A stretch of DNA of 64,000 nt, taken from the IMG/VR virus record IMGVR_UViG_3300044710_000053, positions 1 through 64,000 of that record. The stretch is one strand, 5' to 3'. The stretch's first letter is position 1, and every line of letters begins with the position of its first letter. A program made the translations under genes and the position numbers. The notes below the pieces were generated by a model. The model was given only the letters and a program-made list of their open reading frames with translations, had not been told where the DNA came from and ran no database searches. The DNA comes from a virus. Shown here in pieces: positions 1 to 64,000 of this stretch.

Positions 1-1
1 C

Positions 2-91
2 CTACAATCTGAAAACTTTCAGGCCCAGCAGCCGTACCGCTCATTCCTGTACAACATGCTCGGTGGCATGATGGGCGGGGGAGGATTCTGA
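2..91 (+). CDS. C-terminal end of a late/structural protein (partial)
   Basis: An open frame enters from the left edge and stops at 89-91; 29 residues are visible. They are rich in Gln, Gly and Met and end in a run of Gly, in the same style as the Gln/Pro-rich proteins that follow. The next start lies one base after the stop, so this is the upstream member of the late rightward operon. The partial frame open at the right edge of the window ends in mid-gene, so it could be the same gene if the map is circular, but this cannot be proved here. Confidence 0.6.
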   Translation, partial: LQSENFQAQQPYRSFLYNMLGGMMGGGGF

Positions 92-92
92 G

Positions 93-323
93 ATGGATTC
101 TGAGATGGATTATGAAGGCGGCGGCACGCGCTGGGTGAACTGGATTACAGATTGCTCCCAGGCAATCGCTGCCGCGCATACGATGTCACCGCTGAGCGAC
201 TTTTGCAGCACGCCCTACGCGCGCCGACAGATCAAGAAGATCGCGCTACTAGAACGAAACGCGCGGTGGGCATCGCTGCATGAGCGGCTACAGACATACG
301 CCAGAAAACGGGGGCAACCATGA
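93..323 (+). CDS. hypothetical late protein, 76 aa
   Basis: Starts one base after the preceding stop, behind a GGGGGAGG run that can serve as ribosome binding site (RBS); an alternative ATG lies at 105. The protein is basic in its second half (KRxxQ and RxxR patterns), with no membrane segment. Its stop overlaps the ATG of the next gene (ATGA), so the two are translationally coupled. I do not recognise the family; the context suggests a minor virion or morphogenesis protein. Confidence 0.7.
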   Translation: MDSEMDYEGGGTRWVNWITDCSQAIAAAHTMSPLSDFCSTPYARRQIKKIALLERNARWASLHERLQTYARKRGQP

Positions 324-853
324 GCTTCGGCGGCCAGCAAAGTTTCGGCGGCGCAGCCAATCCCCGGCAGAATCCCGGCAACGCCGGCGCGTGGAACAAC
401 TACCAGGGCTACCAAGGTACGCAGCAGCCCCAGCAGCAGAATCAAGTGCCCGGCGGCTACGGCTCGACGACCAGCAGCGTCACGCCCACCGGCGTCTACA
501 CGCCGCAGATGACGCAGCAGGCGGTGAACCAGTACCGGGCCTACGGCGCGCAGCAGGCCGACCCGCGATTGCAACAGAAGCAGTTTGACTCCCCGGGCCG
601 TTCGCTCGACGCCGGCACAATGGCGGCGGCGATGCCGGGGATAACACAAGCCCAGTTCGGCGGGATGCAGCAAGCCGCGCAGACGCCGCTCCAAGACATG
701 CTGGCCAACCAGCAGCAGCTCTTGAGCGGTCAAGTCGGCCAGCAGAATGAAGTCGCGGGCCAACAGCAGAACCTTTTAGGTCAATATGGCCAGAACATCT
801 ACCAGCAGCAGAACCTTTACCCGATGCTGGGGATGTTGGGGCAGATGTTATAG
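320..853 (+). CDS. Gln/Gly-rich late protein, 177 aa
   Basis: Coupled to the previous gene by ATGA. The sequence is extremely rich in Gln, Gly, Asn and Ala (repeated QQ and GxQ patterns) and lacks charged clusters and membrane segments, so it is probably largely disordered. Such low-complexity proteins occur among injected or internal virion proteins beside large ejection proteins, which fits the 1323-aa gene downstream. Function is inferred from position only. Confidence 0.75.
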   Translation: MSFGGQQSFGGAANPRQNPGNAGAWNNYQGYQGTQQPQQQNQVPGGYGSTTSSVTPTGVYTPQMTQQAVNQYRAYGAQQADPRLQQKQFDSPGRSLDAGTMAAAMPGITQAQFGGMQQAAQTPLQDMLANQQQLLSGQVGQQNEVAGQQQNLLGQYGQNIYQQQNLYPMLGMLGQML

Positions 854-862
854 GAGAGCCAG

Positions 863-2797
863 ATGAGTACCGCCATGCCGAGTGCGCCGCCGCAGATGTC
901 GCCGCAAGATGCGATTGCTCTGCTCAAGAGTCTTGGCGGTTCGACTGATGGGATGTTCGCGATTCCCGGCGATGTCGCAGCACAACAGAACGCGCTCGGC
1001 ACACGGGCGATCCTGAACCCACGCCAGCAGGCTGGCCTACTGCCGCAAACCCCCCCCTCGCTGCAAAACGCGAACGCGAACGGTGGGGCCGGGGTCCTTG
1101 ATAATCCGTTGCCGCAGTGGACGATGCCGAGTGCACCGCCTGGCAGCCAACTTGCACCGGAAATTCTTGGAGCGATGCAAAACAACGGCGGCCAAATGCC
1201 GCCGCAGGTCCTACCGGGTGATGCCACCGCGCATCCAGGGAGCAGCTACGATCCGCTGGCACTCGCGAGACAAATGCCGCCAGGCGAAAACGCCAGCGGG
1301 GGTGCGTCGGCGGCTGATGGCCAGTCAAATCCCGGCAGCCAGAATCCGTTTGAGACCGGACTGCACTCTCAGGCAACGAATGAACCTGTCCAGGTTCAAT
1401 TGGCCGACAAACAATCGGCGCTCGCGGATGTGCAAAATTTTCTAAAATCTATCGCACCCAAGCCACTGCCAGCACAACCGCCCGCGTCCCCGTTCGCTGG
1501 AATCAATGCTGCTGGTCAAGCAAACCAGCAGACCGGCGCAGCGGTCTCGCCCGGCGGAATACTCATCCCCCCGAATCAACCGGGGATGCCTGGCGCTTCG
1601 CTCGATCGGCAGTTTGGGGGTTTGTTCGGTCAGGGTCCCAATCAACTACCGCCAGTTCCGCCAGTAGGCTCAGCGCCGGCCGTTGCGAACCAAATGGCAA
1701 TGAACACCGCCAGAACCGCGCAGCCGAATCTTGGACTGCCGACGGCCTGGGGCCAGATGCCCAATGCGCCGCCAGCACCCGGAGCGGCATTGGCGGCGGC
1801 GGAAGGCGGCGGCTCTCATACTGTTCCGACTCTGGCCACGGCGCGCACGCCGGCCGACCAGTACGCTCAGCAGCACGTAATGCAAATGGCCCAAGCGGAA
1901 GAACTCGCCCGCAAGTCGCGGCTTGATCCGGGGTTTGGCCAGGCCATGCTGGTCAACTCAGCGATGGGCGGCGGGATGCCCAATGCGCCGCCGGGCGGTG
2001 CGGGTCCGAATGCGGCGATGTGGATGCTCAACCCGCAGATGGCCGAACGGCAGCAGAATCAGGCGAACATCAATCGGCAGTTTGCTCAAGAGGATCGCAG
2101 CAACCAGATGAAGGCTGCGGCGCTCGGCATGGGCCGCGCGGATGAATGGGACAAGAAGAAGATGATGCTGTCGCAGGCGAATCCCCAACTCAAAGGTCCA
2201 TTGCTCGACGCCGAAGCTGAAAAGCAATTCGGCCAGCGGCCAGACGCCGGTCAGTTTGGTCAGATGCCAGGCGCGCCGCCAGTGGGTGGTGATAATCCGC
2301 CGCAAGGTGTTCCGCCAATGCCGCCGGCACCGCCGGGAACACAAGTGCCAGGTGGCGTGGCCGCTAACATCGGAGCACCGGCGAATCAACACCAAACGGA
2401 TTTGGACGCAGCCGACCTCGCTACGCGAATCGGATCACTCCCGCAAGGCAGCCCGCCAGAAGCAATCGCGCTCGCCTTGGCAAACGATCCGGCGATGCAG
2501 AAGAATCCAGACGCGATCAAGACGCTTGTAAACCAGAACAAACTTCTACAACCGCAAGACCTCGACGAGCTGGAACGCACTTACGACCCGCACCAATGGA
2601 AGGGAAGCTGGATCGGAAATACCCCCAACACGGACAGAGAAATTTCCGCCTACGACAGCAAGGTTCAAGCGGCGCGCAACCTGCGCAAGATCATGGGCTG
2701 GAAAACGACTCTGCCGCCATCGCCGCCAGCGCAGCACTTGCAAATGTATCCAGGCCAAGTGCCGGAAGCGTGGCCGTGGGAAAAAATCGGCCAATAG
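863..2797 (+). CDS. Pro/Gln/Gly-rich internal virion-type protein, 644 aa
   Basis: An RBS (TAGGAGAG) lies just upstream of the ATG. Residues 1 to about 480 are low-complexity Pro, Gly, Gln, Asn and Met. From about 520 to the end the composition becomes normal and helical (LATRIGSLPQG, LDELERTYDPHQW), so a small folded C-terminal domain is likely. It sits between the Gln-rich protein and the giant protein in the late operon. I infer an internal or ejection protein; no domain is recognised. Confidence 0.75.
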   Translation: MSTAMPSAPPQMSPQDAIALLKSLGGSTDGMFAIPGDVAAQQNALGTRAILNPRQQAGLLPQTPPSLQNANANGGAGVLDNPLPQWTMPSAPPGSQLAPEILGAMQNNGGQMPPQVLPGDATAHPGSSYDPLALARQMPPGENASGGASAADGQSNPGSQNPFETGLHSQATNEPVQVQLADKQSALADVQNFLKSIAPKPLPAQPPASPFAGINAAGQANQQTGAAVSPGGILIPPNQPGMPGASLDRQFGGLFGQGPNQLPPVPPVGSAPAVANQMAMNTARTAQPNLGLPTAWGQMPNAPPAPGAALAAAEGGGSHTVPTLATARTPADQYAQQHVMQMAQAEELARKSRLDPGFGQAMLVNSAMGGGMPNAPPGGAGPNAAMWMLNPQMAERQQNQANINRQFAQEDRSNQMKAAALGMGRADEWDKKKMMLSQANPQLKGPLLDAEAEKQFGQRPDAGQFGQMPGAPPVGGDNPPQGVPPMPPAPPGTQVPGGVAANIGAPANQHQTDLDAADLATRIGSLPQGSPPEAIALALANDPAMQKNPDAIKTLVNQNKLLQPQDLDELERTYDPHQWKGSWIGNTPNTDREISAYDSKVQAARNLRKIMGWKTTLPPSPPAQHLQMYPGQVPEAWPWEKIGQ

Positions 2798-2812
2798 ACC
2801 AGTGGAGGCGAC

Positions 2813-2992
2813 ATGAAAAAGCAACCCTTGTTCTTTGGGCTGGCGGTGCTATTCGCGATAGCGGCAGCGATGGTGGCATGGCACTCTGACTTCGACGCAC
2901 TGCCACCGTTAGTTCATTCTCTCGTCGCCTACGGGATGGCGCTGCTGGCTGGAATCTCGTTTGTGACCGGCGCTGCCGCAAAGGACGAATAA
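2813..2992 (+). CDS. small membrane protein with two helices (holin candidate), 59 aa
   Basis: Begins MKKQPLFFGLAVLF behind a GGAGG RBS. Two hydrophobic stretches (about residues 5-22 and 33-52) are separated by a short polar turn, and the tail AAAKDE is charged. Its TAA overlaps the ATG of the next gene. Size and topology resemble class II holins, and phages often place lysis genes among late genes, but no endolysin lies beside it, so the role is a guess. Too short for many ORF callers. Confidence 0.7.
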   Translation: MKKQPLFFGLAVLFAIAAAMVAWHSDFDALPPLVHSLVAYGMALLAGISFVTGAAAKDE

Positions 2993-5900
2993 TGTCCACC
3001 GGCTACGATCCCACCGACCCGTTCTCGGACCCCAACGACCCGCTGAACATCTATCAGGGTCGGCTCGCCCAGGCCGCGGCCCTGCGCCAGCAGCAACCGC
3101 CCGGCGCGCCCGAAGTGCCGATCCCCAGTCCGCCGCCGCTCAACCCGGATGAAGAGAACGACTTGATGAGCAACGTCCTGTCCGCGCCTCTTTCGGCGCT
3201 GGGCTGGATCGGCGAATCGCTGGGCAAGCCGGCCAGAGCTGTGCGGGGCGTTCTCAGCGGGCAGCCATCGGCGCTCTTGAATCTGATCCCGTTCTCGGAC
3301 ACGCTGGGGTTGACTGACCGCGGATTATTCGGCAACGACCTCTTGGCCAACAAGAACGACGTGCCGAGCGGCCGTGAGATGCTGGATAAGTTAGGCATTA
3401 CCGATCCGAAGCAGCCGGGCGATGGTTTCGACTTGGGGGATGCGGGCGGAATCGGGCTGGAAGCAGCCCTCGATCCGCTTATGTGGGGGCTAGCACCGAT
3501 CGGCACCGCGCTGGGGCGCAGTGGTCAATTGGCAAAAGACGTTGGCATCCTGCCGAAGTTCGGCGAGGGCCTGGATGCCGTGACCGGACGCCTCACCGGC
3601 GTTGGTCCGCGCGCCGCTAAAATGACGACAACCTTGGGTGAGCAGATCGGCGGCGATGCGGACGCGATGGAACAGGTGTTAAACGCGGCCAAGAAGCGGG
3701 GCTGGGTCGGAGAGGACGTGCCGTTGCCGCGCCAATCATTTGTCGCTGGCCAAGGCCCAGGCGCGACCGTGGCGGCAAGTAGCTGGACCAGCACCGATCC
3801 GGCCCTCCAAGACCTTCTAGGACAGAAGCTAGGTGGCTTGGCAGGCTTTGGCCCTCCAATCCCCGGAGCCTCAAACATCGCCACCTTGGGCCACGGGCCG
3901 CTGTCTCAGGCAATTGGGCAGGGCATTGACCGGACATTGGCTGGAATCCGCTACTCGCGGCCTATTGCTGCGGTGGCGCGGCTATTCGATCCAGAATCTG
4001 GGCAAGCTGGCGAAGCCGCTAGTCAGCAATCCGCGCAAGCCGGTTACCAAGGCGCGCAACGCGGCGCGGAGCAGGCCACGGAGCAGCTTGCCAAGGCGTA
4101 TCAGGATTTGCAGGCCGAAGGCGTCCCGACCGCCGGCAAGACTGTCAATCCGGTAGTCATGGGGCCGCAACAACTTGTGCGGCGCGGCTTCACGCTGGCC
4201 GAGGCAACCCGCGGACTCGTCGAGCTGGCCTATCCGGGATCAGAGAACGTGCCGCTGGCCGAGCGCAGCCCAGAAGCAGCAATTTCATCGCTCTATCCCC
4301 ACGCCACGCCAGACCAGCGGTTTGCCCTCCGCGGGGCCTACGACACCTACCGACAGATCGCCGACAAATACGGTCCCGAGGGAGCCAAGATCGGCCTGAA
4401 CACGGCCCCAGCCGAACAGCAGGCGCTTTACTCGGCCCGCGTCGGCGTGCTACCAACTGGCGAACAAGCGGCCGAGACAGCGCCCGGCCTGAACACCGGC
4501 GCGCAGGGGATGCCGACGGCTAGCGCCAGCACGAAAAACCGCGCCGACGAACTAACGAACATCATCGGCGGCACGGTGGGGGCCAATCGCTTCGTCGGCG
4601 ACATCGCCACCGGCAAGCCATTGGCCAAGCGGTTATTCACGCAGCCCGACCTCGACGCGCTGGCCGAGCGAACTGGCGTGCAACTTAGCGAAGCTGGCAC
4701 CACGGCACGGAAGTTATCCCCGGAGGAGTTGCAAGATATTTCTGCCGCCCAGTTCCCGGTAACGGCCGAAGATCAAGCCAGCTACATCGCAAAAACGTAC
4801 ATGGGTGCCGACGAGGCCGACTTAGATAATCTCACCAAGCTGCGCCAGAAGGTTCAGCAGGGAGTCGCCGGGCTTGAAGCACAGGCTCCGCAAGCCAAAG
4901 GTGCGTTCACTGCGGCCCACGTTCTCGACCCCGCAGAACACGCGACAATGCAAGCGCTGGAAACCATCGAAAACGAAGCCAAGCTCAAACAGCAGTACGG
5001 CGCGAACCTGCCGGATGAACTGGCCACGCGGTTTCAATTCTCCAATGACGCCTTCACGGACCTCTATACGCGGATGCCGCGCGAAATTCATAACGTCGAA
5101 TACGGTAAGCAAATCCATTCGCTGTTCGCAAGAACTGCCGGACTGGCCGGAGAAGGTGAGGCGACGGTGCCGGCAGCGAAAGCGTTGGAAGCGGCGAACA
5201 TGACTGGCCCCAATGCCATCAATCACTTGGCGGGAGAACTGGCCGCCAACGGCAAACTGTCGCAAGAGACAGTTGCGGCGCTCCGCGCTCCAATGCCGGA
5301 GATTCCAGAAGGGGCGGAAGGTGAAGCCCTCGAAGCGGCGCAGAAAGCACAGAAGGATTGGCAAGCGGCCCGCGATACTGCCGTGAAGGAAGTCTCGAAT
5401 GCGCCCATCCCGGCCAGCATCGCCAACAGCGCCTCGCGCACGATGGACTTCGTTGGCAACAAGAGCCCTGAATCGACCAGCTACTTTATGAACGCGCTCA
5501 AAAACTTCACGAGCATGTTCAAGGGCTGGGCGATTGCCAGGCCGGCCAACAAAGTCCGCGATGGAGTAACCGGCCTGTGGGGCATGGCTGCCAGCGGGCT
5601 CCATCCCTCAAACTGGTTCCCGGCACTCCGCGATGCTTGGAATCTGCTGCAAGGGAAAGACCTCGACAACATCGGGGAGTATCTCGGCAAAGGCGAAGCC
5701 GCCGGGGCCGCAGAGGGCAACCGCTTGATGAAGGCCAGAATCCTTGCGGGCCGGACGGTCGATGCGCCAACGGTCGAAACGGCGGAACTCGGCAATGGAG
5801 CGGCGCAACCCATCGCGCAACTCAAGAACGCGCTGGTCGGCAACGAGCCAATGCACCCGCTGCCGTTGGGGCTGCTCAAGGGGCATCCAGTGGGCGATTT

Positions 5901-6963
5901 CTTAAAGGGCTGGAATCCTCTGGACGTATTCCACAAAACGCCGCAGGAATTCACGGAGAACCTGAACAAAAACCCGCTCCTGCAACTGAGTCAAGAGTCG
6001 AGCAACTTCGCGTGGACGCTTCCGAAACTGGCGATTGCCTTGGGTCACATGCGGCAAGGCATGTCGTGGCAAGAGGCGATGCAAACCGCGCAGGACGTAA
6101 TGGGCGACTTCTCCAAGGTGACTCCATTCGAGAAAACGCTGCGACGGTCGGCGATTCCTTTTTATACCTGGGCACGCAGAGTTCTGCCGTGGACGATCCG
6201 AGAGATTGCCAACAATCCCGGCGGCATCACGGCCGAAGCGGTGCGCGTTGCCGGCGGCGCTGGCCACAAGGAATTCACGCCGGAGCAACTCAGCAACGAC
6301 ATTTCCGTTCCACTCTCGCAAGAGGACGCCGAAGGAAACAAGACCTACTTGGAATCGACCAGCCTGCCGTTTGAAGTGCTGGGCGATGTATTCCGGCCGG
6401 GGCGCACATTGACCAGCACGATCGGCGGAAGCCTCGCAGAGATGGGTGGGATGCTCAACCCGCTACTGAAAATGCCGATTGAATTGGCCACGAACAAGCA
6501 GCTCAACAGCGGCCGGGACTTGACGGATTTGAAGGGGCGACTATCCACCACGGCGCAGAACATTCTTGGAACCGACCGCGGAGCGGCCATCTCTCCGACG
6601 TTGGAAGAGATTGCCAGCAATATGCCGTTCGCGCCGTACCTCACGATGGCCGGCAAGTTGTCTGACCCGCGCAAGTCGCTGCTGGAAAAGGCCACGAACG
6701 CGCTGACCGGATTCCAGACGGCGACGGTCAACATGCCGCAGGCACGCGACGTAGCCGCCCGTGATGCCGCCGCGCAACTGCTTCAAGGCTCGCCGGCCCA
6801 ACAGCACACCGACCTGTACGTTCGCAAGCAGGATTTGCCGCTGCTCAGTCCCGACGAACTGAGACTCTATTCTCTCTACCGCAAGATCGAGCAAGAGCGC
6901 CAGCAGCGGGCCAAGGCGGAAAAAGCCAAGCAATTACCAGTCGGAGGGACCGTCGCGCAGTAA
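2992..6963 (+). CDS. giant internal virion / DNA ejection-type protein, 1323 aa
   Basis: The largest gene in the window; its ATG overlaps the preceding stop. The N-terminus is Pro-rich and disordered, then long Ala-rich helical stretches dominate (about 330-800). A region about 835-870 (FKGWAIARPANKVRD, LWGMAASGL) and one near 1040-1070 (FYTWARRVLPWTIREI) have amphipathic or membrane-seeking character. Length, helix content and place at the end of the late operon match internal virion or ejection proteins of podoviruses. Some such proteins carry lytic transglycosylase or polyvalent domains; I see no clear catalytic motif. The function is inferred. Confidence 0.75.
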   Translation: MSTGYDPTDPFSDPNDPLNIYQGRLAQAAALRQQQPPGAPEVPIPSPPPLNPDEENDLMSNVLSAPLSALGWIGESLGKPARAVRGVLSGQPSALLNLIPFSDTLGLTDRGLFGNDLLANKNDVPSGREMLDKLGITDPKQPGDGFDLGDAGGIGLEAALDPLMWGLAPIGTALGRSGQLAKDVGILPKFGEGLDAVTGRLTGVGPRAAKMTTTLGEQIGGDADAMEQVLNAAKKRGWVGEDVPLPRQSFVAGQGPGATVAASSWTSTDPALQDLLGQKLGGLAGFGPPIPGASNIATLGHGPLSQAIGQGIDRTLAGIRYSRPIAAVARLFDPESGQAGEAASQQSAQAGYQGAQRGAEQATEQLAKAYQDLQAEGVPTAGKTVNPVVMGPQQLVRRGFTLAEATRGLVELAYPGSENVPLAERSPEAAISSLYPHATPDQRFALRGAYDTYRQIADKYGPEGAKIGLNTAPAEQQALYSARVGVLPTGEQAAETAPGLNTGAQGMPTASASTKNRADELTNIIGGTVGANRFVGDIATGKPLAKRLFTQPDLDALAERTGVQLSEAGTTARKLSPEELQDISAAQFPVTAEDQASYIAKTYMGADEADLDNLTKLRQKVQQGVAGLEAQAPQAKGAFTAAHVLDPAEHATMQALETIENEAKLKQQYGANLPDELATRFQFSNDAFTDLYTRMPREIHNVEYGKQIHSLFARTAGLAGEGEATVPAAKALEAANMTGPNAINHLAGELAANGKLSQETVAALRAPMPEIPEGAEGEALEAAQKAQKDWQAARDTAVKEVSNAPIPASIANSASRTMDFVGNKSPESTSYFMNALKNFTSMFKGWAIARPANKVRDGVTGLWGMAASGLHPSNWFPALRDAWNLLQGKDLDNIGEYLGKGEAAGAAEGNRLMKARILAGRTVDAPTVETAELGNGAAQPIAQLKNALVGNEPMHPLPLGLLKGHPVGDFLKGWNPLDVFHKTPQEFTENLNKNPLLQLSQESSNFAWTLPKLAIALGHMRQGMSWQEAMQTAQDVMGDFSKVTPFEKTLRRSAIPFYTWARRVLPWTIREIANNPGGITAEAVRVAGGAGHKEFTPEQLSNDISVPLSQEDAEGNKTYLESTSLPFEVLGDVFRPGRTLTSTIGGSLAEMGGMLNPLLKMPIELATNKQLNSGRDLTDLKGRLSTTAQNILGTDRGAAISPTLEEIASNMPFAPYLTMAGKLSDPRKSLLEKATNALTGFQTATVNMPQARDVAARDAAAQLLQGSPAQQHTDLYVRKQDLPLLSPDELRLYSLYRKIEQERQQRAKAEKAKQLPVGGTVAQ

Positions 6964-7128
6964 CTCGCCGCGCTCGGTGCTTTCGACGGCCACGCCGACT
7001 AGCACTACTGTCGTCGCCACTCGGTTTTCGCCGAATTCCTTGCGGGCCTCAGCCTCCGTGTCGGCGGCGATAATCGCACCTTCCTCGTATCCGCTAGCGC
7101 CACGACGTTCGACAAGGTATAGATTCAT
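6934..7128 (-). CDS. small phage protein beginning MNLYLVER, 64 aa
   Basis: A start at 7128 is chosen because GTGAGG lies about 10 nt upstream; an in-frame start at 7149 would overlap that RBS. The N-terminus MNLYLVERRG, an acidic DTEAEAR segment and an R-x-V-x-L strand resemble short phage proteins of the type MxLYLIxR...EEAR, whose function is unknown. It is convergent with the giant late gene and overlaps its last 30 nt. It is the only minus-strand gene in the first 9.6 kb. Confidence 0.65.
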   Translation of the reverse strand: MNLYLVERRGASGYEEGAIIAADTEAEARKEFGENRVATTVVLVGVAVESTERGELLRDGPSDW

Positions 7129-7291
7129 GGGTATTGCCTCACTGGCCAAACAGGGTAAGATAGCGGGCGCGATTCACTTTGGACCGTGGGTTCTCCATGC
7201 GGGGTTGCAAGAGAACATCTGGCCCGGCAGCCGCGGAGTCGCCCCAGCCGGGGAATAACTGGCGACCTAGACCCCGCTCTTATAAAATAAC

Positions 7292-7319
7292 GGACGCCCC
7301 AGTTGGCGCTGGGGCATCC
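7292..7319. terminator. GC-rich hairpin between divergent genes
   Basis: GCCCCAG (7296-7302) pairs with CTGGGGC (7309-7315) over a 6-nt loop, and flanking GGA/TCC extends the stem past one mismatch. There is no U-run on either side, so it is either a weak terminator or an mRNA leader hairpin for the gene starting at 7350. The rest of 7129-7349 shows no gene. Confidence 0.4.
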
Positions 7320-7349
7320 TAACATCAACAGCCTGAAAGGAGGCCGAAG

Positions 7350-7703
7350 ATGTCTGACGTAGATGGTACTCTGGATGTTCACGCCCAGAAAGACAGCTAT
7401 GTTGTGCTATCGCTGAATGATGGCCGCGAAGTAAAAGCTGACTGGTACTTTGACCTCCGAGACGCGGAGGAGATGGCCAAGGTGCGAGATGGCTGCCTCT
7501 ACGCCTTGCGCGTGCCAAACAAGCCGAGCTACAGCTTACGGCAACAGCAACGTCAAGCATTCCTCGACCAAGCGGCGATTGCGATTATGGGTGCTGTCGC
7601 GGCTTGTCCGCCAGCGAGAGGAATCGACACGGACGATGTTGCTAAGTGGTCTTGGAGTATCGCCAAAGCTCTGCTCGACGCCCGCATTGAGTTGGAGGAG
7701 TGA
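7350..7703 (+). CDS. hypothetical protein, 117 aa
   Basis: A strong RBS (AAAGGAGG) lies 6 nt before the ATG. The first half is rich in beta-type residues (YVVLSLNDGREVKADWYFD), the second half helical. No catalytic motif or membrane segment is visible. It heads the short rightward block that leads to the integrase (3 nt from the next gene). The family is not recognised. Confidence 0.75.
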   Translation: MSDVDGTLDVHAQKDSYVVLSLNDGREVKADWYFDLRDAEEMAKVRDGCLYALRVPNKPSYSLRQQQRQAFLDQAAIAIMGAVAACPPARGIDTDDVAKWSWSIAKALLDARIELEE

Positions 7704-7706
7704 GCT

Positions 7707-8099
7707 ATGATCGGCGGCACCGAACGCGAGATTAGCGGCGCAGGCGAGAACACGGCCGACGTGGTGATTCGCGCCATGCAAGAGATGTGGCCGCATGCGC
7801 TGTTTCAGGCGGCAGACTGGGTGCAAGCGGTACGCCTGCAACCGATGATGAGCGGTCCCGATCCGTATATCGACGGCGCAATGGCGAAGGAATTTTTCAT
7901 CTTCAAGAACGCTGAGGCCGAGCGGTTGTGGCGAGAGCGCGGAGCCGATGCGGACAATGAAAACCAAATGCTGCGCTTCCTCGTGGGCGACAAACTCACC
8001 ATCGTCTACGACCGCGACACGGAAGAAATGCTGGCGTTAGTTGGGCAGCTCGCCGAGTGCCTTCGATCCGTAGCCGGGCTGACAAGGAGCCGACCATGA
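7707..8099 (+). CDS. hypothetical protein, 130 aa
   Basis: Follows the previous gene by 3 nt and its stop overlaps the integrase ATG (ATGA), so the three are one operon. The protein is a mixed alpha/beta soluble sequence with a KEFFIFKNAEAERLW segment. A second strand-helix unit (KLTIVYDRDTEEML) precedes the C-terminus. The family is not recognised; coupling to the integrase suggests a role in lysogeny, for example as an accessory factor, but nothing in the sequence proves it. Confidence 0.75.
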   Translation: MIGGTEREISGAGENTADVVIRAMQEMWPHALFQAADWVQAVRLQPMMSGPDPYIDGAMAKEFFIFKNAEAERLWRERGADADNENQMLRFLVGDKLTIVYDRDTEEMLALVGQLAECLRSVAGLTRSRP

Positions 8100-9106
8100 T
8101 CGCGCCCTACGAACCCGCCAATACAGGGCAGCCTAAAACCGTCGTGCTGCACTTCGCCTTGGAGCGCTACCTGGCCTACGTGAAGCGGATGCACCCCCGC
8201 GCCAAGCTCGGCACGATTCGGCCAGCCATCCGCAACATCCTCACCGGCGCTGAGTTTCACGGCCTGGCTGGCGTCACGGAAGATAACCTCTCGCTCGCCG
8301 TCGAGAAAATGCGCGACGATGGTTTCTCAAATACCCACGTCCGCTACTGCTGGGGCCAGTTCCGACAGTTCATCAATTGGCTGTGCGCGTGCGAAGAACC
8401 GCGCCGCAACCCCATAACGCTCTGCAAACCGCCGGCCGACGACGGCACGCGGGCCAGGATTCGCCGCGTTGCCTATCCTGGGGAAATGCAGCGGCTTTGC
8501 GCCGCAGCGGAAGCTGCGGACGATGAATTGGGTTGGGACCGTTCGCTGGCATACCGGCTCGCGGCCTGCGCCGGGCTGCGGATCGGCGACATGAAGAGCC
8601 TGACCAAAGATTCATTCTTTCTCGGCTATGGGATACTGGTGGTCGAAGCGACCGCCCAGAAGTCGCGGGCTCGGCTTAATGGCGAAGCCACGCGACTTCC
8701 GATTCATCCGACGTTGCTGGTGTGGCTCAAGGCGTTTTTCACCGACCGCGATTACGTCTGGCGGTTGCGAGGGATGTTCGATGCGCAGTGGACCGAGACG
8801 CACTACAGCAATATCCGCGCGGGATTGCACCGGGACTTGCTGGCGGCGCGGGCCGAATGTCCCGCGGAGATTTTAGAGGAGCATCCCGGCTACTTGGAGC
8901 CTGTCGATCCCAAGGGACGGCTATTCGACTTTACTGCCATGCGGCATACGTTCTGCACGGAACTGGCCCGCGCTGGGTGCGCGCCGGTGCGGCTGCAAAA
9001 GCTGGCCCGGCACGCGAACTTCAACACGACGCTGAAATACTACGTGCATCTGGACGTGGAGGAGATGGCGGAAGATTTGGCCAAGCTGCCAAGCTGGGGC
9101 TCTTAA
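8096..9106 (+). CDS. int: tyrosine recombinase / phage integrase, 336 aa
   Basis: Site-specific recombinase for integration and excision. The start at 8096 overlaps the previous stop and has an AGGAG RBS; an in-frame ATG at 8057 lacks one. The N-terminal SAM-like core-binding domain covers about 15-100 and the catalytic domain about 125-330. Catalytic Arg162 (AGLRIGD), Arg283, His306 (LARHANF) and Tyr315 or Tyr316 (TTLKYYVH) are present. The HxxR box reads T280-A-M-R283, so the usual first His is Thr. Length is normal for the family. No attP core could be identified. Confidence 0.92.
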   Translation: MIAPYEPANTGQPKTVVLHFALERYLAYVKRMHPRAKLGTIRPAIRNILTGAEFHGLAGVTEDNLSLAVEKMRDDGFSNTHVRYCWGQFRQFINWLCACEEPRRNPITLCKPPADDGTRARIRRVAYPGEMQRLCAAAEAADDELGWDRSLAYRLAACAGLRIGDMKSLTKDSFFLGYGILVVEATAQKSRARLNGEATRLPIHPTLLVWLKAFFTDRDYVWRLRGMFDAQWTETHYSNIRAGLHRDLLAARAECPAEILEEHPGYLEPVDPKGRLFDFTAMRHTFCTELARAGCAPVRLQKLARHANFNTTLKYYVHLDVEEMAEDLAKLPSWGS

Positions 9107-9125
9107 CTGCAAAGGAGAATTTTAC

Positions 9126-9620
9126 ATGCATCCATCAGCGATCCATGTGCGTGAAGCCGCAGCACAAACCGCCGCCGCTCTAGCAGCGACCGATCCATCG
9201 GTTCCGCATCGCGAGCTGCCAGTTGCCGACCTTGAGCATGTCCGCAAAGGTGCAACTCTTATTCAGATGCTCCAAGAGGACATCGACGGGGCCACAATCT
9301 CCACGACTAATGATCCCGTAGCCAGAGCGATCAAGCGGACTATCGAAACGTACTTGCAAGACGGCGCTCGCTGTCACGTCTGCGTTGGTACGGGACTGTC
9401 GGGCGCGATTATCCAGACGTGGCGGCGCAGAGAACGTGGAAGAGGGAAAGAACTTGTGTGTTCATTTTCTGGCAACGCCTCTGCGTTCCTAATCAACTTC
9501 GATAACAAGTTCGCGGTGCGCCCGATTTTATTCAGCATCAGCATCTCCGCAGATCGGCTGGCCTATCTACATAGTAAGCCGTGGTGGGAACGACTGGCTG
9601 GTTTCTTTCGTCGATTCTAG
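9126..9620 (+). CDS. hypothetical protein, 164 aa
   Basis: An RBS (AAAGGAG) precedes the ATG 9 nt away. The first half is helical and charged; a short basic patch (WRRRERGRGK, about 97-106) follows; the last part is a beta-rich region ending in WWERLAGFFRRF, an amphipathic tail that may touch membrane. It follows the integrase in the same direction and converges on the leftward operon, overlapping its last gene by 4 nt. The family is not recognised. Confidence 0.7.
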   Translation: MHPSAIHVREAAAQTAAALAATDPSVPHRELPVADLEHVRKGATLIQMLQEDIDGATISTTNDPVARAIKRTIETYLQDGARCHVCVGTGLSGAIIQTWRRRERGRGKELVCSFSGNASAFLINFDNKFAVRPILFSISISADRLAYLHSKPWWERLAGFFRRF

Positions 9621-10156
9621 CTCAGCTTCTCCCGCAGCCACGACCGCGCCTCTTTCAATCGACCGGCAACCTCTTCGGGCGTAATCTCGTAAGTTTGCGC
9701 CAGTTCCTTGAGCGTCTTGGGGCGGCCGCAGATACCGTAGTGCCAGCGCACGATGCCCCGCAATCGCCGCGGCAGCCTAGCGATGCTCCGATGCAGCCGC
9801 GCGACTTCTAGCAGGCTGCCAAGTTTGCCGGGTTGCGGCAACTCCTCGGCCGTTCCCAAGAGCATCGTCGAGAGCGCGCTGTGGGCCTTGGGATGCGTGG
9901 CGGCTTGCATGACGCGGCGGCTGATGCAGACCACCGCGCGACTGCGGAATCGTTCTGGGGGCGGTTGATGCTGCCGGGCGGCTTCCACAAGCGCCAGGTT
10001 GGCCTCAGAGACCGGATCAAAGCACGGACGCCCTAGCCACGGGTGGCGGCGCACAAGTCGGCCGACGATCAATTCCGGCAGATGGGCATGATCGGCGGCA
10101 AGCTGCTGCTGCTCTGGCGTGAGCGCTCGCGGATTCGGCTGCTGGGTTGCGATCAC
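9617..10156 (-). CDS. sigma-70-like / sigma region 4-type transcription regulator, 179 aa
   Basis: Starts at GTG (GTGA overlaps the stop of the upstream gene). The N-terminal half (LPELIVGRLVRRHPWL...) looks like a degenerate sigma region 2. The C-terminal 60 residues form a sigma region 4-type HTH: IARLPRRLRGIVRWHYG, then TLKELAQTYEITPEEV and a recognition helix AGRLKEARSWLREKL. It is short compared with host sigma factors, and resembles ECF-like or phage late regulators. It is the last gene of the leftward cargo chain and could redirect host RNA polymerase; no cognate promoter set is evident. Confidence 0.7.
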   Translation of the reverse strand: MIATQQPNPRALTPEQQQLAADHAHLPELIVGRLVRRHPWLGRPCFDPVSEANLALVEAARQHQPPPERFRSRAVVCISRRVMQAATHPKAHSALSTMLLGTAEELPQPGKLGSLLEVARLHRSIARLPRRLRGIVRWHYGICGRPKTLKELAQTYEITPEEVAGRLKEARSWLREKLS

Positions 10157-10293
10157 TTCGCTCCCTTCGGCGGCTTGCCGGTAGCCAGGGCCAAACCTGT
10201 TTTCGACTGCGCAATCTTGGCGGCCGTCGCGGGGTCTTTGCCGGCGCGACGCAGAGCCTTGTAAATTCGGTCCACGCTGGTTCCTTCGGGCAT
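10153..10293 (-). CDS. small basic protein, 46 aa
   Basis: Begins MPEGTSVDRIYKALRR and ends GKPPKGAK; stop overlaps the GTG of the sigma-like gene. The pattern VDRxYKALRRxGK...AAKIAQSKTGLALATGK matches short conserved segments (about 40 residues) found in many phage and bacterial proteins, of unknown function. Highly basic (many Lys and Arg), so nucleic-acid contact is possible. Confidence 0.65.
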   Translation of the reverse strand: MPEGTSVDRIYKALRRAGKDPATAAKIAQSKTGLALATGKPPKGAK

Positions 10294-10319
10294 CGTCTAA
10301 ACCCTCTGTGTCGAAGTTC

Positions 10320-10484
10320 TTACGGCGTCCGGTTCCAATTTCCCAGTCCGAAGCCTCCGGTTAAGAAGGCCAACGTCATGCAAAACAGGCCCCAAATCAT
10401 CGGATTGGGGACGAATGTTGCGCCGGCTCCGGCGAGCAGAAAAATGATCGCCGCCAACACCATGAACAAAGTTCCAACTGACAT
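10320..10484 (-). CDS. small membrane protein with two helices, 54 aa
   Basis: Starts MSVGTLFMVLAAII behind AAAGGG. Two hydrophobic helices (about 4-22 and 28-46) with a short NP turn, then a polar tail NWNRTP. A competing overlapping frame (10297-10491) has no membrane pattern and no RBS and was rejected. It belongs to a cluster of small membrane proteins in this cargo region. Function unknown. Confidence 0.7.
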   Translation of the reverse strand: MSVGTLFMVLAAIIFLLAGAGATFVPNPMIWGLFCMTLAFLTGGFGLGNWNRTP

Positions 10485-10504
10485 AAGGCACCCTTTCGAG
10501 TTGA

Positions 10505-10744
10505 TTACAACTGCCCTCTCATTTTGCCCGCATGGTTTTCGTGCTTCGCGGTCGCGTCGTGCTGCATCCGCTCATCGACCGCGAGCTTAGCCAAGTTCAG
10601 CATGGCCTCTTGCCGGCTGAGCGTCTGTTCTTGCCGGTCGATCATTTCCTCGGCGCGGAAGTCGAGCAAAATCAGCAGCCCGGCGATGGTGAGCAGCAGC
10701 ACCACCACAAGCCCAAGCAAGACTAATGCGATAATCCATTCCAT
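10505..10744 (-). CDS. single-pass membrane protein with helical tail, 79 aa
   Basis: One strongly hydrophobic N-terminal helix (residues 3-28, LVLLGLVVVLLL) followed by a charged helix rich in Glu, Gln, Arg and His. The layout resembles i-spanins or membrane anchors of phage accessory proteins. It is 8 nt upstream of no obvious partner lysis gene, so the function stays open. Confidence 0.7.
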   Translation of the reverse strand: MEWIIALVLLGLVVVLLLTIAGLLILLDFRAEEMIDRQEQTLSRQEAMLNLAKLAVDERMQHDATAKHENHAGKMRGQL

Positions 10745-10751
10745 GCGCCTC

Positions 10752-11330
10752 TCACTGCTCGCCTGGGTCCGCTTGCTTTTCTTTCTCCGACTTCACTCCG
10801 GCGTTGAACGCCACTTCTTTCACCGACTCAAGAAGTTCTCCAAGCCGTCCGTCGATGCTGATGTTGAGCGTCTTAAGTTGATCCTCGATCCTCAGACCCA
10901 ACTGCTTGGATACCTTCTCGGCCAACTCGCGCGCCACTTTTTCGGCCAAGTCGTGGGTCGCCTTCTCGGCCGCGCGACGGTTCACGGTTTCGATGCTTTC
11001 GCGCGTCTTGTCCGCTTCCGATTCCACGCTCTCCTTCAATTCGACCGTCTGTTTTTTGAGGGCGACTTGGCCGCGCACATCCGACTCGATCTTGCGCTTC
11101 CATTCGGCCTCGCGTTCCGTTTTTGTGATTTCTTCATCATGGTTTTTCAACCACCGCCGGATGCGCTGAGAGAGAGAATCGACGATAGCAATAAGGCCGC
11201 CGCCGGCCAGTATCCATTCCAACAGCCCCCAATTCTCGGCCGCGCCCAGCAGCAATACCGATGCAGCAGCCAGCAACGGCAGCAAGAGCCAGCGGGGAGC
11301 TAAAATCAGGGCCGCGGGTTTCCAAAGCAT
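10752..11330 (-). CDS. membrane-anchored coiled-coil protein, 192 aa
   Basis: The start at 11330 (MLWKPAALILAPRW) is preferred because AAGGA precedes it; the longer frame from 11531 overlaps two other genes. Two hydrophobic helices (about 12-30 and 36-55) are followed by a long charged helix with heptad-like spacing (about 60-165) and a short C-terminal helix with acidic tail. Typical of a membrane-tethered coiled coil. No family is recognised. Confidence 0.7.
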   Translation of the reverse strand: MLWKPAALILAPRWLLLPLLAAASVLLLGAAENWGLLEWILAGGGLIAIVDSLSQRIRRWLKNHDEEITKTEREAEWKRKIESDVRGQVALKKQTVELKESVESEADKTRESIETVNRRAAEKATHDLAEKVARELAEKVSKQLGLRIEDQLKTLNISIDGRLGELLESVKEVAFNAGVKSEKEKQADPGEQ

Positions 11331-11338
11331 CACGATCC

Positions 11339-11497
11339 TTAGATTCGACCTAGGAGAAGTAGCACCACCAAAATGACGACGATCAAACCAATGCCGCCGC
11401 TCGGACCCCAACCCCAGTCCTGAGAGTGATTCCACATCGGAGCGCCGCCAAACGCGCCCAAGAGCAGCAGAATAATCAAGATCGTGACGATGTTCAT
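11339..11497 (-). CDS. DUF3309-type small membrane protein, 52 aa
   Basis: MNIVTILIILLLLGAF, a W-x4-W-GWGPSGG turn and a second hydrophobic helix ending LLLLGRI match the pattern of DUF3309 proteins as I know them: two helices linked by a Trp/Gly-rich loop, found widely in bacteria with unknown function. Its ATG overlaps the stop of the Cys-rich gene upstream. Finding it in a phage is unusual and suggests transfer from a host. Confidence 0.75.
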   Translation of the reverse strand: MNIVTILIILLLLGAFGGAPMWNHSQDWGWGPSGGIGLIVVILVVLLLLGRI

Positions 11498-11691
11498 TGC
11501 TCATTCCCGTAGATCGGATAATCGTCTCCACGGTCGTGCGGGATGTTCCCTTGGCCGATCATCAGTGCTTCAAGCCGCTTCCGCCGACATTCGTTGCAGC
11601 GATAAAAGCCGTCGCTGCAACAGTTGGGGTCCGCGCGCCGATCAAGCGAGCGGCAGTTCTTGTCCTCACAACTTCTAACTTGGCCGTCCAT
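11494..11691 (-). CDS. Cys-rich putative zinc-binding protein, 65 aa
   Basis: Five Cys (CEDKNC, CC, CNEC) with the CNEC pair near residue 32-35 and basic neighbours (RRKR) suggest a small zinc finger. The stop overlaps the next ATG (ATGA). Reads as soluble, with a DYPIYGNEQ tail. Function unknown; one of several small zinc ribbons in this region. Confidence 0.65.
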   Translation of the reverse strand: MDGQVRSCEDKNCRSLDRRADPNCCSDGFYRCNECRRKRLEALMIGQGNIPHDRGDDYPIYGNEQ

Positions 11692-11699
11692 GTTGGCGC

Positions 11700-11852
11700 C
11701 TATCTCTTGGCCCGCTTACGGCCATTGCGGTGTCCGCACACTGGGCACTTGTGCCACTCGCCGACTAATTGTGCATCGCAGCCACCGCACCAAAAACGCC
11801 CTTTCTTTGGCTGACGAGTTACTTCGCGGTTTCTCTGCCAAGGCTCACGCAT
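11700..11852 (-). CDS. zinc-ribbon protein, 50 aa
   Basis: Two Cys pairs, CGGC (22-25) and CPVCGH (36-41), form a classic four-Cys zinc ribbon, followed by a basic tail NGRKRAKR. The start is ATG at 11852; the RBS is weak (GAGA). Probably a nucleic-acid- or protein-binding adaptor. The frame is too short for standard calling but the Cys spacing is convincing. Confidence 0.65.
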   Translation of the reverse strand: MREPWQRNREVTRQPKKGRFWCGGCDAQLVGEWHKCPVCGHRNGRKRAKR

Positions 11853-11953
11853 CGCACGTTCTCAAAAACCCGACGCGACGGGGTACGGATTCGTCGCGCC
11901 GGGTCTGGGTATCAGTCGGCCGATACGACGAGTGCCTGCCGACTGTGTAGGGC

Positions 11954-12343
11954 TCAATAACCTCTCCGACCGAGCCGCAAGCCAGCGCGGAAGCCGAGTC
12001 TCGGAACGCCAAATCCGACGCCGCGGAATCCAAAAGCGCGGAAGCCGAAGCCACCATAGCCCACCGCGAACGGCGAAGCGTAAAACGGCGTAGCGACAGC
12101 GAACGGTACGGCGTAGGTCTGAACGAGCGGAGCAACGGCATAGCTCTGGACTACCTGCGGCTGGACGTATTGGACCTGGGGAACCACGGCAGCCGCTTGA
12201 GCGCAGTTGCACGCTACACCGACGTTGGGGTCGGCCATGACGGATGGGGCGACGGCGATTGCGCCTACGGAAACGCCACACGCTTGCACGCTGCTGGCGA
12301 CGAGCAGCACGGCGACAATCAGGATGGAAACGACGAATCGCAC
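11954..12343 (-). CDS. exported Ala/Val/Phe-rich low-complexity protein, 129 aa
   Basis: The GTG start at 12343 is chosen since a perfect GGAGG lies 6 nt upstream; the longer frame to 12397 has none. A signal peptide (RFVVSILIVAVLLVASSVQACG) may be processed at the Cys as a lipoprotein. The mature part has PQVQYVQPQVVQSYAVAP-like repeats, then Gly/Phe-rich repeats (GFGFRAFGFRG). Such proteins are common small exported proteins of planctomycetes; function unknown. Confidence 0.7.
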   Translation of the reverse strand: MRFVVSILIVAVLLVASSVQACGVSVGAIAVAPSVMADPNVGVACNCAQAAAVVPQVQYVQPQVVQSYAVAPLVQTYAVPFAVATPFYASPFAVGYGGFGFRAFGFRGVGFGVPRLGFRAGLRLGRRGY

Positions 12344-12393
12344 GGGACACCTCCAATTACTAATTTGGGAGAAAATGGTACAAAACTGGTAAA

Positions 12394-12717
12394 TCAACTT
12401 GTGGCTGGCGGCATCGCAGCCGTCAAGGTTTGGGTCAGAGCGGGCAGTGCGGCGTCATCGGCCGAAGCTGCGGCAAGTTGATCTTGTGACGCTTTCAGTT
12501 CTGCGGCTGACGCTGCCAGTGCCGCCTGGTCGGCCTTGAGTTGGGCAGCCGCATTGTTCACGGCCGTTGTAAGAGCATCGAGATTCGGGGTGGACATTGG
12601 ACGGTTCCTTATCAGGATGGTGAGTTGGAGAACGAGTATCAGGGCCAGCGCCGCGCCGAACGCGACGAGCGCCCAGAGCGGCACGGCAACGGGCGAATTA
12701 AGCCAGGGGGCGGTCAT
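12394..12717 (-). CDS. membrane-anchored Ala-rich coiled-coil protein, 107 aa
   Basis: One transmembrane helix (about 12-36, LVAFGAALALILVLQL) followed by RNR and a long Ala/Gln/Leu helix with heptad spacing (about 45-95). ATG overlaps the stop of the haem protein gene upstream. The topology resembles phage spanin inner-membrane subunits, but the Ala content and neighbours do not prove lysis. An internal Met (MSTPNLDAL) could yield a soluble form. Confidence 0.65.
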   Translation of the reverse strand: MTAPWLNSPVAVPLWALVAFGAALALILVLQLTILIRNRPMSTPNLDALTTAVNNAAAQLKADQAALAASAAELKASQDQLAAASADDAALPALTQTLTAAMPPATS

Positions 12718-13370
12718 GGTCCGGTCAGTTCGAGGATGATCTTGGCGGCCTGCTGGGGATCGGACAGCGGCGCACCCTTGGGCATCGTTCCCTGAATCAG
12801 CGCCTTGGTACAGGCCAGCCGCTGCTCAGCCGTGAGCGGTTGGCGCATGTCAATGGCGGCCGTGGCCTTGGCAGACTGGCCGGCATGACACTTCACGCAG
12901 CTCGCCTCGTTGAATTGTATACCGGCCGCTCGCGGTATGGGTTGCGGCACGTTCGCCGGTGGTGCCGGCGTCGGCTGTGGCGGCACGATGGGCGCGGGAG
13001 TTGGTTGCGGCTGAATCGGGTCCGATGGCGGTGGCGGCATCGGTGGCGGACCCTGGGGAGTTGTCTGCTGCCCCGTCTGCGGCGCATTTGGCAGTGTCGG
13101 TATCGGCTGGTTGTTCGCCTGGTTGATCGCTGCGTACACGCTCTGGCCGACAGCTTGCCCTAGCGCGTTGTAGTCGATTGTCGGGGCCGGCGGAACGTTG
13201 ACGACAACTTGCGGTGGCGGGGACCAGTAGTAGGACGTGGGCGAGAACTCCGCGACGGGGATTCCCACGGCCACAGCGACCGGCGTTTGCACGAAGCAAG
13301 AGACGCCACAGCGGGCGTGCACCGTAGAGGCGATTAGCAAGATCAAACAGGCAAGAAAGGCTCGTTTCAT
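12714..13370 (-). CDS. exported c-type cytochrome-domain protein, 218 aa
   Basis: Signal peptide (MKRAFLACLILLIASTVHA), a long Pro/Gln-rich linker (about 100-148), then a C-terminal cytochrome c-like domain. C158-V-K-C-H162 is the covalent haem motif and M196 in GTMPKG is a likely distal ligand, as in class I cytochromes c. It would carry one haem in the periplasm after host Ccm maturation. It neighbours a second CXXCH protein. A redox protein in a phage is exceptional; host origin is likely. Confidence 0.8.
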   Translation of the reverse strand: MKRAFLACLILLIASTVHARCGVSCFVQTPVAVAVGIPVAEFSPTSYYWSPPPQVVVNVPPAPTIDYNALGQAVGQSVYAAINQANNQPIPTLPNAPQTGQQTTPQGPPPMPPPPSDPIQPQPTPAPIVPPQPTPAPPANVPQPIPRAAGIQFNEASCVKCHAGQSAKATAAIDMRQPLTAEQRLACTKALIQGTMPKGAPLSDPQQAAKIILELTGP

Positions 13371-13389
13371 GGCGTTTTCCCGTCGTGCA

Positions 13390-14880
13390 CTAAGGCTTGT
13401 GCCCTTCCAACACCGGATGGGCGTTTCGATACTGGATCAATTTTCCGAACAACTCCGGCACGCTCGGCTCGTAACTCCCCCGCGCCACGGCGTTCCCTTC
13501 CCCCAGAGACGCGAGAATTTCGTCCGTCGTACCGTCTATGACCAGCGGCAGTTCCTTGCTCGACACACCAAGCTCCTGCGCTACGGCTTCCGGCGTCACT
13601 GCCTCTTGATAGGTCTTGAGCACGCTACGCAATGCCGCCGCGGCCTGGATGGTTGTGCAGCCGCAAGCACGCGCCACAGCAAGCTCGTGAGTTTCACGGT
13701 CGAATTTTACTTGCCTCTGTAAACGTGGATCATCGTAGAACTCCAAGGTCCGGCGAATCAGCGCTGGGTCGTAACTCGACAGGAACGCTTGTCCGCGCTT
13801 CGTGTGTAGCAGCGATTGCTCGGCGTCGGTGAAACTGTTAAGGCCGCTCTCGGCGGTATGGCAGCGATAGCACGACGCGCCGGCGAGTACCTGCTGCTGG
13901 GGCAAGTTGTCATCCTTCGCGGCCGTGTCGTTGGCGATGTTGGGATCCACGGCGTCGAGTCGATTCCCCTGGTTGTCGAATACGGCGACGGCCCAAAATC
14001 CGTTCTTCTGCATCCCAAACACTTCTGACGCATCAAACAACGTGGCGAACTTGTCCACAGTAATCGGCCGGCGAACCGGGTCATGCCGTGCGTCGGCCTG
14101 CTTCGTGTCGAGCGTGACCCAATAGCCGCCCAGCGGGCCTTGCGAGAAGGCAATCCGGCGCGGCTTGAGAGTGAAGGCTGACACGACTAAGTTCGCTCCT
14201 AGATCGGCTTCCAATTGGTTGATGATGCTCTGGTCAAGTCCAAGGGACTTTTGGAATTCGGTTTGCGTCTTACCGATACCTGCAAATTGGTAGTACGCAG
14301 CCGGTGAAAGTGTCGCACTGACAAATGCATCCGCCCGCAGCACCGCTCCATGTGGTAAAGTTCCGGTCAGGTTTCTCAGGCTCGCATCCGCCGGCAGTGG
14401 CAACCAGCCCCCCGCCACCGAAACCGTTACCACCTTGCCGCCCTGAATCTCCTCGTGTGGCAGGTTGAAGTAAAAGTCCGCGTCCGTCAGCTTGTTCCAC
14501 TGGGCCGTCCATTGGGCAAACTCCTCACTCGTGCGCACATAGTTGCTCACGTCGATCCGCAGCAGCGTCGGCGTCACCTGCGTTACCCGGCTGATCTGCC
14601 GCACTCTCGATACCGCATTGACGCAATAGTTCACCGCGATTAACGGGTCGGCTTGATGGTCGAAGTCCGTCCGCACGCCGGACAGGCTCAGGTAGCGGGC
14701 CTGTAACGCGCTCGCTCCCAACTTTTCCGCGTCCGCCCGAGCCGCCTCAACATCGGCATACGGTGTTTGTGCATAGCTCTCGCGTCCGATGCAAACCAGC
14801 AGCACAAGCCGCGCCGCGAGCCAGCGGTCGAAGGCGACTCCCGCCAGAAAACTTGCGATGATGGCTATGGCAATCAGCAT
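13390..14880 (-). CDS. exported monohaem CXXCH protein, 496 aa
   Basis: Signal anchor at the N-terminus (LIAIAIIASFLAGVAF), a large middle region of mixed strands, and a haem motif C337-Y-R-C-H341 (GASCYRCHTAE). The segment around and after it is helical, consistent with a cytochrome-like domain embedded in a larger protein. I do not recognise the whole family; it resembles multi-domain planctomycete cytochrome proteins. Located 19 nt upstream of the smaller haem protein in one operon, so the two may pass electrons or act together. No stop or frameshift interrupts it. Confidence 0.75.
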   Translation of the reverse strand: MLIAIAIIASFLAGVAFDRWLAARLVLLVCIGRESYAQTPYADVEAARADAEKLGASALQARYLSLSGVRTDFDHQADPLIAVNYCVNAVSRVRQISRVTQVTPTLLRIDVSNYVRTSEEFAQWTAQWNKLTDADFYFNLPHEEIQGGKVVTVSVAGGWLPLPADASLRNLTGTLPHGAVLRADAFVSATLSPAAYYQFAGIGKTQTEFQKSLGLDQSIINQLEADLGANLVVSAFTLKPRRIAFSQGPLGGYWVTLDTKQADARHDPVRRPITVDKFATLFDASEVFGMQKNGFWAVAVFDNQGNRLDAVDPNIANDTAAKDDNLPQQQVLAGASCYRCHTAESGLNSFTDAEQSLLHTKRGQAFLSSYDPALIRRTLEFYDDPRLQRQVKFDRETHELAVARACGCTTIQAAAALRSVLKTYQEAVTPEAVAQELGVSSKELPLVIDGTTDEILASLGEGNAVARGSYEPSVPELFGKLIQYRNAHPVLEGHKP

Positions 14881-14901
14881 GGTCAGTTATCCGCGAGCGA
14901 T

Positions 14902-15069
14902 TTAAGCACAGTCCGGCGCATCATGTTTGGGTGGCTCAGAGGTTTCGTCGCCGGGCTCAGTTTCTAGCGATTCTCCACCGCAGCGCGGGCAAAAATCATT
15001 CGGCGGACTGTCGCCGTCGTAGTGCCAAATAACGTCGTAGCGCAGGTCGCAATCTTGGCAGACGAGCAT
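14902..15069 (-). CDS. zinc-ribbon protein, 55 aa
   Basis: CQDC (4-7) and CPRC (27-30) form a four-Cys zinc ribbon; the C-terminal half is acidic (ETEPGDETSEPPKHD). Start overlaps the stop of the next gene upstream (TAATG). Small zinc ribbons with acidic tails are common in phages; function unknown. Confidence 0.65.
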   Translation of the reverse strand: MLVCQDCDLRYDVIWHYDGDSPPNDFCPRCGGESLETEPGDETSEPPKHDAPDCA

Positions 15070-15230
15070 TATTCCACCTTGCGGATCAAGCGTCCGCCGT
15101 CAAGATCATCGTGAAAGTAATAGCCGTCTGGAACGCCATATTCAGCCGATTCATTTTCCGGCAGCGTGAAGCAAAGCTCATCCCCGCGCAGTAGCACCGT
15201 CTTTTCGTCGGTCGGTTCGTCATCGGTCAT
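15069..15230 (-). CDS. small acidic protein, 53 aa
   Basis: Begins MTDDEPTDEKTVLL and contains GVPDGYYFHDDLDGG; rich in Asp and Glu with no Cys pair. Coupled by TAATG to the zinc ribbon downstream. No family recognised. Confidence 0.6.
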   Translation of the reverse strand: MTDDEPTDEKTVLLRGDELCFTLPENESAEYGVPDGYYFHDDLDGGRLIRKVE

Positions 15231-15233
15231 GGC

Positions 15234-15308
15234 TCACCCCAGCAGCAATCGAAACAGCAGCGCCGCGGCATGGGCCAGAAACGCAAGGCTGTGAAAAAAG
15301 TTCCTCAT
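15234..15308 (-). CDS. 24-residue membrane peptide
   Basis: MRNFFHSLAFLAHAAALLF... is a single hydrophobic helix with one Arg at each side. A very good RBS (GGGAGGAAATCG) precedes the ATG, and its ATG overlaps the stop of the upstream gene, so translation is plausible despite the length. It ends 3 nt before the next gene. Could be a lysis or regulatory peptide. Confidence 0.5.
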   Translation of the reverse strand: MRNFFHSLAFLAHAAALLFRLLLG

Positions 15309-15481
15309 TCGATTTCCTCCCACTCCCCGTCCGCCATTTCATCCAAGCGATACAACGAAGGCCAACCGTTGTCCCAATAGCCGTACTTCTGATCTTCGTA
15401 GAACGTCAGCCGCGAGCCCTTCGCGGCCGGACCAGGAATCCCTCCAAGGTAACGGAAACGGCGGCGAGTAATGGTCGTCAT
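15305..15481 (-). CDS. small protein, 58 aa
   Basis: MTTITRRRFRYLGG, then YEDQKYGYWDNGWPSLY and an acidic end DGEWEEIE. The aromatic/acidic second half carries a WDNGW core; no Cys. Coupled by ATGA at both ends to its neighbours. Not recognised. Confidence 0.6.
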   Translation of the reverse strand: MTTITRRRFRYLGGIPGPAAKGSRLTFYEDQKYGYWDNGWPSLYRLDEMADGEWEEIE

Positions 15482-15792
15482 CGAAATTTGACCCCCGTAT
15501 GAAATTGCAGCGACTCACGCCAGGTCGCTAAATCAACTTGCTGTTCCTGATAGCGCCCGCTGGAATCAATCGCATCGTCATTGAAATACTCGGCGTGTCC
15601 GCGTTCGTTGATCCGCACTTCGGCGTGCCACGATGCGCTCGGCTGGTCTCCGTGCGGCTGGCCAGTATCTGAATCGTAGGACACACGTCGCCCGTCGTTT
15701 CCGCTGAACTGCGCCGAGCCGTCGGGCTTGCAATGCACGTCCCAACCGGGCGGTAACATCATCGCGCAGAGTAGGAGCAGGGCGGATTTCAT
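15478..15792 (-). CDS. exported small protein, 104 aa
   Basis: Signal peptide MKSALLLLCAMMLPPG, then a hydrophilic soluble body (FSGNDGRRVSYDSDTGQPHGD, HAEVRINERGHAEYF). One Cys in the mature part. ATGA coupling with the gene downstream. Its upstream neighbour stops at the base before its start. No enzyme motif is visible; it adds to the set of exported proteins in this cargo region. Confidence 0.7.
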   Translation of the reverse strand: MKSALLLLCAMMLPPGWDVHCKPDGSAQFSGNDGRRVSYDSDTGQPHGDQPSASWHAEVRINERGHAEYFNDDAIDSSGRYQEQQVDLATWRESLQFHTGVKFR

Positions 15793-16050
15793 TTAGAGAC
15801 GCATCCCCTTCAAAGCGGCATCCACTTTTTCGCGCCATTCGTCCTTGGGGAAAGCTCTGGCGTAAAGGAACGCAACCAATTCTCCGCTGTCGAAGCCGCC
15901 ACGGCAGTTGCCCTGCACGAGGGCCTCCTGCGGGCCACACACTTTGCAGTAGACCTCATACGCAGCCATGTAAACTTCTTTCGGCACCCGACAAGGCTCG
16001 CGAGCTAGCAAGTGCGATTTCTGAATCGGCATTGTTTCCGGTTCGTTCAC
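15793..16050 (-). CDS. hypothetical protein, 85 aa
   Basis: Soluble, with three Cys (CRVP, CKVCG) and helical C-terminus (SGELVAFLYARAFPKDEWREKVDAAL). The CKVC pair could bind zinc with a distal Cys. Its start overlaps the stop of the nuclease gene (ATGA). Family not recognised. Confidence 0.65.
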   Translation of the reverse strand: MNEPETMPIQKSHLLAREPCRVPKEVYMAAYEVYCKVCGPQEALVQGNCRGGFDSGELVAFLYARAFPKDEWREKVDAALKGMRL

Positions 16051-16838
16051 TTGATCCCCTCCGGCGCAAGCTCCCAGAGCTTCAGGCCGCTATCCGTTTC
16101 CAATTTCTTGAGCGGCACGCGGAACTCGTCCGGTGTGCTATCGGCCGGCGGCTTTTCGTTCGGCGCTTCCCAAGAGACGATCTTCGTAGGCTTGCCGCCC
16201 TTGACAATCAACTCGCTCTTGGCATAGTCCGCTGGTATCTGGACCTTGTGCGGGCCGATGGTCTTGGGATGCGCGGAGTAGATCGGGAAAGTGATAACCC
16301 AAGCGGTCGAGCCATCGGCGACGTTCTCACGGCTTGTTCGCTCAACCTCCGCCCAGAGCCCGCGATTGAATGTCGGGTCTTGTGGGCAGGCGTTGGCAAA
16401 TATGAACGTGTCGGTCATTTCCTTTTGGGCATCTTCGGCCGGTGTCAAATGCCCGATGTCCCACCCGCTGCCGCGATAATCCGCCTCGTCCGCCGCGTAT
16501 CCCGTCTGCTTATCGACCTTGAAACTCCCCGCTCGCTTGACGCTCTTGAGCGGCCCGTGGAGAACCTCTAGCGACCATTCCGGGCGGCCGTCGAAACCTA
16601 AAACGAACTCGCCGAAGTCGTAGGCTGTTCCCTTGGGTAAGCCGTAGCGGCCAGTTTCGCTTAGTCGATGTTGCGCGGCGAACGTGGTTTGGCCGGGGAT
16701 TGGCGGCAGCGGTGGCATTTGCGCCAACTCGCGCACCGACAACGGGCGCAATCCGGGTGGCGGCGCGAACGCTGGCGGGCACGGCGCAGCGGCAACGCTG
16801 ACGCACAGCAGCAGCACTGTAAAGAGCAATCGCTTCAT
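16047..16838 (-). CDS. secreted DNA/RNA non-specific endonuclease, 263 aa
   Basis: Belongs to the beta-beta-alpha-metal (NUC/EndA) family, which hydrolyses DNA and RNA using Mg2+. A signal peptide (about 1-19) directs export. The catalytic signature reads D127-I-G-H130 where the family has DRGH; His130 is the general base. N149 (FIFANACPQD) and the FNRGLW motif (157-162) match the metal-binding Asn and the following helix. Arg to Ile in the DRGH box is an unusual change. Part of the cargo operon with exported haem proteins and a protease; may degrade nucleic acid outside the cytoplasm. Confidence 0.88.
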   Translation of the reverse strand: MKRLLFTVLLLCVSVAAAPCPPAFAPPPGLRPLSVRELAQMPPLPPIPGQTTFAAQHRLSETGRYGLPKGTAYDFGEFVLGFDGRPEWSLEVLHGPLKSVKRAGSFKVDKQTGYAADEADYRGSGWDIGHLTPAEDAQKEMTDTFIFANACPQDPTFNRGLWAEVERTSRENVADGSTAWVITFPIYSAHPKTIGPHKVQIPADYAKSELIVKGGKPTKIVSWEAPNEKPPADSTPDEFRVPLKKLETDSGLKLWELAPEGIK

Positions 16839-17164
16839 GGCACAACTTCGCCGTTGGTAATGTGGCCGTGCCAGTGGCCTGATTTGCTGGCATCAATCGA
16901 CGGTGTTACAGTCAGGTCCGTGATAAAAGCTGCTTTTGTATCTATCGGAACCGAGCCGGAAATTGACCATGCTTGTTCCGGCTTGCTCGGCACAACTTCC
17001 ATCTCGTACCGTTCTCCGCCAAATTCCTTCTGGAAAATTTCCCATTGTTTTTCGCGGCTCATCTCCACGTTCTTGCATGACAGAAGAATCTTCCGACAAT
17101 GCGGGCAGAGAAAGACGAACAGGTTCGGATGTATCCATCGCGGCTCCAGCTCTATTAGCTTCAC
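16835..17164 (-). CDS. DUF6527-type phage protein, 109 aa
   Basis: GTG start at 17164. The pattern LELEPRWIHPNLFVF-CPHC, then a C-terminal LTVTPSIDASKSGHWHG...NGEV matches small phage/bacterial DUF6527 proteins as I remember them, with a CPHC and HWH cluster that could bind zinc. Function unknown. Coupled by ATGA to the nuclease. Confidence 0.7.
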   Translation of the reverse strand: MKLIELEPRWIHPNLFVFLCPHCRKILLSCKNVEMSREKQWEIFQKEFGGERYEMEVVPSKPEQAWSISGSVPIDTKAAFITDLTVTPSIDASKSGHWHGHITNGEVVP

Positions 17165-17168
17165 GACC

Positions 17169-17225
17169 TTATCTCACGCTCGCAAGCAGCAGCAGGAGCA
17201 ACGGCAATAGGCGGCGGATGGTCAC
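17169..17225 (-). CDS. possible 18-residue hydrophobic peptide
   Basis: A GTG-started frame (VTIRRLLPLLLLLLASVR) fits between two coupled genes, and begins 3 nt after the upstream stop. It looks like a bare signal or membrane peptide. RBS support is weak, so it may be only spacer. Confidence 0.3.
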   Translation of the reverse strand: MTIRRLLPLLLLLLASVR

Positions 17226-17227
17226 GA

Positions 17228-17344
17228 TTATTCCCTGTTCAGCCAACTCAGAATGATCGCAAACAGGCCGAGAATCGCGGTCGCGGAAACAAAGACTGCG
17301 ATCGTCGAAAGAGTATCGCCGTATGTCCAAGGCATCTTCATCAT
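17228..17344 (-). CDS. single-pass membrane protein, 38 aa
   Basis: MMKMPWTYGDTL, then one hydrophobic helix (about 14-33) ending LSWLNRE. Two ATGs in tandem (17344 and 17341) overlap the stop of the gene upstream, a strong sign of coupled translation. Function unknown. Confidence 0.6.
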   Translation of the reverse strand: MMKMPWTYGDTLSTIAVFVSATAILGLFAIILSWLNRE

Positions 17345-17568
17345 CCCAGCTCCGCCTGCACTTCCGCAAATAGTTCATCGGCCGCGCGGTCCAGGCAGCC
17401 GACGTGTGCTCGCTTCCAACGGTCGAAGCGCTTCCAAATCGCTTGCAGCTTGTCGGCGTCGGTTGAATACTGGCGCGGATTGGCGGGTGATTCGTCGGCG
17501 TTCGGCAGCGAAAATTCATGGTGTATGTCGTACCAACTCGGCAGCGGCGATCGGTTGCTTTGGCTCAT
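17341..17568 (-). CDS. hypothetical protein, 75 aa
   Basis: Starts MSQSNRSPLPSWYD at 17568, which overlaps the previous stop; the longer frame reading from 17637 lacks an RBS. Helical C-terminal half with KLQAIWKRFDRWKRAHVGCLDRA. Soluble, weakly basic. The family is not recognised. Confidence 0.65.
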   Translation of the reverse strand: MSQSNRSPLPSWYDIHHEFSLPNADESPANPRQYSTDADKLQAIWKRFDRWKRAHVGCLDRAADELFAEVQAELG

Positions 17569-17798
17569 GCCAGCTTCCTCTCCCCACTGCCCATGAAGCA
17601 GTAAGTGCCGTCGGCGCTCAGACCGTACTCGGCCCATTTGTCGCCGCGCTGGTCAGGTTGAAACACGTCTCGCGCATCCGGCATGTAGCGAATTCGCATG
17701 ACGTTCCCCACAATGCTGATTCCTCTGGAATAGTCGTTACGTTCCTTGACCTTGTGGCCGTCGAGCGGACCGCCGAATAGTTGAATGAAACAGGCCAT
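17565..17798 (-). CDS. hypothetical protein, 77 aa
   Basis: Starts MACFIQLFGGPLDGHKV, a pattern (xLxGGPxDG) seen in short phage and actinobacterial proteins of unknown function. The end is YGLSADGTYCFMG. The start at 17798 is chosen over an upstream one because it fits that conserved opening. Coupled by ATGA to the next gene. Confidence 0.7.
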   Translation of the reverse strand: MACFIQLFGGPLDGHKVKERNDYSRGISIVGNVMRIRYMPDARDVFQPDQRGDKWAEYGLSADGTYCFMGSGERKLA

Positions 17799-17833
17799 GA
17801 TTTGGCAACGAATTACTTGACGCCCCGAGTCCG

Positions 17834-18202
17834 TCAACTAAAGACTTCGGGATCAATTTGGTCCTTTGTTTTTGCAATCAGAGCGATCGTGGCCTTGAGA
17901 TCGGAGATTTCACTGCCAGTGAGGCGATAGCCCTGTAGCTTTTCGAGCAATGAGTTCAAGTCGCCGACTGCCTTTTGTAGCGAAGCACTCCCCGGGGCCA
18001 GGACAATGGGATTCTTGGTCGTCAGGAAGTAACCGTCTGGCAGCGTGATTGCGATAACCGGGCTCACGTCCATCGCCTGCTGGCGGTCAATTCCACCGAC
18101 CGCCAGGCCGCCGCCGTTGGCGTCTTGAAGGATCAAATCGACAGGGGAGTTATCAGATAGTCCGCAAAAGATGTCTTTCAGCTTTTTTGGGTCCACGCTC
18201 AT
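17834..18202 (-). CDS. hypothetical protein, 122 aa
   Basis: The ATG at 18202 has a good RBS (AAAGGAA); an in-frame ATG at 18247 does not. The first 70 residues are beta-like with Asp/Gly loops (DVSPVIAITLPDGYFL); the last 45 are a helix bundle (LQKAVGDLNSLLEKLQ). Just downstream of the protease gene. No family is recognised. Confidence 0.65.
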   Translation of the reverse strand: MSVDPKKLKDIFCGLSDNSPVDLILQDANGGGLAVGGIDRQQAMDVSPVIAITLPDGYFLTTKNPIVLAPGSASLQKAVGDLNSLLEKLQGYRLTGSEISDLKATIALIAKTKDQIDPEVFS

Positions 18203-18256
18203 TTCCAGTTCCTTTAGGTTTGGGGCGTCAAGTAAGTCGTTGCCCATGATTTGGCC

Positions 18257-19909
18257 CTATAGGTTGGTCAGTGCCTGCACAATCGCTGCGTGTCCGGCCG
18301 CAACGATTTGCCGATCTCGCGGGAACCATTCGGCGCGTTCGATTTGCGGGAAGATTTGATTGACGACGCTGATTGCGGCGGCACGGCTGATGCTGTCGGT
18401 CGGCGGTGGTGGAGGTGGTGGTGGCGGCGGTGGCGGATTTCCGTTTTCGGGTGGCGGCTGGACGGCTCCCGTCAGAAACGCGAGCATTGCGAGCGGGCGC
18501 GGCGAACCACGCCCGGTGCAAAGGTCGGGGCCGACCGTGGCGTCATAGCCGCCGTTGTTACCGACGGTGATGTCGTGAAAGCACGTCGCCGGCATCTTGG
18601 CCAGTAGCGGATTCAGGTAGCCGATATTCTGCGGAAGCTCCTCGCACATCGCGCAGATCGTTCCGCCCATACCCGGCGCAGCAGCCGATGTGCCGCCGAC
18701 GTTGCCCTGGCCCGACAATGTGCAGCACGTTGCCGGCGCGGCGTTCATCGCCAAGTCGGGCACGCAGCGGCCTCCCATCGCGGGATAGTCGCTCTGCCAT
18801 GCCGGCTGCGGAGTTTCGACCCGCGATACGCCCCCGCCAGACGCCCCGCCGTTCGCGCCGTCGTTCCAAACTTGCTCCTGTTGCGCGGTCAGATTCGAGC
18901 CACCCATCGCCACTACCCACGGAGACGACGCGAAATAATCGGTGACGAGCGAGCCGGTTCCATCCGTCGCGCCCCCGTCTCCGGACGCGACAGTGAGCGT
19001 GACGCCCAGCGCCCCCGCATCTTTGCCAGTCGCATCGTTCGCGGCGATTGATTGCGCGGTCCATTGCGATTCCGGCGAGCCCCACGAATCCGAAACCTCG
19101 CAGATTAGCCCCGAGTGAATCAGCGCCGCCAAGCCGCCGTTGTAGCCAGCGTCGGTGTTCGGGCAGAAAGCGATATAGAGCGTCAGCGCTTTGCCAGTGC
19201 GGGCGAAGTAGCAACCGGCCTGCCAGAGAATGTCGAGCCGCAATTCAATGTCGGCATCGGAACCCGGAGAGTTGACCGCGCCCATAACCGACACGTCATG
19301 GATCGTCGGTGGCGGGATTCCGTATTGAGCGCAATCGGCTGCGACCAGCGCCGCCGTGTATCCGCCGTCAAGGCAGAGGATGCCACCGGCGCACGTTCGC
19401 AGCGGTGGCGCGGTGCGAGTTGTAACGCCGGCCAGCCGCGCCGTCTGGACCGGCCCCAAAGCAGTCTCAGTGTGCGGCCCGAATCTCAGCCGTCGATTGT
19501 GCGGCTTGGCGAACGGCGCGGACTCCAAGCCCAGCACGCCAACAATGCCCATATCGGGGATCGGCGGCGCGGCCCGCACGGCAAAGCGGTGCTCGCCGAC
19601 GGGCGTCATTCGCTGCTCCATCTCGGTCCCAAAGGCTGCTTCAATCTGCGCGATGGTCCCGCTGACATTGACGATTCGCTGACCTGGCAGCTCCTCCACG
19701 ATCGTCAGACCCTCGGCGATAGCCTTGGCCCGGAATGCCGCAATGTCGTTCGGGTCGGCTCCGTGTGCGGCTTCGTGGTCATCGACGCTGACCGGCGGCG
19801 CGCCGGCCACGGGCGCAGGAATCGCCGTCATGGGTCGGAATTGAACCGAGACGGTGATCGTTTTCGACTTGTCCAGCGGCACGGCAACGGGTGGGGTGGG
19901 GTCGGGCAT
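18257..19909 (-). CDS. S53 family peptidase (sedolisin/kumamolisin type), 550 aa
   Basis: A serine-carboxyl endopeptidase active at acid pH in characterised members. The start is 19909 with GGAG upstream; the frame further upstream belongs to other genes. Residues about 15-175 look like the pro-domain that sedolisins cut off. The catalytic set is E222 and D226 (IELRLD), an oxyanion Asp near 310, and S408 in GGTSAAAP; the Ca2+ site is the DIT...GPDLCTGRGSP region. A 12-Pro linker (about 500-515) precedes a small C-terminal helical domain. No signal peptide is visible, so export would need lysis or another route. A sedolisin in a phage is rare. Confidence 0.88.
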   Translation of the reverse strand: MPDPTPPVAVPLDKSKTITVSVQFRPMTAIPAPVAGAPPVSVDDHEAAHGADPNDIAAFRAKAIAEGLTIVEELPGQRIVNVSGTIAQIEAAFGTEMEQRMTPVGEHRFAVRAAPPIPDMGIVGVLGLESAPFAKPHNRRLRFGPHTETALGPVQTARLAGVTTRTAPPLRTCAGGILCLDGGYTAALVAADCAQYGIPPPTIHDVSVMGAVNSPGSDADIELRLDILWQAGCYFARTGKALTLYIAFCPNTDAGYNGGLAALIHSGLICEVSDSWGSPESQWTAQSIAANDATGKDAGALGVTLTVASGDGGATDGTGSLVTDYFASSPWVVAMGGSNLTAQQEQVWNDGANGGASGGGVSRVETPQPAWQSDYPAMGGRCVPDLAMNAAPATCCTLSGQGNVGGTSAAAPGMGGTICAMCEELPQNIGYLNPLLAKMPATCFHDITVGNNGGYDATVGPDLCTGRGSPRPLAMLAFLTGAVQPPPENGNPPPPPPPPPPPPTDSISRAAAISVVNQIFPQIERAEWFPRDRQIVAAGHAAIVQALTNL

Positions 19910-19930
19910 GATCGCTCCATGTTGAAAGCT

Positions 19931-19962
19931 GCCGCGCCGGTGCTGTGAGTCACCGGCGCGGC
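19931..19962 (-). terminator. 12-bp perfect hairpin upstream of the protease gene
   Basis: GCCGCGCCGGTG (19931-19942) pairs exactly with CACCGGCGCGGC (19951-19962) over an 8-nt loop. No U-run follows on the minus strand, so it is a leader or stability hairpin rather than a full terminator. It lies in the 110-nt gap between the 111-aa gene and the protease start. Confidence 0.5.
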
Positions 19963-20019
19963 GGGGCGCGGCTGTGAAACCGTCCACCACTGCCCGCAGG
20001 CAGTCGCCTCGAAAGTGCG

Positions 20020-20355
20020 TTACGGCGTCGTCGGGGTCGGCGTGCCCTTGAACGTGCCGATTAGTTGGAGAATGAGTTGCAAAATCGCGGCCCAATTCCC
20101 TGGATTGAACGCGAAGTCGGCCTTGGCCACTGATTTGGCTGTGGTAGCCGGTGGCGTGGTTTCCGTCGGGAAGTTGGCGAACTCGCCGGCAATCGTATCG
20201 ACCAAAGTTTTCAGCGCCGCGGCCGTTGCCGGCACGCTGACGCCAACGGCAGTGACAACCGCTTCCGCTTCGGTGATGATGAGTTGGCCATCGTTGGCGT
20301 GGCCCAAGAGCCATAGCACGTACTGTTCAGGATTGACGGTTGCAGCTTTGGCCAT
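20020..20355 (-). CDS. hypothetical protein, 111 aa
   Basis: The start at 20355 has CGGAGG 8 nt upstream. Begins MAKAATVNPEQYVLWLLG. Val/Ala/Thr-rich body (VVTAVGVSVPATAAALKTL) followed by NPGNWAAILQLILQLIG, an amphipathic helix, and a Pro/Thr tail. The terminator at 20374-20411 lies directly upstream, so expression either uses read-through or a promoter overlapping it. The family is not recognised. Confidence 0.65.
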   Translation of the reverse strand: MAKAATVNPEQYVLWLLGHANDGQLIITEAEAVVTAVGVSVPATAAALKTLVDTIAGEFANFPTETTPPATTAKSVAKADFAFNPGNWAAILQLILQLIGTFKGTPTPTTP

Positions 20356-20373
20356 GATGAGCCTCCGGGAATG

Positions 20374-20411
20374 AAAAAAGAGCGCGTCGCCGAAACATTC
20401 GGCAGGCACGC
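20374..20411 (-). terminator. rho-independent terminator
   Basis: On the minus strand, GCGTG and CCGAA arms (20411-20398) fold back on TTCGG and CGCGC (20394-20382) through a small interior loop, about 12 bp in all, and TTTTTT follows at 20379-20374. It ends transcription coming from 20.4-23 kb and sits just before the RBS of the 111-aa gene. Confidence 0.7.
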
Positions 20412-20447
20412 CCTTGAGGGGCAACGGCAGAATCTTGCGCCCGTAGC

Positions 20448-20639
20448 CTACTCTTTTGGCCCCTCGTTTGGCAAGCGCTTTTCGTCGGGTTCGCAGCGGC
20501 CCCGGTAAATCGCGCTGGCCGGAACGTCGCTCCCATCCGCTAGCAGCAGCTTGAGCCGGCACGGTTCGGGGCCGCGATTCTCGACTCGGAATCCGGCGAA
20601 TCCAACCCACCGATCCGGCTTGACCCATTCAATCGCCAT
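20448..20639 (-). CDS. hypothetical protein, 63 aa
   Basis: ATG at 20639 has AGGGA upstream. Starts MAIEWVKPDRWVGFAGFRVENRG and continues with a beta-rich body (CRLKLLLADGSDVP), typical of a small soluble fold. A longer upstream extension lacks an RBS. It is the last gene before the terminator. Not recognised. Confidence 0.65.
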   Translation of the reverse strand: MAIEWVKPDRWVGFAGFRVENRGPEPCRLKLLLADGSDVPASAIYRGRCEPDEKRLPNEGPKE

Positions 20640-20731
20640 GCGTCCCTGCCTATAGAATCCTTCGCGCTCGGCACCGTTGCCGTTCGGTCGGGCGTCTATC
20701 TGTCGTCTTGCTTCCAATCATCCTGCGGCGT

Positions 20732-21220
20732 TCACCGCCGAACGAATGAGTATCCGTCGATCCCTTCGCCAAAGTGGTCTCGGAAAATCCAATCGCAAAC
20801 GAATCCGAGAGCGCTGAGAAATAGCTGGCCTTCAAGATTGCCATCTTCGACGGTCGTTGTGATCCTGTTGCGCCGGCCTTCCGATAGCTTTCCGGCCAAC
20901 TTTTCGACCATCTGGCGGCCGAGGCCACGTCGCCGATGATCGGCCCCGACGCCTAAGTGTAGCAGGTGCAGCCGATCCTTATGCAGCTCGTAGACCATGA
21001 ATCCTTGGACATTGCCGCCATCGGGCCGCAGATCGGCATCATAGACCATCCCGATACAATTGCGATTCCGCAAGCAATTTATGAAGTCATCCTCGCGCCA
21101 CGGCGCGCCGAATCCTGCCTCTTCGATCGCTAGCACTTGCGGCATATCGCGCCGGATCATCCAGCGGATATGCGGGAGCTTGATTGGATCCGCTTTCGAT
21201 TTGGTTCGTCTGGTTGCCAT
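20732..21220 (-). CDS. GNAT family N-acetyltransferase (RimI-like), 162 aa
   Basis: Transfers an acetyl group from acetyl-CoA to an amine. The opening IRWMIRRDMPQVLAIEEAGFGAPW is the RimI-type N-terminus; LGVGADHRRRGLGRQMVEKL (about 92-112) holds the acetyl-CoA loop (R/Q-x-x-G-x-G/A). NLEGQLFLSALGFVCD matches the C-terminal helix-strand. Length is typical. The substrate is unknown; in phages such enzymes may modify host or phage proteins. Confidence 0.85.
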   Translation of the reverse strand: MATRRTKSKADPIKLPHIRWMIRRDMPQVLAIEEAGFGAPWREDDFINCLRNRNCIGMVYDADLRPDGGNVQGFMVYELHKDRLHLLHLGVGADHRRRGLGRQMVEKLAGKLSEGRRNRITTTVEDGNLEGQLFLSALGFVCDWIFRDHFGEGIDGYSFVRR

Positions 21221-21229
21221 CTCTGCCGA

Positions 21230-21460
21230 TCAATCCTCAAGCCGCATTCCACCGCTTCGGCGTCTAGTCGTCAAGCCGATTTTGCGCCGGCAATAGCCTA
21301 CCATGGGCCCGCGTGGCGTATGGTTCGCCAGAATGTTGGCGCAACGAATCTCAGCGGCGCGCTCACGGATCAACCGGTCGTATTGCCGCTCCTCTTCGTC
21401 GCTACGCGGATCGGCGATGGCACCGGGCTTGGGTCGGTTGTTGTGGCGGCAGAGTTTCAT
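21230..21460 (-). CDS. basic hypothetical protein, 76 aa
   Basis: MKLCRHNNRPKPGA, a charged helix (SDEEERQYDRLIRERAAEIR) and an Arg-rich C-terminal part (YCRRKIGLTTRRRSGGMR). The composition suggests nucleic-acid contact. ATGA coupling to the upstream gene. Not recognised. Confidence 0.55.
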   Translation of the reverse strand: MKLCRHNNRPKPGAIADPRSDEEERQYDRLIRERAAEIRCANILANHTPRGPMVGYCRRKIGLTTRRRSGGMRLED

Positions 21461-21705
21461 GGCTCTCGCTCCGGTCCTCTGCCCAACGCTTTGAGCAAGT
21501 CACGGTACGCTTCCCCGGCGACTTGCGGATGATCGCTCTTGATCGTCACGTAGATTTCTGCGGCGTCGGCGATGCCCTGTAGTCGGTTGCGGTCGCGGGC
21601 CGAATCCACCAGCTTTGTGAATCCAGCATGGTCGGCAATTAGATCAGCCAGCGTCCAACTGCGCATCGCTGTGAGTTGCTCATCGGTTAGGAATTGCTCA
21701 GCCAT
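21457..21705 (-). CDS. hypothetical protein, 82 aa
   Basis: Start at 21705 (MAEQFLTDEQLTAMRSWTL) has GGGAG upstream and overlaps the previous stop by 8 nt. Helical, soluble; the opening FLTDEQLxAxx resembles that of the next gene (LTDEQLSALEAD), hinting at an old duplication. Function unknown. Confidence 0.65.
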   Translation of the reverse strand: MAEQFLTDEQLTAMRSWTLADLIADHAGFTKLVDSARDRNRLQGIADAAEIYVTIKSDHPQVAGEAYRDLLKALGRGPEREP

Positions 21706-22006
21706 GCTCGACTCCCAGCGCATCGCGCAGTCGCTTCAAGTGAAACGCCGCAAAGCCCTGCTCCTCGGGCAAGCCGCTCAATTTCTTGCCCTCCAAGAAG
21801 GTTAGCAGCGAAGTCCAGCCGCCGCCCTGGTCGATGGGCCGCTCGGGTAGTTCGATGGCAGCTTTCAGCCGCTCGTTCTCCGCGCGGAGCGCCTTGTAGG
21901 CGTCAATCGCGTCCTGAACTCTCCGAGAGGTGCCATGCAACTTTACCCGTTGCAGCATCTCGGCGTCGGCCTCAAGTGCGCTCAGTTGCTCGTCGGTCAG
22001 TGGCAT
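21698..22006 (-). CDS. hypothetical coiled-coil protein, 102 aa
   Basis: ATG at 22006 with a strong GGAGGA RBS; an upstream frame to 22183 overlaps other genes. Starts MPLTDEQLSALEADAEM and has a helix with heptad spacing (YKALRAENERLKAAIEL). Shares the LTDEQL opening with the gene downstream. Not recognised. Confidence 0.65.
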   Translation of the reverse strand: MPLTDEQLSALEADAEMLQRVKLHGTSRRVQDAIDAYKALRAENERLKAAIELPERPIDQGGGWTSLLTFLEGKKLSGLPEEQGFAAFHLKRLRDALGVEHG

Positions 22007-22208
22007 TTGGTTCCTCCTTCGCGTTCTGGTCGGCGTGACGTGCTTCGGCATAGGAGCCAGATTGGCAGTTACCAAGCAACTCGGCCGGCAATCCGAAACG
22101 ACTAAGTATCTGCTCAAATGTCGGCTGGCTGGCATGTACTTCATGCCAAAACCGTATCTCTTCGGGTGACATCTCGAAAGCATGTATCGGCCATTCCGGC
22201 TTGCTCAT
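21972..22208 (-). CDS. hypothetical protein, 78 aa
   Basis: ATG at 22208 has AGGAG upstream. Begins MSKPEWPIHAFEMSPEEIRFW. Overlaps the next gene by 35 nt in another frame, an unusually large overlap in this chain. The last 25 residues are polar and probably follow from the overlap. Not recognised. Confidence 0.6.
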   Translation of the reverse strand: MSKPEWPIHAFEMSPEEIRFWHEVHASQPTFEQILSRFGLPAELLGNCQSGSYAEARHADQNAKEEPNATDRRATERT

Positions 22209-22230
22209 GTCGGCTCCTATGGCTCCCAGA

Positions 22231-23310
22231 CTACAACATTGTTGGTTTCCCAATCATCGCTTTCAATTCCTTCACGCGCGCCTCGGCCATCTTAAGGTCA
22301 TGGAGCGTCGCGTCGTACCTATTTCGCCACTCGGCCGCTGTTTCATAGTCGGTCGGCGCGGGGGCGGTGATCTGCTCGTCATCGGGATTGCGAGGCCACT
22401 GTGCCTGATAGGTATTTCCATTCGGCCTTTTCCACCGTCGCACCTTCGCTTGCGCCGCGCTCGTCTGCCGCGCTGCTTCGGTGATGACGGCTTGCTCGGT
22501 CGGCGGGGCGTCGGCAGGAGATGACGGCTGCTGTCCAGAGAGTCGATTCTTCTCCGCCTCTGGTCGCGGATCGCAATAGCCGCAATTGTTGAACCGCTCG
22601 CGTTCGCAGCCGTGCGGAGAACCGTTGCAAGTGTAGATCGCGCCCGAGAGCGTTTCTCGCAGATTGGCTATCGGCTCACGCGGCTCCAAGGCCAGAGCGG
22701 CTCTAACCGATTCGGTTTGGATATGGCAGGCGAGTTCCGCCTTCATCGCGTTGCCCCAGCGCAGCGCGGCTTTCGTTTTTTCTCGCTCGGCCAAAACAAA
22801 ATTGAGGCAGTTACGAGACTTACGTAACCGCGCTACTTCGCGCGCCGCTTCCTCCAACTCCCGCACGCGCTCGACTAGTCGTGGCTGACAGAGGGAGGCA
22901 AACTCAATTGCGCATCGCTCCCAACTGTTTTTGGCCGCCGTTGAAATTCCCTCCCAGGGAAATGCCAGCGGCGGCTGGCAGTTGCATAGTTGCTCGCCCA
23001 GGCTCTTGGGACGCGGCGGCTCTGCCTCCTTAAACGGACCTCCGATTGCGGAACATCCTCCCGTGTGGTTGCACCGATGGCAGTTCCCGTCCCCGTCGGT
23101 GTCATAAATGCACTTCGGCGGCGGTTGCCAGTCCCAGCCGGCCGCATTTTGAGGGCAATCCGGCAGCGGCTCCGCGCGTTCTTCTTCGTCGCCATCAAGC
23201 TCATGGCTCTCTCCGTCGCCGTTCAGCACAACGAGCGCATCGCCAGGAGTGCGGCCGACAGCGAACCAGCGCCGACCGTCAAGGTTCAGAAATCCGCGTT
23301 CAATGCTCAT
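22231..23310 (-). CDS. Cys-rich hypothetical protein, 359 aa
   Basis: A long frame with several Cys clusters: CIYDTDGDGNCHRCNHTGGC (about 66-85), CNCQPP and near 240-265 another (CNGSPHGC, CGYC). Two Cys-rich parts flank a coiled-coil middle (RLVERVRELEEAAREVARLRKS). Probably a zinc-binding multi-domain protein; start MSIERGFLNLDGR matches a normal phage opening. No enzyme motif. It heads the terminated cluster at 20.4-23.3 kb. Confidence 0.65.
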   Translation of the reverse strand: MSIERGFLNLDGRRWFAVGRTPGDALVVLNGDGESHELDGDEEERAEPLPDCPQNAAGWDWQPPPKCIYDTDGDGNCHRCNHTGGCSAIGGPFKEAEPPRPKSLGEQLCNCQPPLAFPWEGISTAAKNSWERCAIEFASLCQPRLVERVRELEEAAREVARLRKSRNCLNFVLAEREKTKAALRWGNAMKAELACHIQTESVRAALALEPREPIANLRETLSGAIYTCNGSPHGCERERFNNCGYCDPRPEAEKNRLSGQQPSSPADAPPTEQAVITEAARQTSAAQAKVRRWKRPNGNTYQAQWPRNPDDEQITAPAPTDYETAAEWRNRYDATLHDLKMAEARVKELKAMIGKPTML

Positions 23311-23385
23311 TGTCTCGCTCCTAAGTTCCGCGACGGGCGACAGGGTTAAAATAATTCTCCGCGCGGCTCGACCAGCGACGGGCCG

Positions 23386-24543
23386 TTAAAACAAGTCCCT
23401 TTGATTCTTGGCCGGCTCGACTCCCGCGAATCCGTTGCGGTTTGCAATCCGCGCCTTCGCCATTTCGATGTAGGCCGGATTCAATTCGATGCCGATGAAG
23501 TCGCGTTGCAGACGCTCACACACAAGCCCCACGGTGCCTGCGCCAGCGAAAGGGTCCAATACCTTGCAAGGCACCGGATCGCGTCCATGCTCGCACGTCG
23601 GCTCCCAGCCGGTTGTTGTGACCGACACGCCGGCCACGGTGTTGCCGCAACTGTTCCCGGTCCCGTCGTGGCCGTTGCGCTTCGTGAAGTCGTTGGGCCG
23701 CTCGCGCTTCAGCTTCTCGCGTTCCGTCACTCGCTGCCACGGCGCGCCGCACTCAGGGCAGCAGCCGCGCTCGGACGTGCCGGCCAGGATGAAGGGCTCG
23801 ACTAGCTTCGTGGGGAACGTGGCGAAGTGTGCGCCGCTGTAGGGCTCGCTGGCGATTGTCCAGACGGTGCGGCGGTTGCGGGTTGCGCCCTCGAATCGTT
23901 CGCCTTGTCCGAGATTGCGCTTCGTCACGTTGTCATACTCGCTTGTGAAGCTGCTGCCGTTGAATCCGCCGCTTGGCTCCGCAATCGCCTCACTATCAAA
24001 GTAGTAATCCGCCGCCTTCGTTAGCAAGAAAATCTGCTCGTGCGCCCGCGTCGGACGGTCGCGCACGCTCTCGGGCATCGGGCTGGGCTTGTGCCAGATG
24101 ATTTCCGAACGGAGATACCAGCCGTCGGCCTGCAAGGCGAGCGCGACGCGCCAGGGGATGCCAACGAGATTCTTAGCTGGCAATCCGAATGACCGTTCTA
24201 TGCCGACTTCTTGACCTTCGTGCATGTGCGCCAACTGACTATTCGGGCCTCCCCCATAAGTTCCGCCGCCCGATCTTCCGTTGGGGGCCGCATAGCTATC
24301 CCCCAGATTCAACCACAGCGTCCCATCCTTCCGCAGCACCCGCCGCACACCCCGAAACACTTCGACCATCGTTGCCACGAATTCATCTGGCGTGTGCTCG
24401 CTGCCGATCTGGCCGTCAACGCCGTAGTCGCGGAGGCCGCATGGCTACCAGTATGGCGGCGAAGTGATGCAGCAATGCACCGACTCCGCGGCCATACTGG
24501 CGAGTCCCTCCCTGCAATCGGCGGTGATAAACTCCACGCTCAT
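23386..24543 (-). pseudogene. DNA N4/N6 methyltransferase interrupted by a 9-nt insertion with a stop codon
   Basis: A site-specific DNA methyltransferase: N-terminal motif IV should be SPPYWGLRDYG, and the C-terminal SAM-binding motif I is DPFAGAGTVGL (about residue 340). The reading frame starts at 24543 (MSVEFITADCREGL), but between TGG and GGC of motif IV lies TAG CCA TGC (24447-24439), adding an in-frame stop and two codons. Downstream the frame is intact for 330 residues from ATG at 24378. Removing the 9 nt restores a perfect protein. TAG is used as a normal stop elsewhere in the window, so recoding is unlikely. Either the gene is dead or only the C-terminal part is made. Confidence 0.8.
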
Positions 24544-24734
24544 CGTCCCTTCCTCCGTGCCCGCTCACGCTTTTCGTCTTTGATCCCTTCATAGAAGCCG
24601 TCCATGAATCCTAGTTCCCAGAGCTCCGCATCAGAATATCCCATGTGCTTCAAGAGCCCTAAGCGGCGACTCATTGTGCGCCCACGGGCTGCGCTCATTC
24701 GGTTGTGGATCGTGCGCCGGGTTCTCGGTTTCAT
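24540..24734 (-). CDS. small basic protein, 64 aa
   Basis: ATG at 24734 with GGAGCGAG upstream. Very basic N-terminus (KPRTRRTIHNRMSAARGR), then RLGLLKHMGYSDAELWELGFMDGFYEG and a Lys/Arg-rich end. Stop overlaps the methyltransferase start (ATGA), so the two were co-translated. Not recognised. Confidence 0.6.
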   Translation of the reverse strand: MKPRTRRTIHNRMSAARGRTMSRRLGLLKHMGYSDAELWELGFMDGFYEGIKDEKRERARRKGR

Positions 24735-24774
24735 CGGCTCGCTCCGGGCCGGGTGCGGGTGGTCATGCTGGGGC

Positions 24775-24960
24775 TCAGTCAATCGTGTTCGCGCACTTCG
24801 GACAACGATGTTCCAAGGACACAAGTTGAAAGCACGCATCGCAGAACGGTCCAGCGCCGCAATAGTCGCAGTAGAGCGAGCCATTAAACTTGCCGGCGTG
24901 GCCTGTCGGTTCGCCGCACTCGCAACACAATTCAGGTTCGGTTGCAATCTTGTCGCTCAT
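24775..24960 (-). CDS. zinc-finger protein, 61 aa
   Basis: Cys clusters CCECGEPTGH, CDYCGAGPFCDAC and CPKC give at least eight Cys, enough for two zinc sites. Start at 24960 with AAGGAG upstream. Overlaps RusA slightly at the N-terminus. Such multi-CxxC proteins accompany phage recombination genes; function unknown. Confidence 0.7.
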   Translation of the reverse strand: MSDKIATEPELCCECGEPTGHAGKFNGSLYCDYCGAGPFCDACFQLVSLEHRCPKCANTID

Positions 24961-24962
24961 CG

Positions 24963-25367
24963 TCACTCCTTCGCCCCGGTTGTGGTCAACTCGGTCACGA
25001 CAAGTTTCAGGTACGGTTCCCCGTTAGGGTCTGTCACAAGTATTGCGGGCAGCAACGTCAAGTCCGTATCGTTCGCTACTAGCTTTGCATCGGCAATACC
25101 GTCGAGCGCCGATTTTAGGCTCGCGTTGAAATTTGATTCGTCGCGGACACGTTTCTTGGTGAACACGGCTGTCGCTTGCACCGTCGCGGATTTCCACGGA
25201 CCCTTGATCTTGGCTTCGCGCATTGCAGCCAATGTCGCCCATCCAGCAGCCTGCCGCTGGCTCTTAATGGCCCGGCTCTTTGGCCCCCAGTGCTTGCCGT
25301 GCGGAGCGTTCGGGGAGAGTATCTTGGCCGGCAGATCGAGGATGATTTCTAGGCGGCTCTGGTTCAT
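24963..25367 (-). CDS. rusA: RusA-like Holliday junction resolvase, 134 aa
   Basis: Cuts four-way DNA junctions made in recombination and replication. The RusA pattern is visible: RDESNFNASLKSALDGIADA (about 72-92) supplies the acidic metal ligands and the conserved Lys, and LVANDTDLTLLP follows with another acidic pair. Length matches the family (about 120-135). Lies among recombination genes (DNA methylase, HNH, RecT further upstream). Confidence 0.85.
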   Translation of the reverse strand: MNQSRLEIILDLPAKILSPNAPHGKHWGPKSRAIKSQRQAAGWATLAAMREAKIKGPWKSATVQATAVFTKKRVRDESNFNASLKSALDGIADAKLVANDTDLTLLPAILVTDPNGEPYLKLVVTELTTTGAKE

Positions 25368-25374
25368 GGTTCAT

Positions 25375-25575
25375 TCACCCTTCGTTTCTGGCTGCGGCAT
25401 CCGACACGACGGCGCGACTCGATAGGTCAACCAGCTTCGCCAGTTCAGCCCGCGCGGCGCACAAATCCGCGACGGCTCTCTTGAATTCGGCTGGCATGGC
25501 TGGGCTGCTGTTCTCAGCCAGATTCACGAGGTAAGCCAATTCCGTATCGCTGATCTTCTGCGCTGTCTGGCTCAT
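25375..25575 (-). CDS. hypothetical protein, 66 aa
   Basis: Helical, soluble: MSQTAQKISDTELAYLVNL, then FKRAVADLCAARAELAKLVDLS. One Cys. Starts 6 nt after the previous gene in the operon. No family recognised. Confidence 0.6.
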   Translation of the reverse strand: MSQTAQKISDTELAYLVNLAENSSPAMPAEFKRAVADLCAARAELAKLVDLSSRAVVSDAAARNEG

Positions 25576-25581
25576 GGGTCA

Positions 25582-25893
25582 CTAGTCCTTTCGCTCTTTC
25601 AGGCCGCACGCGCGAAGGAGTTTGGCGCGGAATTCCGCGTACTTTGGATCAAGGCAGCCATCGGCACATACCAGCACTCGGTCTCGCAAGTGTTTGCCTA
25701 GACGCAATCGCGCGGCAGCAATAGAGAATTCAGACGTTCGCCAGTGACGCGCATTCGGCCGGACGTTCGCGACGGCTGTGATCGGGCACTCCTCCCCCTG
25801 GCCGGGCGGATAGCGACGCACATAGCCTCGCCCTCGCTGCAATTCCCAGCCCTTGATCTTCCGCAGCGCCGCAAAGAATTGTTTCTCTTTCAT
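25582..25893 (-). CDS. hypothetical protein, 103 aa
   Basis: MKEKQFFAALRKIKGW, then a beta-rich ECPITAVANVRPNARHW segment and a basic C-terminus ending CGLKERKD. Two Cys in the last third could pair. Directly downstream of the cytosine methyltransferase (5 nt), so it may modulate DNA modification, but there is no motif to support that. Confidence 0.6.
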   Translation of the reverse strand: MKEKQFFAALRKIKGWELQRGRGYVRRYPPGQGEECPITAVANVRPNARHWRTSEFSIAAARLRLGKHLRDRVLVCADGCLDPKYAEFRAKLLRACGLKERKD

Positions 25894-25898
25894 CGGCT

Positions 25899-26552
25899 CT
25901 ACCCTTTTGTGGGCTGCGTGGATTCGAGAACGGCCATCAATTGACGGCCGATGAATTGCGTATACGCCGGCGGAATCGCTTGGGCAAGCTGGGCCCGGCT
26001 AGTCATCCAGTCGATTCCCATAGCGGCTTCTGCCTCTTGGCGGTTGAAATTATGGCCAGCCACACACACGAATGGATGCCGGCGGGAGTACCCGCGGTGC
26101 GATCCGGTTGATTCCTCATGCCGACGGTGTTCTGGCGTCATAACCAAAACGCTGCACTCGAATAGGCGGTGCCGATAGACTTTCAGGCCGAACATCGTCC
26201 CGCAAAGCATCGTTGGCGTCTTGAGCGGCGCGCCGATTACATTCTCGATTGCATAGGGCTTGTTCAATTCGACTAGCCGGGCCCGAACTGTTTTCACGAG
26301 GTCAGGATGGTTTGCGCCACGATGCGCGTGAACTTTACTGGCGACTGAATATCTCTGACACGGGGGCGATGCGTGGATCGCGTCAAACTCATGGCCATGC
26401 TCGGCAAGGAACTCCAACGCATCCGCCTGGTGGAACTCGAACGGATACCGCGGCTGCGGTCGGTTATCGACGCCGACAACCTCAAAGCCTGCGCGATGGT
26501 AGCCGACAGCGGACCCGCCAGCGCCGGAAAATAGGTCGAGCAGTCGTTTCAT
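25899..26552 (-). CDS. DNA cytosine-5 methyltransferase, 217 aa
   Basis: Adds a methyl group to C5 of cytosine using SAM. Motif I is LLDLFSGAGGSAVG (4-17), motif IV PPC (63-65) with catalytic C65, motif VI ENV (103-105), motif VIII YRHRLFE (about 126-132) and motif X near the end (QLAQAIPPAYTQFIG). At 217 residues it is shorter than host enzymes because the target-recognition region between VIII and X is small, as in many phage orphan methyltransferases. No restriction enzyme lies beside it, so it is probably an anti-restriction or regulatory methylase. Confidence 0.9.
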   Translation of the reverse strand: MKRLLDLFSGAGGSAVGYHRAGFEVVGVDNRPQPRYPFEFHQADALEFLAEHGHEFDAIHASPPCQRYSVASKVHAHRGANHPDLVKTVRARLVELNKPYAIENVIGAPLKTPTMLCGTMFGLKVYRHRLFECSVLVMTPEHRRHEESTGSHRGYSRRHPFVCVAGHNFNRQEAEAAMGIDWMTSRAQLAQAIPPAYTQFIGRQLMAVLESTQPTKG

Positions 26553-26571
26553 GTAGATTCGAGTCCTAAAT

Positions 26572-27075
26572 TCAGTTGCCCAGCGGCCGGGGCGAGGGAG
26601 CGGGCATTTCCTTCCACTCGCTCAGCGTCCAGCCAAACTCAGGATCGCACGGTAGCGGCTCATCGGGAAAATGCCCTAACAGCACGATCAATCGCACCCA
26701 ATCAAGTGTAGTCGCATCGAATTTCCACCGCGCCCAAAGCAGCAACCGCTCCGCGCCTGATACTTCCGAGTGGCAATCGTCGCCGCTGACAGTCTCACGG
26801 CAGAGAGGCAGTAGGGCGCATTCCTCGTCCGACTTTCTACCGCCGCACGTCAGGTGGTGAAGGTCGATTACCAGCGAGCCCTGCGCCTTGCGTCCGCAGA
26901 CGGCGCACCGCTGCCAGAGACAATTGGCTTTCAAGTCGCGCAGCAACGCCGGGTCTTTTACGCGAACTACTTGGATCGGCAAGCGCGGATGCTCGCGGCG
27001 CACAACCGTGAGGGCTCGCTTGAATGAGCGGCCGTGCTTGTCACGGAGGTCGGCAGTAGTGGGCAGGCGGCTCAT
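26572..27075 (-). CDS. HNH endonuclease-like protein, 167 aa
   Basis: CAVCGRK (56-62) opens a zinc site, IDLHHLTCGGRKSDEECALLPLC (about 71-95) holds the HNH-type His, and the second His lies in CHSEVSG. A basic N-terminal part precedes it. The C-terminal 60 residues are unlike known HNH proteins (LDWVRLIVLLGHFPDE). Could be a free-standing homing enzyme or a packaging-related HNH. No intron or target site could be seen. Confidence 0.8.
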   Translation of the reverse strand: MSRLPTTADLRDKHGRSFKRALTVVRREHPRLPIQVVRVKDPALLRDLKANCLWQRCAVCGRKAQGSLVIDLHHLTCGGRKSDEECALLPLCRETVSGDDCHSEVSGAERLLLWARWKFDATTLDWVRLIVLLGHFPDEPLPCDPEFGWTLSEWKEMPAPSPRPLGN

Positions 27076-27245
27076 CGGGTGGGCTCCAAGCGACGGATAA
27101 TCTCATTGATCTTCTTCGTTTTCGAGCAAACGATTTCGATCCCAGCGTCGGCGCGGCACCGTTGAACGGATTCGACATGGCGGCGCAGAAACGACACCAG
27201 AAATTTCCTCTGCGCCTTTGTCAGAGGCAATCTATATTTCCCCAT
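27072..27245 (-). CDS. small basic protein, 57 aa
   Basis: MGKYRLPLTKAQRKFLVSFLRRHVESVQRCRADAG...IRRLEPTR is Arg/Lys-rich and helical. Stop overlaps the HNH start region (ATGA). Length and charge suggest a DNA-binding peptide or a partner for a neighbour; nothing more can be said. Confidence 0.6.
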   Translation of the reverse strand: MGKYRLPLTKAQRKFLVSFLRRHVESVQRCRADAGIEIVCSKTKKINEIIRRLEPTR

Positions 27246-27390
27246 CTTCGCCCACTTCCGCTTCGTCTAGTTCATCCTCGCGCTCCTCGGACCACCGCAA
27301 CCGTTCACGTCGAATGGCCTCTCGGTCACGGAAGCTGTTGAGGATCGCCTCAGAGCGTTCATCATCGACCGCCTTGACGTTCGACTGCAT
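27232..27390 (-). CDS. small acidic helical protein, 52 aa
   Basis: MQSNVKAVDDERSEAILN, then charged helix with Arg and Glu clusters ending EDELDEAEVGEDGEI. Overlaps the next gene by 14 nt. Probably a coiled helix; not recognised. Confidence 0.55.
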   Translation of the reverse strand: MQSNVKAVDDERSEAILNSFRDREAIRRERLRWSEEREDELDEAEVGEDGEI

Positions 27391-27589
27391 GGTCGCCCTC
27401 CTTCATTAAGAACGCTTGGGAAATGAATCCGTGGACCGCTGCGAAGTGAATCAGCGCCGCGACGACTTCCGGTTCAACGAAAATCTCGTTGCTCGGATCG
27501 GTTGGCAATCCGTTCTCGGTAGTCAAACGGATCGCATAGCCGATGTTTTCGACATACACGCTATCGCCTAGATATTCTTTATTGCTCAC
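27362..27589 (-). CDS. hypothetical protein, 75 aa
   Basis: MSNKEYLGDSVYVENIGYAIRLTT is a pattern found in small phage proteins (YLGDSVYVE...). EVVAALIHFAAVHGF follows. Overlaps the next gene by 29 nt. Soluble alpha/beta; function unknown. Confidence 0.65.
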   Translation of the reverse strand: MSNKEYLGDSVYVENIGYAIRLTTENGLPTDPSNEIFVEPEVVAALIHFAAVHGFISQAFLMKEGDHAVERQGGR

Positions 27590-27792
27590 GTTGTCGGTTC
27601 CTCTTCTGGCGGATTCAACGCGCCGACCAACGCAGTCAGCGCCTCGCGGGATTTCTTGGCAGCGTCAAAGATCGCCTCTTCGCCGTGTTGCTCTAGCAAC
27701 TCGCACAGGTCGAGCGCGTCGAGCAGCATCTTCGTTTCGCGCTTGTCGAGCTTGATCGTCGGTTGCTCGCCCGCTTTGGCTGAAATCCTCAC
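27586..27792 (-). CDS. hypothetical helical protein, 68 aa
   Basis: MRISAKAGEQPTIKLDKRETKMLLDALDLCELLEQ is a helical sequence with regular hydrophobic spacing. It is the first gene downstream of the small RNA gene at 27811-27912. Its stop overlaps the next ATG. No family recognised. Confidence 0.6.
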   Translation of the reverse strand: MRISAKAGEQPTIKLDKRETKMLLDALDLCELLEQHGEEAIFDAAKKSREALTALVGALNPPEEEPTT

Positions 27793-27810
27793 GGAAGATT
27801 CCTTTCGATT

Positions 27811-27912
27811 AAAAAGCTCGCGCCGCCTGCGACTCTTTGAGGGCCGGACAGCGCCAGAAGAATCGCGCGGCGGCGCGAGTGGATCGTCCTGGGAATCGGC
27901 TGTCCGGCCAAC
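27811..27912 (-). ncRNA. putative pseudoknot sRNA, copy 1 (family of four)
   Basis: Transcribed leftward from the promoter at 27919-27947. Two interleaved stems: 11 bp between 27899-27909 and 27842-27852, and 11 bp between 27869-27879 and 27817-27827, both perfect. The order is 5' arm 1, 5' arm 2, 3' arm 1, 3' arm 2, an H-type pseudoknot with loops of 19, 16 and 14 nt. The second stem is followed by C and U5 (27815-27811), so it is also the terminator. The 5' start is estimated at about 27912. Confidence 0.65.
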
Positions 27913-27918
27913 GCGAGG

Positions 27919-27947
27919 ATCTTATCCTCCGGCCTAATCCGTGTCAA
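27919..27947 (-). promoter_or_regulatory. sigma70-type promoter of sRNA copy 1
   Basis: Minus strand -35 TTGACA (27947-27942, perfect), 17-bp spacer, -10 TAAGAT (27924-27919). Nine nt separate the -10 from the first stem. Same geometry at the three other copies. Confidence 0.75.
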
Positions 27948-28060
27948 CAAGTTTTTTCTGCACTCTCTGGGCGCGGGGTGTCGGCTCCAAGAGCGCGAAG
28001 CGGTCAATTGCCGCGCTGGTACGTTGGTTCCGGCAGTCCCATCGCATCATCCTCGGTCGT

Positions 28061-28282
28061 CTACTTGGGGCGGTACGTTCCGTTCTTGATAGCCGACATC
28101 AAGAGGAACAGTCCTTCATCATCGTCCGGCACGTTCTTGAATCCGCGCTTGCGGAGTTCAGATCGAATCGTCGCGTAGGCCGCTTTATGATGCACCGCGA
28201 TTTCATCCGGTGTCATTTCAATGCCCTTGTCCGCAAGATGCTTGAGCGCGGCTTGCGTGTGTTTCTTTCCCAGAGGCTTCAT
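28061..28282 (-). CDS. hypothetical protein, 73 aa
   Basis: Start at 28282 (MKPLGKKHTQAALKHLADKG) follows the upstream stop by 2 nt; the frame to 28333 lacks an RBS. IEMTPDEIAVHHKAAYATIRSELRKRGF looks like a helical, HTH-like domain. The region 27948-28060 downstream holds nothing else I could identify apart from a possible 12-codon frame. Possibly DNA-binding. Confidence 0.6.
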   Translation of the reverse strand: MKPLGKKHTQAALKHLADKGIEMTPDEIAVHHKAAYATIRSELRKRGFKNVPDDDEGLFLLMSAIKNGTYRPK

Positions 28283-28284
28283 AG

Positions 28285-28551
28285 TCAAATACCCGCGCCA
28301 GCGATAAATTCCCTGAGCATCCACAAATAGCACTCATCGAACGTGGCGACTTCTCCGCGCTCGTGTCGTTCGTAGCATCGCTCGCAAACCGCAATGCCGC
28401 CGCCACCAGATTCCCAAAGTGAATCGGGAAACTCGTTGCTCACAACGTCTCCATTGAAAACGGGAACGCTCCAACGATGCTCTGTCCAGCAATCGCACAA
28501 ATGGCAGCGCACCTCGTGAGACTGCATCCTGATTTCCAGAATTTCGGCCAT
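28285..28551 (-). CDS. zinc-binding protein, 88 aa
   Basis: ATG at 28551 with AAAGGATG upstream. Cys pairs CHLC (about 16-19) and CERC (about 58-61) frame a beta-rich middle, forming a likely zinc ribbon. A Cys near the C-terminus may be a fifth ligand. Function unknown. Confidence 0.65.
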   Translation of the reverse strand: MAEILEIRMQSHEVRCHLCDCWTEHRWSVPVFNGDVVSNEFPDSLWESGGGGIAVCERCYERHERGEVATFDECYLWMLREFIAGAGI

Positions 28552-28679
28552 CGCATCATCCTTTCTGGCCAGTCGCGCCGGCGCTGGTATCACTTGGCTC
28601 TCGGTCGTCTACTCTTCTGCATGGCCTCAAACGAGCGCTGCCACGTCAGGTTCTTCCGGCGGCCCAATCGTCAAGTCGT

Positions 28680-29273
28680 TCAGGTTTTTCTTTTGCCGAA
28701 CTCAAATCGCGCCGATCGTGCCGTCGCAAGGTGTTCCTCGCGGAGCGGTCCTTCAATCGCGTCCAAGCACTTCATGGCCTCAAACGTCCCCAACATGCCC
28801 GGCGTCATAAATTCTCGGTTGCCGTACCAATTCGAGCAGAGACACAAATCGCCGTTCAAGTCGAACGCCCAAAAACTTTCTTCCCATTCCGATTCACCGC
28901 CGCTGCTGTCGGTGAGGTCATCGCAAAAGACCGTCAGCCGACTGGCGATATACTTGTCGTCGAGCAATTCTGGAATCTCCGGCAATCCGTGCATGATCGC
29001 TACAGGCTTTCCGGTCGCTTCCTTCAATTCTCGGCAGAGTTGCAATTCGCGCGGCAGCGGCCGAGTTCCCTTGATTTCCAACCAGCAATCAAGCCGCGAC
29101 AACCAAAAGTCAGGCAGATATTTCCCGGAAGGAAGTTCGTAGCCTTCGACTTCGTACTCCCACGGCTCACGGAACGAGTCGAAGAAAATCGCCACGCGGG
29201 CCTCAAGCCGTGAGCGAAATTTGTATCCGCGGTAGGTCGTGTCGATCGCTCGCGGTTCACGGTCTACTGCCAT
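28680..29273 (-). CDS. PD-(D/E)XK-like nuclease-family protein, 197 aa
   Basis: YRGYKFRSRLEARVAIFFDSF, then YEVEGYELPSGKYLPDFWL and WLEIKG fit the PD-(D/E)XK endonuclease fold: the Glu in RSRLEAR, the Asp in LPDFW and the E-I-K triad form the metal site. Proteins of this type in phages resolve or degrade DNA. The C-terminal half (WAFDLNGDLCLCSNWYGN) is a separate domain without a known match. No partner helicase is adjacent. Confidence 0.75.
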   Translation of the reverse strand: MAVDREPRAIDTTYRGYKFRSRLEARVAIFFDSFREPWEYEVEGYELPSGKYLPDFWLSRLDCWLEIKGTRPLPRELQLCRELKEATGKPVAIMHGLPEIPELLDDKYIASRLTVFCDDLTDSSGGESEWEESFWAFDLNGDLCLCSNWYGNREFMTPGMLGTFEAMKCLDAIEGPLREEHLATARSARFEFGKRKT

Positions 29274-29283
29274 CGTTGAGTCC

Positions 29284-29523
29284 TCAAAAGGGAACGCCAG
29301 AATCGCCCGAGAGGTCCACAGTCTCTAAGATTTCCAGTAGTCGCTGCCGGCACATCCCCGGTCCAATCGGTCGCGCAGCAAGTTGCTTCGCGTAAATCTC
29401 TCGCTCGAAAGGATGTAATTCGGAAGCCAGCAAGCTGAGTACCATTGGCCCAAGCGAATCGAGTTCCGGCCCAAGTTCTCGTTCGCGTTCGATCGCCTTC
29501 ACTCTGTCGAGTTGCCAGCCCAT
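29284..29523 (-). CDS. hypothetical helical protein, 79 aa
   Basis: The ATG at 29523 overlaps the helicase loader stop (TAATG). Helical with charged and hydrophobic periodicity (DRVKAIERERELGPELDSL, LEILETVDLS). Directly follows the replication genes. Could be a small replication accessory protein; no motif. Confidence 0.6.
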   Translation of the reverse strand: MGWQLDRVKAIERERELGPELDSLGPMVLSLLASELHPFEREIYAKQLAARPIGPGMCRQRLLEILETVDLSGDSGVPF

Positions 29524-30326
29524 TAGCAGTTCACTCGTTTTACAGGTCGCCGATGACTCGGCCAGTTGCAAACGATTTTCAACGCGCCGTCGCACATGCG
29601 GTCCCACGTAGCCGAGCCCATCCGTTCTTTGGCTTCTTGGTCGCTGGCCACATTCACAGTCACAATCGTCGGAAGGCAGCCGGCTGACCTATCATCCAAG
29701 AGCCGGTAGAGCATCGTGGCCTGAAATGGAGTCAGCGGCCCAAACGGCGGGAGCGGGTCCGACACGACCAGAACAGTCGGCCGTGCCTTCGCTCCGATTT
29801 GCGTCTCTTCACTCAGGCCGCGTTCCTTCCCGATTTCGTCGCGCACCGAGCCAAACCAATCCTGGCAGTTCATCCATTCGACTCGCGTTCCGTGCTGCCG
29901 CAAGAGCGCCCGCAGAATCGAAAAAGCCAGATGATCCTTGCCTGTCCCGCATGGGCCGCAGAATAGAACCCCGCTAGACTCTGGCGTGAATGAGTCGATG
30001 TATTCCCGAACCGCGGCGACGGCATTCTGTTGTCCCGGCAACGGAGCGTCGAAGGTTTCCAGGGAGTAATCCTCGAATCGTTTTCCAGCGGATGTAATCA
30101 GCTTGCCCCAAATGACTGACTTGGCAGCGGCAATCTTGGATCGCTCGGCTTCCGCGTGCCTTTGGGCGCGGGCGGCGTCTGCCGCCTGCTCCTCCGGAGT
30201 AGGCGATTCCAGCCGCCTGCTCATTTCCGCCAGCCGCTCTCGGAACGGGTCATTCGGAGAAGTCGAGCTTTGCGGTGGGGTCGTAGGATTGGCCTGGTCC
30301 CTGTCGGTGTCCTGCTGGTTTTCCAT
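29523..30326 (-). CDS. DnaC-like helicase loader / AAA+ ATPase, 267 aa
   Basis: Loads the replicative helicase at the origin. Walker A GPCGTGK (124-130) and Walker B VLVVSDP (about 190) are clear; an acidic/Pro-rich N-terminal part of about 65 residues precedes the ATPase core, and a C-terminal basic tail ends PSHRRPVKRV. Overlaps the initiator gene by 77 nt in another frame, as helicase-loader and initiator genes often do. Located with RecT and nuclease genes as the replication module. Confidence 0.85.
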   Translation of the reverse strand: MENQQDTDRDQANPTTPPQSSTSPNDPFRERLAEMSRRLESPTPEEQAADAARAQRHAEAERSKIAAAKSVIWGKLITSAGKRFEDYSLETFDAPLPGQQNAVAAVREYIDSFTPESSGVLFCGPCGTGKDHLAFSILRALLRQHGTRVEWMNCQDWFGSVRDEIGKERGLSEETQIGAKARPTVLVVSDPLPPFGPLTPFQATMLYRLLDDRSAGCLPTIVTVNVASDQEAKERMGSATWDRMCDGALKIVCNWPSHRRPVKRVNC

Positions 30327-31038
30327 TTGAACCTCCTTTATCGTTTTGGGCTCGATCCATCCACCGGAACAAAAAACTCATCATGCCGCGGGCCGTCTTG
30401 CGTTTGCCAGGGTTCGCCTCTGTCCAGGCCAACGCCTTGCGGCATTGCGCGAGAACGTCGAGCGCCGGGAAGCCTCCGGCGAGCTTGTCGATGTGCTCTT
30501 GGCGAAGCTCCCATGTCGGAGCTGGTCCGGCTGTCGCAAAGGTCAGGATCGGCGGCTTCGAGTCCGCGGCAAGCGGCTCGGAGCTACCTTCCAATCCCTT
30601 CCCTACGCTACGCTTCTCTACGCTTGGAAACCCTACGCTAGTAGTCGCGTCTGGGGTCGTATTCTTGAAACTCTTATCCATAGTCTTAGTCTTAGTCTTA
30701 GTCTTTGACGTAAACACTTCAACCTTATCGCGTAACAGCTTTGCCTTGCACCACGATGGCATGTGCTCCGACCAGTCGTGAATAATCAACCTCGCAGCTT
30801 TGTGTTCGTCCAAAAAGCCCGCCAAGACTAGGTGTGACACAAAAAACTTGGGATCGAGCGCCCAGCAGCACGCCTTTGCGATGGTTCCGTCGCTGTGCCG
30901 CCCTATGTCCCCTCGTGGCGAATAGCGCGATGTGAACCGCCAAAGAAGCTCAAGGGTTCCCAACGTGGCCGGAAGGTCCAGATTCAGCCGGCTCATCAAG
31001 TCGAGCGTCTTAGGGTGCTCTGGGCAGTCGATTTTCAC
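30250..31038 (-). CDS. phage replication initiator (O/DnaD-like), 262 aa
   Basis: Starts at GTG at 31038. The N-terminal region (SRLNLDLPATLGTLELLWRF, IGRHSDGTIAKACCW) looks like a winged-helix replication-initiation fold. A Lys/Thr-rich hinge (TSKTKTKTKTMDKS) separates it from a C-terminal domain ending in a Gly/Pro/Gln-rich tail. The overlap with the helicase loader is typical of initiator-loader pairs. No repeats that would define an origin were found in the coding sequence. Confidence 0.7.
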   Translation of the reverse strand: MKIDCPEHPKTLDLMSRLNLDLPATLGTLELLWRFTSRYSPRGDIGRHSDGTIAKACCWALDPKFFVSHLVLAGFLDEHKAARLIIHDWSEHMPSWCKAKLLRDKVEVFTSKTKTKTKTMDKSFKNTTPDATTSVGFPSVEKRSVGKGLEGSSEPLAADSKPPILTFATAGPAPTWELRQEHIDKLAGGFPALDVLAQCRKALAWTEANPGKRKTARGMMSFLFRWMDRAQNDKGGSNGKPAGHRQGPGQSYDPTAKLDFSE

Positions 31039-31106
31039 GCCCGCGGACTCCGAGCCGGCCCGTCCCTGCGGCTCCGTACTGCCGCACGTCCTTGGGCCAA
31101 CCGTCT

Positions 31107-31203
31107 AAAAAGCACCGCACACCCGGCTTAGCGAATGATCGGTCAGAACCAGAGCGCTAAACCGGGGGCGGCGTGGATTGCATGGGAAGTTCTGACCGAA
31201 CGT
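31107..31203 (-). ncRNA. putative pseudoknot sRNA, copy 2
   Basis: Stem 1 is 10 bp perfect: 31189-31198 with 31140-31149. Stem 2 is 31155-31166 with 31122-31133 (11 bp and one mismatch). Their order is interleaved as in copy 1, with loops of 22, 5 and 6 nt. A shared box CGCCGC (31173-31168) can extend the second stem with GCGGTG (31118-31113). U5 at 31111-31107 ends the RNA. The base pairs differ from copies 1, 3 and 4 but stay complementary. Confidence 0.65.
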
Positions 31204-31208
31204 GGCTG

Positions 31209-31237
31209 AATCTACAAAAGCCCACGGCGCGAGTCAA
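31209..31237 (-). promoter_or_regulatory. sigma70-type promoter of sRNA copy 2
   Basis: -35 TTGACT (31237-31232), 17-bp spacer, -10 TAGATT (31214-31209); 10 nt to the first stem. Confidence 0.65.
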
Positions 31238-31297
31238 GAGAAGTTCGGCCATCGTCGGATTCCTTCTCCGGCCTCGTCGCCGGGCATCCGTGGATCG

Positions 31298-31392
31298 AAA
31301 AAGCACCGCACACCGCCGGCTACAAATATCCGTGAGGGGGAGAGTGCAGTCGGCGGGGCGGCGTGGATTGCTGGTAATTCCCTCACGGAACG
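31298..31392 (-). ncRNA. putative pseudoknot sRNA, copy 3
   Basis: Stem 1 is 9 bp perfect: 31380-31388 with 31330-31338. Stem 2 is 7 bp with one G-U: 31348-31354 with 31315-31321. Same interleaved order, loops of 25, 9 and 8 nt. It has the CGCCGC / GCGGTG pair (31363-31358, 31309-31304) and ends at U5 (31302-31298). Loop 1 shares ATCCACGCCGCC with copy 2. It lies in tandem directly upstream of copy 2. Confidence 0.65.
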
Positions 31393-31397
31393 CGGTT

Positions 31398-31426
31398 ACT
31401 CTAGCGACTGGCTCAAGAGATTGCAA
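31398..31426 (-). promoter_or_regulatory. sigma70-type promoter of sRNA copy 3
   Basis: -35 TTGCAA (31426-31421), 17-bp spacer, -10 TAGAGT (31403-31398); 9 nt to the first stem. Confidence 0.6.
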
Positions 31427-31429
31427 GAG

Positions 31430-31711
31430 AAAAAATGGCCGTCTCTCCGACCTGTCGCGTCGTTCCGGCTAAGCTGACGTTGCCGCATAGTTCCCCGGAC
31501 GGAATCTCGCGCTAGTGCCTGCGGTCGCGCGAGCGCTGACAAGAGCTTCGGATTTCTCCTACACGGTCTCGCAGGGCCAGTTATTTTGTTGCCGGTCTTT
31601 CCCGGCTGCCAGCGGATAGGATTCGCCTTGCGGCTACTTAGAGGCCAAGCCTCCTAATCCTCGATGTTTCGCACCGCCTCGAACACTACTCAAGTAGAGG
31701 TTCATGGGCTA
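31430..31711. other. noncoding stretch between sRNA copy 3 and the split gene
   Basis: No frame with an RBS or a plausible protein was found. It holds small hairpins, for example CTCGCGC (31506-31512) with GCGCGAG (31527-31533), and an AGGC/GCCT plus TTAG/CTAA stem with one bulged base (31638-31657). None is followed by a U-run. Confidence 0.4.
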
Positions 31712-31851
31712 TCAGCGGCTCCCGTAGTAGCATTGGCCGTCATCTTCCTCTTGCGGCTCATCGACTCCCTCTCCCCAATCATCGGCCCAGTGCGTTTGGC
31801 ACTGGGCGCACCCGCAGTCGTCTTGGCCGTCAACATGGTCACATTCCGGGC

Positions 31852-31859
31852 ATTGCTTG
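31852..31859. repeat. left 8-bp target-site duplication
   Basis: ATTGCTTG at 31852-31859 is identical to 34101-34108 on the other side of the element, the length typical of IS1595-family insertions. Confidence 0.9.
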
Positions 31860-31931
31860 GGTAATTATATACTTGCCTCATCACGCCACTAAACTATTTT
31901 GGAATTCTTGCCTGATTTGCGGGCTAGGTAC

Positions 31932-31959
31932 TTGACTCATCCGGCGAAGGGTGTAAAAT
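31932..31959 (+). promoter_or_regulatory. promoter driving the IS genes
   Basis: TTGACT (31932-31937), 16-bp spacer, TAAAAT (31954-31959), about 45 nt before the first IS gene. Confidence 0.6.
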
Positions 31960-32003
31960 AGTGGTAGACGCGGGGCAATCACGAACGCGAAAGGACGTGG
32001 GCC

Positions 32004-32351
32004 ATGATGCAGGAAACTCAATCTGTCACGATGCTTGGTAAGTTCAGTCATCTGCCGCCATTTAGCAAAGACGGCAAGTTGCAGTTGTGCAGCGATTGCG
32101 GACACTATGTTCGGCGCACGATCAATGTCTGTCCGTTTTGTCATCCGCGAACCTGCCCCGCAATCTTCGAGTTGTGCGATGGCGAAGCCATTGGAATCGT
32201 GCGCGTCTATTGCTCTCAAGAGTGTCGAGAGAAGGACGACAAGGTGTACCGCGAGGATGTTTCTTCGCCAACCGACGTGCAACTTTGTCACGGCGAAAGC
32301 CCTATTCCAGCCCAAGCCCATTGCTGGAATTGCGACAAACCACTCGACTAA
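32004..32351 (+). CDS. IS passenger: Cys-rich zinc protein, 115 aa
   Basis: Many Cys in pairs (CSDC, CPFC, CSQEC, CWNC) and a TCPAIFELC segment suggest two or more zinc sites. AAAGGAC lies 10 nt before the ATG. First gene of the IS. Such passengers accompany IS1595 transposases; their role is unknown. Confidence 0.7.
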   Translation: MMQETQSVTMLGKFSHLPPFSKDGKLQLCSDCGHYVRRTINVCPFCHPRTCPAIFELCDGEAIGIVRVYCSQECREKDDKVYREDVSSPTDVQLCHGESPIPAQAHCWNCDKPLD

Positions 32352-32357
32352 GAAGCA

Positions 32358-32654
32358 ATGACCATGAACGCCATCACGAAACAGCGCCGAGCAGTAATTG
32401 CGAAGATTCTTGCCGAGAATCCGCTGTTTCCACCCGTTGCACTTCGGAGGCCCAAGCATCTCATCGGGGTAGACGGTAAGAACCACGGATTTTTCGTTGT
32501 GAACAACCCGAAGATGATTCTTGATCGAAAAGCCTACCGGCAAATTGTGGCGGAGGCGGTCGAATTGAAACTCGACCGCAGACTGTTCATCTTCGGGCGC
32601 ATCGCTACATACATCGGACCAGGCATTGAATTTATGCAGTTGGGAGCCGGATAG
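32358..32654 (+). CDS. IS passenger: hypothetical protein, 98 aa
   Basis: Basic and mixed alpha/beta, MTMNAITKQRRAVIAKI..., with a second Met two codons in as an alternative start. It ends MQLGAG, 3 nt before the transposase. Only found here as part of the element; no motif. Confidence 0.6.
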   Translation: MTMNAITKQRRAVIAKILAENPLFPPVALRRPKHLIGVDGKNHGFFVVNNPKMILDRKAYRQIVAEAVELKLDRRLFIFGRIATYIGPGIEFMQLGAG

Positions 32655-32657
32655 AAC

Positions 32658-33614
32658 ATGACAAACGACACCCCCGAAACCCTGTTGGAAGCCGTCAAGT
32701 ATTTCTCCGATCCAAAGGTATGCTTCACCCACATGCTGGCCGTGAAGTGGCCCGATGGGAAAGTCTGCTGCCCAAAGTGCGGCAGCCAGTCGGTCGGCAT
32801 CATCGCCAGTCGGTCGATGCTGCAATGCAAGGTGAAAACCTGCCGCAAGCAATTCAGCGTGAAGGTGGACACGATTTTTGAAGATAGCCCGCTGGGGCTG
32901 GACAAGTGGTTTGTGGCCGTCTGGTGCATCGCCAACGCCAAGAATGGAATTAGCTCTTGCGAGTTGGCTCGCGCGATTGGCGTGACTCAGAAAACGGCGT
33001 GGTTTCTGTTGCACCGCGTTCGGCTGGCGATGGCGACGCGCTCGTTCCACAAGTTGGACGGGGAGGTTGAAGTCGATGAGACTTTCATCGGCGGCAAATC
33101 GGCCAACATGCACAAGAGCAAACGCGAGCGGCTGATTACCGGGCGCGGCACCGTCGGGAAGGCAATCGTCCAGGGGCTCTTGCAACGCGGCGGAGAGGCT
33201 CGCATGGAGGTTGTCGGCAGCACGGACGACATTACGCTGCAAAGCACCGTGCGGGCCAACGTCGAACCCGGTGCGAACGTCTACACGGATGCTCTGCCGT
33301 CCTACGCTGGCCTGTGTCTGAGCTACTTCCATGCGTTCGTTGACCACCTGACAAAGTACGTCGAGGGGCGCGTTCACACGAACGGCTTGGAGAACTTTTT
33401 TGGCCTGTTCAAGAGGTGCCTCAAGGGAACCTACGTGTCGATGGCACCTTACCACCTGCGCCGCTACTTGGACGAGCAAACCTACCGCTTCAACAATCGC
33501 GGTACGACCGACCGCAGCCGCTTCCTGGGCGTTCTCTCGGCGGTTGTCGGACGCCGAATCACCTACCGCGTTCTGACTGCCCAGAACGATGCGGGCTTTA
33601 TGGGGATCAAGTGA
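32658..33614 (+). CDS. tnp: IS1595-family transposase (ISXO2-like DDE), 318 aa
   Basis: N-terminal zinc ribbon CPKC...CKVKTC (about 38-64) followed by the ISXO2-type catalytic domain. Acidic residues fall in EVEVDETFIGG (first D), VYTDALPSY (second D), and HTNGLENFFG (the His/Asn-Glu cluster). Length and layout match intact IS1595 transposases; there is no frameshift. Catalyses cut-and-paste or copy transposition of the element. Confidence 0.9.
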   Translation: MTNDTPETLLEAVKYFSDPKVCFTHMLAVKWPDGKVCCPKCGSQSVGIIASRSMLQCKVKTCRKQFSVKVDTIFEDSPLGLDKWFVAVWCIANAKNGISSCELARAIGVTQKTAWFLLHRVRLAMATRSFHKLDGEVEVDETFIGGKSANMHKSKRERLITGRGTVGKAIVQGLLQRGGEARMEVVGSTDDITLQSTVRANVEPGANVYTDALPSYAGLCLSYFHAFVDHLTKYVEGRVHTNGLENFFGLFKRCLKGTYVSMAPYHLRRYLDEQTYRFNNRGTTDRSRFLGVLSAVVGRRITYRVLTAQNDAGFMGIK

Positions 33615-33615
33615 G

Positions 33616-33921
33616 ATGGAAATTGATGGGCTTCGAAAAGCATACAACCAACGAGATGACGTGGCTTTCGAGAAGTTAGTCGCGGAAATAGTGGAGTTGA
33701 GTGTGCAGCATGACAAAGTGCGTGATGAAAACTGGAAACTATTCGACAGCCTCACATTTGCATTGGGGGAAGTCCAAGAACTTGTGGACACGATTGGCTC
33801 ATTCTCCTGCCGCTTCTGCAAAAGTAACTTCACGCGGAGCTTGAAAGATAAGATTCGGCACAAGGCAGATTGCCCATATCGCCGGGCTAAGGAACTGCTC
33901 AAAAAGAAAATCAAGGAATGA
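33616..33921 (+). CDS. IS passenger: zinc finger-helix protein, 101 aa
   Basis: Starts MEIDGLRKAYNQRDD at 33616, two bases after the transposase stop. A helical coiled segment is followed by CRFC...H-x-x-DC (about 65-83), a putative C2HC zinc finger, then a Lys-rich helix ending KKKIKE. A longer start at 33589 overlaps the transposase. Confidence 0.65.
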   Translation: MEIDGLRKAYNQRDDVAFEKLVAEIVELSVQHDKVRDENWKLFDSLTFALGEVQELVDTIGSFSCRFCKSNFTRSLKDKIRHKADCPYRRAKELLKKKIKE

Positions 33922-33931
33922 GGGCCGGTCA

Positions 33932-34063
33932 ATGACCACGAAGCACGAACGGATTGGCGAGTTTCGCAAGCTGCTGGGCAAGCTGGTGCGCGTGCCGAAA
34001 GCGGAAGTCGCCCGCGAGCAAGAGCGGATCGACCGAAAACGGGCAGGCAAGCGCAAAAAGTAG
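33932..34063 (+). CDS. IS passenger: short basic protein, 43 aa
   Basis: MTTKHERIGEFRKLLGKLVRVPKAE and a Lys/Arg-rich tail. Small proteins of this kind (E-F-x-x-L..L..VP..E) often sit next to IS1595-type transposases in bacterial genomes as I know them; role unknown. Lies 37 nt inside the right end. Confidence 0.65.
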   Translation: MTTKHERIGEFRKLLGKLVRVPKAEVAREQERIDRKRAGKRKK

Positions 34064-34100
34064 GCGTCACGGGGTTTGATGAGTGAAGTATATAATTACC

Positions 34101-34108
34101 ATTGCTTG
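34101..34108. repeat. right 8-bp target-site duplication
   Basis: ATTGCTTG, identical to 31852-31859. Confidence 0.9.
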
Positions 34109-34142
34109 CCCTCTTCCATTTCCGAAAAACAGTTTGGGCAAT

Positions 34143-34523
34143 TCATGGTCCGCACCTCACGCGCCCACACGTCGGGCATTTGCCATCGTCCCTGGGAGCC
34201 GGAAACGGCGGCGGTTCCATCGCGCCACCCATCAAGGGCATCCACCACTGCGGCCTCCATGCCAATACCCTTCCGCAATCGGGGCCGGTCTGGCTCAGCC
34301 AAACACTTCCGGTCCACAGTGCTGCGCCACCGGCAACAATCACAATACGATGCGGCTCGGGCATCTTGTCGGACGTTCGGATCGCTTCGATCAGAAGTGG
34401 TTCGGTTCCAATAGTCCGTCTTGGCAACGGTGGCTTTGGGCATGGACCGCTATAGCCGTGAAACTTGAACATCTCTTCGCCATCGGGCATCGGCTCGCCG
34501 CAGAGTTCGCAAGTCGCTGTCAT
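34143..34523 (-). CDS. zinc-ribbon-containing protein, 126 aa
   Basis: CELCGEP at the N-terminus and CPTCGRVRC at the C-terminus bracket a Trp/Pro-rich middle (WWMPLMGGAMEPPPFP), suggesting one zinc ribbon assembled from both ends. RBS AAGGA precedes the ATG at 34523. Coupled by ATGA to the split gene downstream. Not recognised. Confidence 0.7.
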   Translation of the reverse strand: MTATCELCGEPMPDGEEMFKFHGYSGPCPKPPLPRRTIGTEPLLIEAIRTSDKMPEPHRIVIVAGGAALWTGSVWLSQTGPDCGRVLAWRPQWWMPLMGGAMEPPPFPAPRDDGKCPTCGRVRCGP

Positions 34524-34630
34524 TCGTAATCCTTCAGGTAGGCATCTTCTCTGGGATTGAATCGCTGGCGCCTCACCAGCGCCATCAATTCATCCCAGAA
34601 AGCGTTGTCGGCCTTCGTCGTCGCGGTCAA
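34520..34630 (-). CDS. possible small protein, 36 aa
   Basis: A frame ending NPREDAYLKDYE overlaps the next start by ATGA, which supports translation. Its start is unclear: the first candidates in frame are TTG at 34630, or TTG at 34705, which falls inside the sRNA. AAAGGA at 34650 is too far from 34630. Treat as tentative. Confidence 0.35.
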   Translation of the reverse strand: MTATTKADNAFWDELMALVRRQRFNPREDAYLKDYE

Positions 34631-34657
34631 GATGAGAGTCCATTGAAATCCTTTCGG

Positions 34658-34751
34658 AAAAAGCACCGCCGCCGTTGCGACTAATCCGGAAAGGAAAGAG
34701 CGCAAGCGGCAGGCGGGCTGTAATCCAGTGAGTAGTCCTTTCCGGGAACGC
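34658..34751 (-). ncRNA. putative pseudoknot sRNA, copy 4
   Basis: Stem 1 is 10 bp perfect: 34736-34745 with 34686-34695. Stem 2 is 34701-34710 with 34671-34679 (9 bp, one bulge). Loops are 25, 5 and 6 nt. It ends in GCGGTGC followed by U5 (34662-34658), matching copies 2 and 3. Loop 1 differs most from the other copies. The 5' end is inferred from the promoter. Confidence 0.65.
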
Positions 34752-34756
34752 GAGCC

Positions 34757-34785
34757 ATTAAAACCTCAGTCGCTCGGCTTTGCAA
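34757..34785 (-). promoter_or_regulatory. sigma70-type promoter of sRNA copy 4
   Basis: -35 TTGCAA (34785-34780), 17-bp spacer, -10 TTTAAT (34762-34757), 11 nt to the first stem. It overlaps the last codons of the gene at 34766. Confidence 0.65.
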
Positions 34786-34966
34786 TAGCAGTTCCGGAAT
34801 TTTCTTGTACGGCCGAGATACGCCGTCGAATTTGCCTCGCCACCAACTCCAACAGCGCTAGTAGGTCGGCCGCATCTTCGGCATCGAGACCACCGGGATA
34901 GCTCACCGTCGCTATGCCGCCTCCGACAAAATTCCATGAATATTCGCGTTGCCGTGCTTCGCTCAT
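34766..34966 (-). CDS. hypothetical protein, 66 aa
   Basis: ATG at 34966 with GGAGCGAC upstream. MSEARQREYSWNFVGGGIATV, then LDAEDAADLLALLELVARQIRR: a helical pattern common in small phage proteins. Its 3' end carries the promoter of sRNA copy 4. Function unknown. Confidence 0.65.
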   Translation of the reverse strand: MSEARQREYSWNFVGGGIATVSYPGGLDAEDAADLLALLELVARQIRRRISAVQENSGTAIAKPSD

Positions 34967-34967
34967 G

Positions 34968-35339
34968 CTAAGTCGCTCCGATCTTCGCCGCACTCTCGAC
35001 CACAGCGCCGCTCTGGCTGGGCAATTCTACCTGCGCACGTAGGGCGATGATCTTGGCACGCCAGAGGGCGGTAAGTTGCCTTGGGCGCAAACCATAAAAC
35101 CACGGTTCTTGAGGCACGCAGCAAAATCCATGCTCCCAACGCCACTGCCTTGACATTTCTGGATTGGCGGCGCAGAAGTCGCAATAGTCCCCAAACCGTT
35201 GACCGAGTATACAGTCACAACTTGATGCCAAATCTAGCGTCTCTAGCCGCATCATCTCGACCCATCCCGGATAGTTCGCATCGAGCCACGCGGCTCCCAG
35301 ATTGACTGCTTCTGACAGAAATTTCTCAAACTCGCTCAT
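34968..35339 (-). CDS. Cys-containing hypothetical protein, 123 aa
   Basis: MSEFEKFLSEAVNLGAAW, then CDCILGQ, CDFC and CC groups (about 41-75) that could form a zinc site, and a basic helical tail. ATGA coupling with the gene upstream. Not recognised. Confidence 0.65.
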   Translation of the reverse strand: MSEFEKFLSEAVNLGAAWLDANYPGWVEMMRLETLDLASSCDCILGQRFGDYCDFCAANPEMSRQWRWEHGFCCVPQEPWFYGLRPRQLTALWRAKIIALRAQVELPSQSGAVVESAAKIGAT

Positions 35340-36082
35340 TGGTTTTCCTTTCTGCGGTTTGTTTCCTTGCCCACTGCAATCATTCGCTCGACCAACTTGA
35401 CGGCAGATTGCTGTATCTTTTCCGTTGTCGGTTTAATGGCATCCCAAGCGGCAGCCCTAGCGGCATCCCTAGCGGCATCCCTAGCGGCAGCCCTAGCGGC
35501 ATCCCAAGCGGCAGCCCAAGCGGCAGCCCTAGCGGCATCCCTAGCGGCAGCCCAAGCGGCAGCCCTAGCGGCATCCCAAGCGGCAGCCCAAGCGGCAGCC
35601 CTAGCGGCATCCCAAGCGGCAGCCCAAGCGGCATCCCAAGCGGCAGCCCTAGCGGCAGAAATTTTTTCTAGCGCCGCATCTAGGTCGGCCCACTGTTGGA
35701 TCGGCTTGAGCGATTCGAGCGCCTCGGCGTGAGGCACAAGCGCCGGAGTCAGTCGCAGAAAAGCCGGCGTCCATTCGCGCACGAGCCAATCTACGCACAG
35801 CATGACGCGAGCCAATTCGACGGCCTTAGTCGAGCGCGTGCCGACGATCTTCTTGACCAGCGGCTTGAGCAGCCGCGTCCGCGATTCGTCATCCGGTAGA
35901 TCATCATTCCAGCGAATCAAGAACGCCGTGATGATTGGGCACGCGCAAGCTGGATGATCGCTGTGCGGCTCGCCGGCGACGTAGGCGACCGCCTCCATCA
36001 CGCACTTGCCGTTGTCTGGCGCGTGCTTGCCGTGGCCGATCTTGAATCCGCGCGGAAGAGGCTTGAGCTTCACTGCTGGCAT
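35336..36082 (-). CDS. phage protein with Ala/Trp/Asp tandem repeats, 248 aa
   Basis: Start 36082 (MPAVKLKPLPRGFKIGHGK) has a GGAAAGG RBS. The first 155 residues are a normal folded domain with LRWTQ-type strands and PACACPIITAF. From about 157 to 225 the sequence is a run of short repeats (AAWDAA, AARDAA) that form an Ala-rich helix with Trp and Asp at regular steps. Proteins with such (A/R/W)DAA repeats occur in many phages; role unknown. The repeats are encoded by 12-nt DNA units and may vary in number. Confidence 0.75.
   Translation of the reverse strand: MPAVKLKPLPRGFKIGHGKHAPDNGKCVMEAVAYVAGEPHSDHPACACPIITAFLIRWNDDLPDDESRTRLLKPLVKKIVGTRSTKAVELARVMLCVDWLVREWTPAFLRLTPALVPHAEALESLKPIQQWADLDAALEKISAARAAAWDAAWAAAWDAARAAAWAAAWDAARAAAWAAARDAARAAAWAAAWDAARAAARDAARDAARAAAWDAIKPTTEKIQQSAVKLVERMIAVGKETNRRKENQ
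35440..35660. repeat. 12-nt tandem repeat tract inside the Ala/Trp/Asp gene
   Basis: Alternating CTAGCGGCATCC and CAAGCGGCAGCC units run for about 220 bp with few other changes. This is typical of slipped-strand expansion and contraction, so copy number probably differs between isolates. Confidence 0.8.
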
Positions 36083-36252
36083 TGGTTTTCCTTTCCTAGT
36101 AGTAGTGGTTGCGTCCATCTTAGCGCCCGGCCCCGCTCATCGACAATCGCCGCTCGGCGTCCGCGGCGAATCAAATCTCGGTAGAACTTGAGCGCTTCCG
36201 AGAACGTCGCGGCGGGATAGGTGCCGGCGGTGGTGCGGATGCAATAGGTCAC
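36070..36252 (-). CDS. small protein, 60 aa
   Basis: MTYCIRTTAGTYPAATFSEAL, then FYRDLIRRGRRAAIVDERGRALRW: alpha/beta opening and basic core. Overlaps the next gene by 13 nt and shares its RBS region. Not recognised. Confidence 0.65.
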   Translation of the reverse strand: MTYCIRTTAGTYPAATFSEALKFYRDLIRRGRRAAIVDERGRALRWTQPLLLGKENQCQQ

Positions 36253-36611
36253 AAGCTTCCTGCCGCCTTGCGTCTGCGGACCTCGCTGATGCTGACGCCT
36301 AGACTTGTAGCCAATTGCCGAACTGTCGGACCTCTCTCTGGCTGATTCGCGCTATCGGGATGCACCGTGCGACTCTTGATCTGCGATGAATGGTACTGAC
36401 GAAACGCAGCGCATTTACCGCCGCTATAGGCTTCGCAGCCGTTGCAAATGTTGCCGCCCGTTTCGTGCTGTAGCGCATTGAACAGCAGCGAGAATCTTCC
36501 CGCAGAGAGCAAAACGTCGGACTCAACATCCGCGCCGGTTTGTATACATCCAGCGCGGTGAAGCTCGACGAAAGAGCCTGTTAGTCGTCCGGTAGGCACT
36601 GAATCTCTCAC
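36249..36611 (-). CDS. HTH DNA-binding protein, 120 aa
   Basis: The C-terminal part, GPTVRQLATSLGVSISEVRRRKAAGSL, is a clear helix-turn-helix. The N-terminal part carries NICNGCEAYSGGKC, three Cys that may bind zinc. Starts at GTG; the RBS is poor, so GTG at 36599 is an alternative. Could regulate the early operon. Confidence 0.65.
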   Translation of the reverse strand: MRDSVPTGRLTGSFVELHRAGCIQTGADVESDVLLSAGRFSLLFNALQHETGGNICNGCEAYSGGKCAAFRQYHSSQIKSRTVHPDSANQPERGPTVRQLATSLGVSISEVRRRKAAGSL

Positions 36612-36634
36612 GGATTTTTGCTCCTGTTCTCAAA

Positions 36635-36666
36635 AAGCGCCGACCGTACAGAGATAAACGGCCGGC
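36635..36666 (-). terminator. rho-independent terminator downstream of the 81-aa gene
   Basis: On the minus strand a 10-bp GC stem (arms GCGCCGGCCG and CGGTCGGCGC) with a 12-nt loop is followed by TTTTT. It ends the RecT-side transcript before the HTH gene. Confidence 0.75.
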
Positions 36667-36698
36667 GCGGTTCTCTGGCGACAAGCCAGAAATCGTGG

Positions 36699-36944
36699 TC
36701 AGCGTTCAAGCGTTTCTTCCCAGTTCGGCACCAATTGCGCATGGTCAACGAAGTCGATTTCCTCCCACTTGAGGCGAATCCAAGCCTGCGCCGCTTCTTC
36801 GTGAGTCTCGACATGCTGCACGAATCCTTGGATGCCCCACGATCTGATTTCGCTCGCCAGCACGAATGCGCCAATCCAGCCAGCGCGGCCGTGCTTCTCA
36901 TTGATCTGGAAAACATCGCCCGGTTTGTATTGATGCTCGCTCAT
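36699..36944 (-). CDS. hypothetical protein, 81 aa
   Basis: MSEHQYKPGDVFQINEKHGRAGW...GAFVLASEI and an acidic aromatic core. Phage proteins with this start sequence (MSxHxYKPGDVF) are seen; function unknown. Coupled by ATGA to the RecT gene. Soluble. Confidence 0.7.
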   Translation of the reverse strand: MSEHQYKPGDVFQINEKHGRAGWIGAFVLASEIRSWGIQGFVQHVETHEEAAQAWIRLKWEEIDFVDHAQLVPNWEETLER

Positions 36945-36945
36945 T

Positions 36946-38184
36946 TCACTTCGCTCCTGCTGTGGCTTTCTTGGCAGGCTTGAATCGCTCCACCGATGCC
37001 TTGTAGCCGTCGTTGCTGGTCTTTTGCAGCGCGTCGCGCTCGGCTTCCGGTAGCTTGGCGATTTTCAGTTCGACCGTGTTGGCCCAGTTCGTTGCATCGG
37101 TCATGTTCTCGGCTGCGCCATAGCCTTCGAGGATGAGACTGCGCGTCAGGGTCGGCGGTTGCTCGTCGTGCCCCACGGCTGGGTCGATCGGCTGCTCTTG
37201 GCTCACGTCGGCCGGCGCCGGCGGGTCGATGCCTTCGGTTTCAGGAGGTGGCGATTCGTCTACCGCCTCGTGGTGGCGGTTGCCGTTGGGTGCCGGCGCG
37301 ATGTTATCGGGGAGAGAGCGGCGGGTTAGCTTATGGCCGTTCTGTTTTTCGACCGGCACTCCCTCAAATTCCTCTTCGTCGATTTGCACGGCGCGATTGT
37401 AGGCCGGGTCGTCCACCTTACCCTTGAGCCCGCGCTTGAGCACGGTCTTTTGCCCCATTTCGTCGAAATAGTTTTTCCACGCCGGAGAGTCTGCGCTTGG
37501 GGATCGTGAGCGGATTTCATCGACTTCGCGGCGCGTCATCGTCTCAAAATCCCAGTCGCCTTCCGGGAGCACGATCACGACGTAATAGCCGTTCGTTGCT
37601 CCGCGATTGGACCCCAGCCGTGGCGGCTTGTGGACCAAATGATTTGTCGGACCATCGCGCCATGCCTCGAATTCATCAGCCTCGCAAACCGTGTCGGGAG
37701 TGATTCGCTTCACTCGGCCGGAGCGTAGGGCCAGCGCAGCGAGCCCTTTCCAGTCGATCAATAGTTGAGCCTGCTTCTCATACTTCGGACTCGATTTGGT
37801 TCCGATGTTGCAATTGAATGGGGCCGCGTGCGCCAACTTGCCGTCGATCATCAATCCGACTTCCGCCGCGCGGAGGATGCACCGCAGCACGCTTGCGCCG
37901 GTGCATTCCTGCATTTCCGATTTTTCGGAGAACGTAACTAGCGCCCGCTGAATCAGCCTCTCGGCTTGGCCCTTCATGGCCGGCGGGAGCACCGTTTCGA
38001 GGTTGCCGATTTGCGCCAAGAGCGAGACGCGCAAGGCCTTGGCAATCATCTGCCGTGGCGCTGGTTTCTCTTTGCCATCGGCCTCTTGCACCATGTTGTG
38101 CAACAAAATCGCGTTCGCCTCTTGAGGCGTCATTTCGTGCGGCTGCGTTGCGGCCTGGGGCCGCTGTTGGGTGGCGGTTGCCAT
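36946..38184 (-). CDS. recT: RecT family recombination protein, 412 aa
   Basis: Single-strand annealing protein that promotes recombination with a partner exonuclease. The core covers about 45-260: ASVLRCILRAAEVGLMIDGKLAHAAPF and YEKQAQLLIDWKGLAALALRSGRV are the family signature. The C-terminal 130 residues are Pro/Glu-rich and poorly conserved, ending in a Lys/Ala-rich tail that could bind DNA. Directly followed by the exonuclease (end overlaps start). Confidence 0.9.
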   Translation of the reverse strand: MATATQQRPQAATQPHEMTPQEANAILLHNMVQEADGKEKPAPRQMIAKALRVSLLAQIGNLETVLPPAMKGQAERLIQRALVTFSEKSEMQECTGASVLRCILRAAEVGLMIDGKLAHAAPFNCNIGTKSSPKYEKQAQLLIDWKGLAALALRSGRVKRITPDTVCEADEFEAWRDGPTNHLVHKPPRLGSNRGATNGYYVVIVLPEGDWDFETMTRREVDEIRSRSPSADSPAWKNYFDEMGQKTVLKRGLKGKVDDPAYNRAVQIDEEEFEGVPVEKQNGHKLTRRSLPDNIAPAPNGNRHHEAVDESPPPETEGIDPPAPADVSQEQPIDPAVGHDEQPPTLTRSLILEGYGAAENMTDATNWANTVELKIAKLPEAERDALQKTSNDGYKASVERFKPAKKATAGAK

Positions 38185-39056
38185 TATTCGATACCTCGTG
38201 TTTCATCTTCGTATTGAGCCCACCGTGGCAAGCTCAGGGGAATGACGCCAAAGCCCCAGTCCGGCCGCCAGTCGTCGCGCTCGGCGCACTTCGCCAATTG
38301 CGTTAGGTCGTTGGAATTCTGCACGATGCCCAGCGCCATCGCGTCGTCGTCGAGTTCGTAGACCGCTACCGAATGCGGCGGCTCGTTTTCGACGGCGATG
38401 AAGTAGAACGGCGCGGCAGGCTCGCCAATCGCGCGGCTGCCGGTGTCATAGTAGGCTGCTTGGCGGGCATATCCGAGACTCGCCGCGGCCCGCGCGAATC
38501 CGGCGGGTGAAGCATCGCGGCATGTTTTCAAATCGGCGCGGAACGTCGAGCGCGACAGGTCGCGGAGCGCTTTGCATGGCACGCCGCATTGCTCCCAAAT
38601 GATTGCCGATTCGCGCCGCTCGGCCGACGCGAGCAAGCGGCTTGCCTCATCGTGGCGGCTGATAGAGTCGGCCATCGCGGTTATCATGGCCAACTCTTCC
38701 GTCTCGATAATCTGCTTGCCTTCATCATGGGCCGCGAAATAGAGCGAATCGCGCTCATCGCGGTGTGTCGAGCTTTTCCAATTCCAGGGCTTGCCGCTGC
38801 TGTGTGTAGCGGGTAATTGGATCATCGTCCTGTCGAATCGCGCCGGCTCAAGCACTAGCAAATGTAAGAGCGTGCCGAGCTTCATTTGCAGCGAGGGCTC
38901 CGGCGCGGGAATCGTCCGCGCGATGAATCGGCCGTAATACTCGGCCGGATTGCGGCGGAACACTTCTAGCATTGAATGCCCGACGCGCTCGTTTTCGGCG
39001 TGGTACTGCTCAGTCGTACATGGCCAGAGCCCGGCGGTCTGCTCAATCGTCGTCAT
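38184..39056 (-). CDS. PD-(D/E)XK exonuclease (RecE/YqaJ-like), 290 aa
   Basis: The start at 39056 has AAGGTG upstream. HSMLEVFRRNPAEYY (27-41) and MKLGTLLHLLVLEP form the N-terminal helices; STFRADLKTCRDASP (about 175-189) contains the D-x-K active site of the RecB-like nuclease family; ARAAASLGYARQAAYY follows. Degrades one strand to feed RecT. The pair fits the classic recombination module. Confidence 0.88.
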   Translation of the reverse strand: MTTIEQTAGLWPCTTEQYHAENERVGHSMLEVFRRNPAEYYGRFIARTIPAPEPSLQMKLGTLLHLLVLEPARFDRTMIQLPATHSSGKPWNWKSSTHRDERDSLYFAAHDEGKQIIETEELAMITAMADSISRHDEASRLLASAERRESAIIWEQCGVPCKALRDLSRSTFRADLKTCRDASPAGFARAAASLGYARQAAYYDTGSRAIGEPAAPFYFIAVENEPPHSVAVYELDDDAMALGIVQNSNDLTQLAKCAERDDWRPDWGFGVIPLSLPRWAQYEDETRGIE

Positions 39057-39058
39057 AT

Positions 39059-39346
39059 TTAGTTCACCTTGTCGTATACTTCGTTCTCGATCGTCTCGAT
39101 CCAACAGCCGAGCTTGTCGAGTTCTTCCGCAGTCGGCCGGCGCACCACAATCGCGTCGGCCGAACAATCGCGCACTTGCTCGATTTCGATTCGCTCGAAG
39201 TCCACGCCGCCCGCCCCCGGGTCGGTATCGATGCAGCAGTCAATCGCCAAGTCAATTTCCGTGTGGCGCTCAAAGTCGTCGCCTTCACGGATTGGCCGAC
39301 CGTCGGCGATGTACAGCGTGGCGTGGGCTAGTTCGTGGCGGATCAT
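39059..39346 (-). CDS. hypothetical protein, 95 aa
   Basis: Begins MIRHELAHATLYIADGRP; the HELAH string resembles a zinc protease motif HExxH but has LA between, and the body is acidic without other catalytic signs, so I do not call it a peptidase. Two adjacent Cys (CCIDTD) occur mid-protein. Overlaps csrA by 4 nt. Not recognised. Confidence 0.65.
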   Translation of the reverse strand: MIRHELAHATLYIADGRPIREGDDFERHTEIDLAIDCCIDTDPGAGGVDFERIEIEQVRDCSADAIVVRRPTAEELDKLGCWIETIENEVYDKVN

Positions 39347-39546
39347 GCGGCACCTTTCGCCTTCGCCAGCGACAAGACTTCGCCGGCCGCTTTCATGGAG
39401 TCGTAAATTTCACGCCTGTTGATCGCCACGTGCGGCGGCGCTTGCACGCCGATCTTGACCGTGTTCGCGTCGATGCGCACGACCACGATTTCAATATCGT
39501 TGCCCACCATGATCGAGTCGCCCTCCTCACGTCGTAGGATTAACAC
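39343..39546 (-). CDS. csrA: CsrA-like RNA-binding regulator, 67 aa
   Basis: Binds GGA motifs in mRNA leaders and controls translation. GTG start with a strong AAAGGAG RBS. VLILRREEGDSIMVGNDIEIVVV aligns with CsrA; L4 and R44 (INRREIY), the RNA-contact residues, are conserved. The C-terminal extension (about 52-67) is longer than in host CsrA. Phage CsrA could take over host carbon-storage regulation or its own early genes. No GGA-rich leader near it was identified. Confidence 0.88.
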   Translation of the reverse strand: MLILRREEGDSIMVGNDIEIVVVRIDANTVKIGVQAPPHVAINRREIYDSMKAAGEVLSLAKAKGAA

Positions 39547-39577
39547 GGTCGCACTCCTTTGCTCGCCCCGTTCGGTT

Positions 39578-39793
39578 TCAGCCCCTGCCGCCCCAGCCAA
39601 TATCTTTGCTACAAGCCGTGTGCAGTTCGTCGCCTCCCGGCTTGGCGCGAAGTTCCTTCATCCGCTGCGCCCAGTAATTGCCCGTCGCGCCTTGAAACCA
39701 TTTGTCTCCCATCGGGGCATTGCGCCAATGCTCGAATAGAGCGTGGTAGCTCATGCCGTCGATTCGGGCCTTGTTTTCCGGTGTCAGGTCCAT
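39578..39793 (-). CDS. hypothetical protein, 71 aa
   Basis: MDLTPENKARIDGMSYHALFEHW and GNYWAQRMKELRAK: a pattern present in many small phage early proteins (xxNKxxIDxMSYxxLLxxWR...). Helical, with GDELHTACSKDIG at the end. Function unknown. Overlaps its upstream neighbour by 10 nt. Confidence 0.7.
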   Translation of the reverse strand: MDLTPENKARIDGMSYHALFEHWRNAPMGDKWFQGATGNYWAQRMKELRAKPGGDELHTACSKDIGWGGRG

Positions 39794-40248
39794 GATCCGC
39801 TCCTAGGTACATCGACCAATTTCTCTGCCAGCGCCGGCATGTCGAGCAGCCCGGCATCGGCCTTGGCTGCGTCGAGGCGCGCCTTGGGTTCGGTCGGCTC
39901 CGGCCCGAACAACCGCGTCCAGCAGGTGTGGCAGATTATACCGCCGCCGTCGGGATGGGCGGGCGTCGTGAAGTGCTCGTTTTCCGCACCGCATCGCCAG
40001 CACTCTAGTTCGGCCTTGGGTCCGCGCACAGCCGCCGCGCCAGCCAACAGCGCCTTGGCCAACCGCTCCGCCTCTTCGGCGCTCAAGTATGCCGCCAGCG
40101 TGGTTTGAAGAGTCGTGGCCGGCGAGCGGCTCTCGATATGCAGGTTGACCGTCGCACCGCTGGCGGATTGTTCGTCGGCATCGTGGTAGACGCCGATTTT
40201 CAAGCAGCGATTGCGGTCGGTGAAGGTGTCGAGGCACTTCATGCTCAT
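39784..40248 (-). CDS. zinc-ribbon protein, 154 aa
   Basis: N-terminal beta-rich part (LKIGVYHDADEQSASGATVNL), then CWRCGAENEH and CHTC (about 83-110) as a zinc ribbon, and a helical tail. ATGA coupling with the HTH gene upstream. Domain pairing suggests a DNA- or protein-binding role. Not recognised. Confidence 0.7.
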   Translation of the reverse strand: MSMKCLDTFTDRNRCLKIGVYHDADEQSASGATVNLHIESRSPATTLQTTLAAYLSAEEAERLAKALLAGAAAVRGPKAELECWRCGAENEHFTTPAHPDGGGIICHTCWTRLFGPEPTEPKARLDAAKADAGLLDMPALAEKLVDVPRSGSWT

Positions 40249-40394
40249 CGTAGTCCTTTCGCTCGGATCATTGGCCTGCCGTCCACCGGCACGGGTTTGA
40301 GCTTACCGCGCCGGATTCGATTGTTGACGGCTTGCCGGGAAATGCCTAAGCGCCGGGCCGCTTCCGATTGCGTAATAAATGGGTTGGAGTTCAT
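40245..40394 (-). CDS. HTH repressor/excisionase-type regulator, 49 aa
   Basis: SEAARRLGISRQAVNNRIRRG is a helix-turn-helix of the MerR/excisionase type; the tail KPVPVDGRPMIRAKG is basic. Start is ATG at 40394, which is only 2-3 nt after the predicted transcription start, so the mRNA seems leaderless. An operator-like inverted repeat sits inside its promoter, suggesting that the protein represses itself. Its neighbour upstream is on the same strand, so it can also act on other early genes. Confidence 0.75.
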   Translation of the reverse strand: MNSNPFITQSEAARRLGISRQAVNNRIRRGKLKPVPVDGRPMIRAKGLR

Positions 40395-40402
40395 GGTTGC
40401 CG

Positions 40403-40431
40403 ATTGTAAACTGCTTGTTTACGGCTGTCAA
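40403..40431 (-). promoter_or_regulatory. strong promoter with operator, leaderless start
   Basis: -35 TTGACA (40431-40426, perfect), 17-bp spacer, -10 TACAAT (40408-40403). An inverted repeat GTAAAC-TGCTT-GTTTAC (40406-40422) lies between the two elements, a typical repressor site. The predicted start, near 40396, almost coincides with the ATG at 40394. Confidence 0.8.
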
Positions 40432-40658
40432 GCCGGCTTCTCAGATTTTTCGCCGCTGCCGCCGGCCTCGATCTTGGCGAGCAGTGAAGTCAGCGTACCC
40501 CACGCGACTTTCCGCGCCGTGTAAATTCTGCCGAGTCCCGGCACGAACTCCGACGTATCGTTCCCCAGAGACCAATAGCGCCCGGAGCCGGTAATCCGTG
40601 GCGCAGCGAATCGCTTACGCGCCGCCTCAAGCACCTGGCTCTTTGTTGCTCGTGGCAT
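40428..40658 (-). CDS. hypothetical protein, 76 aa
   Basis: ATG at 40658 has AAAGGA upstream. Basic helix (PRATKSQVLEAARKRFAAPR) and a beta segment YWSLGNDTSEFVPGLGRIYT. Its 3' end overlaps the promoter of the HTH gene. Not recognised. Confidence 0.65.
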   Translation of the reverse strand: MPRATKSQVLEAARKRFAAPRITGSGRYWSLGNDTSEFVPGLGRIYTARKVAWGTLTSLLAKIEAGGSGEKSEKPA

Positions 40659-40660
40659 GG

Positions 40661-40876
40661 TTAGGTTCCTTTCGCCGCTGCGGCTTCGCGCTTTTGCGAC
40701 AGTGCCCAGCACTCGGGGCAAATCCAACGGTTGCCGCTCAGCCGGACCCAGCCGTCAGCAACGGCCGCTAGTTCGGCTTGCTCGCTGGTGTCCCAAACGT
40801 CGCGCGAATCGCTCCCGTCATCGCAATCCGGCGCATCGCATGAACGGACGTACTCGACTCGAACTCTGATTCCCAT
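40661..40876 (-). CDS. zinc-binding protein, 71 aa
   Basis: CDAPDCDD (13-20) and CPEC (about 53-56) give two Cys pairs of a zinc ribbon; the middle is helical and charged. Follows the next gene upstream by 6 nt. Function unknown. Confidence 0.65.
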   Translation of the reverse strand: MGIRVRVEYVRSCDAPDCDDGSDSRDVWDTSEQAELAAVADGWVRLSGNRWICPECWALSQKREAAAAKGT

Positions 40877-40882
40877 TTCAGG

Positions 40883-41110
40883 TCACTCCTTGTGCTGGTG
40901 GATCGACGCGACGGCATTGGCGCCGTCGTCGTTGGCGCTGCTAGCATCGTCGGCCCATACCAGCGTGCGGTCGCCGCCGTCGCTCAGATCGCCGTCGTGA
41001 CCCATCGCCATCTCCGGGTACTGCTGGATCAGGATAGCCTCTGCCTCGCTGACAGAGGCGCAATCCACATCTGCCCGGCCGTCTGTGTAGTTGATGTAGT
41101 AGCTGCTCAT
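40883..41110 (-). CDS. small acidic protein, 75 aa
   Basis: MSSYYINYTDGRADVDCASVSEAEAIL, rich in Asp, Ser and Tyr; second half has GHDGDLSDGGDRTLVW. An RBS lies before the ATG and a strong hairpin (41148-41178) precedes it. Not recognised. Confidence 0.65.
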   Translation of the reverse strand: MSSYYINYTDGRADVDCASVSEAEAILIQQYPEMAMGHDGDLSDGGDRTLVWADDASSANDDGANAVASIHQHKE

Positions 41111-41147
41111 GGTCGTGTCTCCTGTGTACAGTGGTCGGGGAGTAGCG

Positions 41148-41178
41148 GCCCCGGCCGGCCGCGGGCACCGGCCGGGGC
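41148..41178. other. 11-bp intercistronic hairpin
   Basis: GCCCCGGCCGG (41148-41158) pairs with CCGGCCGGGGC (41168-41178) over a 9-nt loop, with no U-run. Sits between two genes on the minus strand; probably an mRNA stability or translation hairpin. Similar ones occur at 42453, 42489, 42729, 43325 and 43889. Confidence 0.5.
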
Positions 41179-41191
41179 AAGGAAAGTCAGA

Positions 41192-41401
41192 TTAGCGGGC
41201 CGGTCCGCAGCGCTCAATCGTCTTGCCCGTCGCGGCCAGTCGGATCGTCACATCCTGATAGGTCAGGTCGCGTCGGCTCTCATACCGGGCGGCGATTTCG
41301 CGGGCCTCGGCCATCGTATCGCATTGCCCCACGATGCTCGGCGCAACACCGGCAGTCCTGGGAGCCCATACGCACAGCTTGCTTTTGGTCGTGGTCGTCA
41401 T
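41192..41401 (-). CDS. hypothetical protein, 69 aa
   Basis: MTTTTKSKLCVWAPRTAGVAPS, then AEAREIAARYESRRDLTYQDVTIRLAATGKT: alpha/beta with a helix of alternating charges. Two Cys. Short phage early protein, not recognised. Confidence 0.65.
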   Translation of the reverse strand: MTTTTKSKLCVWAPRTAGVAPSIVGQCDTMAEAREIAARYESRRDLTYQDVTIRLAATGKTIERCGPAR

Positions 41402-41465
41402 GGTCTCATTTCCTTTTTTCGCGTTGGCTGGTCCCAGGTTCCGCTGGGGCGGGCGGTGGTCCGCG

Positions 41466-41858
41466 TTAGGTTCTCATCGCTGCTATCTGCTGGTCGGTCA
41501 GGCCGTAGGTTGCCCTCAGCGCCGCCACTTCGGCCGCGCTCAGGCCCTTGTTCGGTGTGTTGCCAAAATCCGGCGGGAAACGTCGAAACGTAAACTGCGG
41601 AATCGTCTCGGCCAGGTTGATCCACACTTCCTTGCGCCGCCCCAGCTTGCGATGCACGTCGCACAGCGGGCCAGTGACCCAGCACCAGCCGCCGAACGGC
41701 AAGCCCAGCGGCGGTGGCTCGGTCAGCTCCAGGCCGACGATCACCATACCCTTGAGCCAGATTGCCGAGTACGTGGCGCGGCAGTCGGGCCACTTCGCGT
41801 ACTTGAGCCGGCCCGCAGCACAAGGTTTCCAATCAGGTCTTACTAGCGGCAGTTCCAC
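41466..41858 (-). CDS. hypothetical protein, 130 aa
   Basis: GTG at 41858 has a GAGGAGG RBS 6 nt upstream; ATG at 41873 would overlap it. Begins VELPLVRPDWKPCAAG and contains a Pro/Leu/Trp-rich core (EPPPLGLPFGGWCWVTGPLCDVHRK) with Cys-Trp pairs, then LTDQQIAAMRT at the end. Overlaps the next gene by 26 nt. Another frame across this stretch (41398-41832) is a shadow. Not recognised. Confidence 0.65.
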   Translation of the reverse strand: MELPLVRPDWKPCAAGRLKYAKWPDCRATYSAIWLKGMVIVGLELTEPPPLGLPFGGWCWVTGPLCDVHRKLGRRKEVWINLAETIPQFTFRRFPPDFGNTPNKGLSAAEVAALRATYGLTDQQIAAMRT

Positions 41859-42189
41859 GGCTCGCCTCCTCATCCGCTTGGGTAATCGCTGCCAAGTATT
41901 CAGCCTGCGCCACGCCTCGCGCGGTTTCGGCCGCTGTCAGTTCCTCTAAGGTCGCTTCTCGTTCGCGGAACCGGCCACGGACCAAGCCGCAAGCGCGCTT
42001 GGCGGCGCGGGCCTTGTTGCGGGCCGGATGCACGACAGCGAACCAGCGGGCCAGCTTGCCGTCGAGCGCGTCGGCCTCAGACTCACTGAGGCAGCGGCCG
42101 GCGCGGTGGCCAAATAGCGGCAGGCCGCACTCGCGACAAACTCCTGACGAGTCTTGCGGGGTCCACTGGCCGAATGAGCGGGGGGACAT
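41833..42189 (-). CDS. zinc-binding hypothetical protein, 118 aa
   Basis: ATG at 42189 with GGAGTAAC upstream. CRECGLPLFGHRAGRC (about 18-33) is a zinc-knuckle-like Cys cluster; the rest is a charged helix (KARAAKRACGLVRGRFREREATLEEL). Probably a DNA- or RNA-binding adaptor. Not recognised. Confidence 0.65.
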   Translation of the reverse strand: MSPRSFGQWTPQDSSGVCRECGLPLFGHRAGRCLSESEADALDGKLARWFAVVHPARNKARAAKRACGLVRGRFREREATLEELTAAETARGVAQAEYLAAITQADEEASRGTAASKT

Positions 42190-42193
42190 AGGG

Positions 42194-42415
42194 TTACTCC
42201 GTAGGGATTGGGTCGCCGTAGCGCCAAAGGCGGCGCGGCTTAGCGGCCAGTTCTTCGAGTTGCTCAACGCGCTGTGGCGAGAGTCGCACCAAGCGGCACA
42301 TCTTCTGGCGGTCGATTTCGCTCAAGCGAAATCTCCAAGCGCGGCCAATCCAAAGGGCGATATTCCAGGTTTCATAGTTGGTCCAGCCGTTGTACTTCTT
42401 GTCGTCGGAACCCAT
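42194..42415 (-). CDS. DUF7249-like small phage protein, 73 aa
   Basis: YNGWTNYETWNIALWIGRAW (8-28) is the signature of a family of small phage proteins with the WTNYETWNxALW core, of unknown function. A Cys and a polybasic patch follow. RBS is present. Confidence 0.75.
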   Translation of the reverse strand: MGSDDKKYNGWTNYETWNIALWIGRAWRFRLSEIDRQKMCRLVRLSPQRVEQLEELAAKPRRLWRYGDPIPTE

Positions 42416-42452
42416 CTCAGAACTCCTCGCGGCAATGCCGCAATTGAAGGAA

Positions 42453-42467
42453 GCCGGCTAAACCGGC
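42453..42467. other. small intercistronic hairpin
   Basis: GCCGG (42453-42457) pairs with CCGGC (42463-42467). A second stem lies at 42489-42508 (ACGCGCC with GGCGCGT). No U-run follows either. Both lie in the gap between 42415 and 42518. Confidence 0.4.
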
Positions 42468-42517
42468 AGTAAGGTAATAGGCACCATAACGCGCCGGGTG
42501 GGGCGCGTCAACGAAAA

Positions 42518-42688
42518 TCAGGCAGACGCTTCGACGAGGACCGCGATGTATCGACGCCCCATCGTGATATGGTAACTCCGGTGTTGGTACGCCGCCTTAG
42601 CCCGTCGGAGCGACCCCTTCACTTCCGCTCGCCAACTCTTGCGGATTCGGCGGAACATGGCGATTAGCTTGCGCGTCTCCGGCTTCAT
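42518..42688 (-). CDS. small basic protein, 56 aa
   Basis: MKPETRKLIAMFRRIRKSWRAEVKGSLRRAKAAYQHRSYH... is rich in Lys and Arg. The end is YIAVLVEASA. Basic enough to bind nucleic acid. The start is supported by TCACCT spacing but no strong RBS. Not recognised. Confidence 0.6.
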   Translation of the reverse strand: MKPETRKLIAMFRRIRKSWRAEVKGSLRRAKAAYQHRSYHITMGRRYIAVLVEASA

Positions 42689-42728
42689 AGTTCACCTATT
42701 AGACAGGGTTATCGAACTGGCCCCAGCG

Positions 42729-42753
42729 GTGCGCCGTCGCTCAAACGGCGCAC
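42729..42753. other. 9-bp intercistronic hairpin
   Basis: GTGCGCCGT (42729-42737) pairs with ACGGCGCAC (42745-42753) over a 7-nt loop. On the minus strand it lies between the stop of the 173-aa gene and the start of the basic protein. No U-run. Confidence 0.5.
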
Positions 42754-42762
42754 GGGCTGGAA

Positions 42763-43284
42763 TCAGGCCGCAGTTAGGTCGGTTTTCCACAGCTCCGGCC
42801 GCGCCGGATTACGGCCCGCATAGTCGTGCGCATCGTTGTCGCCAAGCCCCGCAGTCCTCGCCTCTTGGTAGCGAATCTGCCAGCGAGCCCAGCTAGCGTG
42901 TTCCCGCTCCGCTGGCGCACCGATGTCGATCGGGAAGTCTGCCGGCACCTTCTCGCAATCGTCCGCAGCCCAGCCGCATTGCAGCACATGCGCCGCAGCC
43001 CGCTGGATGATAACTTTGCGGTCCCACGCATCCGGCCCACAACTCCGGCCGTAGAGCGAGCCCACCCGCATCACACCCGTATCCCCTTCCCGCAACATCG
43101 CATCGCAGTAGCCGCTCCGTGGGTCGAAGTAGACGATCTTGGCCCATCCCCGCCAGCAGATGACGTAGGGTTGGCAATCGCCCGTCATGCCGGCCTTGAT
43201 CTTCGCCCCAGCATCTTTCTTGGCCTCAGTGACGTTGCGCCCTTGGCCCTCAACGCCATAATAGTCGATCTTCACGATACTCAT
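42763..43284 (-). CDS. hypothetical protein, 173 aa
   Basis: MSIVKIDYYGVEGQGRNVTEAKKDAG, a segment seen in phage proteins of unknown function. The body has WRGWAKIVYFDPRSGYCD and VMRVGSLYGRSCGPDAWDR, then a helical tail. Several Cys at wide spacing. Well supported frame with normal RBS. No recognised enzyme motif. Confidence 0.7.
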   Translation of the reverse strand: MSIVKIDYYGVEGQGRNVTEAKKDAGAKIKAGMTGDCQPYVICWRGWAKIVYFDPRSGYCDAMLREGDTGVMRVGSLYGRSCGPDAWDRKVIIQRAAAHVLQCGWAADDCEKVPADFPIDIGAPAEREHASWARWQIRYQEARTAGLGDNDAHDYAGRNPARPELWKTDLTAA

Positions 43285-43324
43285 TCGGTTGCTCCCTCTG
43301 GCAGTGCCAGGTTACAGGGTTGTG

Positions 43325-43352
43325 GCCCGACGGGCGAAGTTACCCGCCGGGC
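43325..43352. other. intercistronic hairpin with 1x1 loop
   Basis: GCCCG-A-CGGG (43325-43334) pairs with CCCG-C-CGGGC (43343-43352), nine pairs with one opposed mismatch. Upstream of the 173-aa gene start on the minus strand. No U-run. Confidence 0.45.
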
Positions 43353-43364
43353 AATCGCATGGAC

Positions 43365-43574
43365 TCATCGAAGGACCGGGCAATGCTCGCCCTGGACCGA
43401 AACGTACACGCCAGGATTTAGACGCCTGATCTCGGCGACGACCACTTCGGCCGGCGCATTGGCTGTGAACGCCGTGGAAATCGTGTCGCTCCCGAACAGG
43501 CACCGCACTTCGGGGTCGCTGTGCTGGCTCAACCAGCAGTCGCCAGGGCGACGGAATAGGATGATCGTGTGCAT
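43365..43574 (-). CDS. hypothetical protein, 69 aa
   Basis: ATG at 43574 has AGGAG upstream. MHTIILFRRPGDCWLSQHSDPEVRCLFG looks like the start of a small alpha/beta protein; ANAPAEVVVAEIRRLNPGVYVSV continues. Two Cys. Not recognised. Confidence 0.65.
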   Translation of the reverse strand: MHTIILFRRPGDCWLSQHSDPEVRCLFGSDTISTAFTANAPAEVVVAEIRRLNPGVYVSVQGEHCPVLR

Positions 43575-43617
43575 ATTGTGGTCTCCTGTGTGAGTGTGAC
43601 AACCCCACCGCACGCAG

Positions 43618-43875
43618 TTAGGCCGTAGCCTTATCCGACAGCGCCGGCAAGCCCTTGCTGTGGTTCAACGTCACCTGCACTGAGATCGTGCAAGGCACCG
43701 ACACGCCGCCCACGTCCACAGTGCCCTGCGCATTCACGAAGTAACCCAGGCTATGCGTACTGAACTCACGGGGCTCGGCGGACACGCTGTTGCCCGCTAC
43801 GGGCACCACGAGGGGCTTGGCAGCAGCAGCGAACGCGGAACGGGACACGGGGCAGGTCTTAGCGGAATTCGACAC
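43618..43875 (-). CDS. hypothetical protein, 85 aa
   Basis: GTG start at 43875 with AAAGGA 11 nt upstream; the longer frame to 44112 runs into the AT-rich noncoding part and is rejected. VSNSAKTCPVSRSAFAAAAKPL, then a beta-rich body (FVNAQGTVDVGGVSVPCTISVQVTL) like a small barrel or secreted-type protein. First gene of the leftward early operon. Not recognised. Confidence 0.6.
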   Translation of the reverse strand: MSNSAKTCPVSRSAFAAAAKPLVVPVAGNSVSAEPREFSTHSLGYFVNAQGTVDVGGVSVPCTISVQVTLNHSKGLPALSDKATA

Positions 43876-43990
43876 GGCAGAGTCCTTTGCCCCAGCGGGG
43901 CGGTTAAAGGGGCCGCAGTGAGCGGCGAAAGTCGGCGAGCGGAAAAACTCGCCGTTCGTAATTAGCAAGTTTGGCACGGTTTTTAACGAC

Positions 43991-44025
43991 TTACGTCGAT
44001 TCTCAAAACGAGAAAACCGACGTAA
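43991..44025. other. stem-loop in AT-rich leader
   Basis: TTACGTCG (43991-43998) with CGACGTAA (44018-44025), and a second inner stem TTCTC with GAGAA. 8 + 5 bp with a bulge. Lies 116 nt upstream of the first early gene. Confidence 0.5.
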
Positions 44026-44760
44026 AGCCTTACTGCCAAACGAAAAGAATTTTTTCGGAATTTTTCCGTTGCCATGCACCCAAGCAATACAACCAGCAGG
44101 ACTCCATGCCATGCACCGAAAAATCAGCGAAAATTTGCATCAAAAGAACCGCGATCCGTTAGGGCCGACTCGCAAGCAGTGGGCCAGCATGGGTCAGACG
44201 CATCAATGGTCGTTGATGTATCAATGGGTGTCAGAAAGCTGACAGTGCTACCCACCCAAAAGGGTGGCAAGCAGAGACCTAGCATTTGCACTTCACGCCG
44301 TAACATGTTGCTTGCTAAGCACTTGCTGCTTGGGACGTGCCGTTGGTTCTTGGCACGTCAAGGTCGGCTCAGGCCACCCGGCAGGCCCCCCTTTCGCGGC
44401 TTGATGTAGTCAACATGCTACTCCCCGACTTTTACCGACCCCTGGATTTAGGCAATTCTGCCTCAACAGTCTCCCCCTAGCGAATCCCCTTGCGGTCTGG
44501 TTCGGCTATTGCCTTACTCGCCGCTGTAGGGGCTTTGGCCGATGGCCCTGATATTTCGCAGGATCAGCCCAGGACACGCTCGCGGCAGTAGTGTGGAGTG
44601 GCCGGCTGCCGGTCGTAGCGTTCGCTGTTTTGATGCCAGACATTTCCCCTCGGGGTCGGTCGCTGGCAAAGTCGTCCGATTTGCCAGTGGGGGCTATGTG
44701 CTGTCGTAGGCCACAGAGAGGAACCGTTTCCCGCCTCACGGGAAGGTTGGGCCTGAGAGT

Positions 44761-44826
44761 GTCAGGTCTCAAGCCGTCGATCTCGGGAAGGGCCGGCTCT
44801 ACAGCCAGAGCCCCCCGAGACCTGAC
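44761..44826. repeat. 10-bp perfect inverted repeat enclosing a hairpin
   Basis: GTCAGGTCTC (44761-44770) is complementary to GAGACCTGAC (44817-44826); inside, GGCTCT (44795-44800) pairs with AGAGCC (44807-44812). An adjacent -10-like TATGAT on the minus strand (44838-44833) has no good -35 at 16-18 bp. Could be an RNA element or a protein site. Confidence 0.5.
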
Positions 44827-44847
44827 GATTCCATCATACCGCGACGG

Positions 44848-45159
44848 TCAATGGTCAATCGCGATGATCGTGCCGTCTGGTGCATTGCGGATGGCTTCCA
44901 TTAGCCGTTCGCGCTGCCCGGCGTCCAGTTTGAGCATAGTCACTGGCGGAAGATCGGTGATAATCACCCGGTTTCCTACCCGCGTTACAACGCCTTCGCA
45001 CTCCATCCAGAACTGTGGCTGTGGTCCTGGCTGGTAGACACTTCGGCAGAGCACGCGGCAGTCGATAGACTCGACCTTGAGTTCTTCTGTTCCCGGCCCG
45101 TGATCGACGCTGGCAACGAGCGGCGCGTCGGCGTGTGCGTTGAAGTAGAAGCGGAGCAT
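44848..45159 (-). CDS. hypothetical protein, 103 aa
   Basis: MLRFYFNAHADAPLVASVDHGPG, then RVLCRSVYQPG and VTRVGNRVIITDLPPVTML: an all-beta sequence of a small sandwich type. Faces the late module; only gene on the minus strand right of 44 kb except the small one at 59.4 kb. Not recognised. Confidence 0.7.
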   Translation of the reverse strand: MLRFYFNAHADAPLVASVDHGPGTEELKVESIDCRVLCRSVYQPGPQPQFWMECEGVVTRVGNRVIITDLPPVTMLKLDAGQRERLMEAIRNAPDGTIIAIDH

Positions 45160-45266
45160 CGGCTCATTTTGCCTCTCTCTGAGGCCATCGGCAAGCCCAA
45201 TCCTTAGTTCGTTCGTTGCCAGAGAGTAAGTGGGGGATGTTCTACACCCACTGAGGCGCTCTGCAA

Positions 45267-46472
45267 ATGGCCGACGAAGAACTACCGCACGAAGGCTGGC
45301 CCGGCGTGGATGCCGCGACCATCGCGACTACCGAACCACCCCCGAAGGACGGCGGCGGCTACGAGGATGATGTCAAGGTTCCCGGCGCATCCGCAGCTTC
45401 CGCGGTCCCGGCGGACTCCGCCACCGTAAAAGGTGCCGACGAGCACGCCGAGAGCGTGGAGGCATCGAATGCGCCGGCCGACGAATTTGCCGAAGTGCTC
45501 AGCGGCCTGGGGCCGGAATACGAAGGGCTCTCGCCAGCCGAGGCCGTCCAGAAACTCGAAAGCGAGTATCAGGCCGAGCAACAGTCGATTGCCGAGGCCA
45601 AGCAGTACCGCGAGCAGAACAGCCGGCTGCAATTCGAGTTGCAGCAGCACCAGATGCGGGCCGTGGCGCAGCAGGAAATGCAGCGCCTCGAAGCTCAGCG
45701 GCAGCAGCAATGGGTAGCCCAGCAACAGGCTCAACAGCAGCGGCCGAAGCGACAAGTCCCCGAATGGGATTCTCGTTGGCTTGAGCAGCTCACGACCGAC
45801 GAGAAGGGGAACGTCGTTCTGCGGCCAGGTGCCGATCCGAGTGTTCTGTCGAAGATTCATGCCTACCGCGACTTCAAGGCCAAGGAAGAGGCGGATTTCA
45901 TCAACGATCCAGTGAAGTTCGTGATGGAGCGCGGCGGTGCCGAACACTTCCAGCAGATGGCACGCCAGCAGGCCGAGCAACTCGTTGTCGGCTACATCGA
46001 AAACCAGCAGATGCGGGAATTCGAGAACAAGTGGAAGGCTTGGCTCTATGAGGATCACCAGATCGAACCGGAGCAAGGCGGCTGGCAGCGGCCGACAGCT
46101 GCTTGCGTAGCCATCGCCCAGCGGGCCAATCAACTCATGCAGGGCGGCGTTCGCAGCCGCGTCCAAGCGCTCAAGGTTGCCTGGGGCGAGTTTGAGGCCA
46201 ACTGGAAGCTGTCCAATCCGCAGTTCTTCCAGCCGCAACCGACCAATGGTGCACCGGCGAACGGCCATACGTCAACCAACGGCGCGCCAAAGCCGGTCGA
46301 AACCAACGAACAGATTTCGCGCCGCGTTGCCGCCACGGCCGCGACCCAGAAGAACAACCGCGGCCGCGCTGCGCCGCCGACACTGCCTGCTTCCCGGCCG
46401 AACTTCCGCAAGATGCTCGACGCCGATTTGTCGCGGGCTGGGCTCGGACCCGGCGCGAACCCAGATTTTTAG
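45267..46472 (+). CDS. scaffold-like coiled-coil protein, 401 aa
   Basis: Acidic N-terminus, then a long Gln/Arg/Glu coiled coil (about 105-160: EAKQYREQNSRLQFELQQHQMR...QQQAQQQRPKR) and a Pro/Ala/Thr-rich C-terminus. It precedes the capsid gene directly, the usual place of a scaffolding protein in podoviruses. It would be lost or digested during head maturation. Sequence alone does not prove it. Confidence 0.7.
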   Translation: MADEELPHEGWPGVDAATIATTEPPPKDGGGYEDDVKVPGASAASAVPADSATVKGADEHAESVEASNAPADEFAEVLSGLGPEYEGLSPAEAVQKLESEYQAEQQSIAEAKQYREQNSRLQFELQQHQMRAVAQQEMQRLEAQRQQQWVAQQQAQQQRPKRQVPEWDSRWLEQLTTDEKGNVVLRPGADPSVLSKIHAYRDFKAKEEADFINDPVKFVMERGGAEHFQQMARQQAEQLVVGYIENQQMREFENKWKAWLYEDHQIEPEQGGWQRPTAACVAIAQRANQLMQGGVRSRVQALKVAWGEFEANWKLSNPQFFQPQPTNGAPANGHTSTNGAPKPVETNEQISRRVAATAATQKNNRGRAAPPTLPASRPNFRKMLDADLSRAGLGPGANPDF

Positions 46473-46524
46473 TCGCTGAGGATGAGGCTCACTTAAACCA
46501 GCCGCAAGGCTTGGAGCAATTCAC

Positions 46525-47661
46525 ATGGCCGAATGGGCACGGGTCGTAGCCACGACCATCGAGAAATTCACCAAGGGCTTCGAGGACGCCGTAAAGCGCG
46601 AGCGCATCCTTCTCGACCGCTGCGAGAAGATGGGCAAGATCGACTACAACCAAGGCGGCCTCGACTTCACCTGGCAGGTGAAGAAAGCCCAGCGGCAGTG
46701 GCAGACGAACAACGGCACGCAAGCCTGGTTGTTCCAGCCGACCAACATCTACGAGCGGGCCAAGCTGAACTATTACGGCGGCGGGATCGTGGACGTGGTG
46801 ACGAAGCGCGAGAAGCTGCAAAACAAGGGCCGCGAAGCGCTCATCGACTACTGGGGCGAACTCACCGAGTCGATGATGGAGGACTTGCACGATCGGTTCG
46901 CCGAACGGCTCTACACCGACCAGAACGCGGCCGGCAACTCGGGCCAGATCACCGGCATCAAGACGATGTTCGGCGCACCGACGCAGAGCATCTCGACCGC
47001 CTCCACTACGGCCACCACTCCGCGCACGGCGAACGTCGCTGATCCGGTACTGGTGCCTGTGGCGACCTACGCCGGCATCTCGACCCTGCTGGGGGCCGAA
47101 GGTGGCACGTGGAACGGGCGCTGGCCGGACGTGGGCGGCGGTGTGGGGACCGAAGCGCTCTACGACCACTTCTCGCCGCTGATGATTAACTACAACTCGT
47201 CCTACTTCAACACCGGGGCGAACAACTGGGGCTCCAACTGCGTCGAGGCCATCCGGTTTGGACTGACGTTCTCGAATCGCAACATCGCTTCGCAAGGCAA
47301 GGTCGATTTGGTGCTGCTGCACCACAACCTCTATCGCCAATTCAAGTCCAAGAAGGACTCGACGGAGCGCCAGATCATCAATCAGGGCCGCGATGCCGAC
47401 CCCAAATTCGGCTTTCGCGACAGCGCTTATCAGGATGGGGCCGAGATCACGGCCGAGTTCGGAATCCCCAACTCGGAAGGCTACGGATTCAACATGGAGA
47501 AGTTCGAGATCAAGTCGATGCAAGACAAGTTGTTCGTCTCGAACGGACCGATCCAGAACCCGACCGACTTTTCGTGGCGCGTGGCGACGGACTTCCTGGG
47601 CAACCTGAAATTCTCGACACCCCGCACGTTCGTCTGGTTCAACTCGGGTCAGGCGAGCTAA
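46525..47661 (+). CDS. major capsid protein, 378 aa
   Basis: Predicted HK97-fold coat protein: soluble, N-terminal helix (about 1-35) and GLDFTWQVKKAQRQW, then repeated strand-loop segments (ALIDYWGELTESMMEDL, TSYFNTGANNWGSNCVEAI). A Gly-Ser-rich loop near 150-190 and a C-terminal beta part (KLFVSNGPIQNPTDFSWRV) fit. It sits between scaffold and terminase genes and is the most abundant-looking late product. Assembles the head. Confidence 0.85.
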   Translation: MAEWARVVATTIEKFTKGFEDAVKRERILLDRCEKMGKIDYNQGGLDFTWQVKKAQRQWQTNNGTQAWLFQPTNIYERAKLNYYGGGIVDVVTKREKLQNKGREALIDYWGELTESMMEDLHDRFAERLYTDQNAAGNSGQITGIKTMFGAPTQSISTASTTATTPRTANVADPVLVPVATYAGISTLLGAEGGTWNGRWPDVGGGVGTEALYDHFSPLMINYNSSYFNTGANNWGSNCVEAIRFGLTFSNRNIASQGKVDLVLLHHNLYRQFKSKKDSTERQIINQGRDADPKFGFRDSAYQDGAEITAEFGIPNSEGYGFNMEKFEIKSMQDKLFVSNGPIQNPTDFSWRVATDFLGNLKFSTPRTFVWFNSGQAS

Positions 47662-47702
47662 GCGAACCTTTGAGGCAGTAACGCAAGCAAGGAACGAAGA
47701 TC

Positions 47703-48302
47703 ATGCCTTCCTGTGAACTTTCGGAACTCCCGTTTCCGCGCGGCACGACCTACGGGGTGCTGACGGCCACTTCGGACTACCAGGATCAAAACTTGGAGGG
47801 CCGGGAATACACGGTGCCGGACAACAACCCGACCACTGGCATCCCGCGGTCCAACCGCTTTGTGACCCTGCGCGTAGTGCGGGCTGCGACCGGCTCGAAC
47901 AACACGGTGCTGCCCGGCTATCTGGTGGTGCCCGATAGCACCAACGCCAGCGGCAAGAACAACAACAACAACGTCATGGCTGAGTCGCAGTTCTCGGCCC
48001 TGGCGGGCACGGGAGCGGCGCGGGCGTTCCCGGTGGACGAGTATCTGCCCTCGACGGGCGTGTTGATCGGCGACCTGTATTACATCGTCATCAAGGGTCC
48101 GGCCGGAGTCTACACGGCCGCGCCGCCGAGCAACAACCTGGTCTTTGGCAACCTTTGCCAGTCGATCTCGGGCGGCACGGTTGACTTGCAAGCGTCGTTC
48201 AATGCTCAGAGTTGCATCGGCCGTTCATTGACGGGCTGCAACACGACGGACACCGGCCCTGACCTGGTGACGGTGGATATTGGCGCGGGCGTGATGGGTT
48301 AA
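47703..48302 (+). CDS. head decoration/adaptor-type protein, 199 aa
   Basis: Beta-rich, soluble, with Gly/Asn loops (NASGKNNNNNVMAE) and DLVTVDIGAGVMG at the end. Located straight after the capsid gene, where decoration or head-stabilising proteins lie. Length agrees with such proteins. No family is recognised; role inferred from position. Confidence 0.65.
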   Translation: MPSCELSELPFPRGTTYGVLTATSDYQDQNLEGREYTVPDNNPTTGIPRSNRFVTLRVVRAATGSNNTVLPGYLVVPDSTNASGKNNNNNVMAESQFSALAGTGAARAFPVDEYLPSTGVLIGDLYYIVIKGPAGVYTAAPPSNNLVFGNLCQSISGGTVDLQASFNAQSCIGRSLTGCNTTDTGPDLVTVDIGAGVMG

Positions 48303-48369
48303 GTGTTTTGGAGAAGTGAAATTAAGCGTCGGCCGCGCTGGTCCGGTGGGGCCGCGCGGCTGATTTTTT

Positions 48370-48873
48370 ATGGCCCCGGTCACCAGAAAATGCCGCGGCA
48401 CCTGCCGCCGCCAACTGTTGCAGACGGAAGAGTATTTTCCGCGCGACGGTGCGGAGTGGTCGGACTACTGCCACCAATGCCTACGATTGGAGCGTTTAGA
48501 GCAAGAGAACGTCCGGCTGCTGACCGAGCGGCAGCGGTCTGTGGAACAAGGCTTGGCCAAGATCGCCGATGGGAGTTTGGGAGCGCCGGCGCTGGCGGAA
48601 ACTGCGGAGCTGCTGACCAACGCCTTCGGGGGCGTCAAGGAATACGCGCTGGAAGTCCGACGGCAGTACCGCAACTCGGAAAAGGGTTCCTACGGCCGCA
48701 CGCGGATTTTGGAGTTGGTGGCCCGCGTGATTACGGAGAACTCGAAACAAGGCGGCGCGAAACGGCCATTGGAGGCCATGACGGAACAAGAGCTTGAGCA
48801 GGAGAAGGAAATCCGCAAGAAGCGGATTCTCACGGACCTGCGGATCGTCGCGAAGGAAAACCGTGCCAGTTGA
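48370..48873 (+). CDS. terminase small subunit-like protein, 167 aa
   Basis: Helical: KCRGTCRRQLL with three Cys at the N-terminus, then LERLEQENVRLLTERQRSVEQGLAKI and a basic DNA-contact end. Directly precedes and overlaps the large subunit, the usual order. The CRGTC/CHQC Cys pairs may form a zinc site that helps bind pac or cos DNA. Start ATG at 48370. Confidence 0.7.
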   Translation: MAPVTRKCRGTCRRQLLQTEEYFPRDGAEWSDYCHQCLRLERLEQENVRLLTERQRSVEQGLAKIADGSLGAPALAETAELLTNAFGGVKEYALEVRRQYRNSEKGSYGRTRILELVARVITENSKQGGAKRPLEAMTEQELEQEKEIRKKRILTDLRIVAKENRAS

Positions 48874-50533
48874 TCCCAACAAGTATGAGCTGGACGCCTA
48901 CGTGTCGGTGGACATCGAACTCGATGCCCGGCGCACGGAAGCTCTACGCATCTATGAGCCGCTCCCCTGGCAAGAGGAAGTGCATCTCTGCCGCACCACG
49001 GAAGTCATGGTGAGCGGCGGAAATCGCTCTGGCAAATCGTGCTGCGGTTTCGCCGAAGATGCCCGCGCTCTGTGCGGTTGCGATCCGCACCACAAGTATC
49101 CCGAGCGGGACGGGATTTTGGTCATTGTCGCCGAGAATTGGAAAGCCATCGGCATGGTGGTCTATCCGGCGCTGTTCAAGTCGGCCTTCCAGATGATCCG
49201 CGACGAAGCAACTGGCAAGTGGCGAGCCTACCGGCCCTGGGACCCAGCCGACGTGGCCCGGAAATCAGAGAGCAAAGCTGCGCCACCTCTCATCCCCAAG
49301 CGGCTCATCGTGCCTAAGAGCATGTCGTTCCTCAACAAGAAGGAACGGCACTTATCGAGTTTCGAGATGGTCAACGGCTGGAAGTGCTTTGTGTTTTCCA
49401 GTGAGGGCGAAATCCCGATGGGTTTCCAGGCCGACCGGATTCACTTGGACGAGGACATTAAAAACCCCAAGTGGATCGAAGAGATGCAGGCTCGGCTTTC
49501 CGACCGCAAAGGCGTCATGTGGTGGACCGCCACGCCGACCCGCGACAACCACGCCATGATCGACATGGATGACCGGGCCGAGAAGCAGGCCGATGAAGTC
49601 GCCAAGGGGGAACGACAGACAGCCGATGTGGTGAAGTTCACTTTTGACTTCACCAAAAACCCGCACATCGAAGAGGACGAGAAGCGCAAGCGATTGGAAG
49701 CCTGGGCGGCCGCCGGCGAGGACGTTCTGAACCAACGGGCCTACGGCATCCTGGGTGGCTCGACGACGCTCATGTATCCGAATTTCAGCATGGCTGTGCA
49801 CGGGATGGAGCGGGACCGCTTCCCGAACCATGACGTGCCGAAGCACTGGTGCCGCTACGCCTACATCGACCCCGGCCATGCTGTGACAGCGGTGTTGTTT
49901 GCCGCCGTCCCGCCATCAGAGGAATACGATGAAGTCGGCGAAGATTTTGTGCTGCTCTACAAGGAACTGTACTTGAAGCAGTGCAACGCGGAAATTTTTG
50001 GCCGCGAGATGGCGGCGGCCTGCATGGGCGAAAGCCTGTGGGCATTTGTGCTCGATGTGCACGGTGGCCGACTGCGCGACATCGGGGCCGGCGTGAGTCT
50101 CAAGCGGCAATTCTCGGCGGCGCTCAAGCGGCACAACTGCGCGAGTCTCACCACGGGCCACAGTTTTATCGACGCCTGCGATGACATTTCGGCCCGCACC
50201 GAAGCCGCCCGGATCATGCTCCACGTCCGCCCGGCGGGGACGCCGTATCTGCGCGTGCTGGAAGGCTCGCTGCCCAACTTGATTTGGGAAGTGAAGCGAT
50301 ACACGAAGCAGGTGGATGCCAAGGGACACGTCACCGACAAACCGCGCGTCCGGGGGTTTGTCCACCAATGCCAGAACCTCGAATACATGGCCGCGCACAA
50401 CCCGAGCTACCACCAGCCGCGGCACAAGACGGTCGAGCGGAATCTGCAAACGTACATCCGCGAAAAACAGCAGCAACGTAACCAGCTTCTCGGCGTCTCC
50501 AAGAGCAGCGTGTTCCTGGGTCCGGGCGGCTAA
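48863..50533 (+). CDS. terL: terminase large subunit, 556 aa
   Basis: Packages DNA into the procapsid. GTG start at 48863 with GAAGGAA; an ATG 23 codons upstream would overlap TerS without an RBS. Walker A GGNRSGKS (52-59), Walker B IHLDED (about 191-196), and the nuclease domain with acidic residues (YIDPGHAV near 330, LDVHGGRL near 397) are present. A short C-terminal basic tail ends the protein. Full-length and intact. Confidence 0.9.
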   Translation: MPVDPNKYELDAYVSVDIELDARRTEALRIYEPLPWQEEVHLCRTTEVMVSGGNRSGKSCCGFAEDARALCGCDPHHKYPERDGILVIVAENWKAIGMVVYPALFKSAFQMIRDEATGKWRAYRPWDPADVARKSESKAAPPLIPKRLIVPKSMSFLNKKERHLSSFEMVNGWKCFVFSSEGEIPMGFQADRIHLDEDIKNPKWIEEMQARLSDRKGVMWWTATPTRDNHAMIDMDDRAEKQADEVAKGERQTADVVKFTFDFTKNPHIEEDEKRKRLEAWAAAGEDVLNQRAYGILGGSTTLMYPNFSMAVHGMERDRFPNHDVPKHWCRYAYIDPGHAVTAVLFAAVPPSEEYDEVGEDFVLLYKELYLKQCNAEIFGREMAAACMGESLWAFVLDVHGGRLRDIGAGVSLKRQFSAALKRHNCASLTTGHSFIDACDDISARTEAARIMLHVRPAGTPYLRVLEGSLPNLIWEVKRYTKQVDAKGHVTDKPRVRGFVHQCQNLEYMAAHNPSYHQPRHKTVERNLQTYIREKQQQRNQLLGVSKSSVFLGPGG

Positions 50534-50553
50534 TTCTCTTTTGAGGCGAAATC

Positions 50554-50982
50554 ATGTCTACCGCAACCGCAGAACCCAAAGTGTTGATGGACAATTTCCG
50601 CATGGAGCCGGTCAAGGCGCAACCGCCGGACCCCAAAGACTTGCCGGGCTACGTCATGCCGCCGGTCGTGCTGGGGCAGCCGATCTACTGGTACTCGGAT
50701 CATGGCGCGGACCCGCGGCCGGCTTACGTGCTGACCGTGAATCAAGAAGTGCTCGAAGTCGCCGTCATCGCCCGCGATATGCAAGAGGGCAAGATGTGCG
50801 TGCGACACCTGAGTGATCCGGTGTTTCAGCGCAACCCGGCTGCCATCGCCAAGAACGGCTATGGGGCGTGGGACTATGCGCCGGCTCCGGTCTACAGCGA
50901 TTCGCACGTCGCGAAGCTCGAACAGCGAATTGCCGCTCTCGAATTGGAACTCGCCACGCGGCCTGACAAGGGCAAGAAATGA
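50554..50982 (+). CDS. hypothetical head-neck protein, 142 aa
   Basis: MSTATAEPKVLMDNFRMEP, beta-rich middle (IYWYSDHGADPRPAYVLTVNQEVLE), helical coil at the end (HVAKLEQRIAALELELAT). Between terminase and portal, coupled to the portal by ATGA. Probably a head-completion or minor structural protein. Not recognised. Confidence 0.65.
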   Translation: MSTATAEPKVLMDNFRMEPVKAQPPDPKDLPGYVMPPVVLGQPIYWYSDHGADPRPAYVLTVNQEVLEVAVIARDMQEGKMCVRHLSDPVFQRNPAAIAKNGYGAWDYAPAPVYSDSHVAKLEQRIAALELELATRPDKGKK

Positions 50983-53324
50983 GCAGCTCCGGGGAACACC
51001 GCCAGCTTGCGCCTCTGGTCGAGGCGTGGCTGGCGAAAATCCGTCTGGCGGAAAAGTTCAAGGCCGACCATTTCGGGCATGGTGCGGATGAGGCCATGCT
51101 GTTCTTCAACGGCCCGCACGATTGGATGTTCAAGAATGAGTACATGCGCAACGCTAAGGGCGGCTTTCTGCCCGCGGCGTCCAGTAGTGACGACAAGGAG
51201 AACATCGAAGCCCCGTCGTTCCGCATGTGCGTCAACAAGGTCGCGGAAATTCGCGATCTGTTCGGCCCGACGCTCTACCATCACAACCCCGTGGTGATTG
51301 TCGAGCCGCACGATCCCCCGTTGCCTCCGCCAGCCGCCTTGGGGATCAATGAGATTCCGCCGACTCCGCCAATGATCCCACCGCCGCCGCCAGGTGCGCC
51401 GCCGTTGCCGCCGGGAATGCCACCCCCCATCCCGCCGCAGATGATGCCGCAAATGCTGGCCTTCCAGCAGGCCATGATGCAGTTTCAGCAGGGGATGCAG
51501 CAGTATCAGCAACTCGCTCAGCAGCAAAAGACCAACGGCGAACTCAACGGCTTTCGCGCGGCGCAGTTGGAGTACGTGCTGAACTACTTCCAGTGGGAGA
51601 ACGACAAGAAATATCACTTCCGCAAGGCTATCGACGAAGCGCTCATCAAGGGTGCCGGTGTCCTGTGGCATGAAGTGCTCAAGCGGGAGGGGTTGAAAAC
51701 CAAAACGGTCGGCAGCGTGGCCGGCACGATTGACGATCTATTGATCGACCCCGATGCGGAAGAATGGCGCGACGTATGGTGGATTTCACGCCGCTACGTG
51801 CGGCCGCACTGGCAGATCGAGGATGAATTCGGACTGCCCCGCGACACACTCAAGGACAAAGGCGTCTGGACGAGCAACGAAGCCGCCTCAGACGGCATGA
51901 AGGTCACGGACAACGATCAGCATCACAAGAGCCGCTCGAACGATCTGGTCGTGTACTTCGAGATTTTCTCGAAGATGGGGATGGGCGACAAACTGGCCGG
52001 CCCTGGCGGCAAGGACGGCAAGGAATCTCCGCTGCCGGAAGATTTGGACGGCAAGTTCGACGATCTCGGCCCCTATTGCCGCATCGTGGTTTGCAAGGGC
52101 GTTCCTTACCCGCTGAACCTGCCGCCGCACCTGTGGACTGGCGACCCGGCGGATGATGAACTCGACTCTGATTCCAGAGGCGGCAATTCAAGCGATGCTT
52201 TCGAGTTGCCGCAACAACCCAAGGTCGATCCTCAGACTGGGCAGCCAGCCAGTGTCGATGAAGAGGGAAACGCGGAAACAGAAATCAGCACCGAAGCCTT
52301 TGCGGCCCGCCAGTGGCACAGTCCCCTGTGGGCCGACGGCGGTTGGCCGATGACGATGCTGGCGTTCCGCTCGATCCCTAATTCGATCTGGCCGATGTCA
52401 CTGGTCAAGCCGGCGATCGGCGAGTTGCGATTCATCAATTGGGCGATGAGCTTCCTGGCGACTCACATCCGCCGCAGTTGCATGACGCTGATCGGCTGCC
52501 TCAAAGCGGCCGACGAAAAGATCAAAGAGGCGCTGCTGGAAGGGAAGGATTTTACCGTCGTCGAGTTGTCGGAGGTCACCGGCAAGAAAATCGACGAGAT
52601 CATTTCTGTACTCCAATACCCCAATGTCAACGGCGACATTTGGAAGATCATCGCGGAAGTGCTGGACCGCTTCAACGAGCGCACGGGCCTCTCCGAACTG
52701 CTCTACGGCAACACGACGCACCAGTTCCGCTCGGCAGAAGAGGCGAACGTCAAGCAGCAGAACACGATGCTCCGCCCGGACGACATGGCCAATCTGGTTG
52801 AAGATGCCGCGAGCGCCGCCTGTCGCAAGGAAGCCATGATGGCCCGCTGGCATCTGGTTCCGGACGACATCGTGCCGATCTTGGGCGCGCTGGGAGCACA
52901 GGTTTGGGCGCAGCAAATTATGACCGCCGACATCGAAACTGTGGCCCGCGAATTCAACTATCGCGTCGAAGCCGGTTCGGCTCGCAAGCCGAACAAGGGG
53001 ACGCGCATCGCGCAAGCCAACGAAGCTGGCCAATCGTGGGGTCCGATCGTCAGTGGCTACGCCCAGAAAACGGGCGACTACGGGCCGGTCAACGCAATGA
53101 TGCAGGCGTGGGGCAAAGCCAACGATGTTGAGATGCCCGTGCTGCAAAATGTTCCTCCACCGCCGCCGCCGGGTGCGCCTCAATCGCCTCAGAGTCCCCC
53201 GGCAGGCGGTGGAAATAAACTCGGCCCCGTCAAATCCGTCCACGATCGCGCGAACGCCAAGCCGCCATCGCCGCATTTGCCTGGACCACCGATCGCCAAC
53301 GGTCATCCCGTGGGAGCGCTGTAA
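50979..53324 (+). CDS. portal protein, 781 aa
   Basis: Forms the dodecameric DNA entry vertex. Size and position after terminase are as expected. The long clip/wing region is preceded by a Pro-rich insertion (residues about 110-160, PPPPGAPPLPPG) absent in most portals. DDLLIDPDAEEWRDVWW and GLSELLYGNTTHQFRSAEEANVKQQN match podovirus-type portals. The last 70 residues are Pro/Ser-rich. Confident by synteny; the family assignment is not proved. Confidence 0.8.
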   Translation: MSSSGEHRQLAPLVEAWLAKIRLAEKFKADHFGHGADEAMLFFNGPHDWMFKNEYMRNAKGGFLPAASSSDDKENIEAPSFRMCVNKVAEIRDLFGPTLYHHNPVVIVEPHDPPLPPPAALGINEIPPTPPMIPPPPPGAPPLPPGMPPPIPPQMMPQMLAFQQAMMQFQQGMQQYQQLAQQQKTNGELNGFRAAQLEYVLNYFQWENDKKYHFRKAIDEALIKGAGVLWHEVLKREGLKTKTVGSVAGTIDDLLIDPDAEEWRDVWWISRRYVRPHWQIEDEFGLPRDTLKDKGVWTSNEAASDGMKVTDNDQHHKSRSNDLVVYFEIFSKMGMGDKLAGPGGKDGKESPLPEDLDGKFDDLGPYCRIVVCKGVPYPLNLPPHLWTGDPADDELDSDSRGGNSSDAFELPQQPKVDPQTGQPASVDEEGNAETEISTEAFAARQWHSPLWADGGWPMTMLAFRSIPNSIWPMSLVKPAIGELRFINWAMSFLATHIRRSCMTLIGCLKAADEKIKEALLEGKDFTVVELSEVTGKKIDEIISVLQYPNVNGDIWKIIAEVLDRFNERTGLSELLYGNTTHQFRSAEEANVKQQNTMLRPDDMANLVEDAASAACRKEAMMARWHLVPDDIVPILGALGAQVWAQQIMTADIETVAREFNYRVEAGSARKPNKGTRIAQANEAGQSWGPIVSGYAQKTGDYGPVNAMMQAWGKANDVEMPVLQNVPPPPPPGAPQSPQSPPAGGGNKLGPVKSVHDRANAKPPSPHLPGPPIANGHPVGAL

Positions 53325-53770
53325 TGGATCAAGCCTTTTACGACAACTGCATTGCCCAAGGTTGCACGCCGAAGATGGCCGAAGCGCTCACGCTCCGGCA
53401 GTTCCCCGGCACGCGCGTTGAAGGCGGCAACGACACTTTTTTTCAGGGTAAGCACAACAACGAAGATTTGGAGCGGATGCCGGCGACAACTCGCCAGCGA
53501 ATGCTCGACCGCGCCAAGGCGGCTGGTGTCAGCATCGCCGGAAAGGTCTACGTTTCCGGTTTGGCGGACTCGCCGGGCGATCCAAAGGCGTGGGTCTCAG
53601 ATGCCAGCGAAATCAAAGAGCGCTGTGCGGCCGAAGGCTGGGACGCGAGCGGCACCGTGAACTACAAGGCTCCCGAGCCGTGCTTGCCGACGAGCTTCAC
53701 AGCCCCGGCCAAACGAAAATTTCTGCGCCAGAAGAAGGAGGCTCGACGTGCCCAGCGCAACATTTCCTGA
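53324..53770 (+). CDS. hypothetical structural protein, 148 aa
   Basis: ATG overlaps the portal stop. MDQAFYDNCIAQGCTPKMAEALTL, helical N-term, SIAGKVYVSGLADSPGDPKAWV mid, and a Lys/Arg tail (PAKRKFLRQKKEARRAQR). Overlaps the next gene by 23 nt. Probable head-tail junction or internal protein. Not recognised. Confidence 0.65.
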   Translation: MDQAFYDNCIAQGCTPKMAEALTLRQFPGTRVEGGNDTFFQGKHNNEDLERMPATTRQRMLDRAKAAGVSIAGKVYVSGLADSPGDPKAWVSDASEIKERCAAEGWDASGTVNYKAPEPCLPTSFTAPAKRKFLRQKKEARRAQRNIS

Positions 53771-54119
53771 TCGGTGCGACAATTCGCGGCTCAGCACGCA
53801 TTTGGGCCTCGTAATTGGCACGAGTGTTAGCACCCCGGTCGGCACCAGCGGCGAACTCAACATCGCGAATGCGCGGTGGGTCGGCATCGTCATCACGGCC
53901 AAGACCGGCAGCCCCACGACGCTGTACCTCAACGTGGCAGCGGATGTAAGTAGCGCGGCGGTCCCAGCTCCAAATTACGGCCAGTTGGCGTCGGGGCCGA
54001 TCGTCGTCAGCAGTCTGCCGATTGCCTACGCCCTGGCGGATGACCTCAAGAAATTCGGCGGCTTGATCCTCACTGTGGACACCGGCACGATCACTGCGGA
54101 CGTGTCTTGGGAAACGTAG
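53748..54119 (+). CDS. beta-rich structural protein, 123 aa
   Basis: GTG start at 53748 with AGAAGGAGG upstream. Beta-strand and Ser/Thr/Val-rich throughout (LGLVIGTSVSTPVGTSGE, TLYLNVAAD, LILTVDTGTITADVSW). Looks like a small beta-sandwich decoration or adaptor protein. Followed by the adaptor gene after 2 nt. Confidence 0.65.
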   Translation: MPSATFPDRCDNSRLSTHLGLVIGTSVSTPVGTSGELNIANARWVGIVITAKTGSPTTLYLNVAADVSSAAVPAPNYGQLASGPIVVSSLPIAYALADDLKKFGGLILTVDTGTITADVSWET

Positions 54120-54121
54120 TC

Positions 54122-55315
54122 ATGGTCACTCAGGTTTATCCCTACACCTACGCCGACGCGGTAGATGCCATGTGCATCTATCTGGGGAATGCCGCCGGCG
54201 CGGATAACGCCGTGGTGCGGCGCGCGATCCAGCACGCCTATCGCGACCTGATGGCGCGCCGTGATTGGCAGTACACCTACGGGCAGGCCGTCATCGAACT
54301 GCAACCGCCGTTCAATGATGGGACCGTGGCCTACACCAACAGCACGCGCACTGTGACGCTCACCACGACCGACGCCGGTGTATTTCCAAGTTGGTCATAT
54401 CCCTACGGTCGGCTGGCGATGGCCGACGTGAACGGCAACTACACGGTGTTCCCAGTGATCGGCAATCCGACTTCCACCACGCTCTTGTTGGGGCCGAACA
54501 GCAATCCTGGCGCGGACATTCCTTCTGGCAACGCCTACAACCTCTATCAGTCGGTCTACCCAGTGCCGCCGGACTTCAAGGCGTTCACGCAGCCCACCAC
54601 GTTCGTCACCTGGGCTAGCGAATACATTGCGCCCGAAGATTGGTACTGGCTCGAATGGCACGGGCAAGCCGCGGGCAACCCAGTGCGGTGGACGATCCTG
54701 CCGGACCCGCACCTGATAGGCGCGTATTGCGTGGCCGTGCAACCGTGGCCGTCCGTGGCGCAGCCGTTGGGGTTCGTCTACCAGCGCTTGATGCGGCGGA
54801 TGGTGTACTGCGGATATGAAACAGCTTCGCGGCAGGGAGCCGTCAGCGTGAGCGGCACGGCGGTAACGGGCGTCGGCACGGCGTTCAACTCGGCGATGGT
54901 CGGCAGCTATCTGCGGCTCTCGCCCAGCGCGACCGTGCCCACCGGCGACGGCGACTTAAACCCGTTCACCGAAGAACTCAAGATCGCCTCGGTAACAAGC
55001 GGCACAGCCTTAGTGCTCGACGTTGGCGCGCAGAACACCTATAGCGGCGTGGGCTATGTGATTACCGATCCGGTGGACCTCCCCGATATTTTGATGGACG
55101 CCTTTTTGTGGGGCTGCCGGTTTCAGTATTCGGCGCTCTCGCGGGCCGACCAGCGGGAGGACGACTTCAAGTATTACATCGCCGCGCTGCGAACGGCTTT
55201 TGAGAACGACGCACCCGCGCGGCTCACCGAACGACGCGTGGGACGCACCTACAAATACGCCGATCGCGGCTGGTTCAGTCCCTCAAATCCCAGCTACGCC
55301 TATTCGAGTCCCTAA
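54122..55315 (+). CDS. head-tail adaptor / tail-tube type protein, 397 aa
   Basis: The start at 54122 is an ATG; the longer frame from TTG at 54107 is unlikely. The first 100 residues are helical (YADAVDAMCIYLG, RRAIQHAYRDLMARRDW), like podovirus tubular A-type adaptors. From about 240 a beta module follows (VSVSGTAVTGVGTAFNSAMVGSYLRL, then ELKIASVTSGTALVLDV) which recurs twice in the 1013-aa protein. Could join portal and tail. Confidence 0.7.
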   Translation: MVTQVYPYTYADAVDAMCIYLGNAAGADNAVVRRAIQHAYRDLMARRDWQYTYGQAVIELQPPFNDGTVAYTNSTRTVTLTTTDAGVFPSWSYPYGRLAMADVNGNYTVFPVIGNPTSTTLLLGPNSNPGADIPSGNAYNLYQSVYPVPPDFKAFTQPTTFVTWASEYIAPEDWYWLEWHGQAAGNPVRWTILPDPHLIGAYCVAVQPWPSVAQPLGFVYQRLMRRMVYCGYETASRQGAVSVSGTAVTGVGTAFNSAMVGSYLRLSPSATVPTGDGDLNPFTEELKIASVTSGTALVLDVGAQNTYSGVGYVITDPVDLPDILMDAFLWGCRFQYSALSRADQREDDFKYYIAALRTAFENDAPARLTERRVGRTYKYADRGWFSPSNPSYAYSSP

Positions 55316-55611
55316 TGGACGTGCCAATCGTCAGAACCGGAGTCGAGAAGTGGCAAGGCCAGGTCAGCAATGCCAGCCCGCACCAACTATCGCCCGGCGC
55401 TGCGCAGTCCCAACTCAACTGCCGGACGAACGTGCTGGGGCAGCTCGACGTGCGACCGGGAGTGCAGCCGGTGGAATTCAACAACGGAGTAGCGTCGGCC
55501 ACAACCAACGTGATTGCCTTGTCGTTCTACGACGCTGATTTGCAGGACTACCTCATTTACCAAACTGACGACGGCAAGATCAAGGCCGGCGCGAATCCTT
55601 CACTTCCCTAA
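55315..55611 (+). CDS. hypothetical tail protein, 98 aa
   Basis: ATG overlaps the previous stop. Begins MDVPIVRTGVEKWQGQVSNAS; mostly beta with LDVRPGVQPVEFNNGV. Sits between adaptor and Gly-rich protein. Not recognised; tail or plug protein by position. Confidence 0.6.
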   Translation: MDVPIVRTGVEKWQGQVSNASPHQLSPGAAQSQLNCRTNVLGQLDVRPGVQPVEFNNGVASATTNVIALSFYDADLQDYLIYQTDDGKIKAGANPSLP

Positions 55612-55622
55612 GGAGCCGAATC

Positions 55623-56561
55623 ATGGCAACCCTTCCCCAAGAAGCTCTCAATAGCATCCTCCAAGGCTTGCCACCGGGCGGCCAGTCACTGGTCAACTTC
55701 CTCAACGGGCTGCCACAGCAGTCGTCCACGGCCACGCTCTACACGGCCAACGCGACATTCGTGCCTTCGGCAAACGCCAAGGTCTACGAAGTGACCGTTG
55801 TGGCTGGCGGTGGTGGTGGTGGTGAAGGTGGCGCAAACGTCAGCGGCCAAGCTGTCTCGGGCGGCTTCGGTGGTGGTGGTGGTGGTGTCAGCACGGCCCG
55901 GTTCGCGGCTGCCGATCTGGTGGCATTGGGCAACCAAACCATCGTCGTTGGCGCTGGTGGCGCGGGCGGCGCGAGCGGCAACACGACAGGCACCGGTGCC
56001 AATGGCGTTGCCGGTGGCAATTCCAGCTTCGGCAGTTTGGTGGCTGTTGGTGGCGCACTGGGTCAAGGCGGCAACACGGCTGGCGGCACGGCTGGTGTTG
56101 GTGGCAACGGAACCGCCCTGACTGGTGGAAACGGCGGTAATGGCACAAGCGCTGGCGCGGCTGGTAACGCGGCTGCCAATGCCACCACGTCGCTCACCAC
56201 GACGGGCGGCGGCGCAGGTGGCGGAGTCACCACGGCTCCGGCCTTCACGGCTGGCGGCAAGGGCGGTTATCAATCGCTGGGGGCCAACGGCGGCGCGGGC
56301 GGCGCGGCCGCAGTCAGCGGAACGGTCAGTGCGACGGCTGGCGGTGCTGGGCTCTCGCTCACGGCCAACTTCCAGGGCACTGGTGGTGGCGGCGGCGGTT
56401 CCTGCAACAACGGAGCCAGCAACAACCTCCAAGCCGGCAACGGCGGCGCTGGCGTGAACGGTGGCGGCGGTGGTGGCGGTGGCGCGTGCATCACGGGCAG
56501 CAACACCGGCGCTGGGGGCGCTGGCGGCAACGGTTTGGTGCTGGTGATTTCGTATTTCTAA
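55623..56561 (+). CDS. Gly/Ala-rich tail protein, 312 aa
   Basis: A normal beta start (ATLYTANATFVPSANAKVYEVTVV) is followed by about 240 residues of glycine-rich repeats with Ala, Asn, Thr (GGNGTA, GGAGG). This matches a Gly-rich fibre-tip domain that forms a polyglycine-II sandwich in some phage tail tips. End: LVLVISYF. Probably the tip or a receptor-binding part. Confidence 0.7.
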   Translation: MATLPQEALNSILQGLPPGGQSLVNFLNGLPQQSSTATLYTANATFVPSANAKVYEVTVVAGGGGGGEGGANVSGQAVSGGFGGGGGGVSTARFAAADLVALGNQTIVVGAGGAGGASGNTTGTGANGVAGGNSSFGSLVAVGGALGQGGNTAGGTAGVGGNGTALTGGNGGNGTSAGAAGNAAANATTSLTTTGGGAGGGVTTAPAFTAGGKGGYQSLGANGGAGGAAAVSGTVSATAGGAGLSLTANFQGTGGGGGGSCNNGASNNLQAGNGGAGVNGGGGGGGGACITGSNTGAGGAGGNGLVLVISYF

Positions 56562-56597
56562 GCGGGCAATTCACTTTCGATTGAGGCGACTGAGGAG

Positions 56598-57428
56598 ATG
56601 AGTCTTAGGAAAACCCTGTACACGGTTTGCGTGAACAACTACGCGCCGGAGATCACCGGCTACACCTTCCCGCTCTTCAAGCACTATGCGCGAAAGATCG
56701 GGGCCGAGTTCCACGTGATTACTGAGCGGAAGTTTCCCGGTTATCCGCCCCCGTATGAAAAGCTGCAAATCCACACGCTCGCCAAAGAGCGCGGCGACGA
56801 TTGGGCAATGTTCATCGACGCCGACGCCTTGATTCATCCGGAGTGCATCGACTTCACGGATTTCGTGTCGCGGGACACGGTGATTCACAACGGCATCGAC
56901 CCCTCGGCGCTGCGTTGGCGAGCGGACAACTATTTTCGACGGCACGCGCAGTGGGTCGGCTCCTGCAACTGGCTGGCGATTGCGAGCAACTGGTGCCTGG
57001 ACCTGTGGACGCCACTGGAAATCTCCAAGGAAGAGGCGGTAGCCAACATCTTCCCGACGAACGATGAGAACCATAGCGGGGTGATTGAGCCCGAGCACTT
57101 GCTGGACGACTACACGCTGTCGCGGAACATCGCCAAGTTCGGCTTGAAGGTGACGACGGTTCCGGAAGTCAACAAGCTAGCGCGGCTCAAGGACGCGCAA
57201 TTCTTCTGGCACGTCTACACGGTGCCTGTGGCCAAGAAGGTCGAGATGATCCGCGAGGTGCTGTTTGGCAAGCGCACGAAGGACGACGACAAGCTGGCGC
57301 AGGTCCAGCAGATGATCGAGCAACCCGGTTTCACGGTGCAGCAGCGGCTCGAAGCAATCAAGAAGCTGATGAACACGATGATCTTTTGGGACATTCCCAA
57401 GAGCCTGTTTAGAAAGGACGCAGCATGA
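56598..57428 (+). CDS. GT-A fold glycosyltransferase-like protein, 276 aa
   Basis: LYTVCVNNYAPEI is the nucleotide-sugar-binding opening and WAMFIDADALIHPECIDF carries a D-x-D metal motif (about 74-76) of GT-A enzymes. The later helical end (LAQVQQMIEQPGFTVQQRLEAI) is atypical. Located in the tail gene block, so it may modify a fibre or the host envelope. Its target is unknown. No signal peptide. Confidence 0.75.
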   Translation: MSLRKTLYTVCVNNYAPEITGYTFPLFKHYARKIGAEFHVITERKFPGYPPPYEKLQIHTLAKERGDDWAMFIDADALIHPECIDFTDFVSRDTVIHNGIDPSALRWRADNYFRRHAQWVGSCNWLAIASNWCLDLWTPLEISKEEAVANIFPTNDENHSGVIEPEHLLDDYTLSRNIAKFGLKVTTVPEVNKLARLKDAQFFWHVYTVPVAKKVEMIREVLFGKRTKDDDKLAQVQQMIEQPGFTVQQRLEAIKKLMNTMIFWDIPKSLFRKDAA

Positions 57429-59395
57429 CGTTCGCAGTCAACCAAGTGCCGCCAGCGGCCGGTGGCACCGTTTCCGTGACGGCCCCGATCACCGGCAACG
57501 GTTCAAGCGGTAGCCCGCTTGCCGTATCTGCTGCGACCAGCTCAACGCCAGGCGTCGTTCAAGTAGACAATACGACGATCACGGCGGCTGCTGGGATTAT
57601 CAGTGTGGGGGCGATTGCGGCCAGCGCGGTCACGTCTGGGACTCTGGGAGTTGCGCGCGGCGGAACGGGCGCGGCGGCTTTTACACTTGGCTCAATCGTG
57701 TTCGCAGGTTCGTCCGGAGTCTACACGCAAGACAACGCCAACTTCTTTTGGAATGCCACAAATCACCGGCTTGGCATCGGCACCACGTCACCGAATTCGC
57801 AGATCGACGTGTCGGCCGCGACGCCTGAGACGCGACTGACGTGCAGCGGCACGACATACTACGCCCGCAAGACGTTCTCGGCGATGAACGACACTCTGAC
57901 GCAATACAATCAGGCGATCAAGCTGCCCAGCACGACGCCAACGCTGGTGGCGCACACAATCAGCAGCAACGGTGCCTCCGGCGGCCCGACTCCTGCGATC
58001 AACACCACGACAGCGAATCTCATCGTCGTGTCAGTGGCCGGCGTGGGCAACTATACAGCGCTGAACCTGTCGGACTCGAAGGGCAACACCTGGACGGCTG
58101 GCCCCGGGGCGTGGAGCGGCAGCAATCCTAGCAACCGAATATTTTATTGCATCAACCCGACTGTCGGCATAGGACACACATTTTCATCGAGTAGCAGCGC
58201 CAGCAACATTGCTGTACAAGCATGGAAGCTAAGCGGGACTGGCATCGCCGTAGATCAACAAACGGCGGCAAGTGGAACATCCGCCACTATTCAGCCTGGT
58301 AGCGTGACCCCGAACTTCAACAACGAGTTGGTCGTTGCCTCCGTCGGGGCTAACAACGGTAGTTCGCTGACGATCAACAGCGGCTTCACAATCTCAGACG
58401 GGACGATCTCCTCGACTTCCTACGGCAACGCCCTGGCTTATTTGGCCCAGACGATGGCGGCAGCGGTCAACCCAACCTGGTCGAATAGTGCCTCAGTCAA
58501 CGCCGCCGCGATCCTCACGTTCACCGCCGCCTACACAGGGACCGTAAACGAGGTCACGGTCTTTTCGTCGTCAGACGGCATACTCGCTTCTGAAAGCAGC
58601 ATCAATGAATTTGGCGACACAAATGGTAGTACTGTTCTCAACTATGGCTCCAACAGTTACTTCGCCATCGTGCTCAGCGGTACGACCGACGTGTTCCACG
58701 TCACTGGCACAGGACTCATTGGTATTGGCGGCGTCACGACCCCCACAGCAGCGATCCAGCTACCTGCTGGCACCACGACAGTTCCACCGCTCAAGATCAC
58801 TGCCGGAACCAACGTCACATCTCCAGCCGACGGGTTCGTCGAGTACAACGGGTCGCACTTCTACGCCACTGTCGGAACAAATAGGTATCAACTCGACCAG
58901 CAACTTTCGGCGGGCAACGCCGTCTACGGCCTGTTCTCGCATTTCGCCGACGCAAGTAACGTCACGACCGGCAACACAATCCTATACACCGATGCTCTGG
59001 CGGCGGGGCTTCTGGCGACCAATGGGAACGCGGTCGAGTGTGAGTACAGCGGAACCTTCGCCACATCTGTCAGCACCAAGCAGGTGCGATTGTATTTTGG
59101 GCCGCTGGGCACCGCGAGCGACACGCTCGTTTTCGACAGCGGCGCGTTGGCGGTCACGGCCAACGGAATGTGGGACTTGTGGGTTAAAGTCGTCCGCGAA
59201 TCGGCGAGCGTCGTAAGAATCGAAGCGACTTGCACGTTCGGCGGCACGGGGGTCAGCGTGTTCGCGCAGCCCACCTACACGCGAATCACTGGCCTGACGT
59301 TGGCCAATGCCCAGAGCCTCACGCTCACGGGCACCAGTTCGGCTGCGTCGGCTGACGTGACCGCCTCGCTGGCGAAGGCAATGTTCATTCCCTAG
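57425..59395 (+). CDS. tail fibre protein, 656 aa
   Basis: Ser/Thr/Gly/Ala-rich and beta-helical in style. GVARGGTG (about 78-85) is a motif seen in phage fibre N-terminal regions, followed by ITGLASA-type repeats, and a C-terminal jelly-roll-like part ending in ADVTASLAKAMFIP. No collagen repeat or intramolecular chaperone is visible. Starts in overlap with the previous gene. Binds the host surface by inference. Confidence 0.75.
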   Translation: MTFAVNQVPPAAGGTVSVTAPITGNGSSGSPLAVSAATSSTPGVVQVDNTTITAAAGIISVGAIAASAVTSGTLGVARGGTGAAAFTLGSIVFAGSSGVYTQDNANFFWNATNHRLGIGTTSPNSQIDVSAATPETRLTCSGTTYYARKTFSAMNDTLTQYNQAIKLPSTTPTLVAHTISSNGASGGPTPAINTTTANLIVVSVAGVGNYTALNLSDSKGNTWTAGPGAWSGSNPSNRIFYCINPTVGIGHTFSSSSSASNIAVQAWKLSGTGIAVDQQTAASGTSATIQPGSVTPNFNNELVVASVGANNGSSLTINSGFTISDGTISSTSYGNALAYLAQTMAAAVNPTWSNSASVNAAAILTFTAAYTGTVNEVTVFSSSDGILASESSINEFGDTNGSTVLNYGSNSYFAIVLSGTTDVFHVTGTGLIGIGGVTTPTAAIQLPAGTTTVPPLKITAGTNVTSPADGFVEYNGSHFYATVGTNRYQLDQQLSAGNAVYGLFSHFADASNVTTGNTILYTDALAAGLLATNGNAVECEYSGTFATSVSTKQVRLYFGPLGTASDTLVFDSGALAVTANGMWDLWVKVVRESASVVRIEATCTFGGTGVSVFAQPTYTRITGLTLANAQSLTLTGTSSAASADVTASLAKAMFIP

Positions 59396-59405
59396 CCACT
59401 TTGGC

Positions 59406-59498
59406 TCAGTAAGGCATGTGAAAGAACACAAACCAGTTATAGGCGCAGAAAAACAATAGCCCGACGACGAAAGCGACGATAGCGAGTTTTGACTTCAT
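59406..59498 (-). CDS. 30-residue membrane protein encoded antisense in the tail module
   Basis: MKSKLAIVAFVVGLLFFCAY and an aromatic C-terminus (NWFVFFHMPY) form one transmembrane helix. A perfect AAAGGA lies 9 nt before the ATG. Only minus-strand gene in 45.3-64 kb, in the gap between two tail genes, so it needs its own promoter (none clear). A holin-like or small regulatory membrane peptide is possible. Confidence 0.6.
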   Translation of the reverse strand: MKSKLAIVAFVVGLLFFCAYNWFVFFHMPY

Positions 59499-59625
59499 GG
59501 CTAATCCTTTCGAGTAACCCCAAGTCGATCCTAACCACCCGCAACGGCGGAAGCAACTAAGCGGCATCGTCACCGGCTAGCCGGGGCGGAACAAATAACC
59601 AACCAACCTTTTTCGGAGTACAAAC

Positions 59626-59823
59626 ATGAGCATGGGACTTCCTCCAATGCAACCGCCAGGCGGCGGTGGACTGGGCGGCTTGATGAAGCTGATGGCGGCC
59701 GGCGGGGCAAAACAGCCTGGCAAACTCGCCATGTTTGCCAAGAGCAAAAAGCACAAGAAGAGCAAGCTGCCGCCAAAGTTCGGTCAGGGCGAGCGACACG
59801 CTGACTTTGGGCCGATGGTCTAG
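59626..59823 (+). CDS. Gly/Pro/Lys-rich late protein, 65 aa
   Basis: MSMGLPPMQPPGGGGLGGLMKLMAAGG then a Lys-rich patch (KSKKHKKSKLPPKFG). Opens like the Gln/Gly-rich virion proteins at the left end of the window. RBS CGGAG is present. Possibly an internal DNA-binding protein. Confidence 0.6.
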   Translation: MSMGLPPMQPPGGGGLGGLMKLMAAGGAKQPGKLAMFAKSKKHKKSKLPPKFGQGERHADFGPMV

Positions 59824-59842
59824 GACGCGCGAGGTCTAAGCC

Positions 59843-62800
59843 GTGGGACTCACTAGCGCGGGGGCGACGATCTACACCATGTCCGGCTATCGGCCGGTGC
59901 GCACGTTGCGGGTGCGGAACGGAGACCTCTATGGCTTCGACGGCATTGCCGCGCCGTTTCGCTGGGATGGGATAGCTGCCGCAGCTTGGCAGGCCGGAGT
60001 TATCGCACCGACCGCCGCGCCGCAAATCACTCAGGTTGTCGGCGGCGCGGTGACGGCCGGCTTATACTACTTCGGCTACCGATATGTAGACATCACCCTT
60101 GGCACCACGGCGTTTCCCAATGGCGTGCCCTCCTGCCTATCGCCGCTTACAACTGTCAACGCTGCCCAAGGAAATGGTTTCGCTTGGGCCAATCTTCAAG
60201 CGGCTGCTGTCCCAGCAAGAATCAGCCGCATCGAACTCTACCGCACGACCAGCGGCCAAGGCACCACGCTCTACCTGATTGCCGCCATCGGCCAGAACGG
60301 GACATTTAGTGCGGTAGCCTCCGCGAGCGGCAGCGCCAAGCTCACCGTGCCGGTCGGGCATAATCTGGTAGTCGGGGCCGTTATCACGGTAGCGGGCGGC
60401 GTCTACAATGGGACCACTACAGTTACGGCAGTCACCAGCACGACCGTCACCACGACGCTCACCTACTCAGCAACCGATAGCGGCACGTGGGTGCTATCCG
60501 GCTTCAACGAGCCGACGTTCGCCAACGGCACGATTTCGACCGTCACCAATTCCAGCGGCACGGCCCTCTACACGACCAGCTCGGCGCATGGCCTCAAGAT
60601 TGGGGCTGGCGTCACCACGGCTGGAATCCTCAGTTCGGCCGACGCGCTGATTCCCAGCTACAACGTGACAGGCGTGGTCGCCACGGTGCCGACGACTTCC
60701 GAATTCACACTTTCCGTCACCGGCACGCCGGTTGCCTACACGGTCGCCGGCAATAGCGGGACGTGGGTGCTGAGTTCTTACAACGGCCCGGTACCGAGCG
60801 GGGCAGTCGGCGCGGGCCAAATCACTGTCGGCACCAACAGCAGCGGCGCGACGATCTTCACCACGTCGGCCAATCACGGCCTGTTCGTGGGAGACATCGT
60901 GAAGATTCAGGGCACCAGCGTTCTCGATTACAACGTCACCCAGCAGATCACGGCAGTTCCCACATCGAACACCTTTGTCACCGGCACACCTTATGAAACG
61001 GATATTCTGGCCGGCTACTCGACCGGCACCGTCACCACCAACGCCACGGCAACCTTGGTGGGGAGCGGCACGAGCTGGACGCAAGCGATGGTTGGCCAGT
61101 GGATCACGATTACCAGCGAGCCCAACCCGTTTCAGATTGCGGCCGTGTATTCAGCCACGCAACTCACCTTATCGGCGGCGGCCACCACCACCGGCGGCTT
61201 GAGCTACGCGATTGCCGCCGGTTTCTGGTGGCAGGCGGCGATGGATGACAATACGCTGGCCACGATCAACGCGCTGGGGGTCGGGCTCTACGCGCAGCTT
61301 CCGATCGTCGGCGCGGATGGCTACGCGAACGCCAATCGCTTCGTGCCGCCCAATAATTTCAACCCGTTTTGCGTCATGTTTCAGGATCGGGTACTGCTGG
61401 CCGGCAGCGTGAAGTACACCGCCGGCACGGTGACGACCAACGGCACCACGACGGTCACGGGGAGCGGCACCGCCTGGACCACGGCGATGGGTGATGGCAA
61501 TCGCGAGATCATCATTGCTGGCGAACCAGCGCCGATCAAGATTGCCTCAGTCGCCAGCGGCACGTCGCTCACATTGGCGACGGCCGCGACCACCAGTGCC
61601 GGCAGTTTGAGCTATGTCATCAAGCCGCTGCCGATCTTCCGCAACCAGATCAACTATTCCGAAACGAATGAGCCGGAGTCGATGCTGGCCACGAACACAA
61701 TCACCGTGCAAGAGAACACGGGCGACGACGATGAAGTGACGGGCCTTATCCGCCACGGCTTCCACGCCTACCTCTTGAAAGAGCGGCACCTGTACGCGAT
61801 TCAATTTATCCGGCAGCCGAACATCGATGCGCAGTGTTATTTGATTGCCGACCGGGGCGCTGTCTCCGACCGCTGCGTAGCCTGGCAGGATGGACTCTGC
61901 TTCATTCTGGACCAGAAGGGAGTCTACACCTTCAACGGCGTGTCGGTGGTCCAGGATATTTCTACACCGATCGGCGACTTGTGGCGCAACGGCATCCTGG
62001 ACTTTTCCAAGAGCCAATGGTGGTTCGCGGTATCTGATCCGGCCAAACACATCGTCCAGTTTTGGGTCACATACACCGGCGACTCGGGCACGTATCCCAC
62101 GCGGGCGCTGACCTACCATATCGACACGGGGGCGTGGGGACCTGAAACCTATGTCTGGCAAGTTGGCGGCGCTTGCGTGGCGTCGATCAACGGTCAGGCG
62201 CTCGTCTACATCGGCAAGGAGAACGACGAGATTTGCCTTACGGGGGCCGGCGTGTCGGAGATCGTGCCAACTGCGATTACCGGGACGGCCACCGGCGCGA
62301 CGAGCGATACATTGACCGATTCGACCGCCAGCTTCACGAGCGCGGTCATCGACGCGCCTTTGGCAATCGTCGCCGGCACGGGAAAGGGCCAATGGGCACG
62401 GATCATAAACCAGACATCGACCCAATTGACGATCCAGGGTTCTTGGGCCACGACGCCCGACACGACGAGCCAGTACGCGGTGGGCGCGATCCAATGGCAG
62501 CACAAGGGAGGCATGTTGCAGTTCCCGGTCTCGGGGACAAAGAACAAGCGCTCGGTCAACCTGTTCTTTGATCCGACCACGAATCCGGCCACGCTGGACT
62601 TGCGGCTCTACCAGAACTACAACTCGACGCCGATCAGCAATGTGATTGCCGAGACCCGGCGGCCGGGAGTCTCGACCACGGCGGCATCGCCGGATGTGGT
62701 GTTCAACATGCAGTCGGCCTACGATGCTTACGACGTGAATCCAGGCTACAATGAGTATTACTACGCCGGACTGACAGAAGATCGGTTGCCGACGTGGCGG

Positions 62801-62884
62801 TATACGACGGTCGAGCTGCGCGGCTTTCAGACGCTCGACCCAATCACGATTTACCAGTACGAAGTGCAAGGGAGCCAGCCGTGA
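59843..62884 (+). CDS. tail needle / stabilisation-type protein, 1013 aa
   Basis: Starts at GTG (gccGTGGGACTC). Almost entirely beta, with two or more copies of a module GTVTTNxTxTxxGxGTxW...MxGxxIxIxGEPxPIKIASVxSGTSLTL (first near 395-455, second near 525-590) that also occurs in the adaptor at 54.1 kb. LYGFDGIAAPFRWDGIAAAAWQ begins it; a C-terminal domain holds YEVQGSQP. Size and place suggest the podovirus tubular B or hub protein that caps the tail. The 4-base overlap with the next gene (GTGA) shows coupling. Confidence 0.7.
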   Translation: MGLTSAGATIYTMSGYRPVRTLRVRNGDLYGFDGIAAPFRWDGIAAAAWQAGVIAPTAAPQITQVVGGAVTAGLYYFGYRYVDITLGTTAFPNGVPSCLSPLTTVNAAQGNGFAWANLQAAAVPARISRIELYRTTSGQGTTLYLIAAIGQNGTFSAVASASGSAKLTVPVGHNLVVGAVITVAGGVYNGTTTVTAVTSTTVTTTLTYSATDSGTWVLSGFNEPTFANGTISTVTNSSGTALYTTSSAHGLKIGAGVTTAGILSSADALIPSYNVTGVVATVPTTSEFTLSVTGTPVAYTVAGNSGTWVLSSYNGPVPSGAVGAGQITVGTNSSGATIFTTSANHGLFVGDIVKIQGTSVLDYNVTQQITAVPTSNTFVTGTPYETDILAGYSTGTVTTNATATLVGSGTSWTQAMVGQWITITSEPNPFQIAAVYSATQLTLSAAATTTGGLSYAIAAGFWWQAAMDDNTLATINALGVGLYAQLPIVGADGYANANRFVPPNNFNPFCVMFQDRVLLAGSVKYTAGTVTTNGTTTVTGSGTAWTTAMGDGNREIIIAGEPAPIKIASVASGTSLTLATAATTSAGSLSYVIKPLPIFRNQINYSETNEPESMLATNTITVQENTGDDDEVTGLIRHGFHAYLLKERHLYAIQFIRQPNIDAQCYLIADRGAVSDRCVAWQDGLCFILDQKGVYTFNGVSVVQDISTPIGDLWRNGILDFSKSQWWFAVSDPAKHIVQFWVTYTGDSGTYPTRALTYHIDTGAWGPETYVWQVGGACVASINGQALVYIGKENDEICLTGAGVSEIVPTAITGTATGATSDTLTDSTASFTSAVIDAPLAIVAGTGKGQWARIINQTSTQLTIQGSWATTPDTTSQYAVGAIQWQHKGGMLQFPVSGTKNKRSVNLFFDPTTNPATLDLRLYQNYNSTPISNVIAETRRPGVSTTAASPDVVFNMQSAYDAYDVNPGYNEYYYAGLTEDRLPTWRYTTVELRGFQTLDPITIYQYEVQGSQP

Positions 62885-63216
62885 GCCGCGTGCCGATGGA
62901 TTTTAACTGGCAACAGTGGGGCCATGATCCCCATTGGCAGCCGAATCCCGAGAACACGGGCCAGCAGTATACGCCAGGTCCGCAAATCAACCCCGCGCAG
63001 TCGGCGCTGTCAGCGATGTTGCAAGGCGGCACGGATTCCATGCAAAGCCTTGGGCAAACCGGCCACGGCCTCATCGGCGCAATACTGGGTGCAGCGGGTT
63101 CGTTGCCGATGATTGGCGGCCAGCAGCCAGACGACCAAGAAAGCGGCGGCTCCAACCGGGACACGACGCTCGCGCCGATTTACCCAGATTACATCCGTTT
63201 CCCGCTTCGACAGTAG
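62881..63216 (+). CDS. hypothetical tail protein, 111 aa
   Basis: GTG start overlaps the previous stop (GTGA); longer frames enter the preceding gene. SRVPMDFNWQQWGHDPHWQPNPENTG, then Gln/Ser/Gly-rich segment and a normal C-term (YPDYIRFPLRQ). Composition resembles the Gln-rich proteins at the left edge. Not recognised. Confidence 0.6.
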   Translation: MSRVPMDFNWQQWGHDPHWQPNPENTGQQYTPGPQINPAQSALSAMLQGGTDSMQSLGQTGHGLIGAILGAAGSLPMIGGQQPDDQESGGSNRDTTLAPIYPDYIRFPLRQ

Positions 63217-63852
63217 ATGTTCACCCTCCAAGCTCCCAACATGAGTGGCGCGCTGCAGCAGGCCGGGATGTCGGCCGGGATGCAAGAGGCGCTCTTGCCG
63301 CTGGGGAACTGCGCGCAGACTTTGCAGCACCGGGGACAAATCAACATCAACGGCCAGATGCCGGGGCCGTACTACGCGACCCAGCCGGGCAACACTCCGC
63401 CGGGAGTGCCGATGGCGCAAGGTGCCGCGACCAACGGCATCTTCAACATCAACGGCACATCATTCGGCGTCGGGCTCAACGGCCGCAACGGACTCAATGG
63501 CTTGAACGGGCTGGGCATGTTGCAGATGAACGGCAACATCAACTTGGGAAATAATGCGATCATCGGGCCAAATGGTCAAGTGTACCTGCCCTACACTGAG
63601 AACGTCGTAACCGACGTTAGCTGGGACGCGACGAACCACCGACTGGTGCAGACTAAAATTCCAATTGTGTTTCTCGGTACGGCCGGCGCGCCGAACCCGA
63701 CCACGATCATCAATGCCTCGGCCGTCAATGTCATTACCGACGTGCAGTGGAACTCGCCCGCCCTGCAAAAGCAGTTCACCAACAGCGTCTATGTGTTCAC
63801 TCCGGGCGCGGTCCAGGCGCTCGCCAATATCAACGTGGCTGGACCATGCTAA
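63217..63852 (+). CDS. hypothetical structural protein, 211 aa
   Basis: Starts at the base after the previous stop. N-terminus MFTLQAPNMSGALQQAGMSAGM with Gly/Gln, a middle of Asn/Gly repeats (LNGRNGLNGLNGLGMLQMNGN) and a beta C-terminus (VVTDVSWDATNHRLVQTKIP, VITDVQWNSPALQ). The Asn-Gly repeats resemble collagen-free fibre parts. Not recognised. Confidence 0.65.
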   Translation: MFTLQAPNMSGALQQAGMSAGMQEALLPLGNCAQTLQHRGQININGQMPGPYYATQPGNTPPGVPMAQGAATNGIFNINGTSFGVGLNGRNGLNGLNGLGMLQMNGNINLGNNAIIGPNGQVYLPYTENVVTDVSWDATNHRLVQTKIPIVFLGTAGAPNPTTIINASAVNVITDVQWNSPALQKQFTNSVYVFTPGAVQALANINVAGPC

Positions 63853-63855
63853 GCG

Positions 63856-64000
63856 ATGCCCAGACTCAAAACAGCCGGCGGCAATTTGGTGTACAACACC
63901 GCCAACAATCTGGCGATGTGCGGGGTCGGGACCGCTTGCGCGCACTGCAACACCGGCACGACGCCGGCGCAGATGCAGGCCAAGCTGCCGACCGATGCCG
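63856..64000 (+). CDS. partial late protein, N-terminal 48 codons
   Basis: ATG at 63856 starts an open frame (MPRLKTAGGNLVYNTANNLAMCGVG) that reaches the window edge. A CAHC pair may be part of a zinc or iron site. May be a Gln/Gly-rich late gene whose end is the partial gene at 2-91 if the map is circular; this is a guess. Confidence 0.55.
   Translation, partial: MPRLKTAGGNLVYNTANNLAMCGVGTACAHCNTGTTPAQMQAKLPTDA

Follow-up and report, generated by a model that had tools for sequence, protein, structure and literature searches.

Four pseudoknotted terminator RNAs, probably switches or small regulatory RNAs, ahead of early operons in a virus of likely planctomycete host

Rereading of the DNA confirmed a four-copy paralogous family of predicted short structured RNAs in one virus genome, each a pseudoknot of stem order 1-2-1'-2' with its own promoter and intrinsic terminator. 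They probably act as integral on/off switches or as small regulatory RNAs, and RNA catalogues list no such type. We give about even credence to the proposal that each would act as a default-terminating, pseudoknotted 5' leader, that is an attenuator, of an early or delayed-early operon. This proposal is based on the promoters, the pseudoknot pairing with its compensatory changes, the shape of the terminators and the adjacency to genes.

Four elements in the early region

The window analysed, a stretch of 64,000 nucleotides, covers almost the whole of a 65.8-kb virus record (IMG/VR IMGVR_UViG_3300044710_000053). It encodes an integrase at 8.1-9.1 kb and a capsid and a terminase-like protein at 46.5-50.5 kb, and its minus strand from about 44 down to 10 kb is a densely packed early-gene array with genes for exonuclease VIII, RecT, a replication initiator, a DnaC-like loader, a resolvase-like protein and methyltransferases. 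The terminase and capsid are 35% and 29% identical, respectively, to relatives in a prophage of a Planctomycetota genome (G377), and an IS1595-family element inserted in the early region has its nearest relatives mainly in Planctomycetota MAGs. A planctomycete host, judged from sequence, is likely rather than proven. In IMG/VR, 291 relatives were found by alignment of the terminase and none was recovered by alignment of the capsid, and the early-region proteins searched there (replication initiator, exonuclease and resolvase-like protein) were without relatives.

All four copies lie on the minus strand, at the places given for them in the preliminary description. Copy 1 (whole element 27811..27947; 40.3 bits with the covariance model) has the promoter hexamers TTGACA (27947-27942) and TAAGAT (27924-27919), found also by a consensus scan, and a predicted RNA of about 27915-27811 that ends in U5 at 27815-27811. 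In its sequence the 5' arm of stem 1, GGCCGGACAGC (27909-27899), pairs with GCTGTCCGGCC (27852-27842), and stem 2, the terminator hairpin (27817..27879), joins arms 27879-27858 and 27837-27817 with one internal loop; folded alone, stem 2 reaches -44.1 kcal/mol, and arm 1' sits within its 20-nt apical loop. Copy 2 (element 31107..31237; 98.8 bits) has TTGACT (31237-31232) and TAGATT (31214-31209), an RNA of about 31204-31107 with U5 at 31111-31107, stem 1 at 31199-31189 with 31149-31139 and stem 2 at 31173-31155 with 31133-31113. Directly upstream of it lies copy 3 (element 31298..31426; 96.4 bits), with TTGCAA (31426-31421) and TAGAGT (31403-31398), an RNA of about 31394-31298 with U5 at 31302-31298, stem 1 at 31389-31380 with 31338-31329 and stem 2 at 31363-31345 with 31324-31304; the two are complete units arranged in tandem, and no gene separates them. 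Copy 4 (element 34658..34785; 51.9 bits) has TTGCAA (34785-34780) and TTTAAT (34762-34757), an RNA of about 34752-34658 with U5 at 34662-34658, stem 1 at 34745-34736 with 34695-34686 and stem 2 at 34718-34701 with 34679-34663.

The features that had been reported as common to the copies were seen at every locus. Promoter spacing is 17 bp in all four; stem 1 consists of perfect Watson-Crick pairs (11, 11, 10 and 10 in copies 1 to 4), and stem 2 has 20, 18, 17 and 16 pairs with small bulges or mismatches, followed in each case by T5. The pseudoknots were judged from pairing together with loop lengths: in every copy, loop 2, arm 1' and loop 3 together make up a stem 2 apical loop of 20-21 nt, in which loop 2 has a fixed length of 5 nt (CTCTG, CTCTC, CTCTT and CTGGC) and loop 3 one of 4-5 nt; loop 1 spans 15-19 nt. 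Also confirmed were the constant words CRCGTT, ATCCA (copies 1-3) and GCGGTGC (copies 2-4). The leader, earlier given as 9-11 nt, had been counted from the -10 box; it is corrected to 8-10 nt, and stem 1 begins about 2-4 nt past the likely +1. The pseudoknot begins at about +2, ends at the U-run and thus accounts for the entire predicted transcript, and a GC-rich stem of 16-20 bp with T5 immediately behind it gives each copy the form of an intrinsic terminator.

Compensatory change and the search for relatives

The covariation on which the preliminary description relied is real, and is clearest between copies 2 and 3, which are 74% identical over 101 bases. Eleven pairs are changed on both sides (4 in stem 1 and 7 in stem 2) against one changed on one side, and 2 pairs are broken, one per stem. 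This comparison leaves almost no alignment choices, and we rely on its count over that of a four-row alignment, which was assembled manually, using trimmed sequences and N placeholders, and is biased towards structure; in that alignment 98.6% of stem 2 cells are paired and 14 of the 18 pairs have changes on both sides, which was reached by none of 500 shuffles and not approached by slid registers. Compensatory change of this strength indicates a structured RNA under selection. The arms of stem 1 pair with their own partner only, at -17.8 to -23.8 kcal/mol for cognate arms versus -3.1 to -11.5 kcal/mol for non-cognate ones, as expected for cis-acting elements that avoid cross-talk. Between copies 2 and 3, 32 of 39 unpaired letters (82%) are identical versus 31 of 58 paired letters (53%); loops that are better conserved than stems may point to a factor reading the loops, as may the conserved loop letters beside variable stems.

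That the elements belong to no known family, as first proposed, holds for Rfam 15, which gave nothing at the gathering threshold in the 64 kb and nothing at E<=2 in 27.5-35 kb. A covariance search for further homologues, raised earlier as a check, produced no sequence homologue in Planctomycetota genomes or related phage records: among 294 Planctomycetota genomes there was one weak match, presumed to be an ordinary terminator, a result in which absence is weak evidence since for each genome only a small number of first-look candidates was scored, and in 18 related phage records there was nothing better than E=0.12. A fifth match of the model in the window (36697-36632) was an ordinary terminator hairpin. 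DNA patterns built on the conserved words recovered 12 and 23 stretches in IMG/VR, the first set without a covariance-model match and the second without an element by descriptor or inspection; no sequence homologue emerged from the IMG/VR searches or the sampled Planctomycetota, none of the terminase relatives carries the pseudoknot element in the flanks and records fetched, and blastn searches of phages and plasmids returned no relevant match.

A descriptor of promoter plus pseudoknot, run over 2.13 Mb of DNA retrieved from related phages and prophages, found one further match where about 0.03 such matches are expected by chance. It lies in the prophage of the G377 genome (contig 14, 119564-119443, minus strand) and has TTGACA and TAGTAT at a spacing of 18 and a 9-bp stem 1 beginning 6 nt past the -10 box. 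Its loop 1 spans 52 nt, loops 2 and 3 are about 3-4 nt each, stem 2 is long, and the element ends in U6. By architecture only, having no sequence in common with the four copies, it is probably, not certainly, of the same design. The element stands between a divergent tRNA-Met gene upstream and a Cpn10/GroES-like gene with its ATG 47 nt downstream, a context in which the groES-like gene probably relies on the element's promoter and on passage of its terminator. Comparison of the surrounding DNA with other genomes gave only short chance or terminator matches.

Placement ahead of early operons and possible modes of action

Every copy lies directly upstream of, and codirectional with, an early gene or operon, or in the case of copy 3 of copy 2. 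The gene after copy 1 (27586..27792, minus strand; 68 aa) has a GTG start with the Shine-Dalgarno sequence AAAGGA 18 nt past the U-run and opens a tightly packed operon in which a DNA methyltransferase is also encoded (25899-26552); the promoter of copy 1 is the sole clear minus-strand promoter near the head of this operon. Behind copy 2, at a distance of 68 nt, is the gene of a replication initiation protein (phrog_9474; 30250..31038, minus strand), followed by that of the DnaC-like helicase loader (29523-30326). Copy 4 is followed 14 nt past its U-run by an ATG, also with AAAGGA, at 34643. The short open reading frame from this best-placed ATG has only 17 codons; the next gene (34143..34523, minus strand), which overlaps the stop of a short frame at 34520-34630, encodes a protein of 126 aa with no family match. 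The suggestion that the elements regulate nearby replication genes fits copies 2 and 3, and not copies 1 and 4.

The order promoter, terminator, ribosome-binding site and gene, all in one direction with no second promoter between, is found at copies 1 and 4. There the 18 and 14 nt between the U-run and a start codon with a good Shine-Dalgarno sequence leave too little room for another promoter, so that transcription could reach the genes behind these copies only by passing the terminator. This spacing, taken with the context of the G377 element, makes a promoter-proximal attenuator the best reading. Read-through also appears to be used elsewhere in this phage, seemingly as a general practice, since the ordinary terminator at 36697-36632 lies within the early operon with no promoter after it.

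In such a leader, the sigma70-type promoter would start an RNA of about 95-105 nt, whose arm 1, the first 10-11 paired nucleotides, would pair with 1' once 1' emerges from the polymerase. Arm 2' would then close the long GC-rich hairpin 2:2', with 1' held in its apical loop and U5 next, and the default outcome would be release of a short stable RNA. The replication operon behind copies 3 and 2, the operon of copy 1 and the small operon of copy 4 would be expressed only when polymerase reads through. The trigger might be a phage or host factor that recognises conserved unpaired letters, for which AWUCCA in loop 1, CUCU in loop 2 and CRCGUU at the 5' end are candidates, or it might be a polymerase already modified upstream. 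Termination, regulated read-through and the identity of any such factor are what we infer.

Copy 3, which has no gene of its own and is followed by the promoter of copy 2, counts against the attenuator reading. Among the folds examined there was no alternative, mutually exclusive antiterminator, and no base belongs to both stems, which means that the elements are not classical either/or attenuators; read-through that depends on a protein or on the polymerase would need no antiterminator fold. None of the early genes, most of which lack a recognised function, could be identified as encoding an antiterminator-like protein. Pairing of loop 1 with the copy's own downstream ribosome-binding site was considered and set aside as too weak (p = 0.03, 0.03, 0.09 and 0.75 over the four copies), as was a 9-base match of the copy 3 stem 1 arm to the start-codon region of the gene at 27792, which is within chance (about 0.3 expected by a rough count).

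The preliminary description had taken the copies for small RNAs. Its structured RNA family with separate promoters and terminators stands; free-standing action in trans fits less well, as all copies head an operon or another copy and copies 1 and 4 leave no room for a separate downstream promoter. As a strong rival that we would still call possible rather than probable, each of the four paralogues would yield a stable pseudoknot RNA of some 100 nt, with a paired 5' end and a terminator at the 3' end to protect it, that targets phage or host RNAs or proteins in trans, and polymerase from upstream would serve the downstream genes. A transcript made only of the pseudoknot does look built for stability, copies 3 and 2 are complete units in tandem, loops are kept while stems drift, and there is precedent in RydC for a pseudoknot that stabilises a small RNA (PMC4337610). 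Against it, there is no long unpaired seed except loop 1, and when loop 1 was matched to the phage's own translation starts, 10-38% of shuffled loops were equally good.

Processive antitermination of the kind performed by put of phage HK022, in which the nascent RNA would stay on its polymerase and carry it past later terminators, would also place several related, structured, promoter-proximal RNAs at the early operons of one phage; put occurs as putL and putR with a common structure (PMC9378689), and ordinary terminators do lie downstream in the early region here. We consider this quite improbable, since the four copies and the G377 element all end in a terminator (a GC-rich stem of 16-20 bp with U5 or U6), and their interleaved stems differ from put, by its description two consecutive stem-loops after an early promoter, with neither a pseudoknot nor a terminal U-run (PMC9378689). 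Even less credible are antitoxin RNAs of type III toxin-antitoxin systems, or decoys for a host type III toxin. Such loci do present a promoter, a pseudoknotted RNA, a Rho-independent terminator and a toxin gene in that order (PMC5086642), but no copy here contains tandem repeats, the downstream proteins have no toxin family match, the four copies stand ahead of different genes and the terminator is itself part of the pseudoknot. Least of all do we credit a chance arrangement of the promoters and terminators that phage intergenic regions do contain, which is already refuted statistically: a strict descriptor, which asks for 9 Watson-Crick pairs in stem 1, an unbroken run of 8 or more pairs in stem 2, the order 1-2-1'-2' and TTTTT, picks out exactly these four in 64 kb, all on the minus strand, where a mean of 0.09 per window is expected (100 Markov shuffles), only 1 match occurs in 63.8 Mb of order-2 Markov sequence when a promoter is also required, and both stems carry compensatory changes.

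To our knowledge, early gene control in planctomycete phages is essentially uncharacterised. We tentatively suggest, while thinking it somewhat doubtful, that the elements may be phage regulatory RNAs of a new class. Each would be an intrinsic terminator close to its promoter, with its apical loop locked to the transcript's own 5' end; several diverged copies without cross-talk would gate early operons, in an architecture common to distantly related planctomycete phages. If confirmed, this would be a compact multi-copy RNA switch in which knot and terminator are one object, and the rapid compensation of its stems beside conserved loops would let co-transcriptional pseudoknot folding, termination and orthogonal regulation be studied in a clean natural experiment.

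Comparison with known systems

In the preQ1, SAM-II and fluoride riboswitches, a pseudoknot is coupled to expression of the gene behind it. Our elements likewise place a pseudoknot ahead of a gene, but both of their stems vary freely around no conserved ligand-binding core, and they have no match in Rfam. None of the systems put, PR'-tR', type III antitoxins and RydC fits as a family. Type III antitoxin RNAs such as ToxI and CptI are H-type pseudoknots upstream of a terminator and a gene, as here; ToxI, however, is a repeat array with its terminator outside the pseudoknot and an endoribonuclease toxin gene behind it, and tandem antitoxin repeats followed by such a gene are absent at the four copies. 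RydC and other pseudoknotted small RNAs share the short length, the pseudoknot and the terminator end, yet RydC is a single chromosomal, Hfq-bound RNA with an exposed 5' seed, whereas here stem 1 contains the 5' end and four diverged copies stand ahead of phage operons. The putL and putR sites of HK022 are likewise promoter-proximal structured RNAs present in more than one related copy per phage at early operons, but their two stem-loops act on polymerase and do not terminate, in contrast to an H-type pseudoknot that includes the terminator. In lambdoid phages, early genes lie behind terminators that a modified polymerase passes (PMC9378689), and the PR'-tR' leader uses the same logic (PMC6606751), with read-through by way of N, put or Q (PMC9378689, PMC6606751). 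The PR'-tR' late leader occurs once per phage, has no described conserved pseudoknot and is governed by a regulator that binds promoter DNA (the QBE) and by a sigma-dependent pause; what this Q-dependent system has in common with the elements described here is a constitutive sigma70 promoter, a short terminated leader RNA and genes that are reached by read-through only.

The insertion between the pseudoknot elements

Copy 4 of the minus-strand pseudoknot RNA elements is parted from the tandem copies 2 and 3 by an IS1595/ISXO2-family insertion with passenger ORFs (31860-34100), which is bounded by terminal inverted repeats (GGTAATTATATACTT) and an 8 bp target duplication (ATTGCTTG) and interrupts a gene for a small zinc-ribbon-like protein that begins near 34148 and ends near 31727. 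The position of this insertion implies that the pseudoknot elements were formerly about 2.2 kb nearer each other.

Other features of the early region

An ordinary GC-rich terminator with T5 lies at 36632-36697 (minus strand), directly followed by the gene at 36249-36611 with no promoter in between. Such an arrangement points to antitermination, or else read-through, within the early operon. The best-ranking promoter-like site of the region, TTGACA/17/TACAAT at 40431-40403 (minus strand; 11/12), leads directly into a small HTH gene (40394), and a pseudoknot leader is absent. A 260-aa early protein (35336-36118, minus strand) carries a long low-complexity run with repeats of the AAWDAARAAAW type, and its sole matches are weak, to phage families of unknown function. 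Between early genes, roughly 620 nt of noncoding sequence (44230-44850, minus strand) folds at -270 kcal/mol (z -4.4), far more stably than shuffled sequence, and an Rfam search of the stretch found no credible match. It is a candidate large structured phage RNA.

Relatives among viruses and planctomycete prophages

The terminase (48794-50533, plus strand) has at least 291 relatives in IMG/VR, plus a few in planctomycete prophages, and no match at E<=1e-5 among 50,697 deposited phage records. Its group is apparently large and missing from deposited phage genomes. The single pseudoknot-terminator element of a Planctomycetota prophage (9564-9443 of the stretch L037, minus strand), which resembles copies 1-4 by architecture only, is adjoined by a Cpn10/GroES-like gene (L037 8955-9395, minus strand) and tRNA-Met.
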